From Pedobacter jeongneungensis (GTDB lineage: Bacteria > Bacteroidota > Bacteroidia > Sphingobacteriales > Sphingobacteriaceae), in NCBI RefSeq assembly GCF_000633455.1, contig NZ_AYMG01000004.1, forward strand, positions 62,001 to 126,000: a DNA stretch of 64,000 nt, read 5' to 3'. Shown piece by piece: positions 1-64,000 of the stretch; position 1 is the stretch's first letter, and each line of letters opens with the position of its first letter. The position numbers were made by a program, and so were the translations under genes. The notes beneath the pieces were generated by a model. That model searched no databases and was not told where the DNA came from. It saw nothing but the letters and a program-made list of their open reading frames with translations.

Positions 1-295
1 TAAGTGCTTGATTAATGTTTGTGGAAAATGTGCACAAAACCACTGCGTTTTAGGTTTGGTAGTGCCCGTTGTTCTATTTCGCAACTGTTTTTTTGATTTC
101 CCTGCACTTGGGATTGACCGGCGTCCTTCGGTAAAACCTGTTTGTTATCAAAGCAAGCTAGCATAATCCTTTAAAAAGACGTGTCTATACGATAGGGACA
201 GGATGGCAATCGCGTTAGGAAAAAGAAGCTAAACATATTAAAACTCTTAAAGATTAACCAGACTCAAGTTATGAGTTAATTATTAAAAAGAATTA
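1..295. other. 5' window edge, no gene seen
   Basis: No open frame or RNA gene that I can support. The stretch is intergenic up to the small membrane protein gene at 296; nothing repeats with the other intergenic elements of the window. Confidence 0.5.
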
Positions 296-502
296 ATGGC
301 AAAAAGAAGAACCAGAAAAACAAAACAAAGGGGTTTTAAAGAAATCTTAATCTTATTGGGGATGCTTTTTAGCTGCATCCTCTTTATCATCAAAATCATT
401 TTCGGGCGCATAGGCTGGTTAGAAGTTTTTGCGCCTGTGATCGTCGTATTTCTGATCCTTTTTCTCCTCTCGGTATTAAAAACGGCAGTGAGGAAAGTAT
501 AG
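296..502 (+). CDS. small basic membrane protein, unknown function
   Basis: A 68-residue protein with a very basic N-terminus (MAKRRTRKTKQRG, residues 1-13) followed by two hydrophobic segments at about residues 15-36 and 41-62, with a short basic tail. The likely topology is a two-helix hairpin in the inner membrane with both ends in the cytoplasm (positive-inside rule). It ends 72 bp before the convergent DUF6266 gene, and an inverted repeat lies between them. I do not recognise the family. The frame could be a chance ORF, but the hydrophobic pattern with charged ends is coherent. Confidence 0.55.
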   Translation: MAKRRTRKTKQRGFKEILILLGMLFSCILFIIKIIFGRIGWLEVFAPVIVVFLILFLLSVLKTAVRKV

Positions 503-523
503 CTCGAAAAAGCAAAAATTTAA

Positions 524-570
524 TAAACCCTGCTCCAACCGGGTATAATCGCCAGTTAGGGCAGGGTTTA
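524..570 (-). terminator. inverted repeat between convergent genes, probable terminator
   Basis: The arms TAAACCCTGC (524-533) and GCAGGGTTTA (561-570) are perfect 10-bp complements around a 27-nt loop. On the minus strand the stem follows the stop of the DUF6266 gene by 4 nt and is followed by an AT-rich, T-containing stretch. The loop is long and the U-tract imperfect, so efficiency is uncertain; it may serve both convergent genes. Confidence 0.5.
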
Positions 571-574
571 ATGG

Positions 575-1219
575 TTAAGCCTGGGGTACGGTAAAACTGC
601 CCAGGTATTGACTGTTAGACACCACATTGTTTTCGCGCTTAATGGCAAAGGCCCAGGCATAAAGCACATCGCCTGCAGCGGTATTACCTACAATTGCCGT
701 GTAGGTTAAAGCTGCCCGTTGCGCATCTTCGTACACGAGGTACATTTTTTTGGTATCGTTAAATAATACCACCATCAGCATATCATCGTCGAAAGCATTG
801 TAACGGTTCGAAATGCCCTGCCAGCTGAGCACAATATCAGTCCCCTGTAAAACAGCACTTAAACCATGGAATACGGAGAGTGAACCTTTACTGATTACGA
901 TCTGCGAAAAATCGATTGTAAAATCAGGGTAATCGCCAACAATGGCATTGTTTAAAAAAATCTTTACCGCAGCGTTGTAACCCGTGGTTTTATTGAGCTG
1001 TTTATCTTTGAAACCAATATTTAAAATGTCTTTAATTGGGCTGAGGTAAATTGGGGCGAGGGCAAATTTGCGCCGTTGTGCCAGCTGAAGGTCGGAACTT
1101 TGTTTATTGCTTTTTTTCGGCAGACTTTTAAGGTAATCTACCCCACGCCAGTTGCTCCCAACAATACTGCCTACTTTACCTGAGAATGCGCCATTGGCGC
1201 CTTTTGAATACGTTGCCAT
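575..1219 (-). CDS. DUF6266 family protein
   Basis: A 214-residue protein whose N-terminus (MATYSKGANGAFSGKVGSIV, then a GSNWRGVDYLKSLPKK motif at about residues 22-37) is the signature of DUF6266, a family abundant and multi-copy in Sphingobacteriaceae and other Bacteroidota; its function is unknown. The second half looks like a beta-rich fold ending in LGSFTVPQA. No signal peptide or membrane segment is visible. It stands alone on the minus strand, with a weak terminator-like repeat after it and the 11-bp repeat array upstream. Family assignment is from recalled sequence pattern, not a search. Confidence 0.8.
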   Translation of the reverse strand: MATYSKGANGAFSGKVGSIVGSNWRGVDYLKSLPKKSNKQSSDLQLAQRRKFALAPIYLSPIKDILNIGFKDKQLNKTTGYNAAVKIFLNNAIVGDYPDFTIDFSQIVISKGSLSVFHGLSAVLQGTDIVLSWQGISNRYNAFDDDMLMVVLFNDTKKMYLVYEDAQRAALTYTAIVGNTAAGDVLYAWAFAIKRENNVVSNSQYLGSFTVPQA

Positions 1220-1462
1220 GATCAGTTTTTTTAAGTGAAAAGATGTTTAATTAAGGACCCTCCCCTTTTATCAGGAATTTTAAATCCATACCCAAACTTA
1301 GCTACAGGCTTTCATGATGTATTATTTTAGACTTTAATGGGCCAAATTGAACCCCTTATGGGTAGGCTTGAGCCAAAATGAACCTTTAAAAACTCAAGCT
1401 ATAGACAACATACTCCCATGGTAGCATACAGCTGGTGTAGCACCTAACCCTATCGCAGGCAT

Positions 1463-1511
1463 AAAAAGGCCCCGGTATTACTTTTTTGGTAAACAACAGG
1501 TAATGCCGGGG
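1463..1511 (-). terminator. intrinsic terminator of the HTH gene
   Basis: Arms CCCCGGTATTAC (1470-1481) and GTAATGCCGGGG (1500-1511) pair over 12 bp with one G-U wobble around an 18-nt loop. Read on the minus strand the stem is followed by CC and five T (complement of 1463-1467). It lies 114 nt past the stop of the HTH gene, so that gene's 3' untranslated region would contain the phased repeat array. The 1500-1511 arm falls inside repeat unit 2, which explains why that unit departs from the consensus. Confidence 0.7.
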
Positions 1512-1630
1512 TAAACAAAAGGTAAAAAACAGGTAAGCAAAGGGTAGAGAACAGGTACAGAAATGGTAAACATGGGCTTAACCTGGTACCTGCAAAACGT
1601 AAAAAACAGGTACAGGATCAGTACCTAAAT
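1488..1630. repeat. helically phased 11-bp direct-repeat array
   Basis: The core GGTA recurs at exactly 11-bp steps: 1488, 1499, 1510, 1521, 1532, 1543, 1554 and 1565 (eight consecutive units, consensus GGTAAACAACA). After two degenerate steps (1576, 1587) the phase resumes with CGTAAAAAACA at 1598, GGTA at 1609 and AGTA at 1620, reaching the end of the HTH gene. The period is close to one DNA turn and not a codon multiple. It may be an iteron-like operator for the adjacent DNA-binding protein, or a 3'-UTR element; the function is inference. Confidence 0.8.
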
Positions 1631-1903
1631 GCGTCCTTTTCTTTGGCTTTCTAAATAAGCGGCCAACAGGTCTTTCAGGTAAAAACGGTCGCCGCCCGGT
1701 AATTTTATGGGTTTTAAAGTGCCATCTTTTACCTTACGTTTGTAAGTACTTTCGCTTATTTTAAGGTAATCTTTTACCTGCTGGCGCGTGAGCTGCTCGT
1801 TGGGGCTGCCAAATAGATCGATAAACGTAAAAGGCCGGTTTTCTTTATTGAGTACGAGATAAATATTGTACAAAATCTGTACAAGCGCTTCATAATCTTT
1901 CAT
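1625..1903 (-). CDS. helix-turn-helix (excisionase/MerR-like) DNA-binding protein
   Basis: A 92-residue protein counted from MKDYEALVQ (start codon complement at 1901-1903). The open frame extends ten codons upstream (MFSCFLNTIH), but that part lacks the family character. The C-terminal half has the HTH_17 / excisionase pattern: QLTRQQVKDYLKISESTYKR as the helix-turn-helix, then IKLPGGDRFYLKDLLAAYL as the wing and last helix. Proteins of this type are small DNA-binding regulators, often of mobile or accessory DNA. Its stop codon sits inside the last unit of the 11-bp repeat array, which makes the array a candidate binding site. No integrase is seen nearby. Confidence 0.75.
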   Translation of the reverse strand: MKDYEALVQILYNIYLVLNKENRPFTFIDLFGSPNEQLTRQQVKDYLKISESTYKRKVKDGTLKPIKLPGGDRFYLKDLLAAYLESQRKGRI

Positions 1904-2480
1904 GTGTATAGTGTTTAAAAAACATGAAAACATTCTGCTAAACTTTTAGGGACATTCAGGTTCTAAAAATGTTTCAGTCGTTCCTGTGCTGAAGGTTAAG
2001 CCAATCGTTTTGAAATCGCTAAAATCTCATCAAAATGGTTATTTACAATTCGATTTGAGCAGGTAAACAAAAATCAACTGGTATTTAATCCTCAGCTAAT
2101 TCAGGTTAATTATCATTTTGTGTGTGGTGTGTGTAAATTGCGGTTGTGCATGGGCTTATGGATAGCCCCGACTCAGCCCAATCAGGCCAATACAAGATCT
2201 AATGCACAACACCTTCTGCGGGAGCTGGCAGTGTGCATCAACGAGGAGAGCATGCACAAATTGGGATGATTTAACTGTTAGGGATGGGATAAAAACTTGA
2301 TTTCGTTTTTCCATCAATGTAAGTTTAATTAGTAATTAAACAGCAAAATAAGCGACGCTGTATATCTTGTATAACGAAAGGAAGTTTTGGAAAGTATGTT
2401 AAGCTAAAGGTTACAAAAGATTTATTTTTTCAACAACAGGATCGGCTCGTTTTTTAATGGTGATATATTCATTTATAGCG
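1904..2480. other. intergenic region without a supported gene
   Basis: About 580 bp without a convincing frame. It contains a 9-bp inverted repeat GTTGTGCAT (2143-2151) / ATGCACAAC (2202-2210) separated by 50 nt, next to a short GT-rich run (2120-2133). These could be remnants of a mobile element or an operator; nothing more can be said. Confidence 0.4.
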
Positions 2481-2510
2481 GTTTAACAAATCAGTTTTTG
2501 TTAAACGGCC
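2481..2510 (+). terminator. hairpin overlapping the end of the small YegP gene
   Basis: Perfect 10-bp stem GTTTAACAAA (2481-2490) / TTTGTTAAAC (2497-2506) with a 6-nt loop. On the plus strand it is followed by GGCC and then TTTTT (2511-2515), so it could stop plus-strand transcription; on the minus strand it overlaps the stop codon of the YegP-family gene and has no U-tract. Confidence 0.4.
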
Positions 2511-2677
2511 TTTTTCTTAAGAGATATCTTCAATGAGGCATTGGGGGCATTACGTTTAATGGCATCAATGCCATTTTCCCTGTTTGCGGCGGTAGTATAG
2601 TTCTCGCTTCGACCGATGATTTCGCCATTGGCCGCTTTTAGATTAAAGGTATAATTGCCAACGGCATCTTTACACAT
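2501..2677 (-). CDS. small single-repeat YegP/DUF1508 family protein
   Basis: A 58-residue frame, start complement at 2675-2677 and stop at 2501-2503. The residues NYTFNLKAANGEIIGRSENY (8-27) followed by NRENGIDAIKRNAPNA (32-47) match one complete DUF1508 (YegP, UPF0339) unit: the beta strands with F-x-L-K-A-x-N-G-E, then the helix ending in GI-x-A/S-I/V-K-x-N-A/S-P. The two-repeat protein at 14052-14384 in this window carries nearly the same words (FNLKAANGEIIGTSQMY, DNGIESVKENSPNA), so the two are paralogues. Known members usually begin with the strand F-x-I/V; here that first strand is shortened, so the gene may be a trimmed remnant. Function of the family is unknown. Confidence 0.7.
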   Translation of the reverse strand: MCKDAVGNYTFNLKAANGEIIGRSENYTTAANRENGIDAIKRNAPNASLKISLKKKAV

Positions 2678-2935
2678 TATAAGAATTTATTAATTGAGAT
2701 AACTAATAATATAATCATTTGGCTCATAATTAAATATACTAGATAATTGTCGAAATTTTATCCATTTGGTATAAAGTTAAAGGTATATGACGCTCACATC
2801 TGACTACCTCAGAGAGAATTAGGATAAAATATTTATGTAGATCAAAAAATATTTTTGAATTACTCAAATTTTTATCATTTTCGTGATGTTCTTCAATCAA
2901 GATATTTATTTATCCCTACTTTAATTACTCTCAAA

Positions 2936-3472
2936 ATGATATTTAATTGGCCATGGTCAAAAACTAGAAAACATCGATGCCTCGATGGTTCCGTCAAGCT
3001 TATTTTTAACAATATTGATGATGCATTTCCATTAGCTTTAAAGGATACTAATATCAAAATTGAAGCCGAGGGAGCTGTGCAAGAAGCTGCCACCGCGAAT
3101 TTAAAAGCAGAGCATCAATCAAAAATCCAGAGTTTGTTATTTAGTATTACAGACCAAAATCAAAGCTTGATGATGACATTCCGATCCGCTTACATTGGAT
3201 ATACTACAGATCCATGTGGAGATGGAGGTTTTTTTACCCGTCAAATCGAGTCAATTACACAAAGGCAGTACAGATTGATGGAGCTTAGAACTCAGATTAC
3301 TGGTTTAATTTCTCTAGCTGAAATGTTCCCAGACAACTCACAACAGATCACAAATACTTATTTTGAAATCATGAACCAGCTAGGCGGTAAGGGAATTGCA
3401 GAAATGGCTAAGGTTGAAATTAAAGAAAATCGTGAGAATGCTCAGGAATGGATAGGAGGTCAAAATGGCTAA
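2936..3472 (+). CDS. unknown protein, partner of the ParA-like ATPase
   Basis: A 178-residue protein from ATG 2936 (MIFNWPWSKTRKHRCLDG). The frame continues upstream to a TTG at 2855, but the ATG start is more natural. It is acidic to neutral and mostly helical in character, with an Ala/Glu-rich stretch at about residues 40-65 and no clear membrane segment or signal peptide. Its last 8 nt overlap the start of the ParA-like gene, which means co-translation and probably a shared function. I do not recognise a family. By analogy with ParA-family operons it could be an adaptor or cargo factor, but this is only inference from position. The local sequence is visibly AT-richer than the housekeeping part of the window. 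Confidence 0.65.
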   Translation: MIFNWPWSKTRKHRCLDGSVKLIFNNIDDAFPLALKDTNIKIEAEGAVQEAATANLKAEHQSKIQSLLFSITDQNQSLMMTFRSAYIGYTTDPCGDGGFFTRQIESITQRQYRLMELRTQITGLISLAEMFPDNSQQITNTYFEIMNQLGGKGIAEMAKVEIKENRENAQEWIGGQNG

Positions 3473-4685
3473 AATAATCTGCATGGCAAGTGCAAAAGGT
3501 GGTTCTGGTAAAACTGTCTTAACTTCTACCTTTGCGTCTTTTCTTTGTGCTTTGGGTAAGAAAGTTCTTATGGTTGATACAGATGCCTCAACGAACGGCT
3601 TGACTTTGATGTATCTGAAAGAGGTCATGGTCCAAGCAGAGCTGGCCCGTTCGGAGAAAAGGGAACCTAAAGGGAGTTTTGAAATTAGCATTCTCAAAAA
3701 CTATGCTGAAATTGTTTCTCTTGAGAGTGGAATTGATTTAATTCCGTCAACATTTTCTTTTCAAAATACTGAAGAATGCGAAATCGCTAAATTTCGAGAA
3801 GGTTTAAAACAAATTCTTCGTGACCATTCTGGAAATTATGACTTTATCTTTCTTGACGCTCAGGCTGGTTCTGATAGTTTTGCAGGATTCTGTATGAAAC
3901 GAGGCGTTTCAGATCAGGTCATAATTGTAAGCGAATATGATCCATTGTCAGCAGCGGGTATAGAAAGGTTAAAAGGTATTTTTCGCGATGATCTAACTTA
4001 TGATAGAACCTGGGTCTTGTTGAATAAAATGCTTCCAGACTTTGTTCAGTCATTCAGCGATTTTTTAGAAGTAGCAAAATATCTTTCCCCAATTCCATGG
4101 GATGCGGAAGTCGTGAAATCTTATGCACGACGTAGATTAGCTTTGAATCTCGAGTCTGGAAATGAATTCACTCTGGCAATAATTCAAACTTTACGTTCGT
4201 TTATTGGAATAGAAATAGAAGACGAAGTAAATAACTGGTTAAATAGTCGATCTGCACTGTTGCGTGAACCTATCGAAATACAATATGACGATGCTAATCG
4301 TGAAATGAAGCTTCTTTTTAAGATTATTAAGTCAGAAGAAAGGAAACAGATCCGTAAAAGATGGTTAACACTTTCTATGTTCTTGTCCGCGGCCTTTTCA
4401 TTGTTTTTTGTTATTTGGAATGTTACAGATGATGGAATGACTAGAAGTTTTTTCAAGCAAAAGATAAATAATGAACAATTATTACTGGTGCTTCTTGGGA
4501 TTGTGACAGTATTTATTCCTTTTATTTTGAGGGATTTTATTATTCCAAAAACTTCTATAGAGGATGAAAATACTAAGGATAGATTGCGTAGGTTACAGGA
4601 TCGTCTGGAAAAACTTGACAGCCTAAGGCGGGCGAATGTTGACGTGCTTATTAAATATAATATAAAAAATTCAATTATAAACTAA
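3465..4685 (+). CDS. ParA/MinD-type ATPase with C-terminal membrane anchor
   Basis: A 406-residue SIMIBI-class ATPase. Residues 11-17 are the deviant Walker A KGGSGKT, followed by the VDTDAST switch region and a Walker B-like DFIFLDAQAGSDS. The C-terminal part is unusual for ParA: two hydrophobic segments (about residues 300-322, beginning WLTLSMFLSAAFSLFF, and 337-360, LLLVLLGIVTVFIPFIL) and then a charged coiled-coil tail (RLRRLQDRLEKLDSL). ParA/MinD proteins are dimerising ATPases that position cargo on nucleoid or membrane; this one should be permanently anchored in the inner membrane. It overlaps the upstream gene by 8 nt, no parB or centromere-like site is visible, and two strong terminators follow. 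So plasmid or chromosome partition is unlikely, and an accessory or defence role is possible. Confidence 0.8.
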   Translation: MAKIICMASAKGGSGKTVLTSTFASFLCALGKKVLMVDTDASTNGLTLMYLKEVMVQAELARSEKREPKGSFEISILKNYAEIVSLESGIDLIPSTFSFQNTEECEIAKFREGLKQILRDHSGNYDFIFLDAQAGSDSFAGFCMKRGVSDQVIIVSEYDPLSAAGIERLKGIFRDDLTYDRTWVLLNKMLPDFVQSFSDFLEVAKYLSPIPWDAEVVKSYARRRLALNLESGNEFTLAIIQTLRSFIGIEIEDEVNNWLNSRSALLREPIEIQYDDANREMKLLFKIIKSEERKQIRKRWLTLSMFLSAAFSLFFVIWNVTDDGMTRSFFKQKINNEQLLLVLLGIVTVFIPFILRDFIIPKTSIEDENTKDRLRRLQDRLEKLDSLRRANVDVLIKYNIKNSIIN

Positions 4686-4732
4686 GCGAATTACTTAGAG
4701 TGGTAAAGTCTTGACGTTTTAATAATAATTTT

Positions 4733-4759
4733 AATCACGCTAGACGAGTGATTTTTTTA
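4733..4759 (+). terminator. terminator 1 after the ParA-like gene
   Basis: Stem AATCAC (4733-4738) / GTGATT (4748-4753) with a 9-nt loop followed by a run of T to 4758. It lies 48 nt past the stop codon. Confidence 0.6.
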
Positions 4760-4778
4760 TCGTCGTAACCACTCCTTC

Positions 4779-4817
4779 CGCCAGTAGTTACGTATAACTG
4801 CTGGCGTTTTTGTTTTT
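4779..4817 (+). terminator. strong terminator 2 after the ParA-like gene
   Basis: Stem CGCCAGTAGTTA (4779-4790) / TAACTGCTGGCG (4795-4806), 12 bp with one wobble pair, tetraloop CGTA, then TTTTTGTTTTT. It is a textbook intrinsic terminator, and together with terminator 1 it isolates the two-gene unit from the convergent gene. Confidence 0.85.
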
Positions 4818-4957
4818 AAGGCGGCGAGAAATAGGGAGAGAATATTACATGGAATCGATTGAATATGACTCATTTTAAATTTTGTATAAACCTATCATTC
4901 TCTTAGAATGAAATCTAGCTATAAGATGAATGTCTTCAAGAATAATTGCTCATATTC

Positions 4958-7600
4958 TTATTGAAGTTTTAATCCTAGAAGTCCCAAAAGATAAGTGTAT
5001 AATATTTCCCCTTGCAATTCTGTCTGTTGATTCAGCATAGATTGAAAAGAATCATGGTCGTAATTTAAAAAATAATCTTTCCCGTTTGCAACGGATGGCT
5101 TATTATGTTTATTAAAAGGACCTATTTCGACAGATAACCTATAGATCTCTTCAATCTTTTTAATGCATTTCACCAATGATTCTGGAAACTGCTTTTTGTC
5201 CATCTTCATATCGACTAAAAAACTAGAATCAACAGCAGATAGGTCTTTTACCAATACACCATGTATCTCCCCAATTAACCTAAGCACCTGATCCAATGAA
5301 CCTTGCGGAGCAGCGTGCCGCAGTTGCACACTTATTGTTTGATTTCTAACGACTATAAAGCCTTTATTTTCCAAGTATTGCTTTAAGATAATTTGATAAT
5401 CATTAAGCCCCACTTGATTTGTAGTAAAAATGGTGTCCAACTTCAGTAATTTCATTGTTGAAATAGCGGATGCCAAACTCATTTGAATACTCTGATAAAC
5501 AACCATCGTATTTTTTGCACACAAATCCAAGAGTTCATTTTTCGAATAAAAATCAGCATAGGTTGCATACATTTGCTGTTTATCCTGTTCGTAAAATTGT
5601 AAATAGTGCTGAAGGTAGCTGACAACAACTTGCTTGATATTACTACCCTCACTTTCCAAAGCCTGACGAAAAAATTTTCTGAGCAATATAGAGATTTCTT
5701 TTTGACACGCAGAAGCTTTCTCTGAAGGCATGACGTTACTCCTTGAAACGTCAAAATCAATTCCGCCTGGCTTAAAATTAATTTCTCCACCAATGATATA
5801 TGGGAATTTATAAGGAATAATTGGCAATGGTAAATCTGTAATAATAAAACCACTATTTGATGCTATCAGATTAATGGCATGAGGAGATAGGCCCAACTTT
5901 AATTCATAACGGTCATTTGTCTGAACCTCTGTATATAAACATGATTCAATATTCCAACTCTCGTGTTTTTGTACTCTAGAACCATTTTGGTAACATTCCA
6001 AATTCGCAATATGGCGACAATAATGCATCGCTTGACTAAATGCAACTTGAGGTATATATCCCTGTTTGAGATAGATTCTCACAATTGTGCCAGTTGTCTG
6101 AAGACGATTTTCCAAATTCGACTGAGAATATTCAAATCCTTTAAAGACATTTTTTATCTTAAACGTAACTTGTTCATCCATTTCGTGTTTGGTTGAAATT
6201 TGGATTTTATCAGCAACGATAAATGTGCTAATGAATCCAATACCAAACTTAGATATTAAACTGAAATTTCCTGTATTATCATTAAACTCTTGACTAATAC
6301 TCTTTCCGATTACCGAAAAGTGATTTTTAAGAACTTCTTTAGACATCCCATCTCCCTCGTCAAGCACTTCGATATAATTTTCAGTCGTATTCAGACTAAT
6401 AATAATTTTAGGGGATAAGTGCGTATGAACTTGCTTTACACGATTGCACGCGTCTACTGAATTTTGGATTAGCTCTCTGATAAAAATATAAGGATTTGGA
6501 TAAAGGGATTTGCCAATAAGAAGTTTGACAATACGATCCACATCTGCAGTATAGCTGTCCGGTAAATTTTTATCATCATTATTTGATTGCTCTGCGAGTT
6601 CGTAATATCGATTTTTTATAGGAAGCTTTCCTGAATGGCAACCATTGGGAAGAGAATCAGTATCTTTGTCAAAACGATATCCATTGAGGATAAACTTTCT
6701 AGCTTGAATTTCATAAGTTTGGTGATCAACATCTACGTCAAGTACGATGTACCCAGGCTGAAAAACACTTGAAATTTCCTTTGAATTATTGAAAGCAGAA
6801 CGTCCGTTGATTGTGAGAAATCCTCCATTAGCTGAATGCACAGATTCTGCACGGTACTTGTGACTGTGCCCGAAAAAAGCAACATGAAAATCTTGGGCTT
6901 TAAGTATTGCTTCAATTTCTTCTGCCTCCGCACTATTTATTGCTTCTAGTGGGTGATGAAAAAGTGCAATATTTAGTTTCGTATGCTGAGCTGCAAACCG
7001 TTTTTTTGCGTTGAACAGTTGGTTTATTCCAATAAAATGCTGTTCTTTTTTTAGATCCACAGAACACCTCCAAGAATCATTGATCATTACTAATCCAACT
7101 TTGTTTTCTCCATCACTAAGTATCGCTACAGATTCATTATTTGAGTAAAAATAATCAGGAGTAGATAAATGAAATTTTTTTTCAAAATTTTTAAATAATT
7201 TAATACGCTCATTGTAAGTATTGAATTCATCTTTCATATCATTTAGATAGGTATTAGCCATATCCTTATCGAGTTTTTCAGCTAAATAATATTCCGAATG
7301 TTTCTCTACCTTTTGTCGCTCAATGTCATGATTTCCTGGTATCATTAATATTTGCGAATTGGAAATACCTAGCCCTAATGCCAAACGAGAAATCACTTCT
7401 TGCTCAAAGATTTGATAGGGGTCAGTTCCTAAAGAATCTCCTCCTTTGTCAACCAAATCTCCGGTAAAAATAATAACATCGATCGGCTTTTTAAGGTGCT
7501 CAGCCTTCAAATCAGATAAAAGAGCTTCCATAAAATAATTTTGAAGGTTAGTCAAATTACTGTTGGATAAGTGTATATCAGAAAGTTGGATAATCTTCAT
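4958..7600 (-). CDS. calcineurin-like phosphoesterase fused to HSP90-type ATPase
   Basis: An 880-residue protein from MKIIQLSDIHLS; a nine-codon upstream extension is possible but less likely. The N-terminal third has all metallophosphoesterase motifs: D8-x-H10, G47-D48, G89-N-H-D92, the ALFHHPLE histidines, and G244-H-S-H247. Residues about 365-600 form a GHKL ATPase domain of HSP90/HtpG type: N-box RELIQNSVDA with Asn380, DEGDGM (414-419), and an FGIGFISTFIVADK lid motif (about 452-465). The C-terminal 280 residues have no recognisable domain. The ATP- and metal-binding residues look intact, so both activities are plausible: an ATP-driven conformational switch controlling a phosphodiesterase (nuclease or nucleotide hydrolase). 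It is monocistronic, convergent with the ParA-like pair, and AT-rich. No signal peptide, so cytoplasmic. A defence effector is my inference. Confidence 0.85.
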   Translation of the reverse strand: MKIIQLSDIHLSNSNLTNLQNYFMEALLSDLKAEHLKKPIDVIIFTGDLVDKGGDSLGTDPYQIFEQEVISRLALGLGISNSQILMIPGNHDIERQKVEKHSEYYLAEKLDKDMANTYLNDMKDEFNTYNERIKLFKNFEKKFHLSTPDYFYSNNESVAILSDGENKVGLVMINDSWRCSVDLKKEQHFIGINQLFNAKKRFAAQHTKLNIALFHHPLEAINSAEAEEIEAILKAQDFHVAFFGHSHKYRAESVHSANGGFLTINGRSAFNNSKEISSVFQPGYIVLDVDVDHQTYEIQARKFILNGYRFDKDTDSLPNGCHSGKLPIKNRYYELAEQSNNDDKNLPDSYTADVDRIVKLLIGKSLYPNPYIFIRELIQNSVDACNRVKQVHTHLSPKIIISLNTTENYIEVLDEGDGMSKEVLKNHFSVIGKSISQEFNDNTGNFSLISKFGIGFISTFIVADKIQISTKHEMDEQVTFKIKNVFKGFEYSQSNLENRLQTTGTIVRIYLKQGYIPQVAFSQAMHYCRHIANLECYQNGSRVQKHESWNIESCLYTEVQTNDRYELKLGLSPHAINLIASNSGFIITDLPLPIIPYKFPYIIGGEINFKPGGIDFDVSRSNVMPSEKASACQKEISILLRKFFRQALESEGSNIKQVVVSYLQHYLQFYEQDKQQMYATYADFYSKNELLDLCAKNTMVVYQSIQMSLASAISTMKLLKLDTIFTTNQVGLNDYQIILKQYLENKGFIVVRNQTISVQLRHAAPQGSLDQVLRLIGEIHGVLVKDLSAVDSSFLVDMKMDKKQFPESLVKCIKKIEEIYRLSVEIGPFNKHNKPSVANGKDYFLNYDHDSFQSMLNQQTELQGEILYTYLLGLLGLKLQ

Positions 7601-7933
7601 ATTTAGTTTAATAATTAGTATCCTCAAATGTAAACAATACTATATAGTATAAAAAGGTAAGCTACAGTTTAATTCGATCTCGGACCCCTGAGTTTTAAAT
7701 GAATATATGTATGTATTTACATTCTTCCCATAAGTCAGATTAAATATTTCAACTTGTATAAATTTAATTTCAATGGAAAATCTCAATAAGTTGGTAAGGG
7801 TGGTTCAATAGTCGAATTAGACAGCTACACTATAAAAGCTTAAGGGAATATCTAATCCATAGATAGCCTCGACCTAAATATTAATTGATCTGAGGTTAGA
7901 AAGGGCTATAGCTACTTCGAGTTTTCCAAAATC
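7601..7933. other. intergenic region, nothing recognised
   Basis: About 330 AT-rich bases between two minus-strand genes. I see no frame, hairpin with U-tract or repeat shared with the other intergenic elements. It should contain the promoter of the phosphoesterase-HSP90 gene. Confidence 0.4.
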
Positions 7934-8461
7934 TTAATTATTTAACAACTGCTTCCGCGGTTTCCGCCACTCCCATGGCGCTACCGCATCTGCTTCCTCC
8001 CATAATCCTATTTTATTTTTCCTGGCGGTCATTTCCAGTTGCGCATAAAGCGGATCGCTGGAGTACTTTTTAAAATGCCAGGCCATACCCAGTTTAACCA
8101 TTTCCTGATTAAGCACCTGTTTTTTATCGTTAATCACTACAGCAATCAATCTTTTATAGCGGTCGTATTTTTGGCCCTGCACAGTAACCATTTGTCCGAA
8201 ACAGAGATCGGAAAGGGCTTGTTTCGCTTTGGTACCAAAAGGCTGGTGGCCACGTTTCTCGGGGCAATCGATATGTGCCAAACGGATTTTAACGGGCTGG
8301 TCCTGATACAATACTTCCATGGTATCTCCATCTAAAATGCGGATGACCCTTGCCGTAAAAACAAGATTACTATAATTAATGCCTTTATTTCCAGCTGGCC
8401 GGATGAAGCAGGACTGAAGCGTGAGCAACAACAGCAGCAGGCTTACTTTTCCCAGCCGCAT
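7934..8461 (-). CDS. thermonuclease (SNase) family lipoprotein
   Basis: A 175-residue staphylococcal-nuclease homologue that hydrolyses DNA and RNA with calcium. The N-terminus is a lipoprotein signal with lipobox LQSC (Cys18), so it acts on the outer side of the membrane. The catalytic set of SNase can be followed: ILDGDT with D44/D46, RLAHIDCPE with R60, D65 and E68, and DRYKRLIA with R104, corresponding to D19/D21, R35, D40, E43 and R87 of the Staphylococcus enzyme. The length is normal for the family. Its start overlaps the end of the small cysteine-rich gene by 19 nt, so the two are probably co-transcribed. A role in nutrient scavenging or degradation of extracellular DNA is likely. Confidence 0.9.
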   Translation of the reverse strand: MRLGKVSLLLLLLTLQSCFIRPAGNKGINYSNLVFTARVIRILDGDTMEVLYQDQPVKIRLAHIDCPEKRGHQPFGTKAKQALSDLCFGQMVTVQGQKYDRYKRLIAVVINDKKQVLNQEMVKLGMAWHFKKYSSDPLYAQLEMTARKNKIGLWEEADAVAPWEWRKPRKQLLNN

Positions 8462-8655
8462 AATGTTTTGCCGTCTTTTTTGGCTTTTTCGATATCCACT
8501 TTTACAATTTTATAAGTACAGTTACTTAAGCCTTTGCAACTGGAGCTGTTATGGTATCTTTTTGCATTCGGACTGTTGCAGATGTATACGGTTGTACTTT
8601 CTTTGCAGGTAATAATGTTAGCAAAGAAGAAGATGAGTAGCGAGAGTGTTTTCAT
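8443..8655 (-). CDS. small exported cysteine-rich protein beside the nuclease
   Basis: A 70-residue protein with a hydrophobic signal-like N-terminus (MKTLSLLIFFFANIITC; the cysteine at 17 may be lipidated). The mature part has the pattern VYICNSPNAKRYH, then CKGLSNC and a terminal LCGWEK: a His and four Cys that could bind metal or form disulfides. Similar short domains (YH-x4-C-x-GL-x2-C ... C-x-W) are, as I recall, often placed beside or fused to secreted thermonucleases, and here the gene overlaps the nuclease gene. The function is unknown; an accessory factor for the nuclease is an inference. Confidence 0.7.
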   Translation of the reverse strand: MKTLSLLIFFFANIITCKESTTVYICNSPNAKRYHNSSSCKGLSNCTYKIVKVDIEKAKKDGKTLCGWEK

Positions 8656-8710
8656 GATGAGGGGATGATTTTAAATGAGTTATGCTATTTTAACTTTAGT
8701 GGTGGATTGG

Positions 8711-9571
8711 TTATGATTTATTACCTCCTGAAATAATTTCTTGTAGTACAGGTGCTAAATTGGCAGGCAGATCAGCCGTTTTTAAATAGTATTTTTTCAC
8801 TTTCATGGCTTTGAACCAATCTGTCCAATACTGTTTAATTATATCTTCTTCGTATGGGCTTTGCTTTGACGGATTAATGCCTAATACAATAACCTCGAGG
8901 TTTTGCAAATTGCCGGTTGCAGGGATAAAACCAAGATTGTTCTTTTTTATGATCGCCCTATAATCAGCGGAGGTGAGCTTTTTTGCCTGGATAAATGCCG
9001 GTGTGATGTAAGAACTTTTTCCATTATCTAAAAACTTACTGTCTTGATGGTACATGTAGCCATCGGTTAGGATAATCAAAATATTTCTATGCTGATCTTT
9101 AATGCAATAATCCTGAACATTGTTTTTGAAAAATTTCCAGATATCGGAGCCTACATAATGACCATATTTAATAGTATGCTGATAGATTTTTGCAGAGATC
9201 TGTGTGTACGAGTTATCCACACTTAAGATGTCTTTTTTACTTGTTTTTGGATTAAAACTGACTTTTAACTGTTGACTCAGCAGATTGATATTCGGAATTT
9301 TAGGTATTGGATCGAAGAAAACCTGCATCTGATCGTTCAAAAGCATCATCTTTTTCCCTTTTACATGGTTTACAAAAGCTGTTTCTATCGATTTTATGTA
9401 GCCTAAGTCTCTTTGATAAAGATCAGGATTCTTTTTAGGATCTATTCTGTCTGATAAATCGAGTAAAAAGCTGATGTTAAGGTTCTGTTGCGCTGGCTGG
9501 GCTTTACCCTCTCTCGCAAAAGCAGCTGTAATTAAGAGCGGCAGTAATATGTTTAGTAATGTTGACTTCAT
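8711..9571 (-). CDS. exported VWA-like protein, unknown role
   Basis: A 286-residue protein with a cleavable signal peptide (residues 1 to about 24, ending GKAQ). The mature part begins LNISFLLDLSDRIDPKKNPD, where DLSDR resembles the D-x-S-x-S metal site of von Willebrand A domains; later NILIILTDGYMYH gives a second VWA-like strand ending in TDG. The MIDAS is imperfect, so metal binding is uncertain. It is 12 bp downstream of the coiled-coil membrane protein gene on the same strand, which suggests an operon. A periplasmic sensor or binding partner for that membrane protein is possible. Family not recognised by name. Confidence 0.65.
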   Translation of the reverse strand: MKSTLLNILLPLLITAAFAREGKAQPAQQNLNISFLLDLSDRIDPKKNPDLYQRDLGYIKSIETAFVNHVKGKKMMLLNDQMQVFFDPIPKIPNINLLSQQLKVSFNPKTSKKDILSVDNSYTQISAKIYQHTIKYGHYVGSDIWKFFKNNVQDYCIKDQHRNILIILTDGYMYHQDSKFLDNGKSSYITPAFIQAKKLTSADYRAIIKKNNLGFIPATGNLQNLEVIVLGINPSKQSPYEEDIIKQYWTDWFKAMKVKKYYLKTADLPANLAPVLQEIISGGNKS

Positions 9572-9583
9572 GATGCCTGATGG

Positions 9584-10912
9584 TTATAAAGTAGTGACAT
9601 AAACAGAATTTTGCGAATCTTCGCTGGCGCCTACACTTTTAAGGTTTTCGTGATAAGTTTCCATACATTCAGTTTGAAGAACAATTTTTTCGTGTTGGGA
9701 AATGCGGAGTTTTTCATTAACGAATGTAATCCAGCCCTGCATGTACTCAGAAGCATATAATACATATTCTTTAGTAGGGATAATTACGGCATCGATGATG
9801 TTCTGAAGGGTAGCAATGCGCCCCTGAGCTTCGAGCGAACTTTTCTTGATGCCGCTAAGTTCTTCTATTAATTTTGCTTTTTGAATTTCAATATCGCTTA
9901 TCCTATCCTGATGGATCTGGATGTCTTTTTTCCTCCGAAACTGTTCGTGTTTTATTTTATCTTTCTCGCGGTGTTCCTTCATGATAAAATCGAATACCAC
10001 ACCCCAGATGAGGTACACCACAAAACCGGCAAAGATGATTCCCCAGAACTGGATTTTGCCAAAGGCAATAGGGATATTAAATTCAGGTGTATTAAACGTT
10101 TTGGTTAGCTCGTAAATCTTTTCTTCGATCTGGTAAGCCAAAATGGCATCGAAAACAAAAGTGGTAAGTAACAACAGACCGATTTTAATGTAATTCCCAA
10201 TGCTTTTAACCTCTCCGAACATGTGTATTAAATAACCCAGTCCTAAAAACACAAAAGGGATAAAGGTTACAAAAGCACCTTCGAGCGAACCATCGTGCCA
10301 GGCCTTTTCAAAAGCTTTCGAATCGAGCACATTCATGATGATGGTGCTGGTGGCATCGAAGGGTTTAAAAAAGGCAGAATAAGAGGTAGAAATATAAAAG
10401 GTAAATAAATACAGGCTTAAAGGCATGAGGATGATTAAACCGATCCAGAATTTGCTTGAAGCACCTTTTGAAGCACTGATGTGGTATTTTTCGGGATTCC
10501 GGGGCAGGTCGTTAATTTCGAATTTCAACTCTTCAATATTATCCTTTACCTCCCTGATATCGGTTTCTACCTTGTTAATCTGCTGTTCCTTACTTTCTTT
10601 ACTGATGACCAGTGTTTTTATTTCGGTTTCTTTAGTTTTCTGCTCGTTGATATAGGGCTCTTTGGCCAGTTGCTGCTTTTCTACCAATTCCTTTTCTTCA
10701 TTTTGGAACCTGGCGTAAATGGCGTTCAAACATATCGAAAGTGCCAGCGGACTACCACTGTTTCTCGATCCATCTCTGAAACCCGCTTCGTGGTAAGTTC
10801 TTTTTCTTACCTCCTCTGTTTCTTCGGAAGCCGGCTCCTTAATCTCTACATTTTCATCCTGAGGCGGATCGGCTGTTTTTGGGTTAAAAAATTCTTCTAT
10901 TTGGGCAATCAT
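9584..10912 (-). CDS. coiled-coil protein with four membrane segments
   Basis: A 442-residue protein. It starts with an acidic, Pro/Glu-rich stretch (residues 1-40), then a long charged coiled coil (about 70-140, rich in KETEIKTL / KEQQINKVETDIREVKDNIEEL heptads), four hydrophobic segments (about 155-175, 210-232, 240-258 and 285-310), a second coiled coil (320-370) and a soluble C-terminus. I do not recognise a family. The architecture fits an inner-membrane scaffold with large cytoplasmic helices. The gene immediately precedes the exported VWA-like protein on the minus strand, and a DUF6804 and a DUF6232 gene lie just upstream on the same strand (32-bp gap), so all four may form one transcription unit. 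Confidence 0.7.
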   Translation of the reverse strand: MIAQIEEFFNPKTADPPQDENVEIKEPASEETEEVRKRTYHEAGFRDGSRNSGSPLALSICLNAIYARFQNEEKELVEKQQLAKEPYINEQKTKETEIKTLVISKESKEQQINKVETDIREVKDNIEELKFEINDLPRNPEKYHISASKGASSKFWIGLIILMPLSLYLFTFYISTSYSAFFKPFDATSTIIMNVLDSKAFEKAWHDGSLEGAFVTFIPFVFLGLGYLIHMFGEVKSIGNYIKIGLLLLTTFVFDAILAYQIEEKIYELTKTFNTPEFNIPIAFGKIQFWGIIFAGFVVYLIWGVVFDFIMKEHREKDKIKHEQFRRKKDIQIHQDRISDIEIQKAKLIEELSGIKKSSLEAQGRIATLQNIIDAVIIPTKEYVLYASEYMQGWITFVNEKLRISQHEKIVLQTECMETYHENLKSVGASEDSQNSVYVTTL

Positions 10913-10944
10913 AACATTAAGTTTTAGTTTGATTTATGATGTGA

Positions 10945-11328
10945 TTAGTGTATTTCTCTTTTTGCCGAAACAATCCGGTCTCTGGAGTATGTTTTTTGAA
11001 CGGGTAAAATTTCAGTCGCTTTTTCTTCTTGTTTTGCAGGTTCACTTTTCTTATAAAAGGCAAAGATTAAAAACAAGAGCCCGGTGATGATATCAAGTGG
11101 GATCCAGATGCTTTTTCTATGCAGGTAAACGGGGAACAGGGGATTAAAAAGGATGAGTATGATAACAAAAACAACTGTTAAAGCGTAGTTTTTTTGTTTT
11201 GTCCAAACGTAAATAAGCAGTAAGGCTCCCAGCGAAACTATTGTTCTCAGAAAGGTGTAATATTCGATAGGTAATTTTAGTATAGCTACGAAACAGCAGA
11301 GGGCACAGATAACAAGAAAAACTTTCAT
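10945..11328 (-). CDS. DUF6804-like small membrane protein
   Basis: A 127-residue protein counted from MKVFLVICALCC (complement at 11326-11328). The frame runs 18 codons further upstream, but that part overlaps the DUF6232 gene and lacks hydrophobic character. Four membrane segments cover most of it, with the motif YVWTKQ, then FPVYLHRKSIWIPLDIITG that I recall from DUF6804 proteins of Bacteroidota. The tail is short, charged and cytoplasmic. Function unknown. It lies 19 bp after the DUF6232 gene and before the coiled-coil membrane protein. Confidence 0.65.
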   Translation of the reverse strand: MKVFLVICALCCFVAILKLPIEYYTFLRTIVSLGALLLIYVWTKQKNYALTVVFVIILILFNPLFPVYLHRKSIWIPLDIITGLLFLIFAFYKKSEPAKQEEKATEILPVQKTYSRDRIVSAKREIH

Positions 11329-11347
11329 AATTAGGGAATTGAATGTT

Positions 11348-11728
11348 TTAACCTCTGAATACAATTGCCTCATTAAGTGCACTTACAATATTCTGAACAT
11401 ATAATCTGTCTTTCGAAACAATACTGTTCACTTCTCCGGCATTTGTACTGATCCTTACTGTAAATTCATTTTTATTGAGGGTCAGGATTAAAATACCTAC
11501 AGCCAGCACAATAAAACCTAAAATCCGTATGTCATTTGCAAAAAGCATTAGTATTCCCGTAATAATCATCAAAACTGGCGCTGCTTTACTTTTTACGATT
11601 TCAAAAATATGGACAGAAGATATGTTCCGCATTGCATAAGTTTTTGAATTGGTAACATACCTCGATTGAGTAACCGTAACATTTACATCTTGATAAAATG
11701 TTACTTCATTTTGTAATTGTGTTTCCAT
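11348..11728 (-). CDS. DUF6232 family protein
   Basis: A 126-residue protein with the N-terminal pattern TFYQDVNVTVTQSRYVTNSK, then KTYAMRNISSVHIFE, typical of DUF6232, followed by two membrane helices (about residues 51-66 and 69-85) and a C-terminal beta-rich tail with RISTNAGEVNSIVSKD. The domain resembles a PH-like or membrane-bound regulatory fold seen next to other membrane proteins; the function is unknown. First gene of a probable minus-strand unit that continues with the DUF6804-like gene. Confidence 0.75.
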   Translation of the reverse strand: METQLQNEVTFYQDVNVTVTQSRYVTNSKTYAMRNISSVHIFEIVKSKAAPVLMIITGILMLFANDIRILGFIVLAVGILILTLNKNEFTVRISTNAGEVNSIVSKDRLYVQNIVSALNEAIVFRG

Positions 11729-12032
11729 GTTTAGTTATAAGAGTGTTTGAGTTTGTTGATCAAAAGTATACAAGCCCAAGCCCTAAACCTTACGGGAACC
11801 CGTAACGCAAAAAACTATTTTCATGATACCTGCAATCTAAACAGACATTAAAAAACACTAAATATCAAACAGTTAAACAAAACTTAAATCACAGTGAACA
11901 GTAAAAGAAGTATGACTATATTTTCTCAGCAGATTTCTCCACTGCGGTCGAAATGACGACCTATCGAAACCTATAGTTTAAGATTGCTTTCTTGGCTGAA
12001 AAAGCCTCCTCAAAATGGCGAATCATCACAAA
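11729..12032. other. intergenic region with a degenerate palindromic repeat
   Basis: The part 11937-12020 contains fragments of the dispersed palindromic family (AAGATTGCTT, then GGCTGAAAAAGCC) seen better at 12697-12791. The rest (11729-11930) shows no gene. Confidence 0.5.
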
Positions 12033-12362
12033 TTATTCCTTCGGCTTCATATAATCTTCCGATTTTTCTTTCTTCCACCAATTGTTATCCAGGCGTTTAA
12101 CAGAGGTAAATGTTCGGGTAATGCCGGTTTTCATGGTGGCGGTATCGAGGTGCCTGGGCCATACGTGGATAATGGTATCTTTCCCGATGCATAGCCACCA
12201 GAATGTTTTTCCATAACGTTTGGTGGTGTAAACTTCGCTGATGGTTCCGTTAATTACTTTGGTGTTAAAACCCGGTTCCATTAACTGATAGGTTAAAATT
12301 TTCTGTGCATGGGCGGTTGCTATCGCGGAGGTGATTAACAGCAGTATCATCAGGTTTTTCAT
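12033..12362 (-). CDS. small exported protein, unknown function
   Basis: A 109-residue protein with a clear signal peptide (MKNLMILLLITSAIATAHAQ, cleavage after AHA). The mature part is about 90 residues, beta-rich, with several Trp (FWWLCIGKD, HVWPRHLD, NNWWKK) and a charged tail. It should be periplasmic or surface-exposed. No family recognised. It stands alone on the minus strand between two repeat-rich intergenic regions. Confidence 0.65.
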   Translation of the reverse strand: MKNLMILLLITSAIATAHAQKILTYQLMEPGFNTKVINGTISEVYTTKRYGKTFWWLCIGKDTIIHVWPRHLDTATMKTGITRTFTSVKRLDNNWWKKEKSEDYMKPKE

Positions 12363-12975
12363 AGCGCTAAGGTATTCAGGCTAGAAACGGATTCTTTACG
12401 GCTAACCTTAGGGTAATCCTTCAACTTCATCCGATAGCTATCGGATCAGGATGACGAGCGCTTTTTAACCACAGAGATCCACTGAGATAAGATACGGAGA
12501 TCACAGAGGTATTAAATTATGTGATATAGATTTCTCTGCTCCCGAATTCGGGACAGGTTACGGTCGAAATGACGGTGAGCGGTGAGGGTTTCGCAAGCTT
12601 AAATGATCTTATATTTCTTATATGGTTGAAAATGTTAATAGTTATTTAAAAGATTCTTCGACTCCGCTACCAAGGATAGATTTAAATAAAAAGGGGCGTC
12701 ATTAATAGGCACGAAGCAATCTTAATGCGCACGCTGGTAGCGACCGTTGTAAGATTGCTTCGTCGGCTGAAAAAGCCTTCTCGCAATGACGACCCTTCTA
12801 AGCATATTAATTTAAAAAAAGCCACTGTCATCTCTATCGATTTTTATACAATAAATTATCCCTCAGGATGACAAATCGCGGAGCGTTTGCGTATTTAAAA
12901 TGAGAGGTCGCCCTGTCCTGCTCCCAAAACAGGCCAAAAAGCAACCCCTGCATTTTGTGAGCGTGGAGCGTTTAA
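12363..12975. repeat. repeat-rich intergenic region
   Basis: No gene. From left to right: a TCCGATAGCTATCGGA palindrome near 12430; a fragment of the CCACAGAG...CACAGAGG repeat that recurs at 14.5-15.5, 20.8-21.3 and 37.6 kb; and a palindromic element 12697-12791 that begins CGTCATTA, carries GAAGCAATCT and its inverse AGATTGCTTC, and ends GCAATGACG. The segment ATAAATTATCCCTCAGGATGAC near 12850 is the same sequence that closes each 14.5-kb tandem repeat. Confidence 0.7.
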
Positions 12976-14052
12976 TTAATAATTCGCTATGGTTTGATGG
13001 AGCTGATCCCTGTAGTTATAAAGCTCATCAAGGCTAAACAACTGTTTTTTCTCGCCCGCATCCTTTCCGTTCTGAAAAGTTTCGAGGTATTTATTGGCGG
13101 TATTAAAATGGAACCTGCAGATTGGTTTGCGGTTATTGTCATCCAGCAATACACCAAAGTAAGATTGCGTATCGCGGGCTGCAATACGTGCCGAAGGAAT
13201 CTTTTCGCGCAAAATGGCTTTTACAATCTGGAAAGCTTCCAACTCTTCCTCTGTGGTTACAATTTTTGAAGCCTCAGGATCTTCGACAACAGGAATTACT
13301 TTACCCTCTTCCTTTTTCTCGATTTTCTCGTTGATATTCAGGGCGGATTTCAAACGGTCGCTGATCGATTCGTTAATGGAAATGGCCAGGGCTTTTTTGG
13401 CGTATTCTTTAAAAGCAATCATCCGGTTTGCCGTGAGTGGTTTGTCGAAAAACCGGTTCACCAATAATTTCACCATTTCGTCGGAGGGGTTGTCGATCTC
13501 TTTTTCAAATTCCTTCCTGATAGCTTTGATGTATTTTAAACCTTCGGCCGAATCGAGGATCGTTTCTAAATTATATTCGTTTTTGGTAAAACTTTCGAGG
13601 ATCTTAATGGCATTATCTTTCAGGTCTTCAATATCGATGGTGAGGAAAGGTTTCTCGTCCATAATATTTGGCTTTTCCAGATCGGCGTAAAAGTTATAAA
13701 CCGTACCGTTGGTTAATACACCAAACCTGGCTTTTGAAACGTGGTAATAGCGATGCAACTGCGAATTATGGGCGTCGGCACTTTCTTTCCAGTGTTTACA
13801 TTCAAAAATGAGGATGGGCTCATTGTTTTTACGGATCACGTAATCTACTTTCTCGCCTTTTTTGGTGCCGATATCGCAGATGTGTTCGGGTATTACTTCT
13901 GTTGGATTAAAAATATCATAACCAAGGATTTGGATAAAGGGCATTACAAATGCATTTTTGGTGGCTTCCTCAGTATTGATCTGATCTTTTAACCCGACCA
14001 CACGCTGATGCAGCTGTTCTAACTTTAATTTAAGATCCATAACTTTTTGCAT
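12976..14052 (-). CDS. solitary type I restriction HsdR N-terminal-like nuclease
   Basis: A 358-residue protein with the N-terminal HSDR_N / PD-(D/E)xK nuclease core: EEATKNAFVMPFIQILGYD (29-46), then KVDYVI with Asp70 and PILIFECKHW with Glu84-Cys-Lys86, the catalytic D...ExK. After it come helical regions and a C-terminal domain (about 255-358) with FQIVKAIL, DTQSYFGVLLDDNNRKPICR and a final aromatic-rich helix. There is no helicase domain and no HsdM or HsdS gene nearby, so it is not a type I R-M subunit in the usual sense. Similar lone proteins are common in bacteria and are annotated as restriction enzymes without proof. Its ATG overlaps the stop of the YegP-family gene (TAATG), so the two are translationally coupled. 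Start at MQK or four codons later at MDLK are both possible. Confidence 0.8.
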   Translation of the reverse strand: MQKVMDLKLKLEQLHQRVVGLKDQINTEEATKNAFVMPFIQILGYDIFNPTEVIPEHICDIGTKKGEKVDYVIRKNNEPILIFECKHWKESADAHNSQLHRYYHVSKARFGVLTNGTVYNFYADLEKPNIMDEKPFLTIDIEDLKDNAIKILESFTKNEYNLETILDSAEGLKYIKAIRKEFEKEIDNPSDEMVKLLVNRFFDKPLTANRMIAFKEYAKKALAISINESISDRLKSALNINEKIEKKEEGKVIPVVEDPEASKIVTTEEELEAFQIVKAILREKIPSARIAARDTQSYFGVLLDDNNRKPICRFHFNTANKYLETFQNGKDAGEKKQLFSLDELYNYRDQLHQTIANY

Positions 14053-14384
14053 TAAATGGTTTCGTCTTCTACTGATGCATTAGGCGAGTTCTCTTTAACC
14101 GATTCAATGCCGTTATCACGCGTTTCGGCAGTGCTGTACATTTGACTGGTACCGATAATTTCGCCATTTGCGGCTTTTAAATTGAAATAGAATGAATCAT
14201 TTTTGGCGGCTTTTCTATCGTACCTGGTATCGGTTGGGGCATTGGTTTTTACAGATTCGATGCCTTTATGGCAAGATGCTTTTGCAGTGTACCCCTCACT
14301 GGTAAGGATAACCCTGCCGTTTGATGCCTCAAGGTTAAACTGGTATTCGCCGTTTGTTCTTTTAGTAATGATAAATTTTCCCAT
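14052..14384 (-). CDS. YegP/DUF1508 family protein, two tandem repeats
   Basis: A 110-residue protein of two DUF1508 units. Unit 1 is residues 1-50: MGKFIITKRTNGEYQFNLEA, then GYTAKASCHKGIESVKTNAP. Unit 2 is about 60-104: FYFNLKAANGEIIGTSQMY, then RDNGIESVKENSPNA. E. coli YegP has the same two-unit design. The family is small, soluble and of unknown biochemical role. The stop codon overlaps the start of the HsdR-N-type nuclease gene (TAATG), which makes a two-gene operon. A shorter single-unit paralogue is at 2501-2677. Confidence 0.85.
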   Translation of the reverse strand: MGKFIITKRTNGEYQFNLEASNGRVILTSEGYTAKASCHKGIESVKTNAPTDTRYDRKAAKNDSFYFNLKAANGEIIGTSQMYSTAETRDNGIESVKENSPNASVEDETI

Positions 14385-14536
14385 AGTTAAGTTTTTTTAG
14401 CTGCTCAAAATTATGAGGGGAATGTGGTGGATCCTTACGGGAAACCGTAGTGAGGTGGGTTAACTGGTTAATTGTTGAAATTGGTTAACTGATCCAAACA
14501 CTAGCCCTATTTATCACAGATCCTTAGACTCCGCTT

Positions 14537-15708
14537 AGGATGACAAGCGCTTTTTTTAACCACAGAGAACCATGGAGAAGGGCACGGAGAGCACAGCGCT
14601 TGTTAAATGGCTAAGATTCACTTTCCATCTCAAAAGATCCTTCGATTATGCTACCATTGGCAAAATCCATTAGCACGTCCGTCATTCCCGCGCAGGCGGG
14701 AATCTTAATGCAACCTACAAACCCTACCAAGGCATTACGATTCCCAATCGAGTTGGGAATGACGATCTCTCGCAACCTACCATTCGCAAAAAAAAATGTC
14801 ATTTATATTGATTTTTATAAAATAAATTATCCCTCAGGATGACAAGCGCTTTTTTTAACCACAGAGAACCATGGAGAAGGGTACGGAGAGCACAGCGCAT
14901 GTTAAATGGCTAAGATTCACTTTCCATCTCAAAAGATCCTTCAAATATGCTACCATTGGCAAAATCCATTAGCACGGCCGTCATTCCCGCGCAGGCGGGA
15001 ATCTTAAAGCGCTTGCATTACGATTCCCAATCGAGTTGGGAATGACGATCTCTCGCAACCTACCATTCGCAAAAAAAAATGTCATTTATATTGATTTTTA
15101 TAAAATAAATTATCCCTCAGGATGACAAGCCCTTTTTTTTAACCACAGAGAACCATGGAGAAGGCACGGAGAGCACAGCACTTGTTAAATGGCTAAGATT
15201 CACTTTCCATCTCAAAAGATCCTTCGATTATGCTACCATTGGCAGACTTCAATAGCGCGGTCGTCATTCTTCGCGCATGCGGGAATCTTAATGCAACCTA
15301 CAAACCCTACCAAGGCATTACGATTCCCAATCGAGTTGGGAATGACGATCTCTCGCAACCTACCATTCGCAAAAAAAATGTCATTTATATTGATTTTTAT
15401 AAAATAAATTATCCCTCAGGATGACAAGCCCTTTTTTTTAACCACAGAGAACCATGGAGAAGGACACGGAGAGCACAGCGCTTGTTAATTGGCTAAGATT
15501 CACTTTCCATCTCAAAAGATCCTTCAACTATGCTACCATTGACAGAATCCATTAGCACGCCCGTCATCCGATAGCTATCGTTGTAAGATTGCTTCGTCGG
15601 CTGAAAAAGCCTTCTCGCAATGACGAATTTGGCGGCTTATCATTGCGCTAGGATTTGTCTGTCATCAATATCGATTTTTATGCAATAAATTATCCCTCAG
15701 GATGACAA
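14537..15708. repeat. four tandem copies of a ~295-bp composite repeat
   Basis: Copies begin with AGGATGACAAG at 14537, 14836, 15119 and 15418, and the closing junction is at 15709: periods 299, 283, 299 and 291. Each copy has the same order: poly-T, the ACCACAGAGAACCATGGAGA module, GGCTAAGATTCACTTTCC, a MITE-like palindrome, ATGTCATTTATATTG, and ATTATCCCTCAGGATGAC. The palindromes CGTCATTCCCGCGC...GGGAATGACG are at 14680-14764, 14979-15047 and 15262-15347. Copy 2 lacks 16 bp inside the palindrome, and copy 4 has a different palindrome (15562-15625, GTAAGATTGCTTCG type). No gene is supported here. Confidence 0.9.
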
Positions 15709-15768
15709 GCGCGCGGAATTAACTGAAATCAATTGACTCCAGACTATGGACTGAAGACTTAGGACTCA

Positions 15769-16434
15769 TCAAATTATCCCTACATCTTTACAGTAAGCGA
15801 TCAGTTGTTCGTTTTTGGAGAAACCGAGTACCTCTTTCATCAAATTCAAACGCTTTTCAACGCTGCTGAGCCCAGAGGGTTTAATATTGTTTTCCTGCAG
15901 GTAATAAGGAATGTTTTTCTGGGGTGTTCCATCAACCAATTGAGAAATGATGGCGATATCCAGGTCTGTAAAATCGTGCGAATTATTTTCTTTTCTGGCC
16001 AGTTTTAAATCAGGCGAAAGGTATTTTTTATCGTTATAGATGGCGTTTATGGCCAGTTTTAAGTATTGGGCATCGTGACGGGCTTTTCGCACATAACCAT
16101 CAATATGCAATTCTTTAAATAACATATCGATTACAGCAGATTTATTTTCGACAGAAAATACAAGGATTTTTAAACTGGGTTGTACTTTTTTCGCAGCTTG
16201 TATAAGTTCAACACCACCCGCAATTCTTTGTTTATTATGGTCTTCTACAAAGGATAGATCAGTAACTAACAAGTCATAAGGCTGTTCTGCTCTGATGGAA
16301 TTTTTTATCCAGGTAAGTGCATCATCACAATAATAAACGTATTCGGGTTTTTCTATACTCAGATCAGCTAAGGTTGTTTGTAGCGAAATATTCTGCGTTT
16401 CTTGATCTTCGGCAATAAGTATTCTTTTAAACAT
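15769..16434 (-). CDS. LuxR-type two-component response regulator
   Basis: A 221-residue response regulator. The receiver domain (about 1-130) begins FKRILIAEDQE with the acidic pocket at E9-D10 and the likely phospho-acceptor Asp in LLVTDLSF (about residue 58), then ILVFSVEN and the Lys of YVRKARHD. The C-terminal part (about 150-221: FTDLDIAIISQLVDGTPQKN, then LSSVEKRLNLMKEVLGFSKN) matches the GerE/LuxR helix-turn-helix. It lies 11 bp after the sensor kinase gene, so they are a cognate pair in one operon. The kinase has no transmembrane sensor domain other than TPR repeats, so the signal is unknown; targets cannot be read from the sequence. Confidence 0.88.
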   Translation of the reverse strand: MFKRILIAEDQETQNISLQTTLADLSIEKPEYVYYCDDALTWIKNSIRAEQPYDLLVTDLSFVEDHNKQRIAGGVELIQAAKKVQPSLKILVFSVENKSAVIDMLFKELHIDGYVRKARHDAQYLKLAINAIYNDKKYLSPDLKLARKENNSHDFTDLDIAIISQLVDGTPQKNIPYYLQENNIKPSGLSSVEKRLNLMKEVLGFSKNEQLIAYCKDVGII

Positions 16435-16445
16435 ATATCATACAA

Positions 16446-18089
16446 TTAGGAAACCGGAAAAGAGATTTGGATTTTAAGCCCCTTTTCAACTCTGGTATCA
16501 AAGGTAATTGTACCACCAATTGCATCAATACGGGTTCCCGTATTTGTGAGTCCATTATTAGGCTGCACTTCACCCGAAATGCCTATACCGTTATCGGTAT
16601 AATAGATATTTATTTTTCGTTGGGCCTGTTCAAATTTGATCACCACATCACTTGCCTGGCTATGTTTGCCCATATTTACCATCAGTTCCTGAAGGATATG
16701 TTCTATTTCCTCCCGCGCCTGTTCGGATACTTTTTTCCATAACAGAGCTGAATTTCCGACAAGTATTACCCTTGTATTTTCGGAAGCGAAGGATTTTAAC
16801 AGCTCAGATATTTTTTCGTTAAAAGGTTGGTTTTTCGATTTTGGCTTTTCGTAAGAGAGATCACGCGATTGCTCATAAAGTTCTTCTATTTCGTTAACAA
16901 TAGGATTGTTTTTTAAGCTTTCCTGATTATCGAGTTTATTCATGATCCTGTACAATCCGTTGGCAACTACATCGTGTACTTTTTGAGAGGTTTTGAGTTT
17001 ATTTTCACGGATGGAGTTTTGAGCTTCAAGTTCTAATCTTTGTTTTCTTTTTTTATACCAAAGGGTACCAGCGATAGTGAGTAAAAGAATACCAATGATG
17101 AGTATGATGATCTGATACCTTTTGCCTTCATTGTCTTTTTGCAGCACAAGATTATCGGCTTTGCTTTTTTCTGTGTCGTAACGAATAAGTGCAAATTGGT
17201 TTTTAGCCGCGCTGCGGGCGGTTTGCAAACTATCGTCAATTTTTTGGTACTTTTGAAAATACTGTTTAGTTGCCGCAGCCGGACTAAGTTTGATTAATTT
17301 CTGGAGTGCTTCGAGCCGATCGTCAGGACTATTAAGTTTTGTTGCAATTAAATACATCTTTTGCGCATAATTAAATGCTGAATCAGGTTTTTTCTTTTCG
17401 TAATAATCAGCAAGATGTGCATAGCTGGCATTTTGCCCCCACTCATCCTTTTCTGAATAGCGAATCTGCAATGCTTTTGATAAATCTGCTATCGCATTAT
17501 AATTTGGATTTTGAAGCCATTTAGCTTTTGCCGCATTAGAAAGTACTCTTGCGTATTCTTTCTTGTCCCGGATTTTTCTCAGAACTTCACTGTAAATATC
17601 GATTGCGTTTGAATAGGCTCCACTTTTTTGATATGCTAATGCTTTATTATTGAGGAATCGTAATCTATATGCCTCGTTTCTACAAAACTTTAGTGCCAAA
17701 TTGTAATAATTTATGGCATCGGTATATTTCTTGAAATATGTACTATTTAATCCCAGTTCATTATAATTAGAAGCAATACAGGCAAGGTCAGTTTGTTTTT
17801 GTTCATTTAAAAACCTTAATGATAATGTTAAGCTTTCCTGCCCTCCAAAATAATCTCCGGCATCTGATTGTATCACTGCCATGTAATTATAAGCCATGGC
17901 CACTTGTAAGCTATCTTGAGCAGTAGTAGTTACTTTGTTGAAGTAATAAAATGCAGAGTCATTATTTTTAAAAAAAAATGATTCTGCTCTCTCAAAATTT
18001 TGGTTTTTAACAAGTGCTTGGGTGCTGCTTTTTTTCTTACAAGCAAATACAACCAAAATAAAAAATAAGAGAATGTATGTTTTTTTCAA
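16446..18089 (-). CDS. TPR-containing sensor histidine kinase (HisKA_3 type)
   Basis: A 547-residue lipoprotein-like kinase. Residues 1-17 are a signal with lipobox VFAC. Residues about 25-290 form tetratricopeptide repeats (for example YNYMAVIQSDAGDYF, LNNKALAYQKSGAYSNAIDIYS). A transmembrane segment follows (YQIIILIIGILLLTIAGTLW, about 325-344), then a HisKA_3 dimerisation helix with the phospho-acceptor His in SQKVHDVVANGLYR, and a HATPase domain with N-box EELMVNMGKHSQ, TDNGIGI, and the C-terminal NTGTRIDAIGG. In this family the TPRs are in the periplasm and perceive an unknown cue. The gene is the first of a two-gene operon with the response regulator. Confidence 0.88.
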   Translation of the reverse strand: MKKTYILLFFILVVFACKKKSSTQALVKNQNFERAESFFFKNNDSAFYYFNKVTTTAQDSLQVAMAYNYMAVIQSDAGDYFGGQESLTLSLRFLNEQKQTDLACIASNYNELGLNSTYFKKYTDAINYYNLALKFCRNEAYRLRFLNNKALAYQKSGAYSNAIDIYSEVLRKIRDKKEYARVLSNAAKAKWLQNPNYNAIADLSKALQIRYSEKDEWGQNASYAHLADYYEKKKPDSAFNYAQKMYLIATKLNSPDDRLEALQKLIKLSPAAATKQYFQKYQKIDDSLQTARSAAKNQFALIRYDTEKSKADNLVLQKDNEGKRYQIIILIIGILLLTIAGTLWYKKRKQRLELEAQNSIRENKLKTSQKVHDVVANGLYRIMNKLDNQESLKNNPIVNEIEELYEQSRDLSYEKPKSKNQPFNEKISELLKSFASENTRVILVGNSALLWKKVSEQAREEIEHILQELMVNMGKHSQASDVVIKFEQAQRKINIYYTDNGIGISGEVQPNNGLTNTGTRIDAIGGTITFDTRVEKGLKIQISFPVS

Positions 18090-18165
18090 GAGCGAGAGTA
18101 ATTATTTATTCAAATATAAAAAAACAGGATAGTTTTTGCTTAGATATTTCGGGATAGTTTTATAA

Positions 18166-18199
18166 ACAAAAAAGTAAGGCAACATTTGCTGCCTTACTT
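18166..18199 (-). terminator. terminator of the small secreted-protein gene
   Basis: Perfect 10-bp stem AAGTAAGGCA (18172-18181) / TGCCTTACTT (18190-18199), loop of 8 nt, followed on the minus strand by a T run (complement of 18168-18173). It ends the transcript of the 18241-18441 gene before the kinase operon. Confidence 0.8.
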
Positions 18200-18240
18200 G
18201 TTAATAATCGAGATAGTTTATAATATCAGATGATTGCCAA

Positions 18241-18441
18241 CTATGGATTTTTTGGCGGAACATGTGAGCCCTCACCACCTGTATCATCACCACCAGGGTC
18301 GTTACCCGGGTCATTACCTGGATCGCCAGGGGTATTACTGTTAGTGGTTACCGTTGTACCGTCATTGTGGGTACAGTTGCTACTTGTATTCGATGGGCTT
18401 ACAAAGCCTAATAATATGGCAATAAAAAGTGGAATAAACAT
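18241..18441 (-). CDS. small secreted Asp/Gly/Pro-rich protein
   Basis: A 66-residue frame. The N-terminus MFIPLFIAILLGFVSPSN is a signal or anchor; the rest is Asn/Thr-rich, then a low-complexity GDPGNDPGNDPGGDDTGG region reminiscent of calcium-binding or spacer repeats, ending VPPKNP. It has its own terminator and lies upstream of the TPR kinase operon on the same strand. The overlapping frame on the opposite strand (18230-18463) is less convincing: it has no initiator context and is Pro/Ser-rich as expected from reading a GC-rich repeat backwards. Function unknown. Confidence 0.6.
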   Translation of the reverse strand: MFIPLFIAILLGFVSPSNTSSNCTHNDGTTVTTNSNTPGDPGNDPGNDPGGDDTGGEGSHVPPKNP

Positions 18442-18470
18442 GATTCAAAAATTTAAAAAGTGATGTACAC

Positions 18471-18606
18471 GTAGTTCCCCACGCCCCATGCGTGGGGGTT
18501 GCTACAAACTGTAAATCAGAAGGCCTTCTGAAATTTTTGGGAAGTGGTGAGTGTCTGTCGCGGGAGCTAATAACTGCTTCCCAAACCGGCTAATAACGAC
18601 CGCGAT
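18471..18606. other. cluster of palindromes, candidate structured RNA or recombination site
   Basis: Three nested structures in 136 bp without a gene. (1) GTAG (18471) / CTAC (18502) around the perfect stem CCCCACGC (18477-18484) / GCGTGGGG (18490-18497). (2) The perfect 14-bp palindrome CAGAAGGCCTTCTG (18517-18530). (3) Stem TTTGGGAAG (18536-18544) / CTTCCCAAA (18577-18585), whose loop carries TCGCGG (18558-18563) complementary to CCGCGA (18600-18605), which is a pseudoknot geometry. The word GCTAATAAC occurs twice. No transcript boundaries can be seen, so the strand is open. Confidence 0.5.
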
Positions 18607-18714
18607 TTCTACTCTTTTATTAATCAGTTTTTTATTTTAGCTTTGATAATGAATCGCCGCCTGTGCTGATCAACGATACAAATATGGGGGCTTCAAATCG
18701 CTAGTTATCAAAAG

Positions 18715-18777
18715 ATTCCGTTCGTTCCTGTCATTCCGTTAGAATTCCGGTTAACCGTAAAAATTCCGGAAATTCCG
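18715..18777. repeat. five ATTCCG words upstream of 18807 gene
   Basis: ATTCCG occurs at 18715, 18733, 18744, 18763 and 18772 within 63 bp; the spacings alternate 18, 11, 19 and 9, giving an approximate 29-bp two-word period. The block includes the palindromes GGTTAACC and TTCCGGAA. It ends 30 bp before the start of the 18807 gene and could be an operator; this is inference. Confidence 0.45.
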
Positions 18778-18806
18778 TCTTATTTTTACGACTAAATTTT
18801 TGAAAA

Positions 18807-20012
18807 ATGCCCGAAGAGTATAGAAAAGTTGTATTTGATGCCTATCAAAAGAAAAAGAGAGAAGGCAGTCTTTCGTCAAATTTATTGGATCCAACTCCTG
18901 GAAATGTACGCGAAGAATGTTTAATTATTTATCGAGAAAGAGAACGTGATCCTAAAGATGACGAGATATTCAAACAATTTTTCAAAGGAGTAGATAAGGA
19001 TAAAGGGTATCTTACTGTTCTTGAGAATTCTTTAGCAGAAAAATTTAAACAAATGCCAAAAATTTTAAAAGGAGGTGTACCGAAGTATGGGCTGAGGTAT
19101 GCTGAACTTTTGGCATGGTTAATAGATTTCCAGCCTAGACCAAGTACATCTTATTATACAAGTTTTTATAAAGACAAGCCATCAGATATAGAAGAAGTTA
19201 TCGATACAACTGATGTTAAAATAGGTGAAACACTTACTACGATAACAGGTGGAAACGGTGACGGTACTCAGAATCCTGAAAATGAAAAAATAAATAAAGA
19301 CGAAGGAGAAAATAAACAAGACGACATAGTTGAAGAAGTAAAGGATTCCATTGTTGAAACAACTGATATGGGTGTTACCGGTCAACTTATTGATATAAAA
19401 GAAAAGGAAAAAGAAGATACTAAAGTCGATTTTCCTGAACCAGAATATGTCCGTCTCTTCTCAACCCGCTACATCACCATTTCCTGTGTCATTTTGCTAT
19501 TGATTGGAACCACTTCTTTTGTGGCCTGGGAAACTAGTATCGCTTCAGTTCGAATGCCAAAAGAAGATGAGAAATGTATGTATTGGAATGAGGATCATTA
19601 CGAGCCGGTAAAATGTAATGCACAAATAAATGGGGTTACTATAATTCCCTTAGATCTAAAAAAATTACAGCATCAAAGAAAAATTAATTTACCCGATACC
19701 CTCACCACCTATTCGTTAGGCAAAGTATGGTATAAAGGTTTTGTAAAAGACCATGAGTTTTTTACCGATAGCGGTGCCTATCCTCAAGATATACAAAGGG
19801 TATTAAAACCACTTACTAACACGATTTTAACCAAGTACACTTCCAATTACAGGTATATGCTTACCCGTTTAGTATGGTTTTTATGTGCAGCTCTTTTTGT
19901 AAGTCTTTGCGGTATCGGAGCCAGTAAGACCAAAAAGAAAATTAAAGTTGGCAATCAGAATGAAACAAGCAATAGTCATATTCAGGATTTACTAAAACAA
20001 ATAGCCCAATAA
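18807..20012 (+). CDS. two-helix membrane protein of unknown family
   Basis: A 401-residue protein. The N-terminal 115 residues are helical and charged (MPEEYRKVVFDAYQKKKREG, then NVREECLIIYRERERDPKDD). A Glu/Lys/Asp-rich linker follows (about 130-210). The first membrane segment is about 219-240 (YITISCVILLLIGTTSFVAW). An external domain of about 110 residues holds CMYWNEDHYEPVKCN, with two cysteines that could pair across the membrane, and the second membrane segment is about 350-372 (WFLCAALFVSLCGIG). The layout is cytoplasmic N-terminus, periplasmic middle, cytoplasmic tail: a possible signalling protein. I recall similar uncharacterised Pedobacter proteins with an MYW-x-DHY motif. No function is proposed. 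Confidence 0.7.
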   Translation: MPEEYRKVVFDAYQKKKREGSLSSNLLDPTPGNVREECLIIYRERERDPKDDEIFKQFFKGVDKDKGYLTVLENSLAEKFKQMPKILKGGVPKYGLRYAELLAWLIDFQPRPSTSYYTSFYKDKPSDIEEVIDTTDVKIGETLTTITGGNGDGTQNPENEKINKDEGENKQDDIVEEVKDSIVETTDMGVTGQLIDIKEKEKEDTKVDFPEPEYVRLFSTRYITISCVILLLIGTTSFVAWETSIASVRMPKEDEKCMYWNEDHYEPVKCNAQINGVTIIPLDLKKLQHQRKINLPDTLTTYSLGKVWYKGFVKDHEFFTDSGAYPQDIQRVLKPLTNTILTKYTSNYRYMLTRLVWFLCAALFVSLCGIGASKTKKKIKVGNQNETSNSHIQDLLKQIAQ

Positions 20013-20035
20013 TAACTTAGTTACTATTGGGCTAT
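20001..20035 (+). terminator. long hairpin spanning the stop codon of the 18807 gene
   Basis: ATAGCCCAATA (20001-20011) and TATTGGGCTAT (20025-20035) pair over 11 bp, and TAAC / GTTA inside extend the stem. There is no strong U-tract, so it may be a 3'-end stabiliser or weak terminator. Confidence 0.5.
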
Positions 20036-20065
20036 AAAGGTCTGTTTTAAAGGTTAAGAATAGTT

Positions 20066-20617
20066 TTATTTTCCCCAGTTTACCTGGATATTGTGCTCCT
20101 GGGCATATATCTTGCCTTTTTCCATTAACGCATTAAAATGTTGTTCGAAACGAGCTCCGTATTTTTCATCGATATTCTTAATGATTTCATCTTTAGCTGT
20201 TTGGCTGCCTTTACTATCGCACAATTTAGCGTAAGCCAGGTATTCGTTTTTATAAACAGGGATAACGAGCTCATATAATTGCTGGGAGAGGGCTTTAATT
20301 TCTTTTTCTTCTTCTCCTGAAGCCGAAAGTTTTTTCACTTTTTCGAGCGATTGTTCGAGGTATAATATTTTGTTATTGAGGCTAACCGCAGCTTCGTCGC
20401 CTTTCTTTTTACTGGATGGAATATCCTGGTATTCTTTGGTTTCATCGTTAATATGACGGGCCAGATCGACGCTGGCAAAATCGTTGATCATATTGGTGTT
20501 CAGGATGGCAATGTCGAAGAAACGTTCAGGGGTTTCGGAACAGGCGGAGAAAAAAAGAGTTAGGAGAATTAAAATAGCGAATCTTGATTTTTGGGATAGT
20601 GCTTGTAATTTGTTCAT
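20066..20617 (-). CDS. lipoprotein of unknown function
   Basis: A 183-residue protein with a lipoprotein signal: basic start, hydrophobic stretch FAILILLTLFF and lipobox FSAC at about residue 26. The mature part is Lys/Glu/Ala-rich and helical, with a probable coiled coil at about 80-115 (NNKILYLEQSLEKVKKL, then EIKALSQQLYEL), ending in VNWGK. It is expected at the periplasmic face of the inner or outer membrane. I recognise no family. It is convergent with the 18807 gene and followed upstream by the ~107-bp tandem repeats. Confidence 0.65.
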   Translation of the reverse strand: MNKLQALSQKSRFAILILLTLFFSACSETPERFFDIAILNTNMINDFASVDLARHINDETKEYQDIPSSKKKGDEAAVSLNNKILYLEQSLEKVKKLSASGEEEKEIKALSQQLYELVIPVYKNEYLAYAKLCDSKGSQTAKDEIIKNIDEKYGARFEQHFNALMEKGKIYAQEHNIQVNWGK

Positions 20618-20802
20618 GATCTAAATGGGTTTTCCTTATTAAATTTAAGCTTCGGTAGGAGCAAAGATTGAGCCGTTTTTAAGTTGGGAGCAGGGAGATG
20701 GGAGTCTGGAGTGGATTAACCGATTGATCAATTCAGAGTCGGAAGTCTGGAGTTGGTTTACAAAAGATGTTTTTAACATTAAGAGGTTAAGCACATTAAG
20801 AT

Positions 20803-21350
20803 AACCAACTAGCCTGGTGTTCTCTGTGGTCTCTGTGGTAAAAAAAAGCAAGGAGTCCGAAAGTCCGAAGACCGGGGTCCGAAGTTAATAGCGCAAAAAT
20901 AGCCACCAGCTTTGTGTTCTCCGTGCTTTTTCTCTGTGGTCTCTGTGGTAAAAAAATGCAAAGAGTCCGAAAGTCGGAAGACCGGGGTCCGAAGTTAATA
21001 GCGCAAAAATAGCCACCTGCTTTGTGTTCTCTGTGGTCTCTGTGGAAAAAAAAGCAAGGAGTCCGAAAGTCAGAAGACCGGGGGTCCGAAGTTAATAGCG
21101 CAAAAATAGCCACCAGCTTTGTGTTCTCCGTGCTTTTTCTCTGTGGTCTCTGTGGTAAAAAAATGCAAAGAGCCGAAAATCGGAAGACCGGGGTCCGAAG
21201 TTAATAGCGCAAAAATAGCCACCAGCTTTGTGTTCTCTGTGCTTTTTCTCTGTGGTCTCTGTGGTAAAAAAATGCAAGGAGTCCGAAAGTCAGAAGACCG
21301 GGGTTAGAAGTTAATGGCGCAAAAATAGCCACCAGCTTTGTGTTCTCCGC
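20803..21350. repeat. five tandem copies of a ~107-bp repeat
   Basis: The landmark GAAGTTAATAGCGCAAAAAT begins at 20881, 20991, 21088, 21197 and 21307 (the last with one change): periods 110, 97, 109 and 110. Each unit combines AGTCCGAAAGTC-GAAGACCGGGG with the TGTGTTCTCCGTGC / CTCTGTGGTCTCTGTGG module, the reverse complement of the CCACAGAG module seen elsewhere. The 97-bp unit has lost 13 bp. Several open frames cross it in both directions, but none has protein-like composition. Confidence 0.9.
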
Positions 21351-21396
21351 ACCCAGGCGCTGCGAAATTGCGATTAAATGAGCTAATATCAGATAG

Positions 21397-22725
21397 CTAT
21401 CCGGCAACTATCTTTACTGCGAGAATGTGTTTACAGATGCCTCTTTTGCCCTGATAAGCTGTAAACCACTCACAGGTACAGCGATAGCCCTGCTGATTAA
21501 TAACCACTTTATGCTCTACACCTGTTCCCTTAACCTGGGCTTCGATATAATCGTTTTCTTTTTTTAGGATCTGAACCTGCTGTTCATCAATCAGTTTTTT
21601 GGCATTTTTAAGTCGGGGGTTTAAACTTAAAATCCTTTTGGTTTTAAAAGGAAGCTGACGGTAAAAGTGGCTTCTGCCTACAACATCGTAACCAAGCAAA
21701 CCAATAGATGATAAACTTGAAGTAAGCTGGTCCATTGTACCAAAATCGATATCGTGCTCTATGGAGAGTAAGGTAGGATCGAAATTTTCGTTTGCTTTAA
21801 GTAAACTATTCAGTCCATATACCCACTCAACCGGTAAGCTTTCCGTCATCTGTTCAAGTGCCTTACCTTCACCCGAAAATCCGCGGTATGCATCAGGAGA
21901 GAAAGCCATCAGCAATTGCATTTTAACAAATTCGTATACAAAAGCCACTGTTTGCTTATCGGCCGATTCGTAAATGTAAACCTTATCGGCAATGGCCAAA
22001 ACCCCATCCAATAAACGCAGACGGTGTAAACCGCCTATACGCACAGCATCAGCAGTTGCCAGAGTTGAAAACATAAATTTACCAGCTCTTTTGGAAATGA
22101 AAAAATCGCCTTTAACCGTTCCTTTCGGCATATTTTGGAAAAGCTGTATGGTTTGTATCTTATTTAGCTCAAACTTTAGCTCCATATCGGCAAGGTAAAG
22201 CTGTACACTGGTTAAACCTTTAATCCAACGGGTTGGCAGCGTTACCTTTTTTTCTACTACTTTGCTTTTTGTGGTAATTACCTGTACTTCCTGCTGACCA
22301 ACGGCCAGGGTTACTTTTTCGTTTTTCTGAATACTGTTCAGGGCATTTAACATCGGATCGTTAAAATCGACGTTAGTAGTACCATTTGCAATAAATTCAC
22401 CCTCGATGGATTCGGGTTTCATATCGAGTCTAACGTATACGCCATTGCATGAGGAAAAACCTTCGAACCTGATGCGTTCGGTACCAGCGGTAACTATGGG
22501 ATCGCGAAGGCTTGGAGGGATTGGTCCAAAGCTTGATCTTACCACTTTAGCAATGGTGCTCCAGCACTTAGCTGTAATATAAGGATCGGTTAAATTGCCC
22601 CAAAAAAAGCAGGGGATACTGTTTACAGATTCTATTTCAGTTTGATGGGCCAAAACCAGATTATTTATCCCTTTTGTTTTGGTAAAAGTAGAAAGCCCAT
22701 TATAATTGTATTGCAGATCGGTCAT
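21397..22725 (-). CDS. SWIM zinc-finger protein
   Basis: A 442-residue protein. The zinc-binding SWIM motif is at the C-terminus: YRCTCEWFTAYQGKRGICKH (CxC...CxH), at about residues 413-432. The preceding part is a long beta-rich region without a known domain. In bacteria SWIM proteins are often encoded beside WGR-domain, MoxR ATPase and VWA proteins (for example the E. coli yeh locus, YehQ); here only the WGR protein is present, 1 bp away on the same strand. SWIM domains bind DNA or proteins; the actual role of the pair is unknown. No signal peptide, so cytoplasmic. Confidence 0.85.
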   Translation of the reverse strand: MTDLQYNYNGLSTFTKTKGINNLVLAHQTEIESVNSIPCFFWGNLTDPYITAKCWSTIAKVVRSSFGPIPPSLRDPIVTAGTERIRFEGFSSCNGVYVRLDMKPESIEGEFIANGTTNVDFNDPMLNALNSIQKNEKVTLAVGQQEVQVITTKSKVVEKKVTLPTRWIKGLTSVQLYLADMELKFELNKIQTIQLFQNMPKGTVKGDFFISKRAGKFMFSTLATADAVRIGGLHRLRLLDGVLAIADKVYIYESADKQTVAFVYEFVKMQLLMAFSPDAYRGFSGEGKALEQMTESLPVEWVYGLNSLLKANENFDPTLLSIEHDIDFGTMDQLTSSLSSIGLLGYDVVGRSHFYRQLPFKTKRILSLNPRLKNAKKLIDEQQVQILKKENDYIEAQVKGTGVEHKVVINQQGYRCTCEWFTAYQGKRGICKHILAVKIVAG

Positions 22726-22726
22726 G

Positions 22727-25700
22727 TTAAGCCTTGATGATTTGTTTAATTAAACCTTTAAGAGAAGCATTATCTTTCCATCTTTCGAAAAAATTAATTG
22801 CTGCGGCCGAAGGTTGTTCTTTGGTTTTGTGAAGGATATCGATATAATGCTCAACCAGTTTTTTAAAATTCACCGGAAGTTTTTCGGATACAACCAGGTG
22901 TTTAAAAATGGCTTCGACCAATTGCAGGAAAGCCGAATTATGCAAAGCAGAAACATCTTTCAATGCACTGATACTTTCTACCAGGCGTAAAAATGCTCCA
23001 TATTTGTTCGAAGCCAGATACGCCAGTTTAATGGCAAAAAGTTCGATATCAATGTTTCTTTTTTCAATGAGATTGATCAGCACCTCAGAAGCCATTAACC
23101 TGATCTCTTTCTTATCCATAAAAAACATACAGGCAAAAACAAGCATAGAAATATTAGAAAAACGGAAACCTTTACCATTGGTTACATTTAGAAAACCCTT
23201 TAATTCTTGTACCCCACCACTGGCATGTACACATGCCGATCGTAAAACAAACCAGCTCAATGCATCGTTGTTCTGCGGCATCAGGCTGTTCCAGTAATAA
23301 ATATTTCCCTCGCCACTTGTCATGTATTCCCAGCTATTTTTTCTGCCATAAATGTCTAAACTGAAAAGGAAATATCCATTTTGACCGTTATAAACAGGAG
23401 AATCAAACTCTATCGCATACCAGGAAGGTGATCTTTCCTTTTTCTTTGTCTGGTAATTCATATACTCATTCCAGTGTTCTTTGATCCTGACCTCCGGTTT
23501 AAAAGGTGATACAGCCATAGGATGATCTTTAAGATATGTATTCTTAAATTCCATAAAAGTTTCCACAGGATAATAAGTACGTGCTGCTACTGCCCACACA
23601 CTTTTAAGGCTTGCATCTGCTGTATTATTGATTTTAGTTAACAGTTTATTAAACATGTTATCCGATTTGAAAACAATCTCTTTAGTGGCGCGCAGGCAAA
23701 AAGCCATTAAAGCTTTAAGCTCTCCAGTAAGCTTGTTTAATAAAGGGGTAGCTTCGTCTACCTGTTTGCGTGGCATCCGGCCTATGGCGATTGTTAAATC
23801 GAGTGGATGGATTTCTTCCCCATTTTGCTGATAAGCAATTAATCTTTCTAAAAGTACTTTCGGAGCTATCCAATGTGGGTAATGACTAGGGAATGATAGC
23901 ATGGGCAAAGCGGTATTGCCAGCCATTCTCTTTTGCACGAGATCTAAATAAGGCCTGATGAGCAAAAGTGTGTTTATTTTGTGATAGGTGCTTTTCGCTA
24001 TGGTAAAAACTGAATCAATATTTTTTATTTTTTCGCGTAGAAATATGCTGATGTAATTTTTATGAATACTCTCAAAATATTTTTTTTCAACTTGCTGTCC
24101 GTAAGGTGCTAGTTGTTTAGCATAATCGGCCGGGAATAGATGTTTTTGTGTGATGTAGGTATTTAACAGTATTTCGCCATCTGCTATTTCTTCTGAAGCA
24201 ATAAATTTTCCGAAGAGGTAAATAATGTCATTCCAATCTTGAGGTAATACAACCGCTTCATTTAATACCAGCTCCTCTTTTGGTTCAAAATGATAAGTTT
24301 CTAAATCATCATTTGCAGGCAGAAGATCATCTGTACTTAACAAATTGCTTAATCCAGTACGCACATTACCCAGCATGAGTGCTGCGTAGCCCGATAATTT
24401 ATCGCGCAGCGCTTCATCTTTTGGAGCCGCAATTTTTAATAGCAGTTTATTTGCCCTTTCCTGTAGGTTAAGATCGGGTACCACATAAACATCGGCAATG
24501 AGCGACGTAATTTTTTTATTTAATTTAGGATGAAATTTATTGAGTTTTTCTAAAACAGGTAAGACATTTTTAATGGCAGTTTTATTATCATTGCTCATCA
24601 TTAGCGGTTCGAGCCAATCGAGAAAAGAATTTACATTAAATTTTTTCTCCCCATAAATCTGTTTAATCAGTTCCATAGCCCCGTTAACAACAGGTGCATA
24701 CGCATATTGCAAACAGGCAAAAATATACTCCTGATTAACAAGAAGTTCTTCAGGGCTTGGATTTAAATCGATTAATCTTTTGCGATAAAAAGATTTAAGG
24801 TTATTGTTCCATTCCTTGGTCTGGATTAAAATCGATTGTTCTATAAACTCCTGCCGGTTTAACTTCCCTTCCTTTAACAGGGTATTATAAATAATTTCCC
24901 AAACAGAAAAGTGGTTATAAGGCTGCGTATCGTTGTCTCTGAAATGAACGTTCTGTAAACCTGTTTCATAATTGTACAAATTGGGCACGTCGCGTTTATA
25001 AGCCAGCTCATCATTTAAAATGTACCCGATAAAATCCCTTGATTTTAACTTTGCTGTATATTCGTTATAGTTAGCCAAACATAGCGCATAAAGTTCATCC
25101 CGTACGGTTATTAAACCATTGCTTTCTAAAAACCGCAGGGTTTGGTAACTGAAACCCCGCCACTCATTCTTTTTTATTTTATCGAGCAAATAATCATTAA
25201 TCCAATCGGGTTGCACCCACTCTAGTAGTGTTAAAATAGTTTTCTTTCTTTCAACCTGGGCAAATATATCGAAAGCTTCATCCCAGGGCATAATGTCTGT
25301 TTTACTCATTATACCTATCGCCGTAAGGGTGATTATCTCCTTTATTTTTTCATCGCCCCTGGTCCCCCAGCTATAATTTTTTCCTTTAAACTGGGGCTCG
25401 TTGGTTAGATCAACAAACGACATCCAGTAACGCTTTTTAGCCCTGATATGCTTTTTAAGGACTTCAATATTTCCTTTGGTATTTTCCTGGAGAAATGGTA
25501 AAAGTGCTGCAAGATTTTTCTCTTCTAAAATGGCATCGTAGGCAGCTAGAATTTCTTCAGTTTTTTTACTATCGCTATTCTTCGATGATGATATGCTCTG
25601 GCTAATTATCACCTCTCCTGTTTCGGAGTAACCCTTTTTTATTTTTTCGTTTAGCAGTTTCTCCGCAGCTTTTAAGCATTGAACATCATCATCAAAACTT

Positions 25701-25822
25701 TTAACCTGCGAGGTACCGCTTGTTCCATTTCGCCCGTAAGTGACGGTATAACTATTGTTGAGTACTTCGATCTGCCAGAATTTGTCAGAGCTACCATCAA
25801 TATATTTAAGGTGTTTTTTCAT
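22727..25822 (-). CDS. WGR-domain protein with DUF6493-like body
   Basis: A 1031-residue protein. Residues 1 to about 70 are a WGR domain ([20 protein letters not shown], then [19 protein letters not shown]), a fold found in PARPs and bacterial proteins that binds nucleic acids. The rest is a long helical-repeat region with weak resemblance to the DUF6493/DUF4132 bodies of WGR proteins: [11 protein letters not shown], then many alpha-helical repeats, and a terminal helical domain. Its stop lies 1 bp before the SWIM gene, so the two form an operon. Together they resemble the WGR-SWIM pair of the MolR/YehI group. I see no catalytic motif. Confidence 0.8.
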
Positions 25823-25985
25823 GCCGGAAGCACTATTTTTAGAATTTGAGATACGATAATTGTATAGTTAGCTAAACTATTCAATTTTTTCTAAAATAGA
25901 GAAGTTTTAGGTTCGTACTAAATCAATTAAGTTAGACGGCTAAAGTTTGGCGCCGATAGGTGAGTGCCCTGCCATAGTTAACCGA

Positions 25986-27020
25986 TTAACCTAAGGAAAC
26001 GATCAAACTATACACTTCCCCTTCATAAACTCTCTCCAATAATTGCACTGCCATTTTGCTCCGTTGCCCGGTTTGGCAATAACATACCAGTTTTTTATTC
26101 TTTGGAATGGTTTCAAGAGAAGCTGTTAATTCATATAAGGAAATATTCACTCCACCAATGTTCCCTTCCTCATGTTCATAATCTTCACGAACATCAATCA
26201 GAAAAATTTCATCAGAAGATTTTGAAAGCCATTGATCTAAAGTTATTTTATCAATTTCTTTTGTAGTTTCAATTATAGCTTCTTTTTTAACTATTTCCAG
26301 TTGTTTTTCCTGAGCAATTTTAAATACGAGCACCATATTGTTCAATGCATCGATGGTCATTAATTTTCCCGAAAGGGTTTCGCCTATTCCACAGATCAGT
26401 TTAATCGCTTCGTTGGCCATATATAAACCGATTATTCCAGGCAAAATTCCTATTACTCCGCCTTCCACACAGTTGATGTTTTCAGTTGGTGGTGTTGGAT
26501 AAAGATCCCGGTAATTTGCACCGCCATGATGGTTAAACACCGCAACCTGACCTTCAAACTGTAAAACGGAGCCAAAAATGAGTGTTTTATCTAAACTCAC
26601 GCAAGTATCGTTTACGAGGTAACGGGTGGTAAAATTATCAGAACAATCGATCACCAGCTCATAATCCTGACAAATAGCTATGGCGTTATCAGCGGTAAAG
26701 CGTTCGTGATAGGCAATGGAACCTACATGCGGATTAAGCAATTTAAGTTTTGCTGCAGCAGTTTTTGCCTTAGGCAGACCTATATCGGTATGGTTATATA
26801 AAATCTGACGGTGCAGGTTGCTCAGTTCTACCACATCATCATCTACAATTCCGATTGTTCCGACCCCAGCTGCGGCCAAATATTGCAATACCGGACAGCC
26901 TAATCCGCCGGCACCAATAACCAATACTTTGGTGGCTTTTAACTTTTCTTGTCCTTTTAAGCCTAATTCTGGCAAAATCATCTGCCTGTTATAGCGGCTC
27001 AGTTCTTCTTTTACTAACAT
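25986..27020 (-). CDS. thiF: ThiF adenylyltransferase fused to rhodanese
   Basis: A 344-residue HesA/MoeB/ThiF protein that activates the C-terminal glycine of ThiS by adenylylation for sulfur transfer in thiazole synthesis. The nucleotide-binding motif is GAGGLG (36-41), with the conserved RYNRQMILPELG N-terminus and the Cys of NCVEGGVIG that can accept ThiS. A rhodanese domain occupies about 250-344 with active-site Cys315 in CQTGQR; it probably supplies sulfur. The zinc-binding CxxC pairs of E. coli ThiF are not seen. It is the last gene of the thi operon, with a 7-nt overlap with thiH. Because the rhodanese is present, a MoeB-like dual role is possible, but the operon points to thiamine. 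Confidence 0.9.
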   Translation of the reverse strand: MLVKEELSRYNRQMILPELGLKGQEKLKATKVLVIGAGGLGCPVLQYLAAAGVGTIGIVDDDVVELSNLHRQILYNHTDIGLPKAKTAAAKLKLLNPHVGSIAYHERFTADNAIAICQDYELVIDCSDNFTTRYLVNDTCVSLDKTLIFGSVLQFEGQVAVFNHHGGANYRDLYPTPPTENINCVEGGVIGILPGIIGLYMANEAIKLICGIGETLSGKLMTIDALNNMVLVFKIAQEKQLEIVKKEAIIETTKEIDKITLDQWLSKSSDEIFLIDVREDYEHEEGNIGGVNISLYELTASLETIPKNKKLVCYCQTGQRSKMAVQLLERVYEGEVYSLIVSLG

Positions 27021-28138
27021 GATTTACTGATCAAACTCATATCCCAATCTTTCCAAATTGGCTCATAACCTTGTTTTCTGATCATCGCTGCAATTTCCTG
27101 TGCCGAACGTTCATCAGATATTTCGAACTGCTCCAATGATTGAGGTTCTACTTCGTAACCACCGGGATTGGTTTTAGAACCCGCACTAATGGCCGTGATC
27201 CCCAATTTAATTACCTGATTTCTGAATGCCTGCGTTTCGCGGGTAGAAATAGAGAGTTCTACTTCGCTGTTAAATAAGCGGTAAGCACAAATCAGTTGTA
27301 CCAATTCTTTATCGTTCATCACCACTTTGGGTTCTAAACCACCGCTAAAAGGGCGTAACCGTGGGAAAGAGATACTGAACTTACTCTGCCAATATTGTTT
27401 TTCGAGATAGGATAGGTGAAGGGCCGTAAAAAACGAATCGGTACGCCAGTCCTCCAGGCCAATTAATACGCCCAATCCCATTTTATGGATGCCTGCCTGC
27501 CCCAAACGGTCGGGAGTTTCTAAGCGGTACATAAAGTTAGATTTTTTGCCTTTTGGATGGTGTTTTCGGTAATCGTCCTGGTGATAGGTTTCCTGGTAAA
27601 CCAATACGGTATTTAAGCCGTGTGGAATCAATGTTTCATAATCGGCTACATCCAGCGGCTGCACTTCCATCGAAATATGGGCAAAATGCGGACTGATCAA
27701 GTCCAATACTTTTTTAAAATAATCGGTATGCACACTTTGATTAGCTTCACCTGTTACCAGCAGCACATGATCATAGCCCATACCCTTAATTACAGCCACT
27801 TCCTGCATAATTTCCATTGGGTTGAGCGTTCTGCGCCTTACCTTATTGTCATAACTGAAACCACAATAGGTACAGATATTATTACATTCGTTGGAGAGGT
27901 AAAGCGGGATGTACATCTGGATTACGCGGCCGAAGCGGTCTAAAGTTAAACGTTGACTGATCTGCGCCATATCCTCAAGATAAGGCAGTGCAGCGGGAGA
28001 AATCAGCGCTTTAAAATCCTCCAGATTCCGCTGTGTATTGCTCAAAGCTCTTTCTACATCAGCAGCCGTTTTATCATAAATACTGGCTTTGGTATCGTCC
28101 CAACTGTATGATTCGAATATTTCGTTAAAACTCTTCAT
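27014..28138 (-). CDS. thiH: 2-iminoacetate synthase (tyrosine lyase)
   Basis: A 374-residue radical-SAM enzyme that cleaves tyrosine to dehydroglycine (2-iminoacetate) and p-cresol, giving the glycine-derived part of the thiazole. The [4Fe-4S] motif C85-x3-C89-x2-C92 is complete ([12 protein letters not shown]), with the family's MEVQPLD and VYQETYH motifs and the SISTRE... C-terminal part. The length is normal for ThiH. It overlaps thiG by 14 nt and thiF by 7 nt, which means translational coupling. The presence of ThiH rather than a glycine oxidase (ThiO) indicates an anaerobic-type thiazole route. Confidence 0.95.
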
Positions 28139-28895
28139 CTAAAAATGCGGTTAGTGGACTGCTTGCCGCAGCATAGTGTGTTTGCGCGCCTAATTTAGAT
28201 TCGAAAGCCATTCTACCAGCTTCTACAGCCAGTTTAAAGGCAATGGCCATATTGGTTGGATCTTTAGCTATGGCAATGGCAGTGTTCACCAAAACAGCAT
28301 CTGCGCCGATCTCCATGGCTTTAGCCGCATCAGATGGCGCGCCAATACCTGCATCCACAATTACCGGCACCCGGCTCTGGCTAATGATAATCTCTAAAAA
28401 ATCAATCGTTCTTAATCCCTTATTACTGCCAATTGGAGAGCCTAACGGCATCACCGCTGCGGTACCCACATCTTCCAAACGTTTACATAACACCGGGTCG
28501 GCATGGATATAAGGCAGCACCACAAAACCAAGCTTAACCAGTTCTTCAGTAGCCTTTAAGGTCTCAATCGGGTCGGGCATGAGGTATTTGGGATCGGGGT
28601 GAATTTCGAGCTTGATCCAATTGGTTTCTAAGGCTTCGCGCGCCAGTTGAGCGGCGAAAACGGCCTCTTTTGCATTACGCACGCCAGAAGTATTGGGTAA
28701 TAAATTGATGTGCGGATATTTAAGGTGATGAAGAATATCGTCGTCCTTATCTTTTAAATCTACACGCTTAAGGGCCACGGTAACGAGTTCGGAAGCCGAG
28801 GCAATTAAGGCACTTTCCATCTCTTTTGCCGAACTGAATTTTCCGGTTCCGGTAAAAAGGCGGGAGCTAAAGGTTTGATCTGCTATAGTTAACAT
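28125..28895 (-). CDS. thiG: thiazole synthase
   Basis: A 256-residue TIM-barrel enzyme that builds the thiazole phosphate from deoxyxylulose phosphate, ThiS-thiocarboxylate and dehydroglycine. The Schiff-base lysine is in [10 protein letters not shown] (Lys95), and the phosphate-binding strands [21 protein letters not shown] and [10 protein letters not shown] are intact. The length is that of full ThiG. It overlaps thiH by 14 nt and follows thiE by 11 nt. Confidence 0.95.
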
Positions 28896-28906
28896 ATCTG
28901 TAATTT

Positions 28907-29542
28907 TTAAAGCGAATGAATATTGAATTTGCTATTGATTTCTTCAAGAACTGTAGCGGTTTGTGTTTGGTTAGTGAGCGCTGCTGAGATGGCAATTCCG
29001 TAAATTCCGGTTTCGAGTATAGCCGGAATATCTGCAGCTTCGATACCGCCAATGGCGATAATCGGCGTTTTGATACCGGCCCTTCGTACTTTCTCCATTA
29101 AGTGCTCGTAGCCCTCTAAACCCACAATCGGACTCAGGTTTTCTTTTGTACGCGTAAACCTGAATGGACCCAAACCGATATAATTGGCTCCTTCAGTTAC
29201 CTTTTGCCGGATATGTTCGAAAGTATTTGCGGTACCTCCGATGATCTGGTGTTTGCCGATAATTTTTCTGGCTTCCAGAACAGGCATATCCTGCAGCCCC
29301 AAATGCACGCCATAACTATTTACGGCTTTGGCCAGGTGTGGATAATCGTTTATAATCAGTTTGGCACCATAATTTTCGCATAAGGCCTGAGCGGCTTTTG
29401 CAAAAGGCAGGATTTCGACTTCGGCCTGATTTTTAATGCGGAGTTGGATCCATTTTCCACCGGCCTGAAGCACCTGCTCAATGGCATCGATATGGGTGCC
29501 TGTTTTAGGGGCTTGCGAGATATATTGTAAGGGCTGAATCAT
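28907..29542 (-). CDS. thiE: thiamine-phosphate synthase
   Basis: A 211-residue ThiE counted from MIQPLQYIS (complement at 29540-29542). The frame begins 12 codons upstream, but that segment overlaps the preceding gene. The motifs of the family are present: QLRIKNQ, the ND and GVHLGLQD strands, [22 protein letters not shown] with TRTKEN for pyrophosphate and pyrimidine binding, and IAIGGIE with GIYGIAIS. The enzyme joins HMP-pyrophosphate and thiazole phosphate to thiamine phosphate. It follows a second ThiE-like gene by 2 bp in the same operon. Confidence 0.92.
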
Positions 29543-29544
29543 GG

Positions 29545-30153
29545 TTATATGGTTAAATTTTGAGCATAAGCAAGGCATTTTGCCTGTGCTTTTTTAAAAG
29601 TGGTTAGCGCTTGCGAAGGATTGTTCCAAATGCTGCCCAATAGTGCAACACCATCGAAATTCATCTCTTTTACCTGATCAATCTCGTTTAAACCGATGCC
29701 GCCAAGGGCAATGATTTTCGGGGCGGCTTGTTTTTTCTCCAAATGGAAATCTGGTGGAATTACGCCCTGATAACCAGGTTTGGAAAGGCTGTTAAACACT
29801 GGACCAAAGAAACTGTAATCGTATTGCCCAATCTGTTCCATATCAGCCAAGTGATGGATAGAAGTGCTGTAGGTCTTATTTTCTGGCAGTTCCCCATTAT
29901 TCCTATCCTTCCTGAAATTTTCTGTGTGGTGGATCCGTTGAATATCGTAATCGTTAGTAAGCGAATGATGGTGATGCAAAACAATCCGTGAGTGATACTC
30001 AGGCAAAATGCCGTCAATAATTTTCCGGTATGCTGCCCCATCAACATTTTCTTTGCGCAAATGAAAAACCCGTAAACCGGCTTCGAAAAGCTGGTTAATC
30101 AGGTTACTTTCTTCTTTAAAAACGGTCGGTTTGGCGATTACAATCAGTTCCAT
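29545..30153 (-). CDS. ThiE-like protein (TenI type?)
   Basis: A 202-residue relative of ThiE/TenI. The opening MELIVIAKPTVFKEESNLIN and the VFHLRKENVD strand, SFFGPVFNSLSKPGYQG and the IALGGIG strand follow the family order, but the pyrophosphate-binding T-x-T-K and the ND motif of true ThiE are not preserved. TenI-type proteins are thiazole tautomerases without synthase activity, and that is my best guess; a non-enzymatic helper is also possible. It sits between thiC (6 bp away) and thiE (2 bp). Confidence 0.8.
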   Translation of the reverse strand: MELIVIAKPTVFKEESNLINQLFEAGLRVFHLRKENVDGAAYRKIIDGILPEYHSRIVLHHHHSLTNDYDIQRIHHTENFRKDRNNGELPENKTYSTSIHHLADMEQIGQYDYSFFGPVFNSLSKPGYQGVIPPDFHLEKKQAAPKIIALGGIGLNEIDQVKEMNFDGVALLGSIWNNPSQALTTFKKAQAKCLAYAQNLTI

Positions 30154-30159
30154 GGTAGG

Positions 30160-32258
<2,099 letters not shown>

Positions 32259-32324
32259 ATTTTAAAAAATTGGAAAAACTAAAGAGATTGCCCCAAAATG
32301 GAGATCGAAAAGACAGCAACGGTA

Positions 32325-32405
32325 TTGCTTTCACTTTTCCCTTCGGCAGTACTAACTGCATCAGGTTCAAAGGGTATTTCTCAGCACGTAGGCACCCCTA
32401 AAGTT
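32325..32405 (-). promoter_or_regulatory. TPP riboswitch of the thi operon
   Basis: Reading the minus strand: AGGGGTGCC, then CTGAGA, a short arm AATACCC, ACCTGATGCAGTTAGTACTGCC and AAGGGA, the sequence and order of the thiamine pyrophosphate riboswitch (P1/P2 with CUGAGA, P4/P5 with ACCUGAU). When TPP binds, expression of thiS-thiF should fall. No clear terminator hairpin with a U-tract is seen between it and thiS, so translational control is possible. Confidence 0.93.
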
Positions 32406-32410
32406 TTTTG

Positions 32411-32441
32411 TAAATATATGTGATTAAATTTCTAATGCAAA
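32411..32441 (-). promoter_or_regulatory. Bacteroidota promoter of the thi operon
   Basis: On the minus strand the -33 box TTTG (complement 32438-32441) and the -7 box TATATTTA (complement 32411-32418) are separated by exactly 19 bp; the consensus is TTTG-N17/21-TAnnTTTG, so one mismatch. Transcription would start near 32405, right at the 5' end of the riboswitch. Confidence 0.7.
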
Positions 32442-32641
32442 TAAAAATTGATATAGATAAAATCTATATATTAAACGCAACAACATAGTTTATAACTGTA
32501 TTATGATTTTTGTCATTCTGAACGCAGTGAAGAACCCGGAGGCTCTGCGAAGCAAATCTTTAACCGGTACAACACAGAACCTAAAGCTGTTCAATAAAGA
32601 TCCTTCGTTGCACTACCATAGACAGAATCCATTAGCACTGT

Positions 32642-32710
32642 CGTCATTCCCGCGCAGGCGGGAATCTTAAAGCGCTTGCATTACGATTCCCAATCGAGTT
32701 GGGAATGACG
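32642..32710. repeat. CGTCATTCCC palindromic element
   Basis: A 69-bp element with ends CGTCATTCCC / GGGAATGACG and the inner palindrome CCCGCGCAGGCGGG, nearly identical to copy 2 of the 14.5-kb tandem block (14979-15047). It is flanked on the right by the same ATTATCCCTCAGGATGAC sequence (about 32773). Confidence 0.85.
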
Positions 32711-32892
32711 ATCTTGCGCAGCGTATCATTTTGCCAAAAAGATCTGTCTTTTATATTGATTTTATGAAATAATTATCCCTCAGGATGACAAATTGAAAGG
32801 AATGAACGCTAATTCTTCGTTTCCCAGATTGCCGACTTAGAACTAAAGACTATGGACTGGCCAACCGCTTTTCGCAAAACGCAAAAATTCAC

Positions 32893-32900
32893 TACCTTTG
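32893..32900 (+). promoter_or_regulatory. -7 box of the ABC-F gene
   Basis: TACCTTTG matches TAnnTTTG exactly; the -33 region about 20 bp upstream (TTTTCGC) is weaker. The start codon is 110 bp further, so a leader of about 105 nt is expected. Confidence 0.5.
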
Positions 32901-33009
32901 CATCATCACCAAATCCCCGATACATGTAAGATTCATTTCTTTTCAGAAAATAGATAACTGGCAGAGCGGTTCCGTTCCTGCAATTATTTACCAATAAAAA
33001 AAGAAATTT

Positions 33010-34596
33010 ATGCTTAATCTACAAGGGGCTGGCTATATCCATGCTAATGGAGATTTACTGTTTTCAGATTTAAATCTCACCATCAACAAATACGAAAAAA
33101 TTGCCCTCATTGGCCATAATGGCGCAGGGAAATCGACACTTTTAAAAATTTTAGCGGGTAAACTCATGCCAACTGCCGGATCTGTTAAAACAGAATCGAA
33201 GCCTTATTATGTACCACAGCTTTTTGGCCAGTTTAATGATTTCACCGTTGCGCAGGCTCTCCGGATTGAAGATAAATTAAAAGCGCTAAACGAAATCCTC
33301 AACGGAGAAGTAACTGACGAAAACATGGTTATGCTTAATGATGACTGGACCATTGAAGAACGCTGCGCGGAAGCTTTAAGCGATTGGCGATTGGAAGATT
33401 TAGACTTAAACCAGAAGATGGAAAGTTTAAGTGGTGGACAAAAAACCAGCGTATTTTTAGCTGGCATTGCCATAAATCGTCCGGATATTGTTTTGCTGGA
33501 TGAACCGACCAATCATTTGGATCTGGAAGGCAGAAACCTGTTATACAATTATATCCGATCGACCAGGGCTACTTTAGTGATAGTGAGTCACGACCGTACT
33601 TTATTGAACCAAATTGAGAAAGTTTGCGAATTAAATCAGCGGGGAATAACCCTATATGGCGGAAATTACGATTTCTATGCTGCACAAAAGAAAATTGAAA
33701 ATGAAGCGCTGAACAATGATTTAAAAGCAAAGGAAAAAGCACTGCGTAAGGCTAAAGAAGTGGAAAAGGAATCGCTGGAGCGGCAACAAAAACTTGATGC
33801 CAGAGGGAAGAAAAAACAAGAAAAAGCAGGATTACCGACCATTTCGATGAATACTTTAAAAAACAATGCAGAAAAAAGTACGGCAAAACTTAAGGGTGTA
33901 CATGCAGAAAAGCTCGGCCATATATCTTCTGAATTAAGCCAGCTCCGGTCCGCATTGCCTGATGCAGATAAAATGAAAATCGGTTTCGATCAGGCTACAC
34001 TGCATAAAGGAAAAAGTATTGTGGAGGCCAAGGAGCTCAATTTTGCTTTCCACGATCGGTTGCTCTGGAAGGAGCCAATTAGCTTTCAGGTTTTTAGTGG
34101 TGAGCGTTATGTGATCAAAGGCCGGAACGGATCAGGCAAAACCACCTTGATCAAGCTTATTTTAGGCCAGCTGCAGCCTTCGATGGGAAGTTTAAATCAA
34201 GCCGTCATTAGCTCCATGTATATTGATCAGGATTATTCGTTGATCGATAATCAACTTACCGTTTACGAACAGGCCCAGCGATACAACTCGGGTGCGCTGC
34301 AAGAGCATGAAATAAAAATCCGTTTAAACCGGTTTTTATTTGGTAAAACCGACTGGGATAAACCCTGTTCGGTCTTGAGCGGTGGCGAGAAAATGAGGTT
34401 AATCCTTTGTTCGTTAACGATCAGCAACCAATCGCCCGATCTGATTATATTGGATGAGCCTACCAATAACCTCGATATCCAGAATATAGAAATTTTAACG
34501 GCAGCCATTAACGAATACCAGGGAACGCTTCTGGTTATATCTCACGATGAATATTTTCTAAATCAGGTTCAGGTAGCACATACCATTCATCTTTAA
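33010..34596 (+). CDS. ABC-F family ATPase
   Basis: A 528-residue cytoplasmic protein with two ABC domains and no membrane part. Domain 1 has GHNGAGKST (about 36-44), signature LSGGQKTS and Walker B IVLLDEPTNHLD; domain 2 has GRNGSGKTT, LSGGEKMRL and LIILDEPTNNLD. The charged linker between them (EKALRKAKEVEKESLERQQK) is typical of ABC-F proteins, which act on ribosomes as translation factors or give antibiotic resistance by ribosome protection. The subgroup cannot be decided from motifs alone. The LRR-kinase gene follows 51 bp later on the same strand. Confidence 0.9.
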   Translation: MLNLQGAGYIHANGDLLFSDLNLTINKYEKIALIGHNGAGKSTLLKILAGKLMPTAGSVKTESKPYYVPQLFGQFNDFTVAQALRIEDKLKALNEILNGEVTDENMVMLNDDWTIEERCAEALSDWRLEDLDLNQKMESLSGGQKTSVFLAGIAINRPDIVLLDEPTNHLDLEGRNLLYNYIRSTRATLVIVSHDRTLLNQIEKVCELNQRGITLYGGNYDFYAAQKKIENEALNNDLKAKEKALRKAKEVEKESLERQQKLDARGKKKQEKAGLPTISMNTLKNNAEKSTAKLKGVHAEKLGHISSELSQLRSALPDADKMKIGFDQATLHKGKSIVEAKELNFAFHDRLLWKEPISFQVFSGERYVIKGRNGSGKTTLIKLILGQLQPSMGSLNQAVISSMYIDQDYSLIDNQLTVYEQAQRYNSGALQEHEIKIRLNRFLFGKTDWDKPCSVLSGGEKMRLILCSLTISNQSPDLIILDEPTNNLDIQNIEILTAAINEYQGTLLVISHDEYFLNQVQVAHTIHL

Positions 34597-34647
34597 AATA
34601 AATATATAGCCTTATCTTCGTTTCAAATTATAAAACCCAGTACACCT

Positions 34648-35946
34648 ATGCAAAACCTGTTAGCACTACAAAGTGGCGAAATAAAGGGCGCGGTATCGTT
34701 AAAACTTTCTGAAAACCTGACCGAGTTTCCAAAGGAAATATTCGAGCTGGCCGATACCCTGGAAGTGCTGGATTTATCATTTAACAAATTAAGTGCGTTA
34801 CCGGCAGATTTTGGCCGGTTAAAAAAGCTGAGAATTTTCTTTTGCTCAGAAAATCTTTTCACGGTTATGCCTGAGCAATTGGCCGATTGCCCTGCACTGG
34901 ATATTGTCGGTTTTAAATCCAACCGGATTGAAATCGTACCGCCGAAGTCGATCAACCCGAATTTACGCTGGCTAATTTTAACGAATAACAACATTGCTGA
35001 ACTGCCTAAGGAAATTGGTCTTTGCAAAAGGATGCAAAAACTGATGCTTTCGGGTAACCGTTTATCTACACTGCCTGAAGAATTGAGCAATTGCCGGAAT
35101 TTAGCATTATTGCGGATTGCAGCCAATAAATTGCACGAATTGCCTCAATGGATTACGCAACTGCCAAAACTATCGTGGATTGCATTTTCAGGAAATAATT
35201 TTAGTAAAACGCCTGCTGTTGAAACACTTTCATTGATCAACTGGCATGATTTAGAAATTAGTCATTTGTTGGGTGAAGGCGCTTCGGGCGTGATTTCGAA
35301 AGCCAACAGAACCATTGGAGAAGAAACCAGCGAGGTAGCGGTTAAAATATTTAAGGGCAATGTAACCAGCGACGGTTTGCCTGAAGATGAAATGACAGCT
35401 TATATTGCTGCCGGTTATCACCCGGGTTTAGTCAACCTGATAGGACAGATCGCCTTACATCCGGAAGATAAAAAAGGACTGGTAATGGATTTGATCCCGC
35501 ATCATTTTTATAATCTAGGCAATCCACCAAGTTTAGAAAGCTGCACCAGAGATGTTTTTCCTGCTGATCGGAAACTTTGTGAAAAACAGATCATCAGTAT
35601 CGCTAAAACCATTGCTTCCTTAGCGGCTCAATTACATGAGGCCGGCATTATACATGGCGATTTATATGCACACAATACCTTGATTGATGATGAAGGCAGT
35701 ACTTTATTCGGTGATTTTGGCGCGGCAAGTTTTTACGATAAGACAGCTAAATCTGCCGCACAGCTGGAGCGGATTGAAGTAAGTGCTTATGGTTATCTGC
35801 TCGATGATTTGCTTTCTTTAAAAAATGAAGAGGTTGGTGAGAAAGTGTATAAAACGGTAAGCGAACTTAGGGATGCGTGTTTGGATGCAGTGCCTTCAAA
35901 GCGACCAGGCTTTAATGAATTAGTTGATCAGTTGGCTCAGATTTAA
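34648..35946 (+). CDS. leucine-rich-repeat protein kinase
   Basis: A 432-residue cytoplasmic protein. Residues about 12-195 form six to seven leucine-rich repeats (for example LEVLDLSFNKLSALPADFGR, LSGNRLSTLPEELSNCRN). Residues about 200-430 are a Hanks-type kinase: glycine loop LGEGASG (207-213), the ATP lysine in VAVKIFKG (Lys232), catalytic loop HGDLYAHN (His336, Asp338, Asn343) and DFG at 356-358. The catalytic loop has Gly in place of Arg (HGD, non-RD). All catalytic residues are present, so it is likely active. A TATCTTCG box (34613-34620) near the consensus TAnnTTTG precedes it, so it may have its own promoter. Substrates are unknown. Confidence 0.9.
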   Translation: MQNLLALQSGEIKGAVSLKLSENLTEFPKEIFELADTLEVLDLSFNKLSALPADFGRLKKLRIFFCSENLFTVMPEQLADCPALDIVGFKSNRIEIVPPKSINPNLRWLILTNNNIAELPKEIGLCKRMQKLMLSGNRLSTLPEELSNCRNLALLRIAANKLHELPQWITQLPKLSWIAFSGNNFSKTPAVETLSLINWHDLEISHLLGEGASGVISKANRTIGEETSEVAVKIFKGNVTSDGLPEDEMTAYIAAGYHPGLVNLIGQIALHPEDKKGLVMDLIPHHFYNLGNPPSLESCTRDVFPADRKLCEKQIISIAKTIASLAAQLHEAGIIHGDLYAHNTLIDDEGSTLFGDFGAASFYDKTAKSAAQLERIEVSAYGYLLDDLLSLKNEEVGEKVYKTVSELRDACLDAVPSKRPGFNELVDQLAQI

Positions 35947-35965
35947 TTACAATTGCTAGAAAGGT

Positions 35966-36125
35966 CGTCATTCCCGCGCAGGCGGGAATCTTAAAGCATT
36001 TTACATTAAGATTCTCAATCAACCCGATAGCTATCGGGTTGGGAACGACGAAGCAATCTTTCATGCTTTTAGCACCCTTGCATTAAAGATTGCTTCACCC
36101 AATGAAAAATTGGCTTCGCAACGAC
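35966..36125. repeat. nested palindromic elements
   Basis: A CGTCATTCCC-type element (35966-36050, with an inserted AACCCGATAGCTATCGGGTT palindrome) runs directly into an AAGCAATCT / AGATTGCTT-type element that ends in ACGACG near 36125. The two share the sequence GACGAAGC at the junction. This gap lies between convergent genes. Confidence 0.8.
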
Positions 36126-36150
36126 GATTTCGCTAGTCAAGAAAACTGGA

Positions 36151-36813
36151 TTAATTCTGCTGCTTTTTTGCCCAATCCAACCTGCGCTGATCGGGTGTAG
36201 TTGTGACCTTAAAATTTTCGAAAGTCGCGTTAAAGCCCTTACCATCAGGGCAGGCGGCTACCAAACCCACCATAACCGGGGCATTATCTTTAAAATAACA
36301 AGTACGGATCATGGTATATTTTTTGTCGTCTAACGAATAGAAAATTTCTACCGCGTCCAGTTTTCTAACGGCTTTCATCCATATCGATGCTGGTGCCTGT
36401 GCCAGTTCTACCACGCTCCAATCACTGGTTTTGTGTGTTACTACCGCACTTACATTTTGCTTCCCATTAACAAATTCCACTCCGGCTTTAATCCATTCTT
36501 CTTCATTAATGCGGAGCATCAACCCCATCTGATCGAAAGTGGTTACATAGTTTCCGGTAATTTTTACTTTCACTTCAAATTCTCCGCCATAGGTAGCATA
36601 ATAAAAAGGTGCATCATCAACCGTAAAACCATAATGAGAAATACGCCAATAATCTGTTTTTGCGGGCACAAACATGCTAAAGGTATTTTTATCTTTAATT
36701 TCCCATTTTTCGGGTTCGTTAAACCAATTCATTTTAGCCAGGCTTTGGGCATTTGCTTTTTGAGAAATAAAATAAGATAGGATGGCAATTAAGGTGAGTA
36801 ATTTAAGTTTCAT
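36151..36813 (-). CDS. exported DUF1349-like protein
   Basis: A 220-residue protein from MKLKLLTLIAILSYF (complement 36811-36813); the longer frame adds 18 residues without a signal. The N-terminus is a signal peptide ending KANAQ. The mature part (NWFNEPEKWEIKDKNTFSMF, then DYWRISHYGFTVDDAPFYY, FDQMGLMLRI, EWIKAGVEFVNG) follows the concanavalin-like DUF1349 jelly-roll fold, found in secreted carbohydrate-binding or degrading proteins. No catalytic residue can be named. It is divergent from the Crp-type regulator. Confidence 0.8.
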   Translation of the reverse strand: MKLKLLTLIAILSYFISQKANAQSLAKMNWFNEPEKWEIKDKNTFSMFVPAKTDYWRISHYGFTVDDAPFYYATYGGEFEVKVKITGNYVTTFDQMGLMLRINEEEWIKAGVEFVNGKQNVSAVVTHKTSDWSVVELAQAPASIWMKAVRKLDAVEIFYSLDDKKYTMIRTCYFKDNAPVMVGLVAACPDGKGFNATFENFKVTTTPDQRRLDWAKKQQN

Positions 36814-36966
36814 TTGTGTGTTATAGTTGGTTATTGAGTGTGTGTGTTGCAAACATAATGCAAGCACAAATTTTTGGAAAGGACATACATCACTATTTTT
36901 ATGTGATGATTGTCACGCCTATATTGGGCAGCAATTTTACCAGGATTATAAATCTTCAATAAATAT

Positions 36967-36974
36967 TACCTTTG
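36967..36974 (+). promoter_or_regulatory. -7 box of the Crp-type gene
   Basis: TACCTTTG is a perfect TAnnTTTG box. The start codon lies at 36988, so the leader would be only about 7-10 nt. Confidence 0.5.
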
Positions 36975-36987
36975 GTATCAGAGAAAC

Positions 36988-37554
36988 ATGGAAACTAATT
37001 TTTTAAGAGCGCACATTCATCAGATCGTTTGTTTAACAGATGAGGAATTTGAGTATGCAGAATCCTTTTTTACAAAGCGTAAATACAGAAAACACCAGTA
37101 TATTATTCAGGCAGGCGATGTAGCCAGTCAGGAACATTTTGTAGTAAAAGGCATTGTAAAATCTTCTTATACCGACCATGAGGGCAAAGAATATATTTTA
37201 CAGCTGGCGATGGAAGAGTGGTGGTTTTCCGATCCGAATGCTTTTAACACGGGTATGCCTGCAACCTTAAACGTGGATTGTATTGAAGATACTGAAACGC
37301 TTTCAATTTCTTTTGAGAACAAGGAAAAACTCTGTGCATCATCCAGGAAGATGGAATATTTCTTTAGAAAAAAGTATACTACAGGGAATATGGCCTTGCA
37401 AAAACGGGTATTGGCTTTATTGAGTAATAATGCAGGTGAGCGTTACAAACAATGGCGCAATCAATATCCATCTTTACAGAAAAGGATTTCGAAAACCCTT
37501 ATTGCTTCTTATCTCGGCGTAACCAGAGAAACTTTGAGCAGATTATCGCTTTAA
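36988..37554 (+). CDS. Crp/Fnr family transcriptional regulator
   Basis: A 188-residue regulator. Residues about 15-125 are a cyclic-nucleotide-binding-type beta barrel (KYRKHQYIIQAGDVASQEHF, VVKGIVKSSYTDHEGKEYIL), and the C-terminal helix-turn-helix ends ...KTLIASYLGVTRETLSRLSL. The ligand is unknown: the cAMP phosphate-binding signature is not preserved, which is common for Bacteroidota members. It is transcribed divergently from the DUF1349 gene, with a strong -7 box close to its start, and may regulate neighbours, but no target site was identified. Confidence 0.88.
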   Translation: METNFLRAHIHQIVCLTDEEFEYAESFFTKRKYRKHQYIIQAGDVASQEHFVVKGIVKSSYTDHEGKEYILQLAMEEWWFSDPNAFNTGMPATLNVDCIEDTETLSISFENKEKLCASSRKMEYFFRKKYTTGNMALQKRVLALLSNNAGERYKQWRNQYPSLQKRISKTLIASYLGVTRETLSRLSL

Positions 37555-37576
37555 AATTTCTGTGCCTTCGCTTTTT

Positions 37577-37708
37577 TACCACAAAGACCACAGAGAAAAG
37601 GCACGGAGTACACAGAGTTGGGTTGCATAATGGAGATTCTCTTTTCGCTGCTCCAATGATCAGATCAACTCCAAATCTGTGTTTATCTGTGTTCATCCGT
37701 GGTTAAAA
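37577..37708. repeat. CCACAGAG / ATCTGTGTT repeat
   Basis: ACCACAAAGACCACAGAG, then GGCACGGAGTACACAGAG, and further right AAATCTGTGTTTATCTGTG with TCATCCGTGGTT. These are the same modules found in the tandem blocks at 14.5 and 20.8 kb and in part at 55.5 kb. No gene is seen. Confidence 0.75.
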
Positions 37709-37711
37709 GGC

Positions 37712-38143
37712 CTATTTCTCACCCTCTATACTCCACTTATAGCCTGGCAAGCTTGCCAACACCAAACTCGAAGCGCTTACAACGAAAACCGAATAATTAA
37801 AAGGCGCCCTATAATTCGCAAAGATCAACATCGATAAGGCAAAGGTAAGCGTAAGTAAAAAACTACCAATAGCGGCCAGTTTAATTTTATAACCGATAAT
37901 GAGCAACAACCCGAAAAGCAATTCGCCAGCGGTGGCAATAATGCCCATAACATTGGCCAATGGACGGCTTAAATAGGGCATAAGCGAATGGGTATAATCT
38001 ACAAATATAGCCCAGCTTCCCCAGCCTACAGTTGGAGAACCCGGTGCACCCAGCCACCCAAAGCGATCCATTACAGGTAATATAAAACCAATGCCCAAGG
38101 CGAGCCTAAGAAATAATTGTGCAAAATGTGGTGTGTTTTTCAT
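37712..38143 (-). CDS. DoxX family membrane protein
   Basis: A 143-residue protein with four membrane segments: FLRLALGIGFILPVMDRFG at the N-terminus, then ANVMGIIATAGELLFGLLLIIG, KLAAIGSFLLTLTFALSMLIF and a final YSVFVVSASSLVLASLPG. The layout and the R-x-A-L-G-x-x-F and GE-L motifs fit DoxX. Family members are linked to redox or thiol homeostasis in some bacteria; the substrate is not known here. It is monocistronic, between two repeat regions. Confidence 0.85.
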   Translation of the reverse strand: MKNTPHFAQLFLRLALGIGFILPVMDRFGWLGAPGSPTVGWGSWAIFVDYTHSLMPYLSRPLANVMGIIATAGELLFGLLLIIGYKIKLAAIGSFLLTLTFALSMLIFANYRAPFNYSVFVVSASSLVLASLPGYKWSIEGEK

Positions 38144-38237
38144 CTTGTTTAAGTGAATAGGATATCCGCAATTTAGGACCTATCTATCACAACTTTCTTA
38201 AACTAGATTAAGAAATGAGCTATTTAGAAAAATCAGT

Positions 38238-39110
38238 CTAAAAACACTCTACTTCCCAAAACCTCGACCACTTTTCGCCAATAGCCAACTTAACAATACC
38301 TTCTTTATGCTCCAGTTCCTGATCGTGGTTAACACTATCGGCCACACCGCACCAGGGTTCTAAGCAAACAAAAGGGGCATCTGTTGCCGCCCATATCCCA
38401 AAGAAAGGAAAATCTTCAAAATGAAAATGAAGGCCATAATCGTTTTTGGTATTTAGTAAGCTAATGCAGTTGCTTTGCAGCGTTTTAAACACCAGTGCAT
38501 CATTGTAGAAAAGGTCGTGTTTAAGGTTTAATTTATGATAACTCAGCTCAATGCTCTCGGTTTCATCTGCAACTAAACCATCATCCAGCTTCCAATAAGT
38601 TAATTTCTCGTCGGTATTAAAGGCAAGGTAATAATCTTCGTAAACCGTATCAGGTGTATTAGGAACTGCAAATGCAGGGTGCGCCCCTAATGAAAACAGC
38701 AGTTCTTCAGTACCCGTGTTAATTACTTCGTAAGTTAAGTTCAGCTTTCGGTCTATCAATTGATATTTCAGCTTCAATCCAAAATAAAAAGGATAAACTT
38801 TTAAAGTTTCATCCGTTTGGATCAAGGTAAAAACCGCTTCAGTTTCACTTATTTTTTCGAAATTAAAAACATGATCGCGTGCGAAACCATGCCTTGGCAA
38901 TTCGTAGTTTTTACCCTGATAATTAAAACTGTTGTTTTTTAAGGAACCTACAATAGGGAACAAAACCGGACTATGCTTTGCCCAATATTTGGGATTGGCA
39001 TTCCATAAATATTCCAATCCGGTTTCTTTGCTAAATAAGCCTTGCAATTCTGCGCCCTTAGCCGCCAGGCTAACTTTTATATAGTCGTTTTCGAGAGTAA
39101 TCATTTGCAA
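38238..39110 (-). CDS. aldose 1-epimerase family protein (LacX-like)
   Basis: A 290-residue galactose-mutarotase-fold protein. Motifs of the family: WNANPKYWAKHSPVLFPIVG, RHGFARD, SLGAHPAF and the last acidic/aromatic CLEPW-CGVADSVNHD. The enzyme interconverts alpha and beta forms of an aldose; the LacX subgroup is usually annotated without a defined substrate. Start at MQM or at MITLEN, two codons later, are both possible. No neighbour indicates a sugar pathway. Confidence 0.88.
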   Translation of the reverse strand: MQMITLENDYIKVSLAAKGAELQGLFSKETGLEYLWNANPKYWAKHSPVLFPIVGSLKNNSFNYQGKNYELPRHGFARDHVFNFEKISETEAVFTLIQTDETLKVYPFYFGLKLKYQLIDRKLNLTYEVINTGTEELLFSLGAHPAFAVPNTPDTVYEDYYLAFNTDEKLTYWKLDDGLVADETESIELSYHKLNLKHDLFYNDALVFKTLQSNCISLLNTKNDYGLHFHFEDFPFFGIWAATDAPFVCLEPWCGVADSVNHDQELEHKEGIVKLAIGEKWSRFWEVECF

Positions 39111-39210
39111 TCTAAATTAGGAAAAAGAAGGGCTTTAAAAAGATCTTTTTTTTAAATAAGGAGAATCATAAATCTGAATCGATTTCAGACTCATGACATT
39201 GGACTGCAGA

Positions 39211-40464
39211 TTAAGCCCTTTCTTCCCAAATACACGCAATATTAATAATCGTTTGCACTGCTTTTTCCATATCCTGCACGCTTACCCATTCTTGTTTACT
39301 ATGAAAAGCATGTTCTCCGGCAAAAATATTCGGACAAGGCAAACCCATATATGATAACCTTGATCCATCGGTTCCACCACGAATACTTTGCTGCTTGGCT
39401 ACCACGCCTGCACGCTCAATGGCCTCAATTCCATACGCTACAATTTTTGGATGCTGATCGAGCACTTCTTTCATGTTCCGATATTGTGCCTTAATCTCTA
39501 AAGTGTAGCTTGATTTTGGATATTTCGCCATCACCTGCTTTACCGTTTCTTCTAAAAACTGTCCGTGTGCAGCAAGTTTTTCATTGGTAAAATCACGAAT
39601 GATAAACTGCGCTTCAGCTTCCTCTACCTGCCCGTGCATGCTTACCGGATGGATAAAACCTTCCTTTTGATGTGTTGTTTCAGGCGTTAGTGTATCTTTT
39701 GGTAAGGAGTCTAAAATTTCCGCGAGGATTTTAATGGCACTTTCCATTTTTCCTTTTGCAAAACCGGGATGGGTACTTACGCCATAAATTTTAAGGGCGG
39801 CACCATCTGCAGAAAATGTTTCATCTTCAATAGAGCCCAGCGTTTCACCATCAATGGTATAACCAAAATCAGCACCTAGTTTTTTCAAATCAGCCTTATC
39901 TACCCCTCTGCCTATTTCTTCGTCTGGTGTAAAAAGAACTTTAATAGTTCCATGTTTTACATCAGGATTTTTCATAAAAAAGGCCGCAGCTTCCATAATT
40001 TCGGCTAAACCTGCTTTATTATCAGCGCCCAACAAAGTGGTACCGCTGGCGGTAATAATATCATTTCCAATCTGGTGTTTCAGGTCTTTATGATCGGCCA
40101 TTTTGATCACAATTTTAGGATCGTCTGGTAAGATCAGGTCCTGCCCTTGATATTTGTCATGAATAATCGGCTTTACATTTTCTCCACTGGAATCCGGCGA
40201 AGTATCCATATGCGAGCAGAAAAAAATCACAGGTAATTTTTTATCTGTATTGGAAGGAATAGTGCCATACACATAGCCGTTATCGTCCATTTCTGCATCA
40301 GAAACGCCAATTTCCAATAATTCCTGCACCAATTCTCTTCCTAAATTCTTTTGCTTTAGGGTTGATGGGCAAGTAGGAGAATTTGGATCCGATTGCGTAT
40401 CAATTTTTACATATTTGATAAAACGCGCTTCTAAGGTTTTGTTAAAGTTGCTGTATGTGCTCAT
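39211..40464 (-). CDS. pepT: peptidase T (tripeptide aminopeptidase)
   Basis: A 417-residue M20 metallopeptidase that removes N-terminal residues from tripeptides. The two-zinc ligands are readable: HMDTSPDSSG (His, Asp), GADNKAG (Asp), DEEIGRG (catalytic Glu pair), DGETLGSIE (Asp) and GEHAFHSKQE (His). The dimerisation domain is intact, and the length is normal for PepT. A TACCTTTG box (complement 40469-40476) lies 5 bp upstream of the ATG, so the mRNA should be nearly leaderless. It is divergent from the beta-barrel protein gene. Confidence 0.95.
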   Translation of the reverse strand: MSTYSNFNKTLEARFIKYVKIDTQSDPNSPTCPSTLKQKNLGRELVQELLEIGVSDAEMDDNGYVYGTIPSNTDKKLPVIFFCSHMDTSPDSSGENVKPIIHDKYQGQDLILPDDPKIVIKMADHKDLKHQIGNDIITASGTTLLGADNKAGLAEIMEAAAFFMKNPDVKHGTIKVLFTPDEEIGRGVDKADLKKLGADFGYTIDGETLGSIEDETFSADGAALKIYGVSTHPGFAKGKMESAIKILAEILDSLPKDTLTPETTHQKEGFIHPVSMHGQVEEAEAQFIIRDFTNEKLAAHGQFLEETVKQVMAKYPKSSYTLEIKAQYRNMKEVLDQHPKIVAYGIEAIERAGVVAKQQSIRGGTDGSRLSYMGLPCPNIFAGEHAFHSKQEWVSVQDMEKAVQTIINIACIWEERA

Positions 40465-40468
40465 AATT

Positions 40469-40498
40469 CAAAGGTAAAAGTTATAGATATTCGATAAA
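40469..40498 (-). promoter_or_regulatory. pepT promoter
   Basis: On the minus strand: -7 box TACCTTTG (complement 40469-40476) and a -33-like TTTA (complement 40495-40498) at 18 bp. The box ends 5 bp from the start codon. Confidence 0.55.
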
Positions 40499-40503
40499 CA
40501 TAT

Positions 40504-40511
40504 TATTTTTG
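40504..40511 (+). promoter_or_regulatory. -7 box of the beta-barrel gene
   Basis: TATTTTTG fits TAnnTTTG; it lies 12 bp before the ATG and almost abuts the divergent pepT promoter. Confidence 0.45.
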
Positions 40512-40523
40512 TAAAAAAACGAT

Positions 40524-41255
40524 ATGATTTTTAATTTGCTGAGAGCTACTTGTATAACCCTTTTGCTTGTTTTTATTGGAAGTTTTTCTTTTGCCCAATC
40601 CAACTATTTTAAAATGTCGTACGGTTTCGGTGGTGGAGTGAACAAATCTTATACCGATGTGTACAAAGGAGGGTTTGGCTACACAGCTTATGGCGTATTC
40701 GATTATCATATCACCCCGTTTGTAACATTAGGCCTGGAGGGGCAGTATGGAATGGTTCAGGGTGGCGATATTGAAACCGATCCGCACAACCGCCAGTTTG
40801 TAAACAAATACAAAACCCTTTCCGTTAATGTAAAATTGATGCTTGGCGAAGTGGTTGACTATGATAAAAGTGAGTTTTTATATAATATAAGAGGCCTGTA
40901 TTTAGGTCTTGGAGTAGGTGTAGTAAACAATAACATTACTGATATTGTAAGATACAAACCAAGCTGGGCAGCTTACGATCCAGGTTATGGTCCTTTCCCG
41001 GGGCAAGATAAAAGCAACAACCTGCTGGTGCCTATAAACTTTGGCTTTAATTATTTCATCAATGATGGTTATGGTTATATGAGGTATATCATCAATATCA
41101 ATGCACAATCGAACTTTACTTTTGGAGAAGGATTGGATGGTTATAACGACTCGAGTACCAAATTTAAAAACTATTCTCCTGACGTTTATAACTCCTATAC
41201 CATAGGCTTTAAATATATGCTGGGCAGGATTAAATCTTATCGTAAAACACTTTAA
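40524..41255 (+). CDS. outer-membrane beta-barrel protein
   Basis: A 243-residue protein with a signal peptide (cleavage after SFA, about residue 24) followed by alternating hydrophobic/aromatic strands: YFKMSYGFGGGVNKSYTD, YTAYGVFDYHI, FVTLGLEGQYGMVQGG, VNVKLMLGEV and a last strand YTIGFKYMLGRIKS. The pattern suggests an eight- to ten-stranded porin-like barrel. Substrate and role are unknown. It precedes the M14 peptidase gene by 30 bp on the same strand, so the two could share a transcript. Confidence 0.8.
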   Translation: MIFNLLRATCITLLLVFIGSFSFAQSNYFKMSYGFGGGVNKSYTDVYKGGFGYTAYGVFDYHITPFVTLGLEGQYGMVQGGDIETDPHNRQFVNKYKTLSVNVKLMLGEVVDYDKSEFLYNIRGLYLGLGVGVVNNNITDIVRYKPSWAAYDPGYGPFPGQDKSNNLLVPINFGFNYFINDGYGYMRYIININAQSNFTFGEGLDGYNDSSTKFKNYSPDVYNSYTIGFKYMLGRIKSYRKTL

Positions 41256-41285
41256 TAACAGCATTTCATTTCTTAGCTTTAAGGC

Positions 41286-43024
41286 ATGAGAAAACTCTTT
41301 GTGTTATGTTTGCTATCGATGAGACTAAAAGCCATCGCACAAAAAACACCTTTCGAATTAAGCGGAAAAACCGAAACCACAACCTACACTGCAGCAATAT
41401 CTTATTACGAAAACCTGGCTAAAACTTACCCCGAAGCCAGACTATTGACTTATGGGATTACAGATTTCGGAAAACCTTTGCATGTATTGGTTTTATCACG
41501 CGATAAGGTTTTCGATCCGGCGCAGATTAGAAAAAGCAACAAAAGAGTATTATTGATCAATAACGGGATCCACCCGGGCGAACCAGAAGGAGTAGATGCT
41601 TCGATGATGCTGGCCCGCGACCTGCTTAAAGCGGGGAAACTCCCAAAAGACGTGGTGATCTGCATCATTCCGCTTTATAATATCGATGGAAGTTTTAACC
41701 GTACGGGCACATCGAGGGCCAACCAGAACGGACCAGTTGCCTACGGATTTAGGGGCAACAGCAAAAACCTCGACCTGAACCGTGATTTCATTAAAACCGA
41801 CTCGAAAAATTCGGCGGCATTTCAACTTATTTTTAATACCTGGCAGCCTGAAATATTTGTAGATACACACACCAGTAACGGTGCCGATTATCAATATGTG
41901 ATGACACTTATTCCGACGCAAAAGGATAAGTTAAATCCGATAGTTGCTGGTTATTTAACCCAAACTTTGGTGCCCGATCTGTACACAGCAATGGAGAAAG
42001 TTGGTTATCCGATGATTCCTTATGTAAACTCGATCGGCGAAACCCCGGAAACCGGAATAACCGGATTTATTGATCCTCCGCGTTACTCAACAGGCTATAC
42101 CACACTTCATAATACCATTGGCTTTATGCCTGAAACGCACATGCTAAAATCGTATGATTTGCGTGTGGATGCCACTTATAAACTTCTGGAAAGCTACATC
42201 AGGATTGTAGAACGGGATGCCAAAATTATCGGCGAGAATAAACGTAAAGCCGATGAAGCTGTTGCTGCGCAAAAGGAATTTCCTTTAGAGTGGAAATTAA
42301 ATAAAACGGAAGTAAACGATTTAACCTTTAAAGGTTTTGAGGCCGGACAAAAACCCAGTACAGTAAGCGGTGCCGACCGTTTATATTACGACCGTAGCAA
42401 GCCTTACACCAAAACGATAAAAGAATGGAATAAATTCGAGCCTGCAGTTTCTGTTCAAAAACCGGTTGCTTATATTATTCCAAAAGCCTGGGACCGTGTA
42501 ATTGCCCTGCTTAAACTGAACAATGTTAAAATCAGCGAGCTAAAAGCCGATCAGAAAATTGCAGTGGAAAGTTATTATATCGGCGATTTTAAAACAGGCA
42601 CCAGGCCCTACGAAGGGCATTACCTGCACTCGGCCGTAAAATTGAATACCGTAAAACAGAACCTCCAGTATTATGCCGGCGACTTTGTAGTGTACACTAA
42701 CCAGCCTGTTAACCGTTATATTATAGAAACACTGGACCGCAGGCCACCGATTCTTATTTCAACTGGAATTTTTTCGATTCTATTCTGGATATGAAAGAGC
42801 ATTATTCGGCTTATGTGTTTGAAGATACCGCAACAGCACTGCTTAAAAACAATCCGGAGCTGAAAAGTAAACTGGAAGCTAAAAAGTCATCTGATCCTGA
42901 ATTTGCAAAGAATGGGGCTGCACAACTTGATTTTGTGTATAAAAATTCTGATTATTACGAAAAAACACATAATAGATATCCGGTTGCCCGTTTGGTTACA
43001 GACGTAAAACTTGATTTAAAATAG
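41286..43024 (+). pseudogene. M14 family carboxypeptidase, broken by a frameshift
   Basis: Residues 1-19 are a signal peptide ending AIAQ. The zinc motif is in GIHPGEPEG; DLNRDF, VDTHTSNG and the catalytic Glu region MPETHM are intact. The first frame loses homology-like sequence after IIETLD at about 42735 and stops at 42794. The other frame continues without a gap from about 42737: PQATDSYFNWNFFDSILDM, then KEHYSAYVFEDTATALL to the stop at 43022-43024. So one base is missing around 42735-42738, and the true protein was about 579 residues. The 42791 frame is not a separate gene. A sequencing error is possible; if real, the C-terminal 90 residues are lost but the catalytic core remains. Confidence 0.85.
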
Positions 43025-43029
43025 CACTA

Positions 43030-43644
43030 ATGGAATACTTCAATATCGCACCAGTTGCATCCTTAATCTTCGTTTTTACCATTATTACCAGTCTTTACGC
43101 TTTCTACGATCATTCGGTTTACGGAAAGTTTATGCTGCATCCGTACAGCGTATCAAAAGGACAGAATGTATACACATTAATCACCAGCGGACTTGTGCAT
43201 GCCGATTGGATGCACCTGTTTTTTAACATGTTTACTTTTTATGCTTTCGCTTTTACACTCGAAAGTTTAATGGGCAGCTGGCGCTTTGGAATACTTTACT
43301 TTTTGGGTTTGGTGTTAAGCGATCTGCCAACGGTTTTTAAACATAAAGATCATTTCAACTACAATAGCCTGGGCGCATCAGGAGCAATTAGTGCTGTTCT
43401 TTTTAGTTATATTTTATTTAATCCGATGTCTAAAATTTACATCATGTTTATTCCAATCGGGATTCCTGCTGTCGTTTTTGGAATTTTGTATCTCATCTAT
43501 TGCGCTTATGCTTCACGTAATTCCAGAGATCATATCAACCACGATGCACACTTTTTCGGAGCACTAACCGGATTGATTTTTACGATTATTTTCGTTCCGG
43601 GGATTTTACAGAACTTTATTGCCATGTTAACGGGTGGGAGATAA
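43030..43644 (+). CDS. rhomboid family intramembrane serine protease
   Basis: A 204-residue protein with six membrane segments. The catalytic dyad is visible: Ser117 in LGASGAIS and His174 in HDAHFFGALTG; the family's N-terminal HADWMHLFFNMFTFYAF motif (HxxxN) is also present. It cleaves membrane proteins within the bilayer; the substrate is unknown. It follows the M14 gene by 5 bp, so it probably belongs to the same transcript. Confidence 0.93.
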   Translation: MEYFNIAPVASLIFVFTIITSLYAFYDHSVYGKFMLHPYSVSKGQNVYTLITSGLVHADWMHLFFNMFTFYAFAFTLESLMGSWRFGILYFLGLVLSDLPTVFKHKDHFNYNSLGASGAISAVLFSYILFNPMSKIYIMFIPIGIPAVVFGILYLIYCAYASRNSRDHINHDAHFFGALTGLIFTIIFVPGILQNFIAMLTGGR

Positions 43645-43661
43645 TATCCATTGGGAAGAAT

Positions 43662-43851
43662 CGTCATTTCCGTGAAAACGGGAATCCTAATGCAATATAC
43701 AATAACATCTTTCGGTTTAAGATTCCCAATCAATTTAAGAATGACGGATTCCAAAAAATCGGGCGTCATTGCGAGGAGGAACGACGAAGCAATCTTTCCA
43801 GCTTGCGATAAAGATTGCTTCAGCCAATGAAAAATCGGCTTCAAAATGACG
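43662..43851. repeat. two palindromic elements in tandem
   Basis: A degenerate CGTCATTTCC element (43662-43746, ending AATGACG) is followed by a CGTCATTGCGAGGAGG element (43764-43851) with AAGCAATCT / AGATTGCTT arms and end AATGACG. The gap to the 43933 gene contains nothing else. Confidence 0.8.
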
Positions 43852-43932
43852 ACATCCTTAGAAAAATCTATGATTTAAACTCATCTGTTTTTACAAAAAA
43901 ACTGACCTCTGGGAATGATGGTACGCAAAAAA

Positions 43933-44916
43933 CTATCCAGCAGTAGGCAAATAAGGTTTCTCGAAGAAACTCATCGGCTCATCGGGGTTTTTAATAATCT
44001 CGAACACCACATATCCCCAGGGTTTCCAGAAATTTTCCAGTACCTGCGCATATATTTTATTTTGCCAGACATCAAAAAGTGGTTTGGTCATGTTTCCGCG
44101 TAAGGGCATCGCTTCGATATAGGTAGTGCCTTCAACCGGCATAAAAGTATATTCGGGCAGGCGGTTAAAAAGATAAGCTGAATAATAAAAACGGGCACTC
44201 AGTTCCTCAAACTGTTCGGCGGTTAAAGCTTTTCCTTTTACTTCGTTGATAATTTCCTGATGATAACGTTTATTGGTGCCATTATCCTGCAGGCAGGCGA
44301 TAATACCAAAATCTTTCATTTTTAAAGAGAAAGTCAGCGTATTAATTTCATCGCGGAAACTAAAAGGCGTTTCTCCGTTTTCTAACTTCACTACGGTAAT
44401 AGACCATGGCGAGAAATCCTCAAACTCCAAACTGGTGTACAGGTTCTGCATCATGAAATTCAGGTTGGCAAATTTCATCATTAACGATTGCGACATGTTT
44501 AAACCATCAGCAGTCATTTCTTTCCGCAAAGCCGAATGCATTTCGATGTATACAAAACCATATAAGAACTTACCGATCCAGTTAAAAAGATCCAGTTCGG
44601 GCAGTGCAGAAACCGCATCATACCCCTTTGCAAATGCCATTTCGATCTTTTCTTCAAGCGGATTTAAAAACTGCTCATTTACCTCGCTGTTTACCGGAAT
44701 CACCAGGGTGTTGTATGAACGGATGCTTTCATCCAAAAACTGAATCTGCTCTTCGCCGCTTAAACCTGCCTGTTCCAACAACCATTTTGGTAGTAAAGGC
44801 ACCTGAATTACAGGAGAATTAAAGGTTTTTCCGCTTAAAAAGCAGGTTTTATATAAAAAATCGAAATTTTGGAAAGGATTGTATAAGCCGGTATTCATCA
44901 CTGCAATATTAGCCAT
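43933..44916 (-). CDS. conserved cytoplasmic protein, unknown function
   Basis: A 327-residue protein from MANIAVMNTGLYNPF (complement 44914-44916), preferred over a start seven codons upstream. It has no signal or membrane segment and contains the motif YKTCFLSGKTF near residue 24 and a charged mid-part. The C-terminal YTFMPVEGTTYIEAMPLRG, then PWGYVVFEIIKNPDEPM resemble a Bacteroidota family I remember without a function. It is alone on its strand between two palindromic regions. Confidence 0.7.
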   Translation of the reverse strand: MANIAVMNTGLYNPFQNFDFLYKTCFLSGKTFNSPVIQVPLLPKWLLEQAGLSGEEQIQFLDESIRSYNTLVIPVNSEVNEQFLNPLEEKIEMAFAKGYDAVSALPELDLFNWIGKFLYGFVYIEMHSALRKEMTADGLNMSQSLMMKFANLNFMMQNLYTSLEFEDFSPWSITVVKLENGETPFSFRDEINTLTFSLKMKDFGIIACLQDNGTNKRYHQEIINEVKGKALTAEQFEELSARFYYSAYLFNRLPEYTFMPVEGTTYIEAMPLRGNMTKPLFDVWQNKIYAQVLENFWKPWGYVVFEIIKNPDEPMSFFEKPYLPTAG

Positions 44917-44967
44917 TATATTTTTAGGGCTAAGCAACGATGTTTTATTTTAACGCAGGGATTACAA

Positions 44968-45079
44968 CCACCTCACCCCGTGGACGGGTTTGCTTTAACC
45001 ACTGCAGCAGCTTCCCTCTCCTACAGGAGAGGGAGACAAAGGACATTGCGGTACCAGCGACCTTAACAGGGTGAGGTGG
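44968..45079. repeat. 112-bp perfect-ended palindromic element
   Basis: Ends CCACCTCACCC (44968-44978) and GGGTGAGGTGG (45069-45079) are perfect complements, and an inner hairpin CCCTCTCCT (45014-45022) / AGGAGAGGG (45025-45033) is perfect with a 2-nt loop. It is of MITE/REP type but of a different sequence family; it ends exactly next to the stop codon of the following gene. Confidence 0.85.
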
Positions 45080-46216
45080 TTAATAATTATTATAATAATA
45101 CCCAATATCATCCACCAACTGATTGTAAATTGGTTTTGTAAATTCTAAAAACAACGCACTTGGTGGTGGCGGTAGTTGTTCTTTTCTTCTGGTGATGGCC
45201 AATTGCTGGTTACTTAAAGCCCTGTCATCGCCTTTATAACTGGCCCAACTATCCCTCCAAACATAAGTACCAGGAAATTTCTGCTGGCGCACCAGTTTTC
45301 TTGTTTTCCAATCGGTAATGCTCATATCCAATAAACCCGATGAAGAAATATTCTTTTCAAAAATGCTTAAGGTGGCTTTTACCGTTCCATAAACAGGTTT
45401 TTTATCACGGGTTTCACCGATAACCACGCTATCGCGTTTAAGTTTTTCAACCCTTTCCTTTACATAAGTCTGTCCAACTACAAAATCATCGAAGTTCAAA
45501 CTTAGTACCTGATCGGGAACAACTTTTTGATTGGTAGCCTGTTCTTCACCATAAAAAATCACAAACTTATTTTTGGAGTATTTTGCGATATACTGATCAA
45601 TCTGTTGTTGAAAATAATCAGCACTTAATTTGTACAAACTGCTGTTTACAATAATTGGCTGCACCACAACCCTCGTTACTGCGGCCCAGTAAGCATCTTC
45701 CATTTTTGCTTTGGCATCTTTGTAGCCAGGCTGAAGATTTAACGTTTTCTCAAATTCGTAATATGCTTTTTTAGCGGCCTGACGGTTATTTTCCCTTAAA
45801 TAACCTAAACCAGAACTATACCTCGCACCAGCAGCATTATATTTACTATCAGCCAGTTCGGTAATGTACTTTGAAGGATTTGGAACGATCGCCAAACAGG
45901 CCGGACAGCTATTGATATCATCCGCCAGTTGATTTATTTTTTGATAATCGTACATCACCGATTCCCATCTGAATAAATCGTTCGACATTTTGGCTTCATC
46001 TATTTTCCGCAAATGATCCTGCAAAGCCAGTCCGTATGCCGTTTTTAGTACTTCCATGGCTTCGCTATTTTTTGGCGAATTTTGTAACCTGCTTACCGAT
46101 TTTTCGACCGAAGCATCATAATCACCTTTTTGCAAGGCTTTTTTCCCTGTGGTACATCCTCCAATAATTATTAAGGATAAATAAATAAAATACCGTAATC
46201 TTGAAATGTTTTTCAT
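45080..46216 (-). CDS. lipoprotein with TPR-like repeats
   Basis: A 378-residue protein from MKNISRLRYFIYLSL (complement 46214-46216), with lipobox IGGCTT at about residue 21. The mature part begins KALQKGDYDASVEKSVSRL, which looks like TPR helices, continues with a CPACL motif, and ends in a beta-rich domain with the GTYVWRDSWASYKGDDRAL segment. It is probably a periplasmic outer-membrane lipoprotein. No function known. The C-terminal stop codon abuts the 112-bp palindrome. Confidence 0.7.
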   Translation of the reverse strand: MKNISRLRYFIYLSLIIIGGCTTGKKALQKGDYDASVEKSVSRLQNSPKNSEAMEVLKTAYGLALQDHLRKIDEAKMSNDLFRWESVMYDYQKINQLADDINSCPACLAIVPNPSKYITELADSKYNAAGARYSSGLGYLRENNRQAAKKAYYEFEKTLNLQPGYKDAKAKMEDAYWAAVTRVVVQPIIVNSSLYKLSADYFQQQIDQYIAKYSKNKFVIFYGEEQATNQKVVPDQVLSLNFDDFVVGQTYVKERVEKLKRDSVVIGETRDKKPVYGTVKATLSIFEKNISSSGLLDMSITDWKTRKLVRQQKFPGTYVWRDSWASYKGDDRALSNQQLAITRRKEQLPPPPSALFLEFTKPIYNQLVDDIGYYYNNY

Positions 46217-46288
46217 GGCAGGAATATTTGCGTTAATAAACAAAGATAATTTGTAAGACGATAATTACCTCATTTATTTAGAAGACGA

Positions 46289-47326
46289 TTGATAATGAAA
46301 ATTAGTTGCAAGCAATTTGAGTTAGAGTTAAAACATCCTTTTTCAATTTCGAAATTTACCCGAACCAGTACACCTTTAATGTTATTAAAGATCGAACATG
46401 AAGGCGTTGCGGGTTATGGTGAAGCCTCTATGGTGCCATATATGGGCGAAAGCTACGAAAGCGCAGGTAATTTTCTTAAGCTGGTAGATTGGGATAAAAT
46501 TCAGGTTCCATTCAATTTCGAAGAAATTATCGCTTATCTGGATAGTCTTGCGCCTGGTCAGCCAGCCATTAAAGCAGCTATTGATATTGCCCTTAACGAC
46601 ATTCAAGGCAAGCTTTTAAATACACCCTGTTACGAAATTTATGGTTCCGACCCGGCAAAAATGCCTGTAACTTCTTATACCATTGGAATCGATACCCCAG
46701 AGGTAATCCGCGAAAAACTGAAAGATGCCGAAGCATTTAAAGTAATTAAGGTGAAGCTGGGCAGGGATAATGATCAGGAAATTATCGAAACCATCCGCAG
46801 CATGACCAATGTGCCACTTTATGTGGATGCAAACCAGGGCTGGACCGATAAAATAAAAGCAATCGATTTAATTTACTGGCTGCATAACCAAGGTGTGGTT
46901 TTGATTGAACAGCCCATGGATAAAAACAACCTGGATGGAAATGCCTGGTTAACCGAGCGTAGTCCGATCCCACTATTGGCAGATGAAGCAGTGCAACGTT
47001 TAGCAGATATGGATAAGCTAAAGGGTGCTTACCACGGCATCAACGTAAAGCTGATGAAAAGCTGTGGCATGTATGAAGGCAATCAGATGATTTTAAAAGC
47101 CCGCTCTTTTGGCATGAAAGTGCTGATTGGTTGCATGAGCGAAACCAGTTGTGCAACTTTAGCAGCCGCAGCTTTGGCACCATTATGTAACTGGGCAGAT
47201 CTGGATGGCCCCTGGCTCACCAAAAACAACCCATTTACCGATCCTGCTTTTGAAAATGGAAAATATATCCTCAAAGATTTACCCGGTTTAGGGCTGGAAG
47301 GTATTACTTCGGATCTTTTTCTTTAA
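46289..47326 (+). CDS. dipeptide epimerase (enolase superfamily)
   Basis: A 345-residue enzyme of the muconate lactonising/AEE group. The Lys pair and metal ligands are in order: KVIKVKLG (general base K-x-K), VDANQGW, EQPMDKN, LLADEAVQ, and GINVKLMKSCG with the second catalytic Lys. The closing strand is VLIGCMSETS. These enzymes epimerise the second residue of L-Ala-L/D-Glu or similar dipeptides during murein recycling. The exact specificity cannot be read from the sequence. Start is MIMK or MK two codons later. It overlaps the tail of the convergent small membrane gene by 23 bp. Confidence 0.9.
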   Translation: MIMKISCKQFELELKHPFSISKFTRTSTPLMLLKIEHEGVAGYGEASMVPYMGESYESAGNFLKLVDWDKIQVPFNFEEIIAYLDSLAPGQPAIKAAIDIALNDIQGKLLNTPCYEIYGSDPAKMPVTSYTIGIDTPEVIREKLKDAEAFKVIKVKLGRDNDQEIIETIRSMTNVPLYVDANQGWTDKIKAIDLIYWLHNQGVVLIEQPMDKNNLDGNAWLTERSPIPLLADEAVQRLADMDKLKGAYHGINVKLMKSCGMYEGNQMILKARSFGMKVLIGCMSETSCATLAAAALAPLCNWADLDGPWLTKNNPFTDPAFENGKYILKDLPGLGLEGITSDLFL

Positions 47327-47501
47327 AGCTTTTTCTAAGCTCTTTAGTTAACTGATACTTGAAATAAAACAAACAGCATACTACACCAACCAAAAATGCG
47401 GCAGGCAGGTATTTATGGTTGTTATAACACCAAACCAATCCAAAAATTGAAAGGATAATGGCGAGGTTATAAAAGATATTTAAAGCAAATTTTTTACCCA
47501 C
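47304..47501 (-). CDS. small two-helix membrane protein (DUF6358-like)
   Basis: A protein of 65 residues if the GTG at 47501 is used (GKKFALNIFYNLAIILSIF after the start); the open frame reaches 47561 with an extra 20 residues. Two hydrophobic segments (NLAIILSIFGLVWCY; AAFLVGVVCCLFYF) and a charged tail KELRKSFKEKDPK fit the small DUF6358 family of Pedobacter as I remember it. Unknown function. Tail-to-tail overlap with the epimerase gene. Confidence 0.55.
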   Translation of the reverse strand: MGKKFALNIFYNLAIILSIFGLVWCYNNHKYLPAAFLVGVVCCLFYFKYQLTKELRKSFKEKDPK

Positions 47502-47622
47502 AATGCGGAAATTTATCGTGTATAGAATGGAATTAATTAATGACCAGGTTACAATAACCAATTATCAAACCTTAATAACACGATAGTTAGTTTGATAATT
47601 GGAACTTGATTATTGGTTATTT

Positions 47623-47940
47623 CTAGTATACCTGCATATTCGGATCAAAAGCTTCTTGCCAGGCTAAAATCCCACCTTTTAAGTTATAAAGATTGTCAAA
47701 TCCATATTGTTGCTCTAACTGCATTACCGCTGCTGCGCTCCTTTTTCCGCTACGGCACTGAATAATTACCGGTTTATCTTTAGCAACCTTGTCGGCCTCG
47801 ATTAAAATCCCTCCTAAAGGAATATTTTCCCCGTCAAGATTGGAAACTTCATATTCGAACGTTTCGCGGACATCAATTAACTGAAAATCTTCTTTGTTAT
47901 CGATTTTCTCTTTTAGTTCTTGTACCGATATTTCTTTCAT
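47623..47940 (-). CDS. rhodanese-like protein
   Basis: A 105-residue single-domain sulfurtransferase. The active-site loop is VIIQCRSGKRSAA with the catalytic Cys in CRSGKR, and the family's LIDVRETFEYEVSNLDG motif is present. It transfers sulfane sulfur or acts as a sensor; the acceptor is unknown. A TATATTTG box (complement 47960-47967), matching TAnnTTTG, lies 20 bp upstream of the start. Confidence 0.92.
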   Translation of the reverse strand: MKEISVQELKEKIDNKEDFQLIDVRETFEYEVSNLDGENIPLGGILIEADKVAKDKPVIIQCRSGKRSAAAVMQLEQQYGFDNLYNLKGGILAWQEAFDPNMQVY

Positions 47941-48068
47941 TTTATTAAATGTATTTATGCAAATATAGGAAAATCAGCTTTACACTCCCCATCAAAAAAA
48001 TGCCATAAAATTTTACTTAAAACTGTAACAACTGAAACCCTTAGGCGTTTAAATATAAATAGTTACAA

Positions 48069-49193
48069 ATGGACAAACTGAACCGTTTCTTCTGGTTTTG
48101 CTCTGGTGCGCACATCCCAACGCTCGAGAAATACCCTTCGGAACAAAATAAATATACCGGCATTGGTGCCACAATCTTCTTCACGGGTTTATTTGCCGCA
48201 CTTTCTGGCGGTTACGCCATGTATTTTGTATTTAAAGGTGCCGATCTGGCCGTAATTTTCGCCATTGTTTTTGGCTTTTTATGGGGTGCAGCCATCTTTA
48301 ATATGGACCGCTACATCGTTTCGAGTATTAATAAAAGTGCAAGCACCAATAAACAGTTGCTACAGGCTACACCACGTATTTTACTGGCCATTATGATCGG
48401 TATGGTGATTTCACGCCCTATTGAACTTAAAATCTTCGATAAAGAAATCAAAGAACGTTTAAAAGTAAGCTACCTCAATGGTCAGCGTGCTAAAATTGAC
48501 ACGCTGAACAAAGCTTTCGAGAAAAAATACCAGGTAGAATTCGGCAGGTTAAACCAACAGAAAGCGACCAGAGATTCGCTCGAGAAAGGCATTAAAACCG
48601 ACAGACAAAAGCTGAATTTCGAGATTTTTGGCAACAAAACCACCGAAACTTCGGGTGTGATGGGTTATGGTCCTTATGCAAAACGTAAAGAAGCCGAAAT
48701 TGCACAGCGTACCACAGAACTCGATTCGTTAAAATCAGCCATCAATAAATCAGAAAGTTTTGTTGATAAACGCAAAGAGTTTGATGGTTTGTTTACCGAA
48801 AAATTATACACTAAAAAACAGTTAGATAGCTTATCGGATATTGCAGGTTTTGCCGACCGCAACTGGGCTTTAGGTCAGCTCAAATTTAATGTAGATGGAA
48901 CCAGCGATAACAATACGGCCATTGCAGTTACTTTTATCGGGCTACTGTTTATTTTCTTCGAATGTTTACCGGTGTTTGTAAAATTAATGAGTGCCCGCGG
49001 ACCTTATGATTATGCCATATCAGATGGTGACGAGGTAGCCATTTATCACTCTAAAAAGGATAAGGATTTTCATTTCGAGGTAGCGGATAATATTCATGAA
49101 ACCAGGGTCGATTCCGAATCAACCAAGAAAAAAGAAATTATAAAAGGAAAAGCCTACCGCGATCTGGAGAAATACGATTGGGACGGAGAGTAG
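48069..49193 (+). CDS. DUF4407 membrane protein
   Basis: A 374-residue protein with the DUF4407 opening MDKLNRFFWFCSGAHI and three hydrophobic segments before residue 130 (IFFTGLFAALSGGYAMYF; AVIFAIVFGFLWGAAIF; ILLAIMIGMVISRPIELK with NMDRYIV before it), a long central coiled-coil region (150-250), a fourth hydrophobic segment (TAIAVTFIGLLFIFFECLP, about 280-300), and a charged tail. The family is found in Bacteroidota and Actinobacteria; function unknown. The gene stands alone. Confidence 0.85.
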   Translation: MDKLNRFFWFCSGAHIPTLEKYPSEQNKYTGIGATIFFTGLFAALSGGYAMYFVFKGADLAVIFAIVFGFLWGAAIFNMDRYIVSSINKSASTNKQLLQATPRILLAIMIGMVISRPIELKIFDKEIKERLKVSYLNGQRAKIDTLNKAFEKKYQVEFGRLNQQKATRDSLEKGIKTDRQKLNFEIFGNKTTETSGVMGYGPYAKRKEAEIAQRTTELDSLKSAINKSESFVDKRKEFDGLFTEKLYTKKQLDSLSDIAGFADRNWALGQLKFNVDGTSDNNTAIAVTFIGLLFIFFECLPVFVKLMSARGPYDYAISDGDEVAIYHSKKDKDFHFEVADNIHETRVDSESTKKKEIIKGKAYRDLEKYDWDGE

Positions 49194-49434
49194 ATGGATA
49201 ATGTAAGAGGGATGAGGTAGCGAATGATCCATAGTTAAATAGTTCATGGTTAGATGGATCATAGATCATGGCCAAAAGCGATACACTATAAACCATTAGG
49301 CTATCAACCATGAGCAATCATACCATGAACAAAAAACCATCAAACCATTAACCAATAAGCCATCACCAAAAAATCACCAAATTACCAACCAAAAACCTTA
49401 ATTTTCCTTAAATTCACCCTCTATAACTTATTAT

Positions 49435-50742
49435 ATGAAGAAAATTCTCTTTTTTACACTTGTCGGCATGGCAAGCTTGCAGCTTAAAGCGCAAAACATT
49501 GATAAAATCATCACACGTGAGTATACCGATCACCTGATTAAAACCTTAAGTGCAGATGATATGCAGGGACGTGCAACATTTACGCCTGGTATCGACAAAG
49601 CAGCAACTTTTATCGAATCTGAATTTAAGAAAATTGGCTTACAGCCTTTAACTGGCGAAAAAACATTCCGCCAAACGTTTAACAAATACCAGGTTGCCAA
49701 CCAAAGTATCAGTGTTAAAATAGATGGACAAGAAATTGCACCAGAAAATTTAATTGTTTCGGGCGTAACTGCAGAAAGTGTAACGCTTGATAAATCGAAT
49801 ACCACTGTTGTTAAATTAGATCCGGAGAAACCATTTGTGGCTCAATTGAGAACGATGATGGGTGCTGAGAAAAATCAAATTGTATTGGTAGATAGTAAAT
49901 TTACCGATCTTTTTAACCGTTACAGAGGTTATTTCGGTAAACCGGCAACTGTTGATGAAAAAGATATAAAAGCAACTACCAGTGCTGTACAGGTGTTTGT
50001 TTTAGGTAAAGATGCCGCGACAGATTTTTCGGCAACTTTTAAAAGCAAGGTAACCAAAATGCCATTGTTCAATGTTGCAGGTGTAATTCCGGGTAAATCT
50101 AAAGCCAAAGAAATTGTAGTGTTCTCTGGTCATTACGATCATTTGGGTTTCTTAAAGCCTGTAGATGGCGATAGCATTGCCAATGGAGCTGATGATGATG
50201 CATCTGGTACTACGGCGATGATTGCACTGGCAAAATATTACAAAGCACAAAAAAATAACGAGCGTACTCTGATCTTCGTTGCTTTTACAGCAGAAGAAAT
50301 TGGTGGTTTTGGCGCAAGGTATTTCTCAGAAAAATTAAATCCTGATGATGTTGTGGCTATGTTTAATATCGAGATGATCGGTAAAGACTCTAAATTTGGC
50401 AAAAACACGGCATTTATTACCGGTTACGAAAGATCTGATTTCGGAAAGATTTTACAGAAAAACTTAACCGGAACTGAATTTACTTTCCACCCGGATCCAT
50501 ATCCGGATCAAAACTTATTTTACAGAAGCGACAATGCTACTTTAGCAGCACTAGGCGTTCCGGCACACACCATCAGTACCGATAAAATCGATATCGATAA
50601 ATTGTACCACAGCGTGAAAGATGAATACAGCTCTTTAGATGTAGAAAATATCCTTTCTACCATTAAAGCCATTGCTAAAAGCGCTGTTACCATCGTAAAC
50701 GGGACAGATACCCCAACCAGGATTCCGAAGTTGAAGCAATAA
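49435..50742 (+). CDS. M28 family metallopeptidase
   Basis: A 435-residue exported aminopeptidase. The signal peptide ends LKAQ (residue 20). A PA-like insert is followed by the M28 zinc core: SGHYDHLG (His, Asp), NGADDDASGT (bridging Asp), AFTAEEIGGFG (catalytic Glu-Glu), FNIEMIGKD and LYHSVKDE (last His). All ligands are intact. It should degrade peptides in the periplasm or outside. A palindromic element follows the stop codon. The gene has no operon partner. Confidence 0.92.
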   Translation: MKKILFFTLVGMASLQLKAQNIDKIITREYTDHLIKTLSADDMQGRATFTPGIDKAATFIESEFKKIGLQPLTGEKTFRQTFNKYQVANQSISVKIDGQEIAPENLIVSGVTAESVTLDKSNTTVVKLDPEKPFVAQLRTMMGAEKNQIVLVDSKFTDLFNRYRGYFGKPATVDEKDIKATTSAVQVFVLGKDAATDFSATFKSKVTKMPLFNVAGVIPGKSKAKEIVVFSGHYDHLGFLKPVDGDSIANGADDDASGTTAMIALAKYYKAQKNNERTLIFVAFTAEEIGGFGARYFSEKLNPDDVVAMFNIEMIGKDSKFGKNTAFITGYERSDFGKILQKNLTGTEFTFHPDPYPDQNLFYRSDNATLAALGVPAHTISTDKIDIDKLYHSVKDEYSSLDVENILSTIKAIAKSAVTIVNGTDTPTRIPKLKQ

Positions 50743-50760
50743 AAGGGGCAGTTAAACGGT

Positions 50761-50830
50761 CGTCATTCCCGCGCAGGCGGGAATCGTAATGCAGTAAGCT
50801 TTAAGATTCCCAATCAAGTTGGGAATGACG
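50761..50830. repeat. CGTCATTCCC palindromic element
   Basis: A 70-bp copy with ends CGTCATTCCC and GGGAATGACG, directly downstream of the M28 gene. It is close to the copies at 14979 and 32642. Confidence 0.85.
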
Positions 50831-50851
50831 AGCCGCCCAGTACAACTACAA

Positions 50852-50884
50852 CAAAAAATGGCCAGTGAAAAATCACTGGCCATT
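50852..50884 (-). terminator. carB terminator
   Basis: Perfect 11-bp stem AATGGCCAGTG (50857-50867) / CACTGGCCATT (50874-50884) with a 6-nt loop and, on the minus strand, a run of T (complement of 50853-50858). It lies 26 nt after the stop of carB. Confidence 0.88.
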
Positions 50885-50910
50885 GCTACTTATAAACCTT
50901 TGTAAGCAGA

Positions 50911-53748
50911 TTACTTACTCAAGTACATCGATTTGTCTTTGTAAAGCTTGCGGAAGTAAGGATCTTCTAAATCTTTAATGAAACGGATCGCCTCACCTGT
51001 AGATTTCATTTCAGGACCTAATTCTTTTGCTACTTCAGGGAATTTTTCATAAGAGAACACCGGTTCTTTAATCGCATATCCTTTAAGCTTGCGCACGATC
51101 GTGAAATCTTTCAGTTTCGCTACACCCAGCATAATTTTAGCCGCAATGTTGATATAAGGCACATCATAAGCTTTAGCAATGAAAGGAACCGTACGCGATG
51201 CCCTAGGGTTGGCTTCGATTACATAAACCTTTTCGTCTTTAATGGCAAACTGGATGTTTAACAATCCGCGTACATTTAAAGCTTTTGCAATTTTGATTGA
51301 GTATTCTTCCATCGCTTTAGTTACCGTTTCTGGTAAGCTAAAGGTTGGCAATACTGCGAACGAATCTCCTGAGTGGATACCTGCAGGCTCGATGTGTTCC
51401 ATCATACCTACAATGTGAACATCATCACCATCAGAAATCGAATCAGATTCTGCTTCTTCTGCCCTATCTAAAAAGTGGTCGATCAATACGCGGTTGCCCG
51501 GTAAATCGCCCAGTAATTTTACTACCGCTTTTTCAAGGTCTTCATCGTTGATTACGATGCTCATTCCTTGTCCACCCAAAACATAACTCGGACGAACCAA
51601 TACCGGATAACCAACCTCGTTTGCTACAACAATTGCTTCTTCAGCATTTTCTGCAACACCATATTTTGGATAAGGAATATCTAACTCTTTCAACAGGTCA
51701 GAGAAACGGCCACGGTCTTCCGCGATATCCATATTCTCGAAAGATGTTCCGATAATTTTGATTCCCTTTTCGGTTAATTTTTCGGCCATTTTCAAGGCGG
51801 TTTGTCCACCTAACTGAACAATTACGCCTTCAGGTTTCTCCAGCTCGATAATTTCGCGTACATGTTCCCAGAAAACCGGCTCGAAGTATAATTTATCGGC
51901 CATGTTAAAATCTGTTGAAACCGTTTCAGGGTTACAATTGATCATGATTGCTTCGAAACCCGATTCTTTTGCGGCTAATAAACCGTGTACACAAGAGTAA
52001 TCGAATTCAATACCCTGACCAATACGGTTAGGACCAGAACCCAATACAATTACTTTTTTCTTGTCTGATGGTTTCGACTCGTTCTCTTCTTCGAAAGTAG
52101 AGTAGTAGTATGGTGTTTTAGCCGGGAACTCTGCTGCGCAGGTATCAACCATTTTATACACCCTGTTGATGCCTAAAGCCTTACGGCGATCGTACACTTC
52201 ATCTTCGGTAACATTGCCTAACAACCAGGCGATCTGAATATCAGAGAAACCTTTTTGTTTAAGTGTTACGAAGAAATCCTGAGGGATATTATTTAAAGAG
52301 TATCTTTTCAATTCAGTTTCAAGCAACACAAGTTCCTGAATCTGGTTTAAGAACCATTTATCGATTTTGGTCACCTTACGGATCGATTCCAAAGGTACGC
52401 CCATTACCATGGCATCTTTTATTAAGAATAAACGGTTCCATGAAGCATGCTCCAAACCGTCCATAATTTCTTCAATATTGCGCACCTGTCTGCCATCTGC
52501 ACCTAAACCTGCACGGTTAATCTCTAAACTCTGACAAGCTTTTTGAAGCGCTTCAATGAAAGTACGACCGATGGCCATTACTTCACCAACAGATTTCATC
52601 TGTAAGCCAAGTTCTTTGTTTGCGCCTTTAAATTTATCGAAGTTCCAACGTGGTACTTTAACGATTACATAATCTAAAGTAGGCTCGAAATAGGCCGAAG
52701 TAGTTTTGGTAATCTGGTTTTCAATTTCATCCAGGTTATAACCAATAGCCAGTTTAGCAGCGATTTTTGCAATTGGATAACCAGTTGCCTTACTTGCCAA
52801 TGCTGATGAACGCGATACACGTGGGTTGATTTCGATGGCAATAATTTCGTCATTTGCCGGATTAACCGAGAACTGAACGTTACAGCCACCGGCAAAGTTG
52901 CCAATTGCACGCATCATTTTAATCGCCTGGTTACGCATTTCCTGGTAACAACGATCAGATAAGGTCATTGCAGGAGCAACAGTGATCGAATCTCCCGTGT
53001 GGATACCCATCGGGTCGAAGTTTTCGATCGAACAGATGATGATTACGTTATCGTTGCTATCTCTTAACAACTCCAACTCATATTCTTTCCAGCCTAAAAC
53101 TGCTTTCTCTACCAATACTTCGTGTGTTGGAGAAGCCTCTAAACCGCGTTTTAACGCCGCATCGAATTCTTCTTTCTTGTGCACGAAACCACCACCAGAA
53201 CCACCTAAGGTATATGATGGGCGGATTACCAATGGATAACCAATTTCTTGAGCAGCTTCTTTACCTTCTAAAAATGAGTTGGCAATTTTCGATTCTGCAA
53301 CACCTACACCGATATCAACCATTAACTGGCGGAAAGCTTCACGGTTTTCAGTTTTTTCGATCGCAGCAACATCTACACCAACTACTTTAACACCGTATTT
53401 TTCCCAAACACCACGTTCTTCTGCTTCTTTACAAAGGTTTAGTGCAGTTTGCCCTCCCATTGTAGGAAGTACCGCATCAATTCTAGGTAAATCTGCAGAG
53501 TCGATGTGCTCTTGTAAAATAACCTCTATTGAATCAACAGTTAACGGGCGCAGGTAAACATGGTCACCGATAACCTTATCCGTCATAATGGTAGCCGGAT
53601 TGGAGTTGATAATGGAAACGGTAATCCCTTCTTCTTTTAAAGAAAGGGCCGCTTGCGAACCCGAGTAATCAAATTCACAGGCTTGGCCAATGATAATTGG
53701 TCCAGATCCTATAATCAGTACTGAGCGGATGGAAGTGTCTTTAGGCAT
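50911..53748 (-). CDS. carB: carbamoyl-phosphate synthase large subunit
   Basis: A 945-residue protein. It has the two ATP-grasp halves of CarB: IIGSGPIIIGQACEFDYSG and ENREAFRQLM in the first, VLGSGPNRIGQGIEFDYSC and AEDRGRFSDLL in the second, both with the ammonia-tunnel and synthetase domains. E. coli CarB has 1073 residues; this protein ends right after the second synthetase domain (EPVFSYEKFPEVAKELGPEM, STGEA), so the C-terminal MGS-like allosteric domain (UMP, ornithine, IMP control) is absent. I believe this is normal for many Bacteroidota. It makes carbamoyl phosphate for pyrimidines and arginine. No carA is seen in the window. Confidence 0.96.
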   Translation of the reverse strand: MPKDTSIRSVLIIGSGPIIIGQACEFDYSGSQAALSLKEEGITVSIINSNPATIMTDKVIGDHVYLRPLTVDSIEVILQEHIDSADLPRIDAVLPTMGGQTALNLCKEAEERGVWEKYGVKVVGVDVAAIEKTENREAFRQLMVDIGVGVAESKIANSFLEGKEAAQEIGYPLVIRPSYTLGGSGGGFVHKKEEFDAALKRGLEASPTHEVLVEKAVLGWKEYELELLRDSNDNVIIICSIENFDPMGIHTGDSITVAPAMTLSDRCYQEMRNQAIKMMRAIGNFAGGCNVQFSVNPANDEIIAIEINPRVSRSSALASKATGYPIAKIAAKLAIGYNLDEIENQITKTTSAYFEPTLDYVIVKVPRWNFDKFKGANKELGLQMKSVGEVMAIGRTFIEALQKACQSLEINRAGLGADGRQVRNIEEIMDGLEHASWNRLFLIKDAMVMGVPLESIRKVTKIDKWFLNQIQELVLLETELKRYSLNNIPQDFFVTLKQKGFSDIQIAWLLGNVTEDEVYDRRKALGINRVYKMVDTCAAEFPAKTPYYYSTFEEENESKPSDKKKVIVLGSGPNRIGQGIEFDYSCVHGLLAAKESGFEAIMINCNPETVSTDFNMADKLYFEPVFWEHVREIIELEKPEGVIVQLGGQTALKMAEKLTEKGIKIIGTSFENMDIAEDRGRFSDLLKELDIPYPKYGVAENAEEAIVVANEVGYPVLVRPSYVLGGQGMSIVINDEDLEKAVVKLLGDLPGNRVLIDHFLDRAEEAESDSISDGDDVHIVGMMEHIEPAGIHSGDSFAVLPTFSLPETVTKAMEEYSIKIAKALNVRGLLNIQFAIKDEKVYVIEANPRASRTVPFIAKAYDVPYINIAAKIMLGVAKLKDFTIVRKLKGYAIKEPVFSYEKFPEVAKELGPEMKSTGEAIRFIKDLEDPYFRKLYKDKSMYLSK

Positions 53749-53839
53749 GATAAAGCTTAAACAATAATTAAAATTCTAAAGTATTTGGGTATTTTAAACA
53801 CCCTGAAAGCAACGAGATTTTGTGCTTGTAAGAAGAAAA

Positions 53840-53870
53840 ATCCCAACTGTTCTGTCGGGATGCAAAGATA
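53840..53870 (-). promoter_or_regulatory. -7 box and adjacent hairpin upstream of carB
   Basis: On the minus strand TATCTTTG (complement 53863-53870) fits TAnnTTTG exactly. Two bases later a hairpin begins: ATCCCGAC / GTTGGGAT with one wobble and a 6-nt loop (complement 53840-53861), followed by TTTTTCTTCTT. It could be the first structure of the carB leader or a second terminator for the upstream gene. Confidence 0.45.
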
Positions 53871-53902
53871 CATCTTTAGAGGGATTTTAAGCTGATTTTT
53901 TT

Positions 53903-53937
53903 AAAATAAAAAAGAGGATTTATTGAACCCTCTTTTT
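53903..53937 (-). terminator. terminator of the 53961 gene
   Basis: The minus-strand stem AAAAAGAGG / CCTCTTTTT with a loop of about 11 nt and a T-rich tail (53903-53937). It lies 24 nt after the stop of the carboxypeptidase-regulatory-like gene. Confidence 0.65.
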
Positions 53938-53960
53938 AGATTTTTCTTTTGTAAAATTCA

Positions 53961-54278
53961 CTACTGTTGCAATTTAATTTCGCCTAAATCGGTAGTAGCA
54001 CTATCTTTTACGGCAACCTTTTCTATCACAGCATCTTTATACGGCGCATTGGCTTTTATAACTACATTATAAACGCCTTGTTTAAGGTTGGTAAAAGTAA
54101 AAACGCCTTGATTTACTTCAGCTCTAAGCGTGTCTGTTGCAGCTACAAGCGTAATAGAAGAAGCGGCATCAACAGGACTTATTTTTCCGATTATTCCGCC
54201 CAGTTTAATATTTGTAAAGGCAATGGCGCCTAAAGCAAATACAATTACCAGTGATAATACAACACATAATTTTTTCAT
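53961..54278 (-). CDS. small carboxypeptidase-regulatory-like exported protein
   Basis: A 105-residue protein from MKKLCVVLSLVIVFALGAIA (complement 54276-54278), with a signal peptide or anchor. The mature part KLGGIIGKISPVDAASSITL, then FTFTNLKQGVYNVVIKA and EKVAVKDSATTDLGEIKL is one beta-sandwich of the CarboxypepD_reg-like type, as found at the N-terminus of TonB receptors and secreted enzymes. It is alone here, 91 bp from the -7 box upstream of carB and separated from carB by a terminator. Function unknown. Confidence 0.75.
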   Translation of the reverse strand: MKKLCVVLSLVIVFALGAIAFTNIKLGGIIGKISPVDAASSITLVAATDTLRAEVNQGVFTFTNLKQGVYNVVIKANAPYKDAVIEKVAVKDSATTDLGEIKLQQ

Positions 54279-54539
54279 GGTATATCCTTTTAGTGTGATG
54301 TCCGAAATAAATAACACCATTTTGTACAAATAGTTTTAAATAATGAACACCAAAAACACGCATTGTACTATAAATTATACACGATTGTAAAATCAATATG
54401 TACAATATTACCGCAAATGTTAATTAGTGTTAAAAGAAATCCGTGAAAATAGCCTCACGCGTCAGAATTAAGTCACGAAGTTGTGAAGATCGGAATATTG
54501 GCAATAATGTTGTAATAAGCAGAACATATATGCGTTTTG

Positions 54540-54668
54540 TATATACTTTAGACAATGATCTAAAGCTTCCTCCGCGGATTAGTTACCCGCAATGAGGATT
54601 TCTTCATAAATAGTTTGTTTGGTTTATTATCCGGTTAGAGGAGCCCTCCTCAACCGGATTTTTTCTTT
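54540..54668 (+). ncRNA. candidate small RNA with a strong terminator
   Basis: No gene lies between 54279 and 54693 on this strand, yet a strong plus-strand terminator sits at 54629-54668. Upstream is a second structure, TCCTC-C-GCGG (about 54570) pairing with CCGC-AAT-GAGGA (about 54591), so the segment can fold into two hairpins. The 5' end is only guessed; no clear promoter was found. Confidence 0.4.
54629..54668 (+). terminator. orphan intrinsic terminator
   Basis: Stem ATCCGGTT (54629-54636) / AACCGGAT (54652-54659), inner stem GAGGA / TCCTC with loop GCCC, then a run of T (54659-54664). It has no plus-strand gene in front of it. Confidence 0.85.
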
Positions 54669-54683
54669 TAAGGCTTTTTCCTT

Positions 54684-54691
54684 TACATTTG
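54684..54691 (+). promoter_or_regulatory. -7 box upstream of the NadR-like gene
   Basis: TACATTTG, an exact TAnnTTTG box. A start near 54695-54698 would lie after the first ATG at 54693, so the GTG at 54714 is the better start. Confidence 0.45.
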
Positions 54692-54713
54692 GATGTATTC
54701 AGAAAATTTTATC

Positions 54714-55244
54714 GTGAATAAAAATATCAAAAAGATCGCTATTGTTGGCCCGGAAAGTACGGGAAAATCTACCCTATCTCAGTTGTTGGCAAAACGCTAC
54801 AAGGTTTCGTGGGTGCCGGAGTATGCCCGTTATTATTGCGAAAACCTGGTTACCGACTACACGCTGCAGGATGAAGAAAATATGTATTACGGGCAGGTTG
54901 CGCTCGAAGATGCCATTTTAGCCGTAACCGAAAGCGATTTTATCATCTGTGATACCACTTTTATTACGGTAAAAATCTGGAGCGATGAAGTGCTTGGCGA
55001 AACACCAAAGGTGGTACTTGATGCTTTGCCTAAAAGGCCTTACGACCTCTACCTGTTAATGGATATCGATTTACCCTGGCAGGATGATCCCTTGCGCGAT
55101 TTTCCCGATAAACGTGAATATTTTATGCAGGTTTGGCACAAGGAACTTCAGGCGCTCCATGCAACTTATAAAGTTATTGGCGGCTCGGGTGATGAAAGAA
55201 TCTCGAATGCCGTTAAAGCGATTGATGGTTTTTTGGGCAGATAG
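54714..55244 (+). CDS. NadR-like P-loop kinase
   Basis: A 176-residue protein if counted from GTG 54714 (NKNIKKIAIVGPESTGKSTL); the ATG at 54693 would give 183 residues but is probably not transcribed. The Walker A GPESTGKST, the PEYARYY motif, DTTFIT and the C-terminal DIDLPWQDDPLRDFPD-K motif are those of the ribosylnicotinamide kinase domain of NadR. That domain phosphorylates nicotinamide riboside. There is no adenylyltransferase or repressor domain. It is a stand-alone kinase; a role in NAD or nucleoside salvage is the best inference. Confidence 0.85.
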   Translation: MNKNIKKIAIVGPESTGKSTLSQLLAKRYKVSWVPEYARYYCENLVTDYTLQDEENMYYGQVALEDAILAVTESDFIICDTTFITVKIWSDEVLGETPKVVLDALPKRPYDLYLLMDIDLPWQDDPLRDFPDKREYFMQVWHKELQALHATYKVIGGSGDERISNAVKAIDGFLGR

Positions 55245-55414
55245 GAAATCGAAAAGGATACTTTCATTTTTTTTTGAAAATGATTGTCAGTAGCTTTTGG
55301 CGGCCGGCAGTCCCGCCATTCGCTTTACTTCATCCGATGAAAAATCGGGATTCGTGTTCGCTGCTGTCAGGTTTATTGAACAGGGGTTTGTTACCCTGGT
55401 GCCAAAACACGAAA

Positions 55415-55683
55415 CGTTCCTACGGAACGAAAAAAAAACAACATTTTTTTTCTACCCATGAGGCGTCCCGATGGGACGGCACAGGTAAGAATAATTTACC
55501 CACGACTTGTCACAGATACGCAGATATAAAATCCGTGTTTATCTGTGTGCAGCTGTGGTTGAAAACCTTAACTAATGGCATTGCCCGATGGGACAATACA
55601 TTAATATGAGATCTTTTGCCGTTCCGTAGGAACGCTTCATGGGTAGCCAATTTATAATTGGCGTTTTTCGTTCCGTAGGAACG
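55415..55683. repeat. four short palindromes CGTYCC-NNN-GGRACG
   Basis: CGTTCCTACGGAACG (55415), CGTCCCGATGGGACG (55464), CGTTCCGTAGGAACG (55620 and 55669). They lie in a 700-bp gap after the NadR-like gene with no supported gene, among ATCTGTG-type repeats and a TCCGATAGCTATCGGA palindrome at about 55734. They resemble REP sequences. Confidence 0.8.
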
Positions 55684-55921
55684 TTTGGTGATGATCCATT
55701 AATATTTCTACCAGCCTGGCCACTTAAACCCGATCCGATAGCTATCGGATGAAGTGGAAGCCCGGATCCCGATTTTTCATCGGGAGAGGACCTGGAACGT
55801 AAAGCGGGACTGAAAATACCAAAGACACAGAACCTTTCATTATCAAAATCTAAAACACAACAATTTTTTCCAATTGCACTGTCAATTTTTGCTCATTTGA
55901 GCCACAATACAGCAAAAACCG

Positions 55922-55950
55922 TTCGAATTGCCAAATATTTTCTACATTTG
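55922..55950 (+). promoter_or_regulatory. promoter of the TonB receptor transcript
   Basis: -33-like TTCG (55922-55925) and an exact -7 box TACATTTG (55943-55950) at 17 bp. The transcript would begin near 55955, right before the riboswitch. Confidence 0.55.
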
Positions 55951-55956
55951 CCACAT

Positions 55957-56130
55957 CATTAGGGGTGCCTTGTTTAAATAAACACAAAAACAGGCTGAGA
56001 TCATACCCATTTTGAGGTAAAAGGTAGAAGGTAAAAAGGTAGAGGGTAAACCCCATCAGCCTTAAAACCCTCCAGCCATCAACCTCGAATGCACCTGATC
56101 CGGGTAATGCCGGCGTAGGGATTGGAGTTA
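55957..56130 (+). promoter_or_regulatory. TPP riboswitch with a long internal insert
   Basis: AGGGGTGCC (55961), GGCTGAGATCATACCC (about 56000) and then, after about 78 extra bases, CACCTGATCCGGGTAATGCC and GGCGTAGGGATTGG (56092-56125). The order is that of the TPP aptamer, but the P3 region is replaced or lengthened by the insert, which contains the words GGTAAAAGGTAGAAGGTAAA and CCATCAGCC. It lies 63 nt before a TonB-receptor gene that starts at TTG. TPP should lower expression of the receptor. Confidence 0.9.
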
Positions 56131-56192
56131 TGGAAGTTTAACTGAAATCGGGGAAGCCCCTTTTCCGATGGGTTTAACTAAAAACAAAAACA

Positions 56193-58637
56193 TTGAAAAA
56201 TTTACTTTTTGCAGCACTTGTTGCAATGCTACCTTTCTTTGCATCGGCACAGTTTTCGGTTACAGGCAAAATAACCGATCAAAATCAGCAGGCACTTCCT
56301 GGCGCAACAGTTAAATTGAGAAATCAAAAAACAGCGGTTGTGAGTGATGCCAGCGGAAACTACACCATTACAAACTTATCGAACGGAAAATATACCATCG
56401 TTGTAAGTTATGTTGGCTATAAATCGACAGAAAAAACGGTAGAACTTACACAGAACACAACCCTAGACTTCAGTTTGTCGCCGCAAAATTTCCTCGCCGA
56501 TGAGGTGATTGTGCGTGCAACCCGCGCCACAGACAAATCGGCAACTACTTATAAGAATATCAGCAAGGAAGAAATCCAGCAGAATAATTTCGGACAGGAT
56601 CTGCCGTTTATCCTGCAGAATACCCCTGGCGTAGTGGTTAACTCTGATGCCGGTGCTGGTGTGGGTTATACCGGAATCCGTATCCGCGGGAGTGATAACA
56701 GCAGGATCAACGTTACAGTTAACGGTATTCCGATCAATGATAGCGAAAGCCAGGGGACGTTTTATGTAAACATGCCCGATTTTGCCTCTTCGGTTGATAA
56801 TGTGCAGATCCAACGCGGTGTAGGTACTTCGACCAATGGCGCAGGTGCATTTGGTGCGAGTTTGAATATCCAAACCACTGCCAGCGAAACAGAACCCTAT
56901 GCAGAAGTAAACAGCACTTATGGCAGTTTCAACACCTGGAAAAATACGGTAAAGGTTGGTACGGGTTTAATTAATAACCGCTTTAGTTTTGACGGCCGTT
57001 TATCAAGAATTAGTTCTGATGGTTATGTAGACCGCGGATCATCTTTGCTAAAATCGTATTTTCTATCTGGTGCCTACCACGGCGATAAAGATTTATTGCG
57101 TGTAAATGTTTTTTCAGGAAATGAAAAAACCTATCAATCGTGGAACGGAATCCCGCAATCACGTTTAGAAAATGATGTAACCGGGATGAATGTCTATATC
57201 GCCAGAAACGAACTAAGTACCGAAGATGCAGCAAATCTTTTAAACTCTGGCAGAACTTACAATAGTTTCCTTTATAATAACCAGACGGATAATTATACAC
57301 AGAACCACTATCAGTTAATTTATGCCAGACAGTTCTCTGATCAGTTTTCTTTTAATGGCGCTTTACACTATACTAAAGGTGAGGGTTATTATGAAGAATA
57401 CAGGGTACAGGATAAATTGGCCGCTTATGGCTTAAATCCGGTTGTTATTCCAGGAGGAACTCCGGTTACAAATACCGATTTAATTCGCCGCCGTTGGTTG
57501 GATAATGATTTTTATGGAGTTACCTATGCCTTTAATTATGTGCCCGAAAAGGATTTAAACTTTACTTTAGGTGGTGCTTACAACGAATATAAAGGTGCGC
57601 ATTTTGGGCAGGTAATCTGGGCGCAATATGCTTCAAACGGAAATATCGACAGGCATTACTATGATAATGATGGTTTCAAAACCGATTTTAACGTTTATGG
57701 TAAGGTAAACTACAGTCCGGTTGAGGCCTTAAGTTTATTCGCCGACCTGCAATACCGCCGCGTATATTATGATATTGCCGGAACAGAAAACAAATTGAAT
57801 ACGCTGGCCATTAACCAAACCCTAAATTTCTTTAACCCTAAATTTGGTGCAACTTATTTTATCAATCCGCAGAGCAATGTGTACGCTTCGTTCAGCGTGG
57901 CCAACAAAGAGCCTAACCGCGATGATTATACGGATGCAACAGTTGGCATTACACCTAAACCAGAGCGCCTGAACGATGTAGAATTAGGTTACCGTTTTAA
58001 AAATGATCAATTTAATATTGGTGCCAATGCTTATGGCATGTTCTATAAAAACCAGTTGGTGGTAACCGGAAAGATAAACGATGTTGGTGGAAACTTCCGT
58101 CAGAATGTTGACAGGAGTTACCGTTTAGGGATTGAGCTGGATGGTTCTTATACCATTAGCAAACAGTTTATTGTAAATGCTAACGCTGCTTTTAGCCGTA
58201 ACAAAATCAAAAACTTTACTGAATATTACGATGATTACGATAATGGTGGACAGGTAGTAAACAACTATAACCTTACTGATATTTCGTTTTCTCCAAATAC
58301 GGTCCTTTTTGGCGAATTGGTATATAAACCTATCAGTGGCTTGGCTATCGCTTTACAAAGCAAATATGTAAGCAAACAATATCTTGATAATACGCAGAAT
58401 AACGATAGAACCATTAACGGGTACTGGGTAAATAATGCACGTTTAGGCTACGATTTTAAATTTGCCGGCGTTAAAAATATTAACATTGGTTTATTGGTGA
58501 ATAACATATTAGACAAAAGATACGAAAGCAACGGTTATACTTATGGTTACCAATCTGGAGGGAGCAGAATAACCGAAAACTTTTTTTACCCACAGGCAGG
58601 CACCAACTTTTTGCTAAGCCTCAACGTTAAGTTTTAA
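56193..58637 (+). CDS. TonB-dependent receptor, probably for thiamine
   Basis: An 814-residue outer-membrane receptor. The N-terminus MKNLLFAALVAMLPFFASA is a signal peptide; residues about 20-90 are a carboxypeptidase-regulatory-like domain (VTGKITDQNQQALPGATVK); the plug domain follows (about 115-225, GVGYTGIRIRGSDNSRINVT), then a 22-strand barrel ending in the aromatic FLLSLNVKF. The start codon is TTG at 56193; no in-frame ATG fits, as the upstream ATG at 56130 meets a stop at once. The TPP riboswitch upstream and the thiE-like gene downstream make thiamine or a precursor the probable substrate. A terminator ends the transcript. Confidence 0.9.
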   Translation: MKNLLFAALVAMLPFFASAQFSVTGKITDQNQQALPGATVKLRNQKTAVVSDASGNYTITNLSNGKYTIVVSYVGYKSTEKTVELTQNTTLDFSLSPQNFLADEVIVRATRATDKSATTYKNISKEEIQQNNFGQDLPFILQNTPGVVVNSDAGAGVGYTGIRIRGSDNSRINVTVNGIPINDSESQGTFYVNMPDFASSVDNVQIQRGVGTSTNGAGAFGASLNIQTTASETEPYAEVNSTYGSFNTWKNTVKVGTGLINNRFSFDGRLSRISSDGYVDRGSSLLKSYFLSGAYHGDKDLLRVNVFSGNEKTYQSWNGIPQSRLENDVTGMNVYIARNELSTEDAANLLNSGRTYNSFLYNNQTDNYTQNHYQLIYARQFSDQFSFNGALHYTKGEGYYEEYRVQDKLAAYGLNPVVIPGGTPVTNTDLIRRRWLDNDFYGVTYAFNYVPEKDLNFTLGGAYNEYKGAHFGQVIWAQYASNGNIDRHYYDNDGFKTDFNVYGKVNYSPVEALSLFADLQYRRVYYDIAGTENKLNTLAINQTLNFFNPKFGATYFINPQSNVYASFSVANKEPNRDDYTDATVGITPKPERLNDVELGYRFKNDQFNIGANAYGMFYKNQLVVTGKINDVGGNFRQNVDRSYRLGIELDGSYTISKQFIVNANAAFSRNKIKNFTEYYDDYDNGGQVVNNYNLTDISFSPNTVLFGELVYKPISGLAIALQSKYVSKQYLDNTQNNDRTINGYWVNNARLGYDFKFAGVKNINIGLLVNNILDKRYESNGYTYGYQSGGSRITENFFYPQAGTNFLLSLNVKF

Positions 58638-58670
58638 GAAAGACCAAAGCTGAAAGCTAAAACTCATTAA

Positions 58671-58711
58671 AATCGCCATTGGAAGATAATCGCTCAATGG
58701 CGATTTTGTTT
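58671..58711 (+). terminator. terminator after the TonB receptor
   Basis: Stem AATCGCCATTG (58671-58681) / CAATGGCGATT (58695-58705), 11 bp, loop of 13 nt, followed by TTGTTTATC. So the receptor is likely monocistronic. Confidence 0.8.
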
Positions 58712-58757
58712 ATCTTGCCCCCTCTGATCTTAAAATCCTTTAATCTTACCAATCCTA

Positions 58758-59402
58758 ATGAAATACATCGAAAAATTCCAGTATATCACACACGATATTC
58801 GACACCTGACCCACATCGAACAGACACAGCTGGCTTGCGAGGCTGGTGCAAAATGGATCCAGTACCGTTGTTTGAGCAAAACGGATCAAGAACTCCTGGT
58901 GGATATCAATGCCATTGCGGAGATCTGCGATGATTGGGGCACCACTCTAATTGTTACTGATCATGTTCATTTAAACGGAAAGGCCGATATACAAGGCTTT
59001 CACATCGAGGATATGGATACCGATTTTATCGCCCTGCGCAAATTGGTAGGCAGTGACATCACATTGGGCGGCTCAGCAAATACCATCGAAAATTTAATCC
59101 GGCTTGCCAACGAAGGTGCTGATTATGCTGGTTATGGCCCATTTTCGGTAACCGAAACCAAACCTAACAATTATGCGCCTATAGATATCGAAGCTTATCG
59201 TCATACCATAAAGGAATTACAAGGCAAAGCTATTGAACTGCCTATATTAGCGGTAGGAGGCATCAAAATTTATGACGTAGAGGCTCTAATGCAGACTGGC
59301 ATTTATGGAATAGCCGTTTCCGGAGCAATTAATTTTGCTGATGATTTTATCGAAGCCTATCAGGATTTTTACAGTTTAGTTAAAGAAAGTGCTGTTAATT
59401 AA
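58758..59402 (+). CDS. ThiE homologue beside the thiamine receptor
   Basis: A 214-residue TIM-barrel protein of the thiamine-phosphate synthase family: IQYRCLSK in place of the usual QLR-K, GGSANTIENLIRLA, GADYAGYGPFSVTETKPN, LAVGGI and GIYGIAVSGA. The ND of the second strand is TDH. Most phosphate-binding motifs are kept, so activity is likely; if active it would join thiazole and HMP from uptake or salvage. It is the third ThiE-like gene in this window (see 28907 and 29545). Confidence 0.85.
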   Translation: MKYIEKFQYITHDIRHLTHIEQTQLACEAGAKWIQYRCLSKTDQELLVDINAIAEICDDWGTTLIVTDHVHLNGKADIQGFHIEDMDTDFIALRKLVGSDITLGGSANTIENLIRLANEGADYAGYGPFSVTETKPNNYAPIDIEAYRHTIKELQGKAIELPILAVGGIKIYDVEALMQTGIYGIAVSGAINFADDFIEAYQDFYSLVKESAVN

Positions 59403-59412
59403 CATTTTATAG

Positions 59413-59443
59413 TTTGATGCCTATTGGATAATTTTTAGTTTTG
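59413..59443 (+). promoter_or_regulatory. promoter with perfect spacing
   Basis: -33 box TTTG (59413-59416) and -7 box TAGTTTTG (59436-59443) with a 19-bp spacer, an exact match to the Bacteroidota consensus. It drives the 59462 gene. Confidence 0.8.
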
Positions 59444-59461
59444 GGATAAACCCAAACCAAT

Positions 59462-60754
59462 ATGTCTGAAAACGCACTTCAAACCAACTCTCCCTGGAAT
59501 ATTTATAAAAAAGTTTCCTTTCGGTTCTTTTTTCTGCTGTTATCGCTTTTCATTATCCTGAACAATAATGGTGCTTTCATGGTGCTGTCGAGTATACTGC
59601 AGTTACCTGGTTTATTGCTGCACGATTTTATTCCCTGGTTTTCCAAACACATCATCCATTATAATTACGATTTTAGCATCCACACCAATGGTAGTGGCGA
59701 TACCTCTTACGATTGGGTATTGCTGCTTTTTATGTTTCTCATTTCGGTGATAGGCTGTATCATCTGGTCGGTTTTAGACCGTAAACGTAAAAGCTACAAT
59801 GCAGCCTACTATTGGTTAGTGGTTTTGGTAAGGTTTTACCTGGCCTTTACCTTATTATTATATGGAGCGGTAAAAGTAATCAAGCTCCAGTTTCCCGATC
59901 CTTCTTTAAACAGGTTGCTTCAACCTTTTGGTGATGCCTCACCAATGGGCCTGGCATGGACTTTCCTCGGTTTCTCTAAAGGCTACAACCTTTTTATGGG
60001 GATTGTAGAAGTTTCTGCCGTTTTATTGTTGTTCCGCAGAACAGTAATTGTTGGTGCTTTCCTCTCATTAGCCGCAACCGTCCATGTAATGTCGATGAAT
60101 TATTTTTTCGATGTCCCTGTAAAACTACTCTCCACAGCACTGGTCGTAATGAGCCTCTTTATTTTGGCACCCCATTTCTTAAAACTATACCGTTTCTTTA
60201 TTAAATACGAAAGCCAACAGCTTGATCAGATGTACCGACCAATCTTTAAAAAGCGATGGCTTTATATTTCGGCTTATAGTATAAAATACCTGTACATCAC
60301 AGCCTCAGTTGTTTTCTTAATGTATTCGGTCATGCAGCAAAGGAAAACTTATGGCAGTGCAGCCCCAAAACCATTTTTATATGGCATTTATAATGTAGAA
60401 AGCATGAGGCTTAAAGGCACAACTTTACCGCCATTAACTACCGACAGTACCCGTTGGAAACAAATGATCATTAGTTATGAGGGTTATGCAAGGGTTAAAA
60501 AAATGAATGATAGTATCGCTAATTTCACGACCGTATTTAACAAAAAAAAGAAAGAATTGGTATTAAAATCAACAGCTAAAGATTCATTGAAATATGTGCT
60601 AAACTATAATGTGATCGGGAAAGACAAATTCATTATTTCCGGCTTAAGAGATAAAGATTCTATCTCGGTGAGTTTTAAAAAGAAAGACCTGAAAGATTTC
60701 AGGCTCATTAACAGGGGCTTTCATTGGGTAAATGAATATCCATACAACCGATAA
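59462..60754 (+). CDS. membrane protein with DoxX-like region
   Basis: A 430-residue protein with about seven membrane segments in the first 290 residues, including FRFFFLLLSLFIIL, WVLLLFMFLISVIGCIIW, FYLAFTLLLYGAVKVIKLQF, and MGIVEVSAVLLLFRR, which resembles the DoxX core with its GE/E-V motif. The C-terminal 140 residues are soluble (MRLKGTTLPPLTTDSTRWK, then a lysine-rich beta region) and periplasmic. Similar proteins are annotated as DoxX-like in Bacteroidota; function unknown. It has its own near-perfect promoter, although it lies in the thiamine-related cluster. Confidence 0.75.
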   Translation: MSENALQTNSPWNIYKKVSFRFFFLLLSLFIILNNNGAFMVLSSILQLPGLLLHDFIPWFSKHIIHYNYDFSIHTNGSGDTSYDWVLLLFMFLISVIGCIIWSVLDRKRKSYNAAYYWLVVLVRFYLAFTLLLYGAVKVIKLQFPDPSLNRLLQPFGDASPMGLAWTFLGFSKGYNLFMGIVEVSAVLLLFRRTVIVGAFLSLAATVHVMSMNYFFDVPVKLLSTALVVMSLFILAPHFLKLYRFFIKYESQQLDQMYRPIFKKRWLYISAYSIKYLYITASVVFLMYSVMQQRKTYGSAAPKPFLYGIYNVESMRLKGTTLPPLTTDSTRWKQMIISYEGYARVKKMNDSIANFTTVFNKKKKELVLKSTAKDSLKYVLNYNVIGKDKFIISGLRDKDSISVSFKKKDLKDFRLINRGFHWVNEYPYNR

Positions 60755-60805
60755 TCATTTTACCTCAAGCTGATTCTTCATACATGCTACTTAATGTGAA
60801 ATTTA

Positions 60806-60813
60806 TATATTCG
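60806..60813 (+). promoter_or_regulatory. -7 box of a leaderless transcript
   Basis: TATATTCG (one mismatch to TAnnTTTG) ends 4 bp before the ATG at 60818, so transcription would start at or next to the A of the start codon. Confidence 0.4.
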
Positions 60814-60817
60814 CAGT

Positions 60818-61378
60818 ATGTCTTCACATCATATTGTAAAAGAAAAACAAGAACCAGCTTTATTTATAGAGGAGCTTGGAAATTTTAACGAAGAGCTTTT
60901 GGGTCAGCTGTTAGAATGGAGCCCAACGCTTTTGGTCAATGCCGAAAGCTACGACAAAATCTTATCGCTGGGTTTAAAAGTTGATGTTCTGGTAAACGGA
61001 ACACAAACCGAAACACAAGAAAACACCAAAGTGATACAAGGGCCGGTTGATGCGCTAATGGTCGCGGTTAATTACCTGTACGAAGAGAAATATCCTGCCG
61101 TAAATGTGATCACCCGCAAGTTCGACTTAGAAAAATACGCAGGTTTTGAAGATAAAATCAATCTTGTAGTATTTACCGAGAGGGCTAAACATTATCCTAT
61201 AAAATCGGGCTTTTCGGTTTGGAAACCCGCAGGAAGTGAATTTTTGATCCATGGAAACCGATACCTCGAAGTAACCAACCTGATGCAGGATGAGGACGAA
61301 ATTTTTAAAGTGGTTAACGACGGTTTTGTAGAATTTACCTTTTCCGGACAACCTATTTTTATCAGCGAACCGATATGA
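60818..61378 (+). CDS. thiamine pyrophosphokinase-like protein
   Basis: A 186-residue cytoplasmic protein. It resembles the Bacteroidota proteins annotated as thiamine pyrophosphokinase (GNFNEELLGQLLEWSPTLLV, then LGLKVDVLVNGTQTE and a beta-rich C-terminus), but the D-rich substrate loop of well-known TPKs is not obvious. The context is supportive: TPP-controlled receptor, ThiE homologue, then this gene. If correct it converts imported thiamine directly to TPP with ATP. Its stop overlaps the acetyltransferase start by 4 nt. Confidence rests on recalled pattern and context. Confidence 0.6.
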   Translation: MSSHHIVKEKQEPALFIEELGNFNEELLGQLLEWSPTLLVNAESYDKILSLGLKVDVLVNGTQTETQENTKVIQGPVDALMVAVNYLYEEKYPAVNVITRKFDLEKYAGFEDKINLVVFTERAKHYPIKSGFSVWKPAGSEFLIHGNRYLEVTNLMQDEDEIFKVVNDGFVEFTFSGQPIFISEPI

Positions 61379-61869
61379 TTACCCTTAGAAAAGCAAAAGA
61401 AGAAGATTTAGAAATCATCAGGGATATTGCTGCAGCAACCTGGCCTTCGACTTATCTTGATATTATCGGGCAGGCACAGATTGATTACATGCTGGATAAA
61501 ATGTATAACCGGGGCGAACTCTTGAAACAATTGATGGAGGGGCATATTTTCCTGATTGCCGAAGAAGGTGAAAATCAATTTGGTTTTGCAGGTTATTCTA
61601 TCACCGGGCATGAAGAGCGGATATACAAACTGCACAAACTTTATGTGTTGCCTTCTGCTCACGGTAAAGGCGCAGGCAAAATTTTGATTAACGAGGTATT
61701 TAACCAGGTAAAAGATGCAGGTGGAAGTGCGCTACAACTTAATGTCAACAAACATAATAAAGCCAAAGACTTCTACCTAAAAGGAGGTTTTACCATTAAA
61801 GAATCGGTAAAACTTGATATCGGCGAGGGTTATTTTATGGACGATTATGTAATGGAATATAAGTTTTAA
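61375..61869 (+). CDS. GNAT family N-acetyltransferase
   Basis: A 164-residue acetyltransferase with the acetyl-CoA motif KLYVLPSAHGKGAGKILI (V-x-x-x-x-x-G-x-G-x-G/A) and the closing strand ALQLNVNKHNKAKDFYLKGGF. The acceptor is unknown. It overlaps the preceding gene (ATGA), so the pair is translationally coupled and may share a function. Confidence 0.9.
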   Translation: MITLRKAKEEDLEIIRDIAAATWPSTYLDIIGQAQIDYMLDKMYNRGELLKQLMEGHIFLIAEEGENQFGFAGYSITGHEERIYKLHKLYVLPSAHGKGAGKILINEVFNQVKDAGGSALQLNVNKHNKAKDFYLKGGFTIKESVKLDIGEGYFMDDYVMEYKF

Positions 61870-61894
61870 TTTCTGACGACGGATATAGTCGGAT

Positions 61895-61978
61895 CGTCAT
61901 TCCCAACCCGATAGCTATCGGGTTGATTGGGAATCTTAAAGCTTATTGTATTAAGATCCCGCCTGTGCGAGAATGACG
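61895..61978. repeat. CGTCATTCCC palindromic element, inverted variant
   Basis: The element begins CGTCATTCCCAACCCG-ATAGCTATCGGGTT and ends with GCGAGAATGACG: the ends of the family with the GATAGCTATC core at the other side compared with 35966-36050. Confidence 0.8.
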
Positions 61979-61999
61979 ATCATCGCATTAACTACCTTA

Positions 62000-64000
62000 C
62001 TAATTCTTCATCCTTCCCTGCTCCGATTCTGTACCTGTTGAACGGCGGCGTGCTGGTTTAATTTCGTTTTTACCAAAGCGGTAAGTGAAACTGATCCTAC
62101 CGATCTGACTTTCGTTCTTTTGGCGCACTTCGTATGTTAAACCAGAGTATATGCTCGATAAATTGGTTTTATAAGTATTAAACACATCAGATAAAGCCAG
62201 TTTCAAACTCGCTTTTTTATTAAATAATGCTTTGCTTAAACCAGCATCAATGGAATAGCGGGGCCTGATGGCAAAAGTACCGTAGTAAAGAGGCGATTCG
62301 TAACTACCATTCAGTTCTGCCGTAAAACCACTCATAATGGTAAAGGTTTGTTGGGTTTTAAACTGAAAAGATGTTTTTGCTGTTTTTAATTCATTCCCAG
62401 CCAAATCTGGTGCCTGGAAACTCAGGTAGAAAACATTTAAATTATTATTCATCTGCCACCATTTGGTAACCTGAACGGGTATATTCAAATTGGCATTATA
62501 ACTGATATTTCTGGCAATGTTAGCATTAGTTTGATATAAAGCTTTTTGAGCAGTATCTGGCAAAAGCACCTCCATAATAACGTCGTTAACCCTGCTATAA
62601 CCAATAGATAGCATGTATTTTTGTAACAAAGTATAACTCACTTCGAAATTGTTAGTGTACTGTGGGTTCAAAAAGGGGTTACCCTTATTATAGGTATATT
62701 GATCCAGGTAATACACAAAAGGATTTAAGGCATCGTAACTCGGACGATCGATCCTCCTGCTGTAAGAGAAACCCAGCTGGTTGTTTTTCGAAAGGTTCTG
62801 CTGAATAAACAAGGTTGGAAAGAAATCCCAGTAACTCCGCTCAACAACAGTATTTGTGGTAATTAAATTCCCTTTCGAATTGGTTTGTTCTACCCTTAAA
62901 CCAACTTGTACACTGGTATTTTTAAACTGTTTGTTTAAGTTGGTATAGGCTGCGTTTACATTTTCATCGTAAATAAACTGGTTGCTACGGCGTACATCGT
63001 TCTGCCAGTTATTGTTCACAAATTCTTCCGCTTGTAGATCGTTATTGGTTTTAACCCAACTACTTTTAACACCTGCTTCAAGTTTAATCGTTTTGCTCAA
63101 TGCAACATTATAATCAACCTTAAAAGCTTTAATATCTATAACAGAAGGCGTGTTATTTCTGGTGTGAACAATAGGGCGCATCCTGTCACCATTTGCGAAC
63201 AGATAATCGTTATCATATTTCGATCCATCATTTCCATTGTATCTTGAATAATCTACATCGGCCGAAATTTCCGATCCGGCAGTATCTAAAACCGATTTAT
63301 AGTTTAAGTTATAAGAAAGATTGTTATACTTATTGGTTTGCAACGTATTCGAAATCAATATAGAATCTGTTTTTTGAAATGACGGGCCTATTAACGTATT
63401 ATTTACTGATGCTTCTGTACCGTGGTTAAAATAACCGTTTACCAATACCCCAATGGTATTGTTCTTATCGATAAAATAATCTAAACCCGCTTTAAAGTTG
63501 TTGTTCTGTTGCTTTCTAAGACTGCTGCCCACCTGCATAAAATAGGTATCCTTTGTTTTACCGTTAGAAATCCGATCGATATCAATCTGGTTCTCACGCT
63601 CATTTTTACCATAATTGTAGTTACCAAAAATATTCAGTTTTTGCGTTCTATGGTTAAGATTTAAGCCCGCGTTACCCCTAAAATTTTTACCGTAACCAGC
63701 CGTTCCATTTATACTACCATTTGTACCACCATTTTTACTTTTTTTGGTTTTTATATTGATGATTCCCGAATTACCAGAAGCATCGTATTTTGAGGAAGGA
63801 TTGGTGATCAACTCAATGCTTTCGATTTCCGAACTTTGCATGTTACGGAGCAGGTTGGCCACATCGGCACTGCTCATGTAAGTCTGTTTTCCATCCAGCT
63901 GGATCAGTACACCCTGTTTGCCCATCATGGAAATTTTATCATTCTGATCGACAGTTACACCAGGCGCTTTTTGCAACACCTCGAGCGCAGTAGAACCAGT
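62000..64000 (-). CDS. outer-membrane beta-barrel receptor, 5' end outside window
   Basis: At least 666 residues; the reading frame is open to the window edge, so the N-terminus lies beyond 64000. The visible part starts in the plug domain (LEVLQKAPGVTVDQNDKIS, then MGKQGVLIQLDGKQTYMSSA, and IESIELITNPSSKYDASGNS with GIINIKTKK), followed by a barrel of the outer-membrane-beta-barrel type (CirA/FecA-like C-terminal barrel OMP_b-brl_3), ending in GRISFTYRFGKNEIKPARR. Such proteins act in TonB-dependent uptake of an unknown substrate. The residue counted as Met near 63979 is an internal GTG, not the start. Confidence 0.9.
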   Translation of the reverse strand, partial: TGSTALEVLQKAPGVTVDQNDKISMMGKQGVLIQLDGKQTYMSSADVANLLRNMQSSEIESIELITNPSSKYDASGNSGIINIKTKKSKNGGTNGSINGTAGYGKNFRGNAGLNLNHRTQKLNIFGNYNYGKNERENQIDIDRISNGKTKDTYFMQVGSSLRKQQNNNFKAGLDYFIDKNNTIGVLVNGYFNHGTEASVNNTLIGPSFQKTDSILISNTLQTNKYNNLSYNLNYKSVLDTAGSEISADVDYSRYNGNDGSKYDNDYLFANGDRMRPIVHTRNNTPSVIDIKAFKVDYNVALSKTIKLEAGVKSSWVKTNNDLQAEEFVNNNWQNDVRRSNQFIYDENVNAAYTNLNKQFKNTSVQVGLRVEQTNSKGNLITTNTVVERSYWDFFPTLFIQQNLSKNNQLGFSYSRRIDRPSYDALNPFVYYLDQYTYNKGNPFLNPQYTNNFEVSYTLLQKYMLSIGYSRVNDVIMEVLLPDTAQKALYQTNANIARNISYNANLNIPVQVTKWWQMNNNLNVFYLSFQAPDLAGNELKTAKTSFQFKTQQTFTIMSGFTAELNGSYESPLYYGTFAIRPRYSIDAGLSKALFNKKASLKLALSDVFNTYKTNLSSIYSGLTYEVRQKNESQIGRISFTYRFGKNEIKPARRRSTGTESEQGRMKN

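Follow-up and report, generated by a model that had tools for sequence, protein, structure and literature searches.

What does it mean for a bacterial genome to carry the same four-letter word eight times in succession, at exact 11-bp steps, directly behind a small HTH gene? Here, we focus on such an array in a stretch of Pedobacter jeongneungensis DNA of 64,000 nucleotides (the window), on the genes that flank it and on its counterparts in related genomes, and ask what might read it.

Array A and its neighbouring genes

The array, here called array A, lies between the HTH gene and a DUF6266 gene, and a second and weaker array (array B) lies upstream of the latter. The features of the locus are:

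575–1219, minus strand: DUF6266 gene, 214 aa (Pfam PF19781, E 2.3e-36)
1293–1300, minus strand: TAAGTTTG, a match to the promoter box TAnnTTTG ahead of the DUF6266 gene
1341–1386, minus strand: array B, weak in the window, NTCA/CCCA words spaced 10, 21 and 10 bp, upstream of DUF6266
1463–1511, minus strand: terminator-like hairpin at the end of array A (stem 1470–1511, U-run from 1463–1467, an A-run on the plus strand)
1488–1575: strict block of array A, 8 × 11 bp, core GGTA on the plus strand and TACC on the minus strand (from sequence and repeat analysis)
1585–1623: degenerate block of array A beside the HTH stop, with GGTACC at 1585–1590 off phase, and CGTA at 1598, GGTA at 1609 and AGTA at 1620 in phase
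1607–1627, minus strand: another terminator-like hairpin, placed right at the stop codon of the HTH gene
1625–1933, minus strand: small HTH_17 gene, an ORF of 102 aa; by alignment, relatives start at the methionine at 1903, giving 92 aa (Pfam HTH_17, E 4.9e-8)

The eight GGTA cores of the strict block begin at 1488, 1499, 1510, 1521, 1532, 1543, 1554 and 1565, and an earlier note on this DNA, which first pointed them out, is confirmed at every position. This is the longest run of any tetramer at periods of 5–39 bp in the 64-kb window, where the runner-up has five copies. Comparison with shuffled sequence, which the same note had proposed as a check, establishes that the 11-bp excess is real: across 1488–1630 the 11-bp autocorrelation is 0.515, whereas dinucleotide shuffles give 0.301 ± 0.039; none of 5000 shuffles attains the observed value at 11 bp, and none of 1000 attains it at any period from 5 to 39. 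From 1565 to 1598 the distance is 33 bp, or 3 × 11, and phase is thereby retained in the degenerate block, although an additional GGTA at 1585 is out of phase; the phase noted at 1598, 1609 and 1620 thus stands, but the word itself is GGTA only at 1609. In relatives, the counterpart of the degenerate block has TACC spacings of 11, 11, 13 and 20 bp. On the minus strand, array A consists of TACC words in the 3′ region of the HTH gene, right behind the stop codon at 1625–1627, as had been described. Three GGTA words at 11 bp are found at only one further site in the same genome, at 240659 on contig 6. Intrinsic curvature from phased A-tracts was considered and set aside, since it would suit the A-rich spacers of the window but not GC-rich arrays such as that of genome G069.

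Other repeats in the window are of different kinds: a 299-bp tandem repeat at 14537–15567 (3.5 copies, 90% matches), a 110/207-bp tandem repeat at 20817–21349 (about five copies, with TCTCTGTGG words) and a short AGGTAAAAAGGTAGA repeat at 56015–56050, whose period is 15 bp and not 11.

The HTH protein passes the Pfam HTH_17 cut-off (33.5 bits against 27) and matches a PHROGs excisionase at E 1.8e-5, while its scores against NCBIfam TIGR01764 (17 bits) and the NCBIfam BldC subfamily model (16.1 bits) lie below the respective cut-offs of 28.8 and 77. A predicted model of the 92-residue form (mean pLDDT 72.7) comprises an N-terminal helix and a wHTH. The top Foldseek rows for this model are BldC–DNA complexes (6ama, E 0.010; 6amk, 0.015), followed by RacA, Xis 4j2n and RdfS 8dgl at E 0.04–0.10, with nothing at or below 0.001; in VIA-align, ordinary MerR proteins lead (CadR, Z 8.0), ahead of the GIsul2 excisionase (7.0), Xis (6.8) and BldC (6.1). 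By sequence, the best PDB match is a glutathione synthetase (E 0.014), judged to be chance, with BldC at 0.21–0.22 and Xis at 0.27. The predicted fold is MerR/Xis-like and resembles that of BldC, without a clear winner. No integrase or attachment site was found among the seven ORFs scanned (window 296–7627).

Two further genes in this part of the window encode a ParA/MinD-like ATPase with C-terminal membrane-like stretches (3465–4685) and, beside it, a protein of 889 aa with a calcineurin-like phosphoesterase and an Hsp90-type ATPase domain (4958–7627); the pair could serve in defence or signalling.

DUF6266 is widespread in the genus, with PF19781 in at least 46 of the 60 members searched and as many as at least 29 copies per genome among the matches listed. 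An AlphaFold model built from 14 sequences has a mean pLDDT of only 56.2, no solved relative was found by sequence at E ≤ 1, and no paper on DUF6266 was found in the open-access literature searched. TAnnTTTG is the Bacteroidetes −7 promoter box, which makes 1293–1300 a candidate DUF6266 promoter. The 10-bp signal of array B reaches only 0.41 in the window; many relatives have a clear 10-bp array.

The position of array A behind the HTH stop codon also admits a reading at the level of RNA, a possibility raised in the earlier note. The array might serve the HTH transcript as a 3′-UTR element, a terminator or an antiterminator. A-form RNA likewise has 11 bp per turn, and the expected hairpin is present on the HTH strand at the end of the array, as claimed; its stem at 1470–1511 is predicted at −16.7 kcal/mol (z −2.63, with 6 of 200 shuffles equally good), and relatives have a TACC-TAAAA-GGTA hairpin at this position. 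The strict array itself, however, is mostly unpaired, and 1488–1630 as a whole has a z of −1.76. Rfam 15 gives no matches in window positions 1–10000, and among 15 related loci only tRNA scores above the gathering threshold, with one group-II-intron model and animal microRNA models below it. A role in RNA consequently finds little support at the window locus, and we consider it improbable overall.

The module in relatives: constant period, changing word

The arrangement seen in the window is a recurrent one. An HTH_17 gene followed by the 11-bp array A, the 10-bp array B and a DUF6266 gene is found in Pedobacter, Olivibacter and Sphingobacterium. Homologues of the HTH protein occur in 15 of 59 genomes, the window's own included, and all are from its genus. 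Their 30 loci divide according to what lies downstream. Wherever a DUF6266 gene or remnant follows, a strong 11-bp signal (0.52–0.68) is present behind the HTH stop (15/15); among loci lacking DUF6266 downstream, four have an 11-bp array (degraded or contig-end copies) and ten have none, out of 14 after exclusion of one that is too short, L025 (Fisher 5e-5). One of the array-less homologues, L013, is 80% identical and lies on a contig that ends less than 190 bases downstream. Because of this difference between 15/15 and 4/14, the array is to be linked to the HTH–DUF6266 module rather than to the HTH family as such. The expectation that close HTH homologues would be followed by an array therefore holds for those with DUF6266 downstream and fails for 10 of the 14 others. 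In a second set of 14 DUF6266 loci, the 11-bp signal is at least 0.52 at 13, and an HTH match lies upstream at 11, that of L220 being a remnant. The set includes loci of Olivibacter jilunii (TACC) and of a Sphingobacterium MAG (TTCGG); L224, from Pedobacter sp. Leaf41, has neither 11-bp array nor HTH. The earlier reading missed the downstream DUF6266 gene and the second, 10-bp array, together with the switching of cores and the dispersed HTH-less copies described below.

Seen from the side of DUF6266, the period is constant while the repeated word changes. Forty DUF6266 loci were hand-picked from the matches listed, and 39 were retained after exclusion of L160, whose upstream region is shorter than 400 bp. 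An 11-bp period is significant (p ≤ 0.01) in 17 of the 39 upstream regions, a 10-bp period in 10 and either in 21, although the loci include kin copies (for example L157, L161 and L162) and the counts are thus not independent. Of 62 control regions, taken from upstream of other genes, just 1 shows either of these periods (Fisher 4e-10 against 21/39). Periods of 7, 8, 9 and 16 bp occur in one or two of the DUF6266 regions each, and periods of 12–15 bp in none. The words repeated upstream of DUF6266 are TACC, TTCGG, GTCGG, CCGAACAAG-like and GTCGGACTT-like words, TTCGGATATTA and, at 10 bp, GGACAATACC. The 10-bp arrays, found no farther than about 260 bp from the start of DUF6266, are unfit for A-form RNA and speak against a general role in RNA; in B-DNA, both 10 and 11 bp are compatible with one turn.

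In three species (L157, L161 and L162), a DUF6266 gene with a GTCGG-type 11-bp array adjoins, by eye, a leucine tRNA-like sequence.

The spacing within arrays is similarly regular. Across 31 TACC arrays the most frequent gap is 11 bp (137 gaps), and each of the 20 gaps of 13 bp is followed by one of 20 or 31 bp, giving a total of 33 or 44. Some single 12- and 10-bp gaps remain uncompensated, and since copies share ancestry these spacing breaks are not independent events. An exception to strict 11-bp spacing is a TACC tandem spaced by 12 bp (G113:C26:5418-5493).

Could the arrays be minisatellites, produced by slippage that amplifies an 11-bp unit devoid of function? Growth by unit duplication is apparent in some arrays, such as the alternating units of L222. 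Slippage, however, would not be expected to give independent cores the same 10- or 11-bp period with no enrichment of others, nor to leave four TACC words at 11 bp in 37 of 99 genus genomes as against 7 of 98 at 12 bp. A reversed-TACC control at 11 bp is found in 13 of 99 genomes, more than expected were TACC alone relevant, which is in keeping with arrays of other words; three TTCGG words at 11 bp are found in 22 of 98 genomes, against 3 for the reversed control. Substitutions point the same way. In six pairs of related arrays, differences are found at 3 of 180 core sites and at 44 of 349 spacer sites; once the pair L096/L101, which aligns poorly, is set aside, the five remaining pairs give 0 of 152 and 21 of 285. 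This suggests that cores are conserved more than spacers, in a comparison for which cores were defined as TACC, some pairs were picked for TACC, and two pairs (L071/L072 and L092/L094) are not orthologous array-only sites. The pair L098/L099 has no HTH or DUF6266 gene in its vicinity; here, 6 of 92 array sites have changed, compared with 173 of 608 sites in the flanks. We therefore hold a minisatellite origin to be a poor candidate.

Dispersed and palindromic copies

Arrays also occur on their own. In many species, array-only copies are dispersed between unrelated genes, and numerous copies consist of two inverted arms about a short centre, in genomes that include G069, G102, G026, G110, G097, G093 and G106; examples of such palindromic loci are L194, L198, L213, L183, L253 and L264. 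Words can be combined, as at L213, where a second word (GTTGCC) is stacked outside TACC, and at L177, which has both TACC and TTCGG. Only 1 of 37 dispersed loci overlaps an ORF of at least 150 aa, where such ORFs span a fraction of 0.60 of the loci sequence (L213 excluded). Inspection by eye, followed by confirmation with Pfam, places a DUF6266 gene or fragment beside 5 of 46 dispersed loci (L179, L195, L211, L251 and L262).

By eye, the fold-back TACC array at L205 lies upstream of a ribosomal protein S12-like gene.

If transcribed as the long hairpins that an RNA reading would make of them, the fold-back stretches would be very stable, with predicted energies of −31.8 to −103 kcal/mol, but the orientation of dispersed copies relative to the genes around them varies.

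The main rival explanation draws on these copies. It regards the arrays as belonging to a non-autonomous mobile element of the fold-back or MITE-like kind, with arms built from 11-bp recombinase or transposase sites, and takes the HTH–DUF6266 locus to carry or host one asymmetric copy. The placement of array-only copies between unrelated genes, with almost no overlap of longer ORFs, would be accounted for, as would the forward and inverted arms, the frequency of 5′-truncated HTH ends and decayed DUF6266 genes among copies, and the IS3-like end motifs that adjoin several arrays. Yet no transposase family was found to accompany the arrays, and neither a target duplication nor an empty site was defined. 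Arrays are moreover kept at orthologous sites with cores changing less than spacers, which is unexpected for dead relics, and the switching of cores at a fixed period would be unusual within one transposon family. On balance, we consider a mobile element possible but rather unlikely. Eukaryotic fold-back transposons also have inverted arms of short tandem repeats, a resemblance to be taken as analogy only.

More specific versions of this idea were rejected. For an origin from REP/RAYT, Y1_Tnp shows no consistent association with fold-back arrays: it has no match in five genomes with TACC fold-backs (G069, G026, G102, G110 and G097) and is present in three with TTCGG ones (G106, G033 and G078). 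Target-primed retrotransposition, prompted by the 5′-truncated HTH copies, was dropped. The common 5′ motif CCAGTATAGGACA was rejected as an element end, as it joins IS3 gene fragments too, and is taken to be IS-end-like.

Another sequence, TGTAAACTTATTCCAGTATAGGACA, lies loosely in tandem right upstream of several arrays and IS3-like fragments (L088, L092, L097, L135, L118–L123 and L222), and seems to be an IS-end-like sequence that favours array neighbourhoods.

A proposed one-turn protein track and its known counterparts

We propose, with a probability of roughly 45%, that the array serves as a DNA track of many sites, one to each helical turn, on which a small HTH_17 wHTH protein of the Xis/RdfS/BldC kind would assemble head to tail. 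This reading is preferred because it alone predicts a fixed one-turn period combined with a free word, room for a spacing of 10 bp as well as 11, and a variable number of sites. At the window locus, the neighbouring HTH protein would be the likeliest reader, and DUF6266 its natural target. HTH protomers would settle on array A, 3′ of the sequence that encodes them, and assembly would grow from there in the direction of array B and the DUF6266 promoter, thereby setting DUF6266 expression; array-only copies might be read in trans by similar proteins. The array, its period, its recurrence with altered cores, the module and the predicted fold are what we observe, and from these we infer binding, filament growth and the direction of regulation. 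A weak need for consensus, as in BldC, would let cores change at constant period.

Three results count against the local HTH protein as the reader. First, the window HTH has no match at E ≤ 0.001 in nine of the genomes in which TACC arrays occur. Second, the recognition helix of the HTH protein of L016/L138 is almost that of the window, yet its array is of the TTCGG type, and array-less homologues have the same helix too. Third, an HTH_17 (8) or LytTR (4) ORF lies near only 12 of the 40 DUF6266 loci, with 47 upstream ORFs scanned from 34 of the 40 and the matches at L128, L130 and L136 below the Pfam cut-off; a significant 10- or 11-bp period is found at 7 of the 12 DUF6266 loci with a nearby regulator and at 14 of the 27 others, and a nearby regulator is therefore no predictor of an array. 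Indirect, sequence-independent readout, or readers encoded elsewhere, could explain these contrary results.

Of the comparisons offered in the earlier note, that with cooperative operators keeps its one-turn phasing and gains analogues in RDF/Xis and BldC, but the dispersed HTH-less copies weaken the notion of an operator for this particular HTH protein. That with iterons is not upheld: iterons of the plasmid type need an adjacent replication initiator, and the neighbours here are HTH_17 and DUF6266 genes. A broader claim, which we offer as speculative and probably too strong, is that the Sphingobacteriaceae hold an undescribed class of helically phased elements, with units of 10–11 bp, asymmetric at HTH–DUF6266 loci and palindromic when dispersed, in which the period is selected, the word drifts, and each lineage has a small wHTH protein of its own that forms filaments and reads its code. 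If the track exists, the genus supplies numerous natural arrays of fixed helical period and varied recognised word. The extent to which a head-to-tail wHTH filament reads phase and not sequence, which has yet to be settled for BldC, Xis and RdfS, would then be directly measurable, and DUF6266 would gain a first lead to its function.

The closest known systems are the operators of wHTH RDFs (phage 186 Apl, lambda Xis and RdfS), which share the 10–11-bp direct repeats and have a small wHTH reader of the kind proposed here. Apl and other RDFs are described as binding direct repeats 10–11 bp apart, cooperatively and with spreading, with five to seven sites for Apl (PMC7498355); unlike these operators, the arrays here are longer, switch cores, lie upstream of DUF6266, and are also dispersed and palindromic. 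BldC of Streptomyces is likewise an HTH_17/MerR-like wHTH protein without a coiled coil and occupies the top Foldseek rows. Its head-to-tail binding on direct repeats of varying number is set out in PMC5859096, and its filaments, in which each protomer takes up one turn of DNA and a consensus matters little, in PMC11963761; the BldC repeats are, however, 9-bp AT-rich sites with no dispersed arrays, and the HTH protein here falls far short of the BldC model (16.1 bits against 77). LytTR regulators are counted among direct-repeat binders in the BldC paper (PMC5859096), and LytTR genes lie near 4 of the 40 DUF6266 genes, whereas the candidate regulator in the window is HTH_17. REP/BIME sequences, as portrayed in PMC3733652, are similarly dispersed intergenic palindromes, but the arms here consist of phased 11-bp units, about 100 bp in total, and the link to Y1_Tnp is inconsistent. 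No earlier description of such phased elements was found in the open-access literature searched, in agreement with the earlier note, which knew of none. Phased operators of the RDF and BldC kind are already known; what is new, relative to that literature, is a set of dispersed fold-back arrays that spans the genus, switches cores and is tied to DUF6266.
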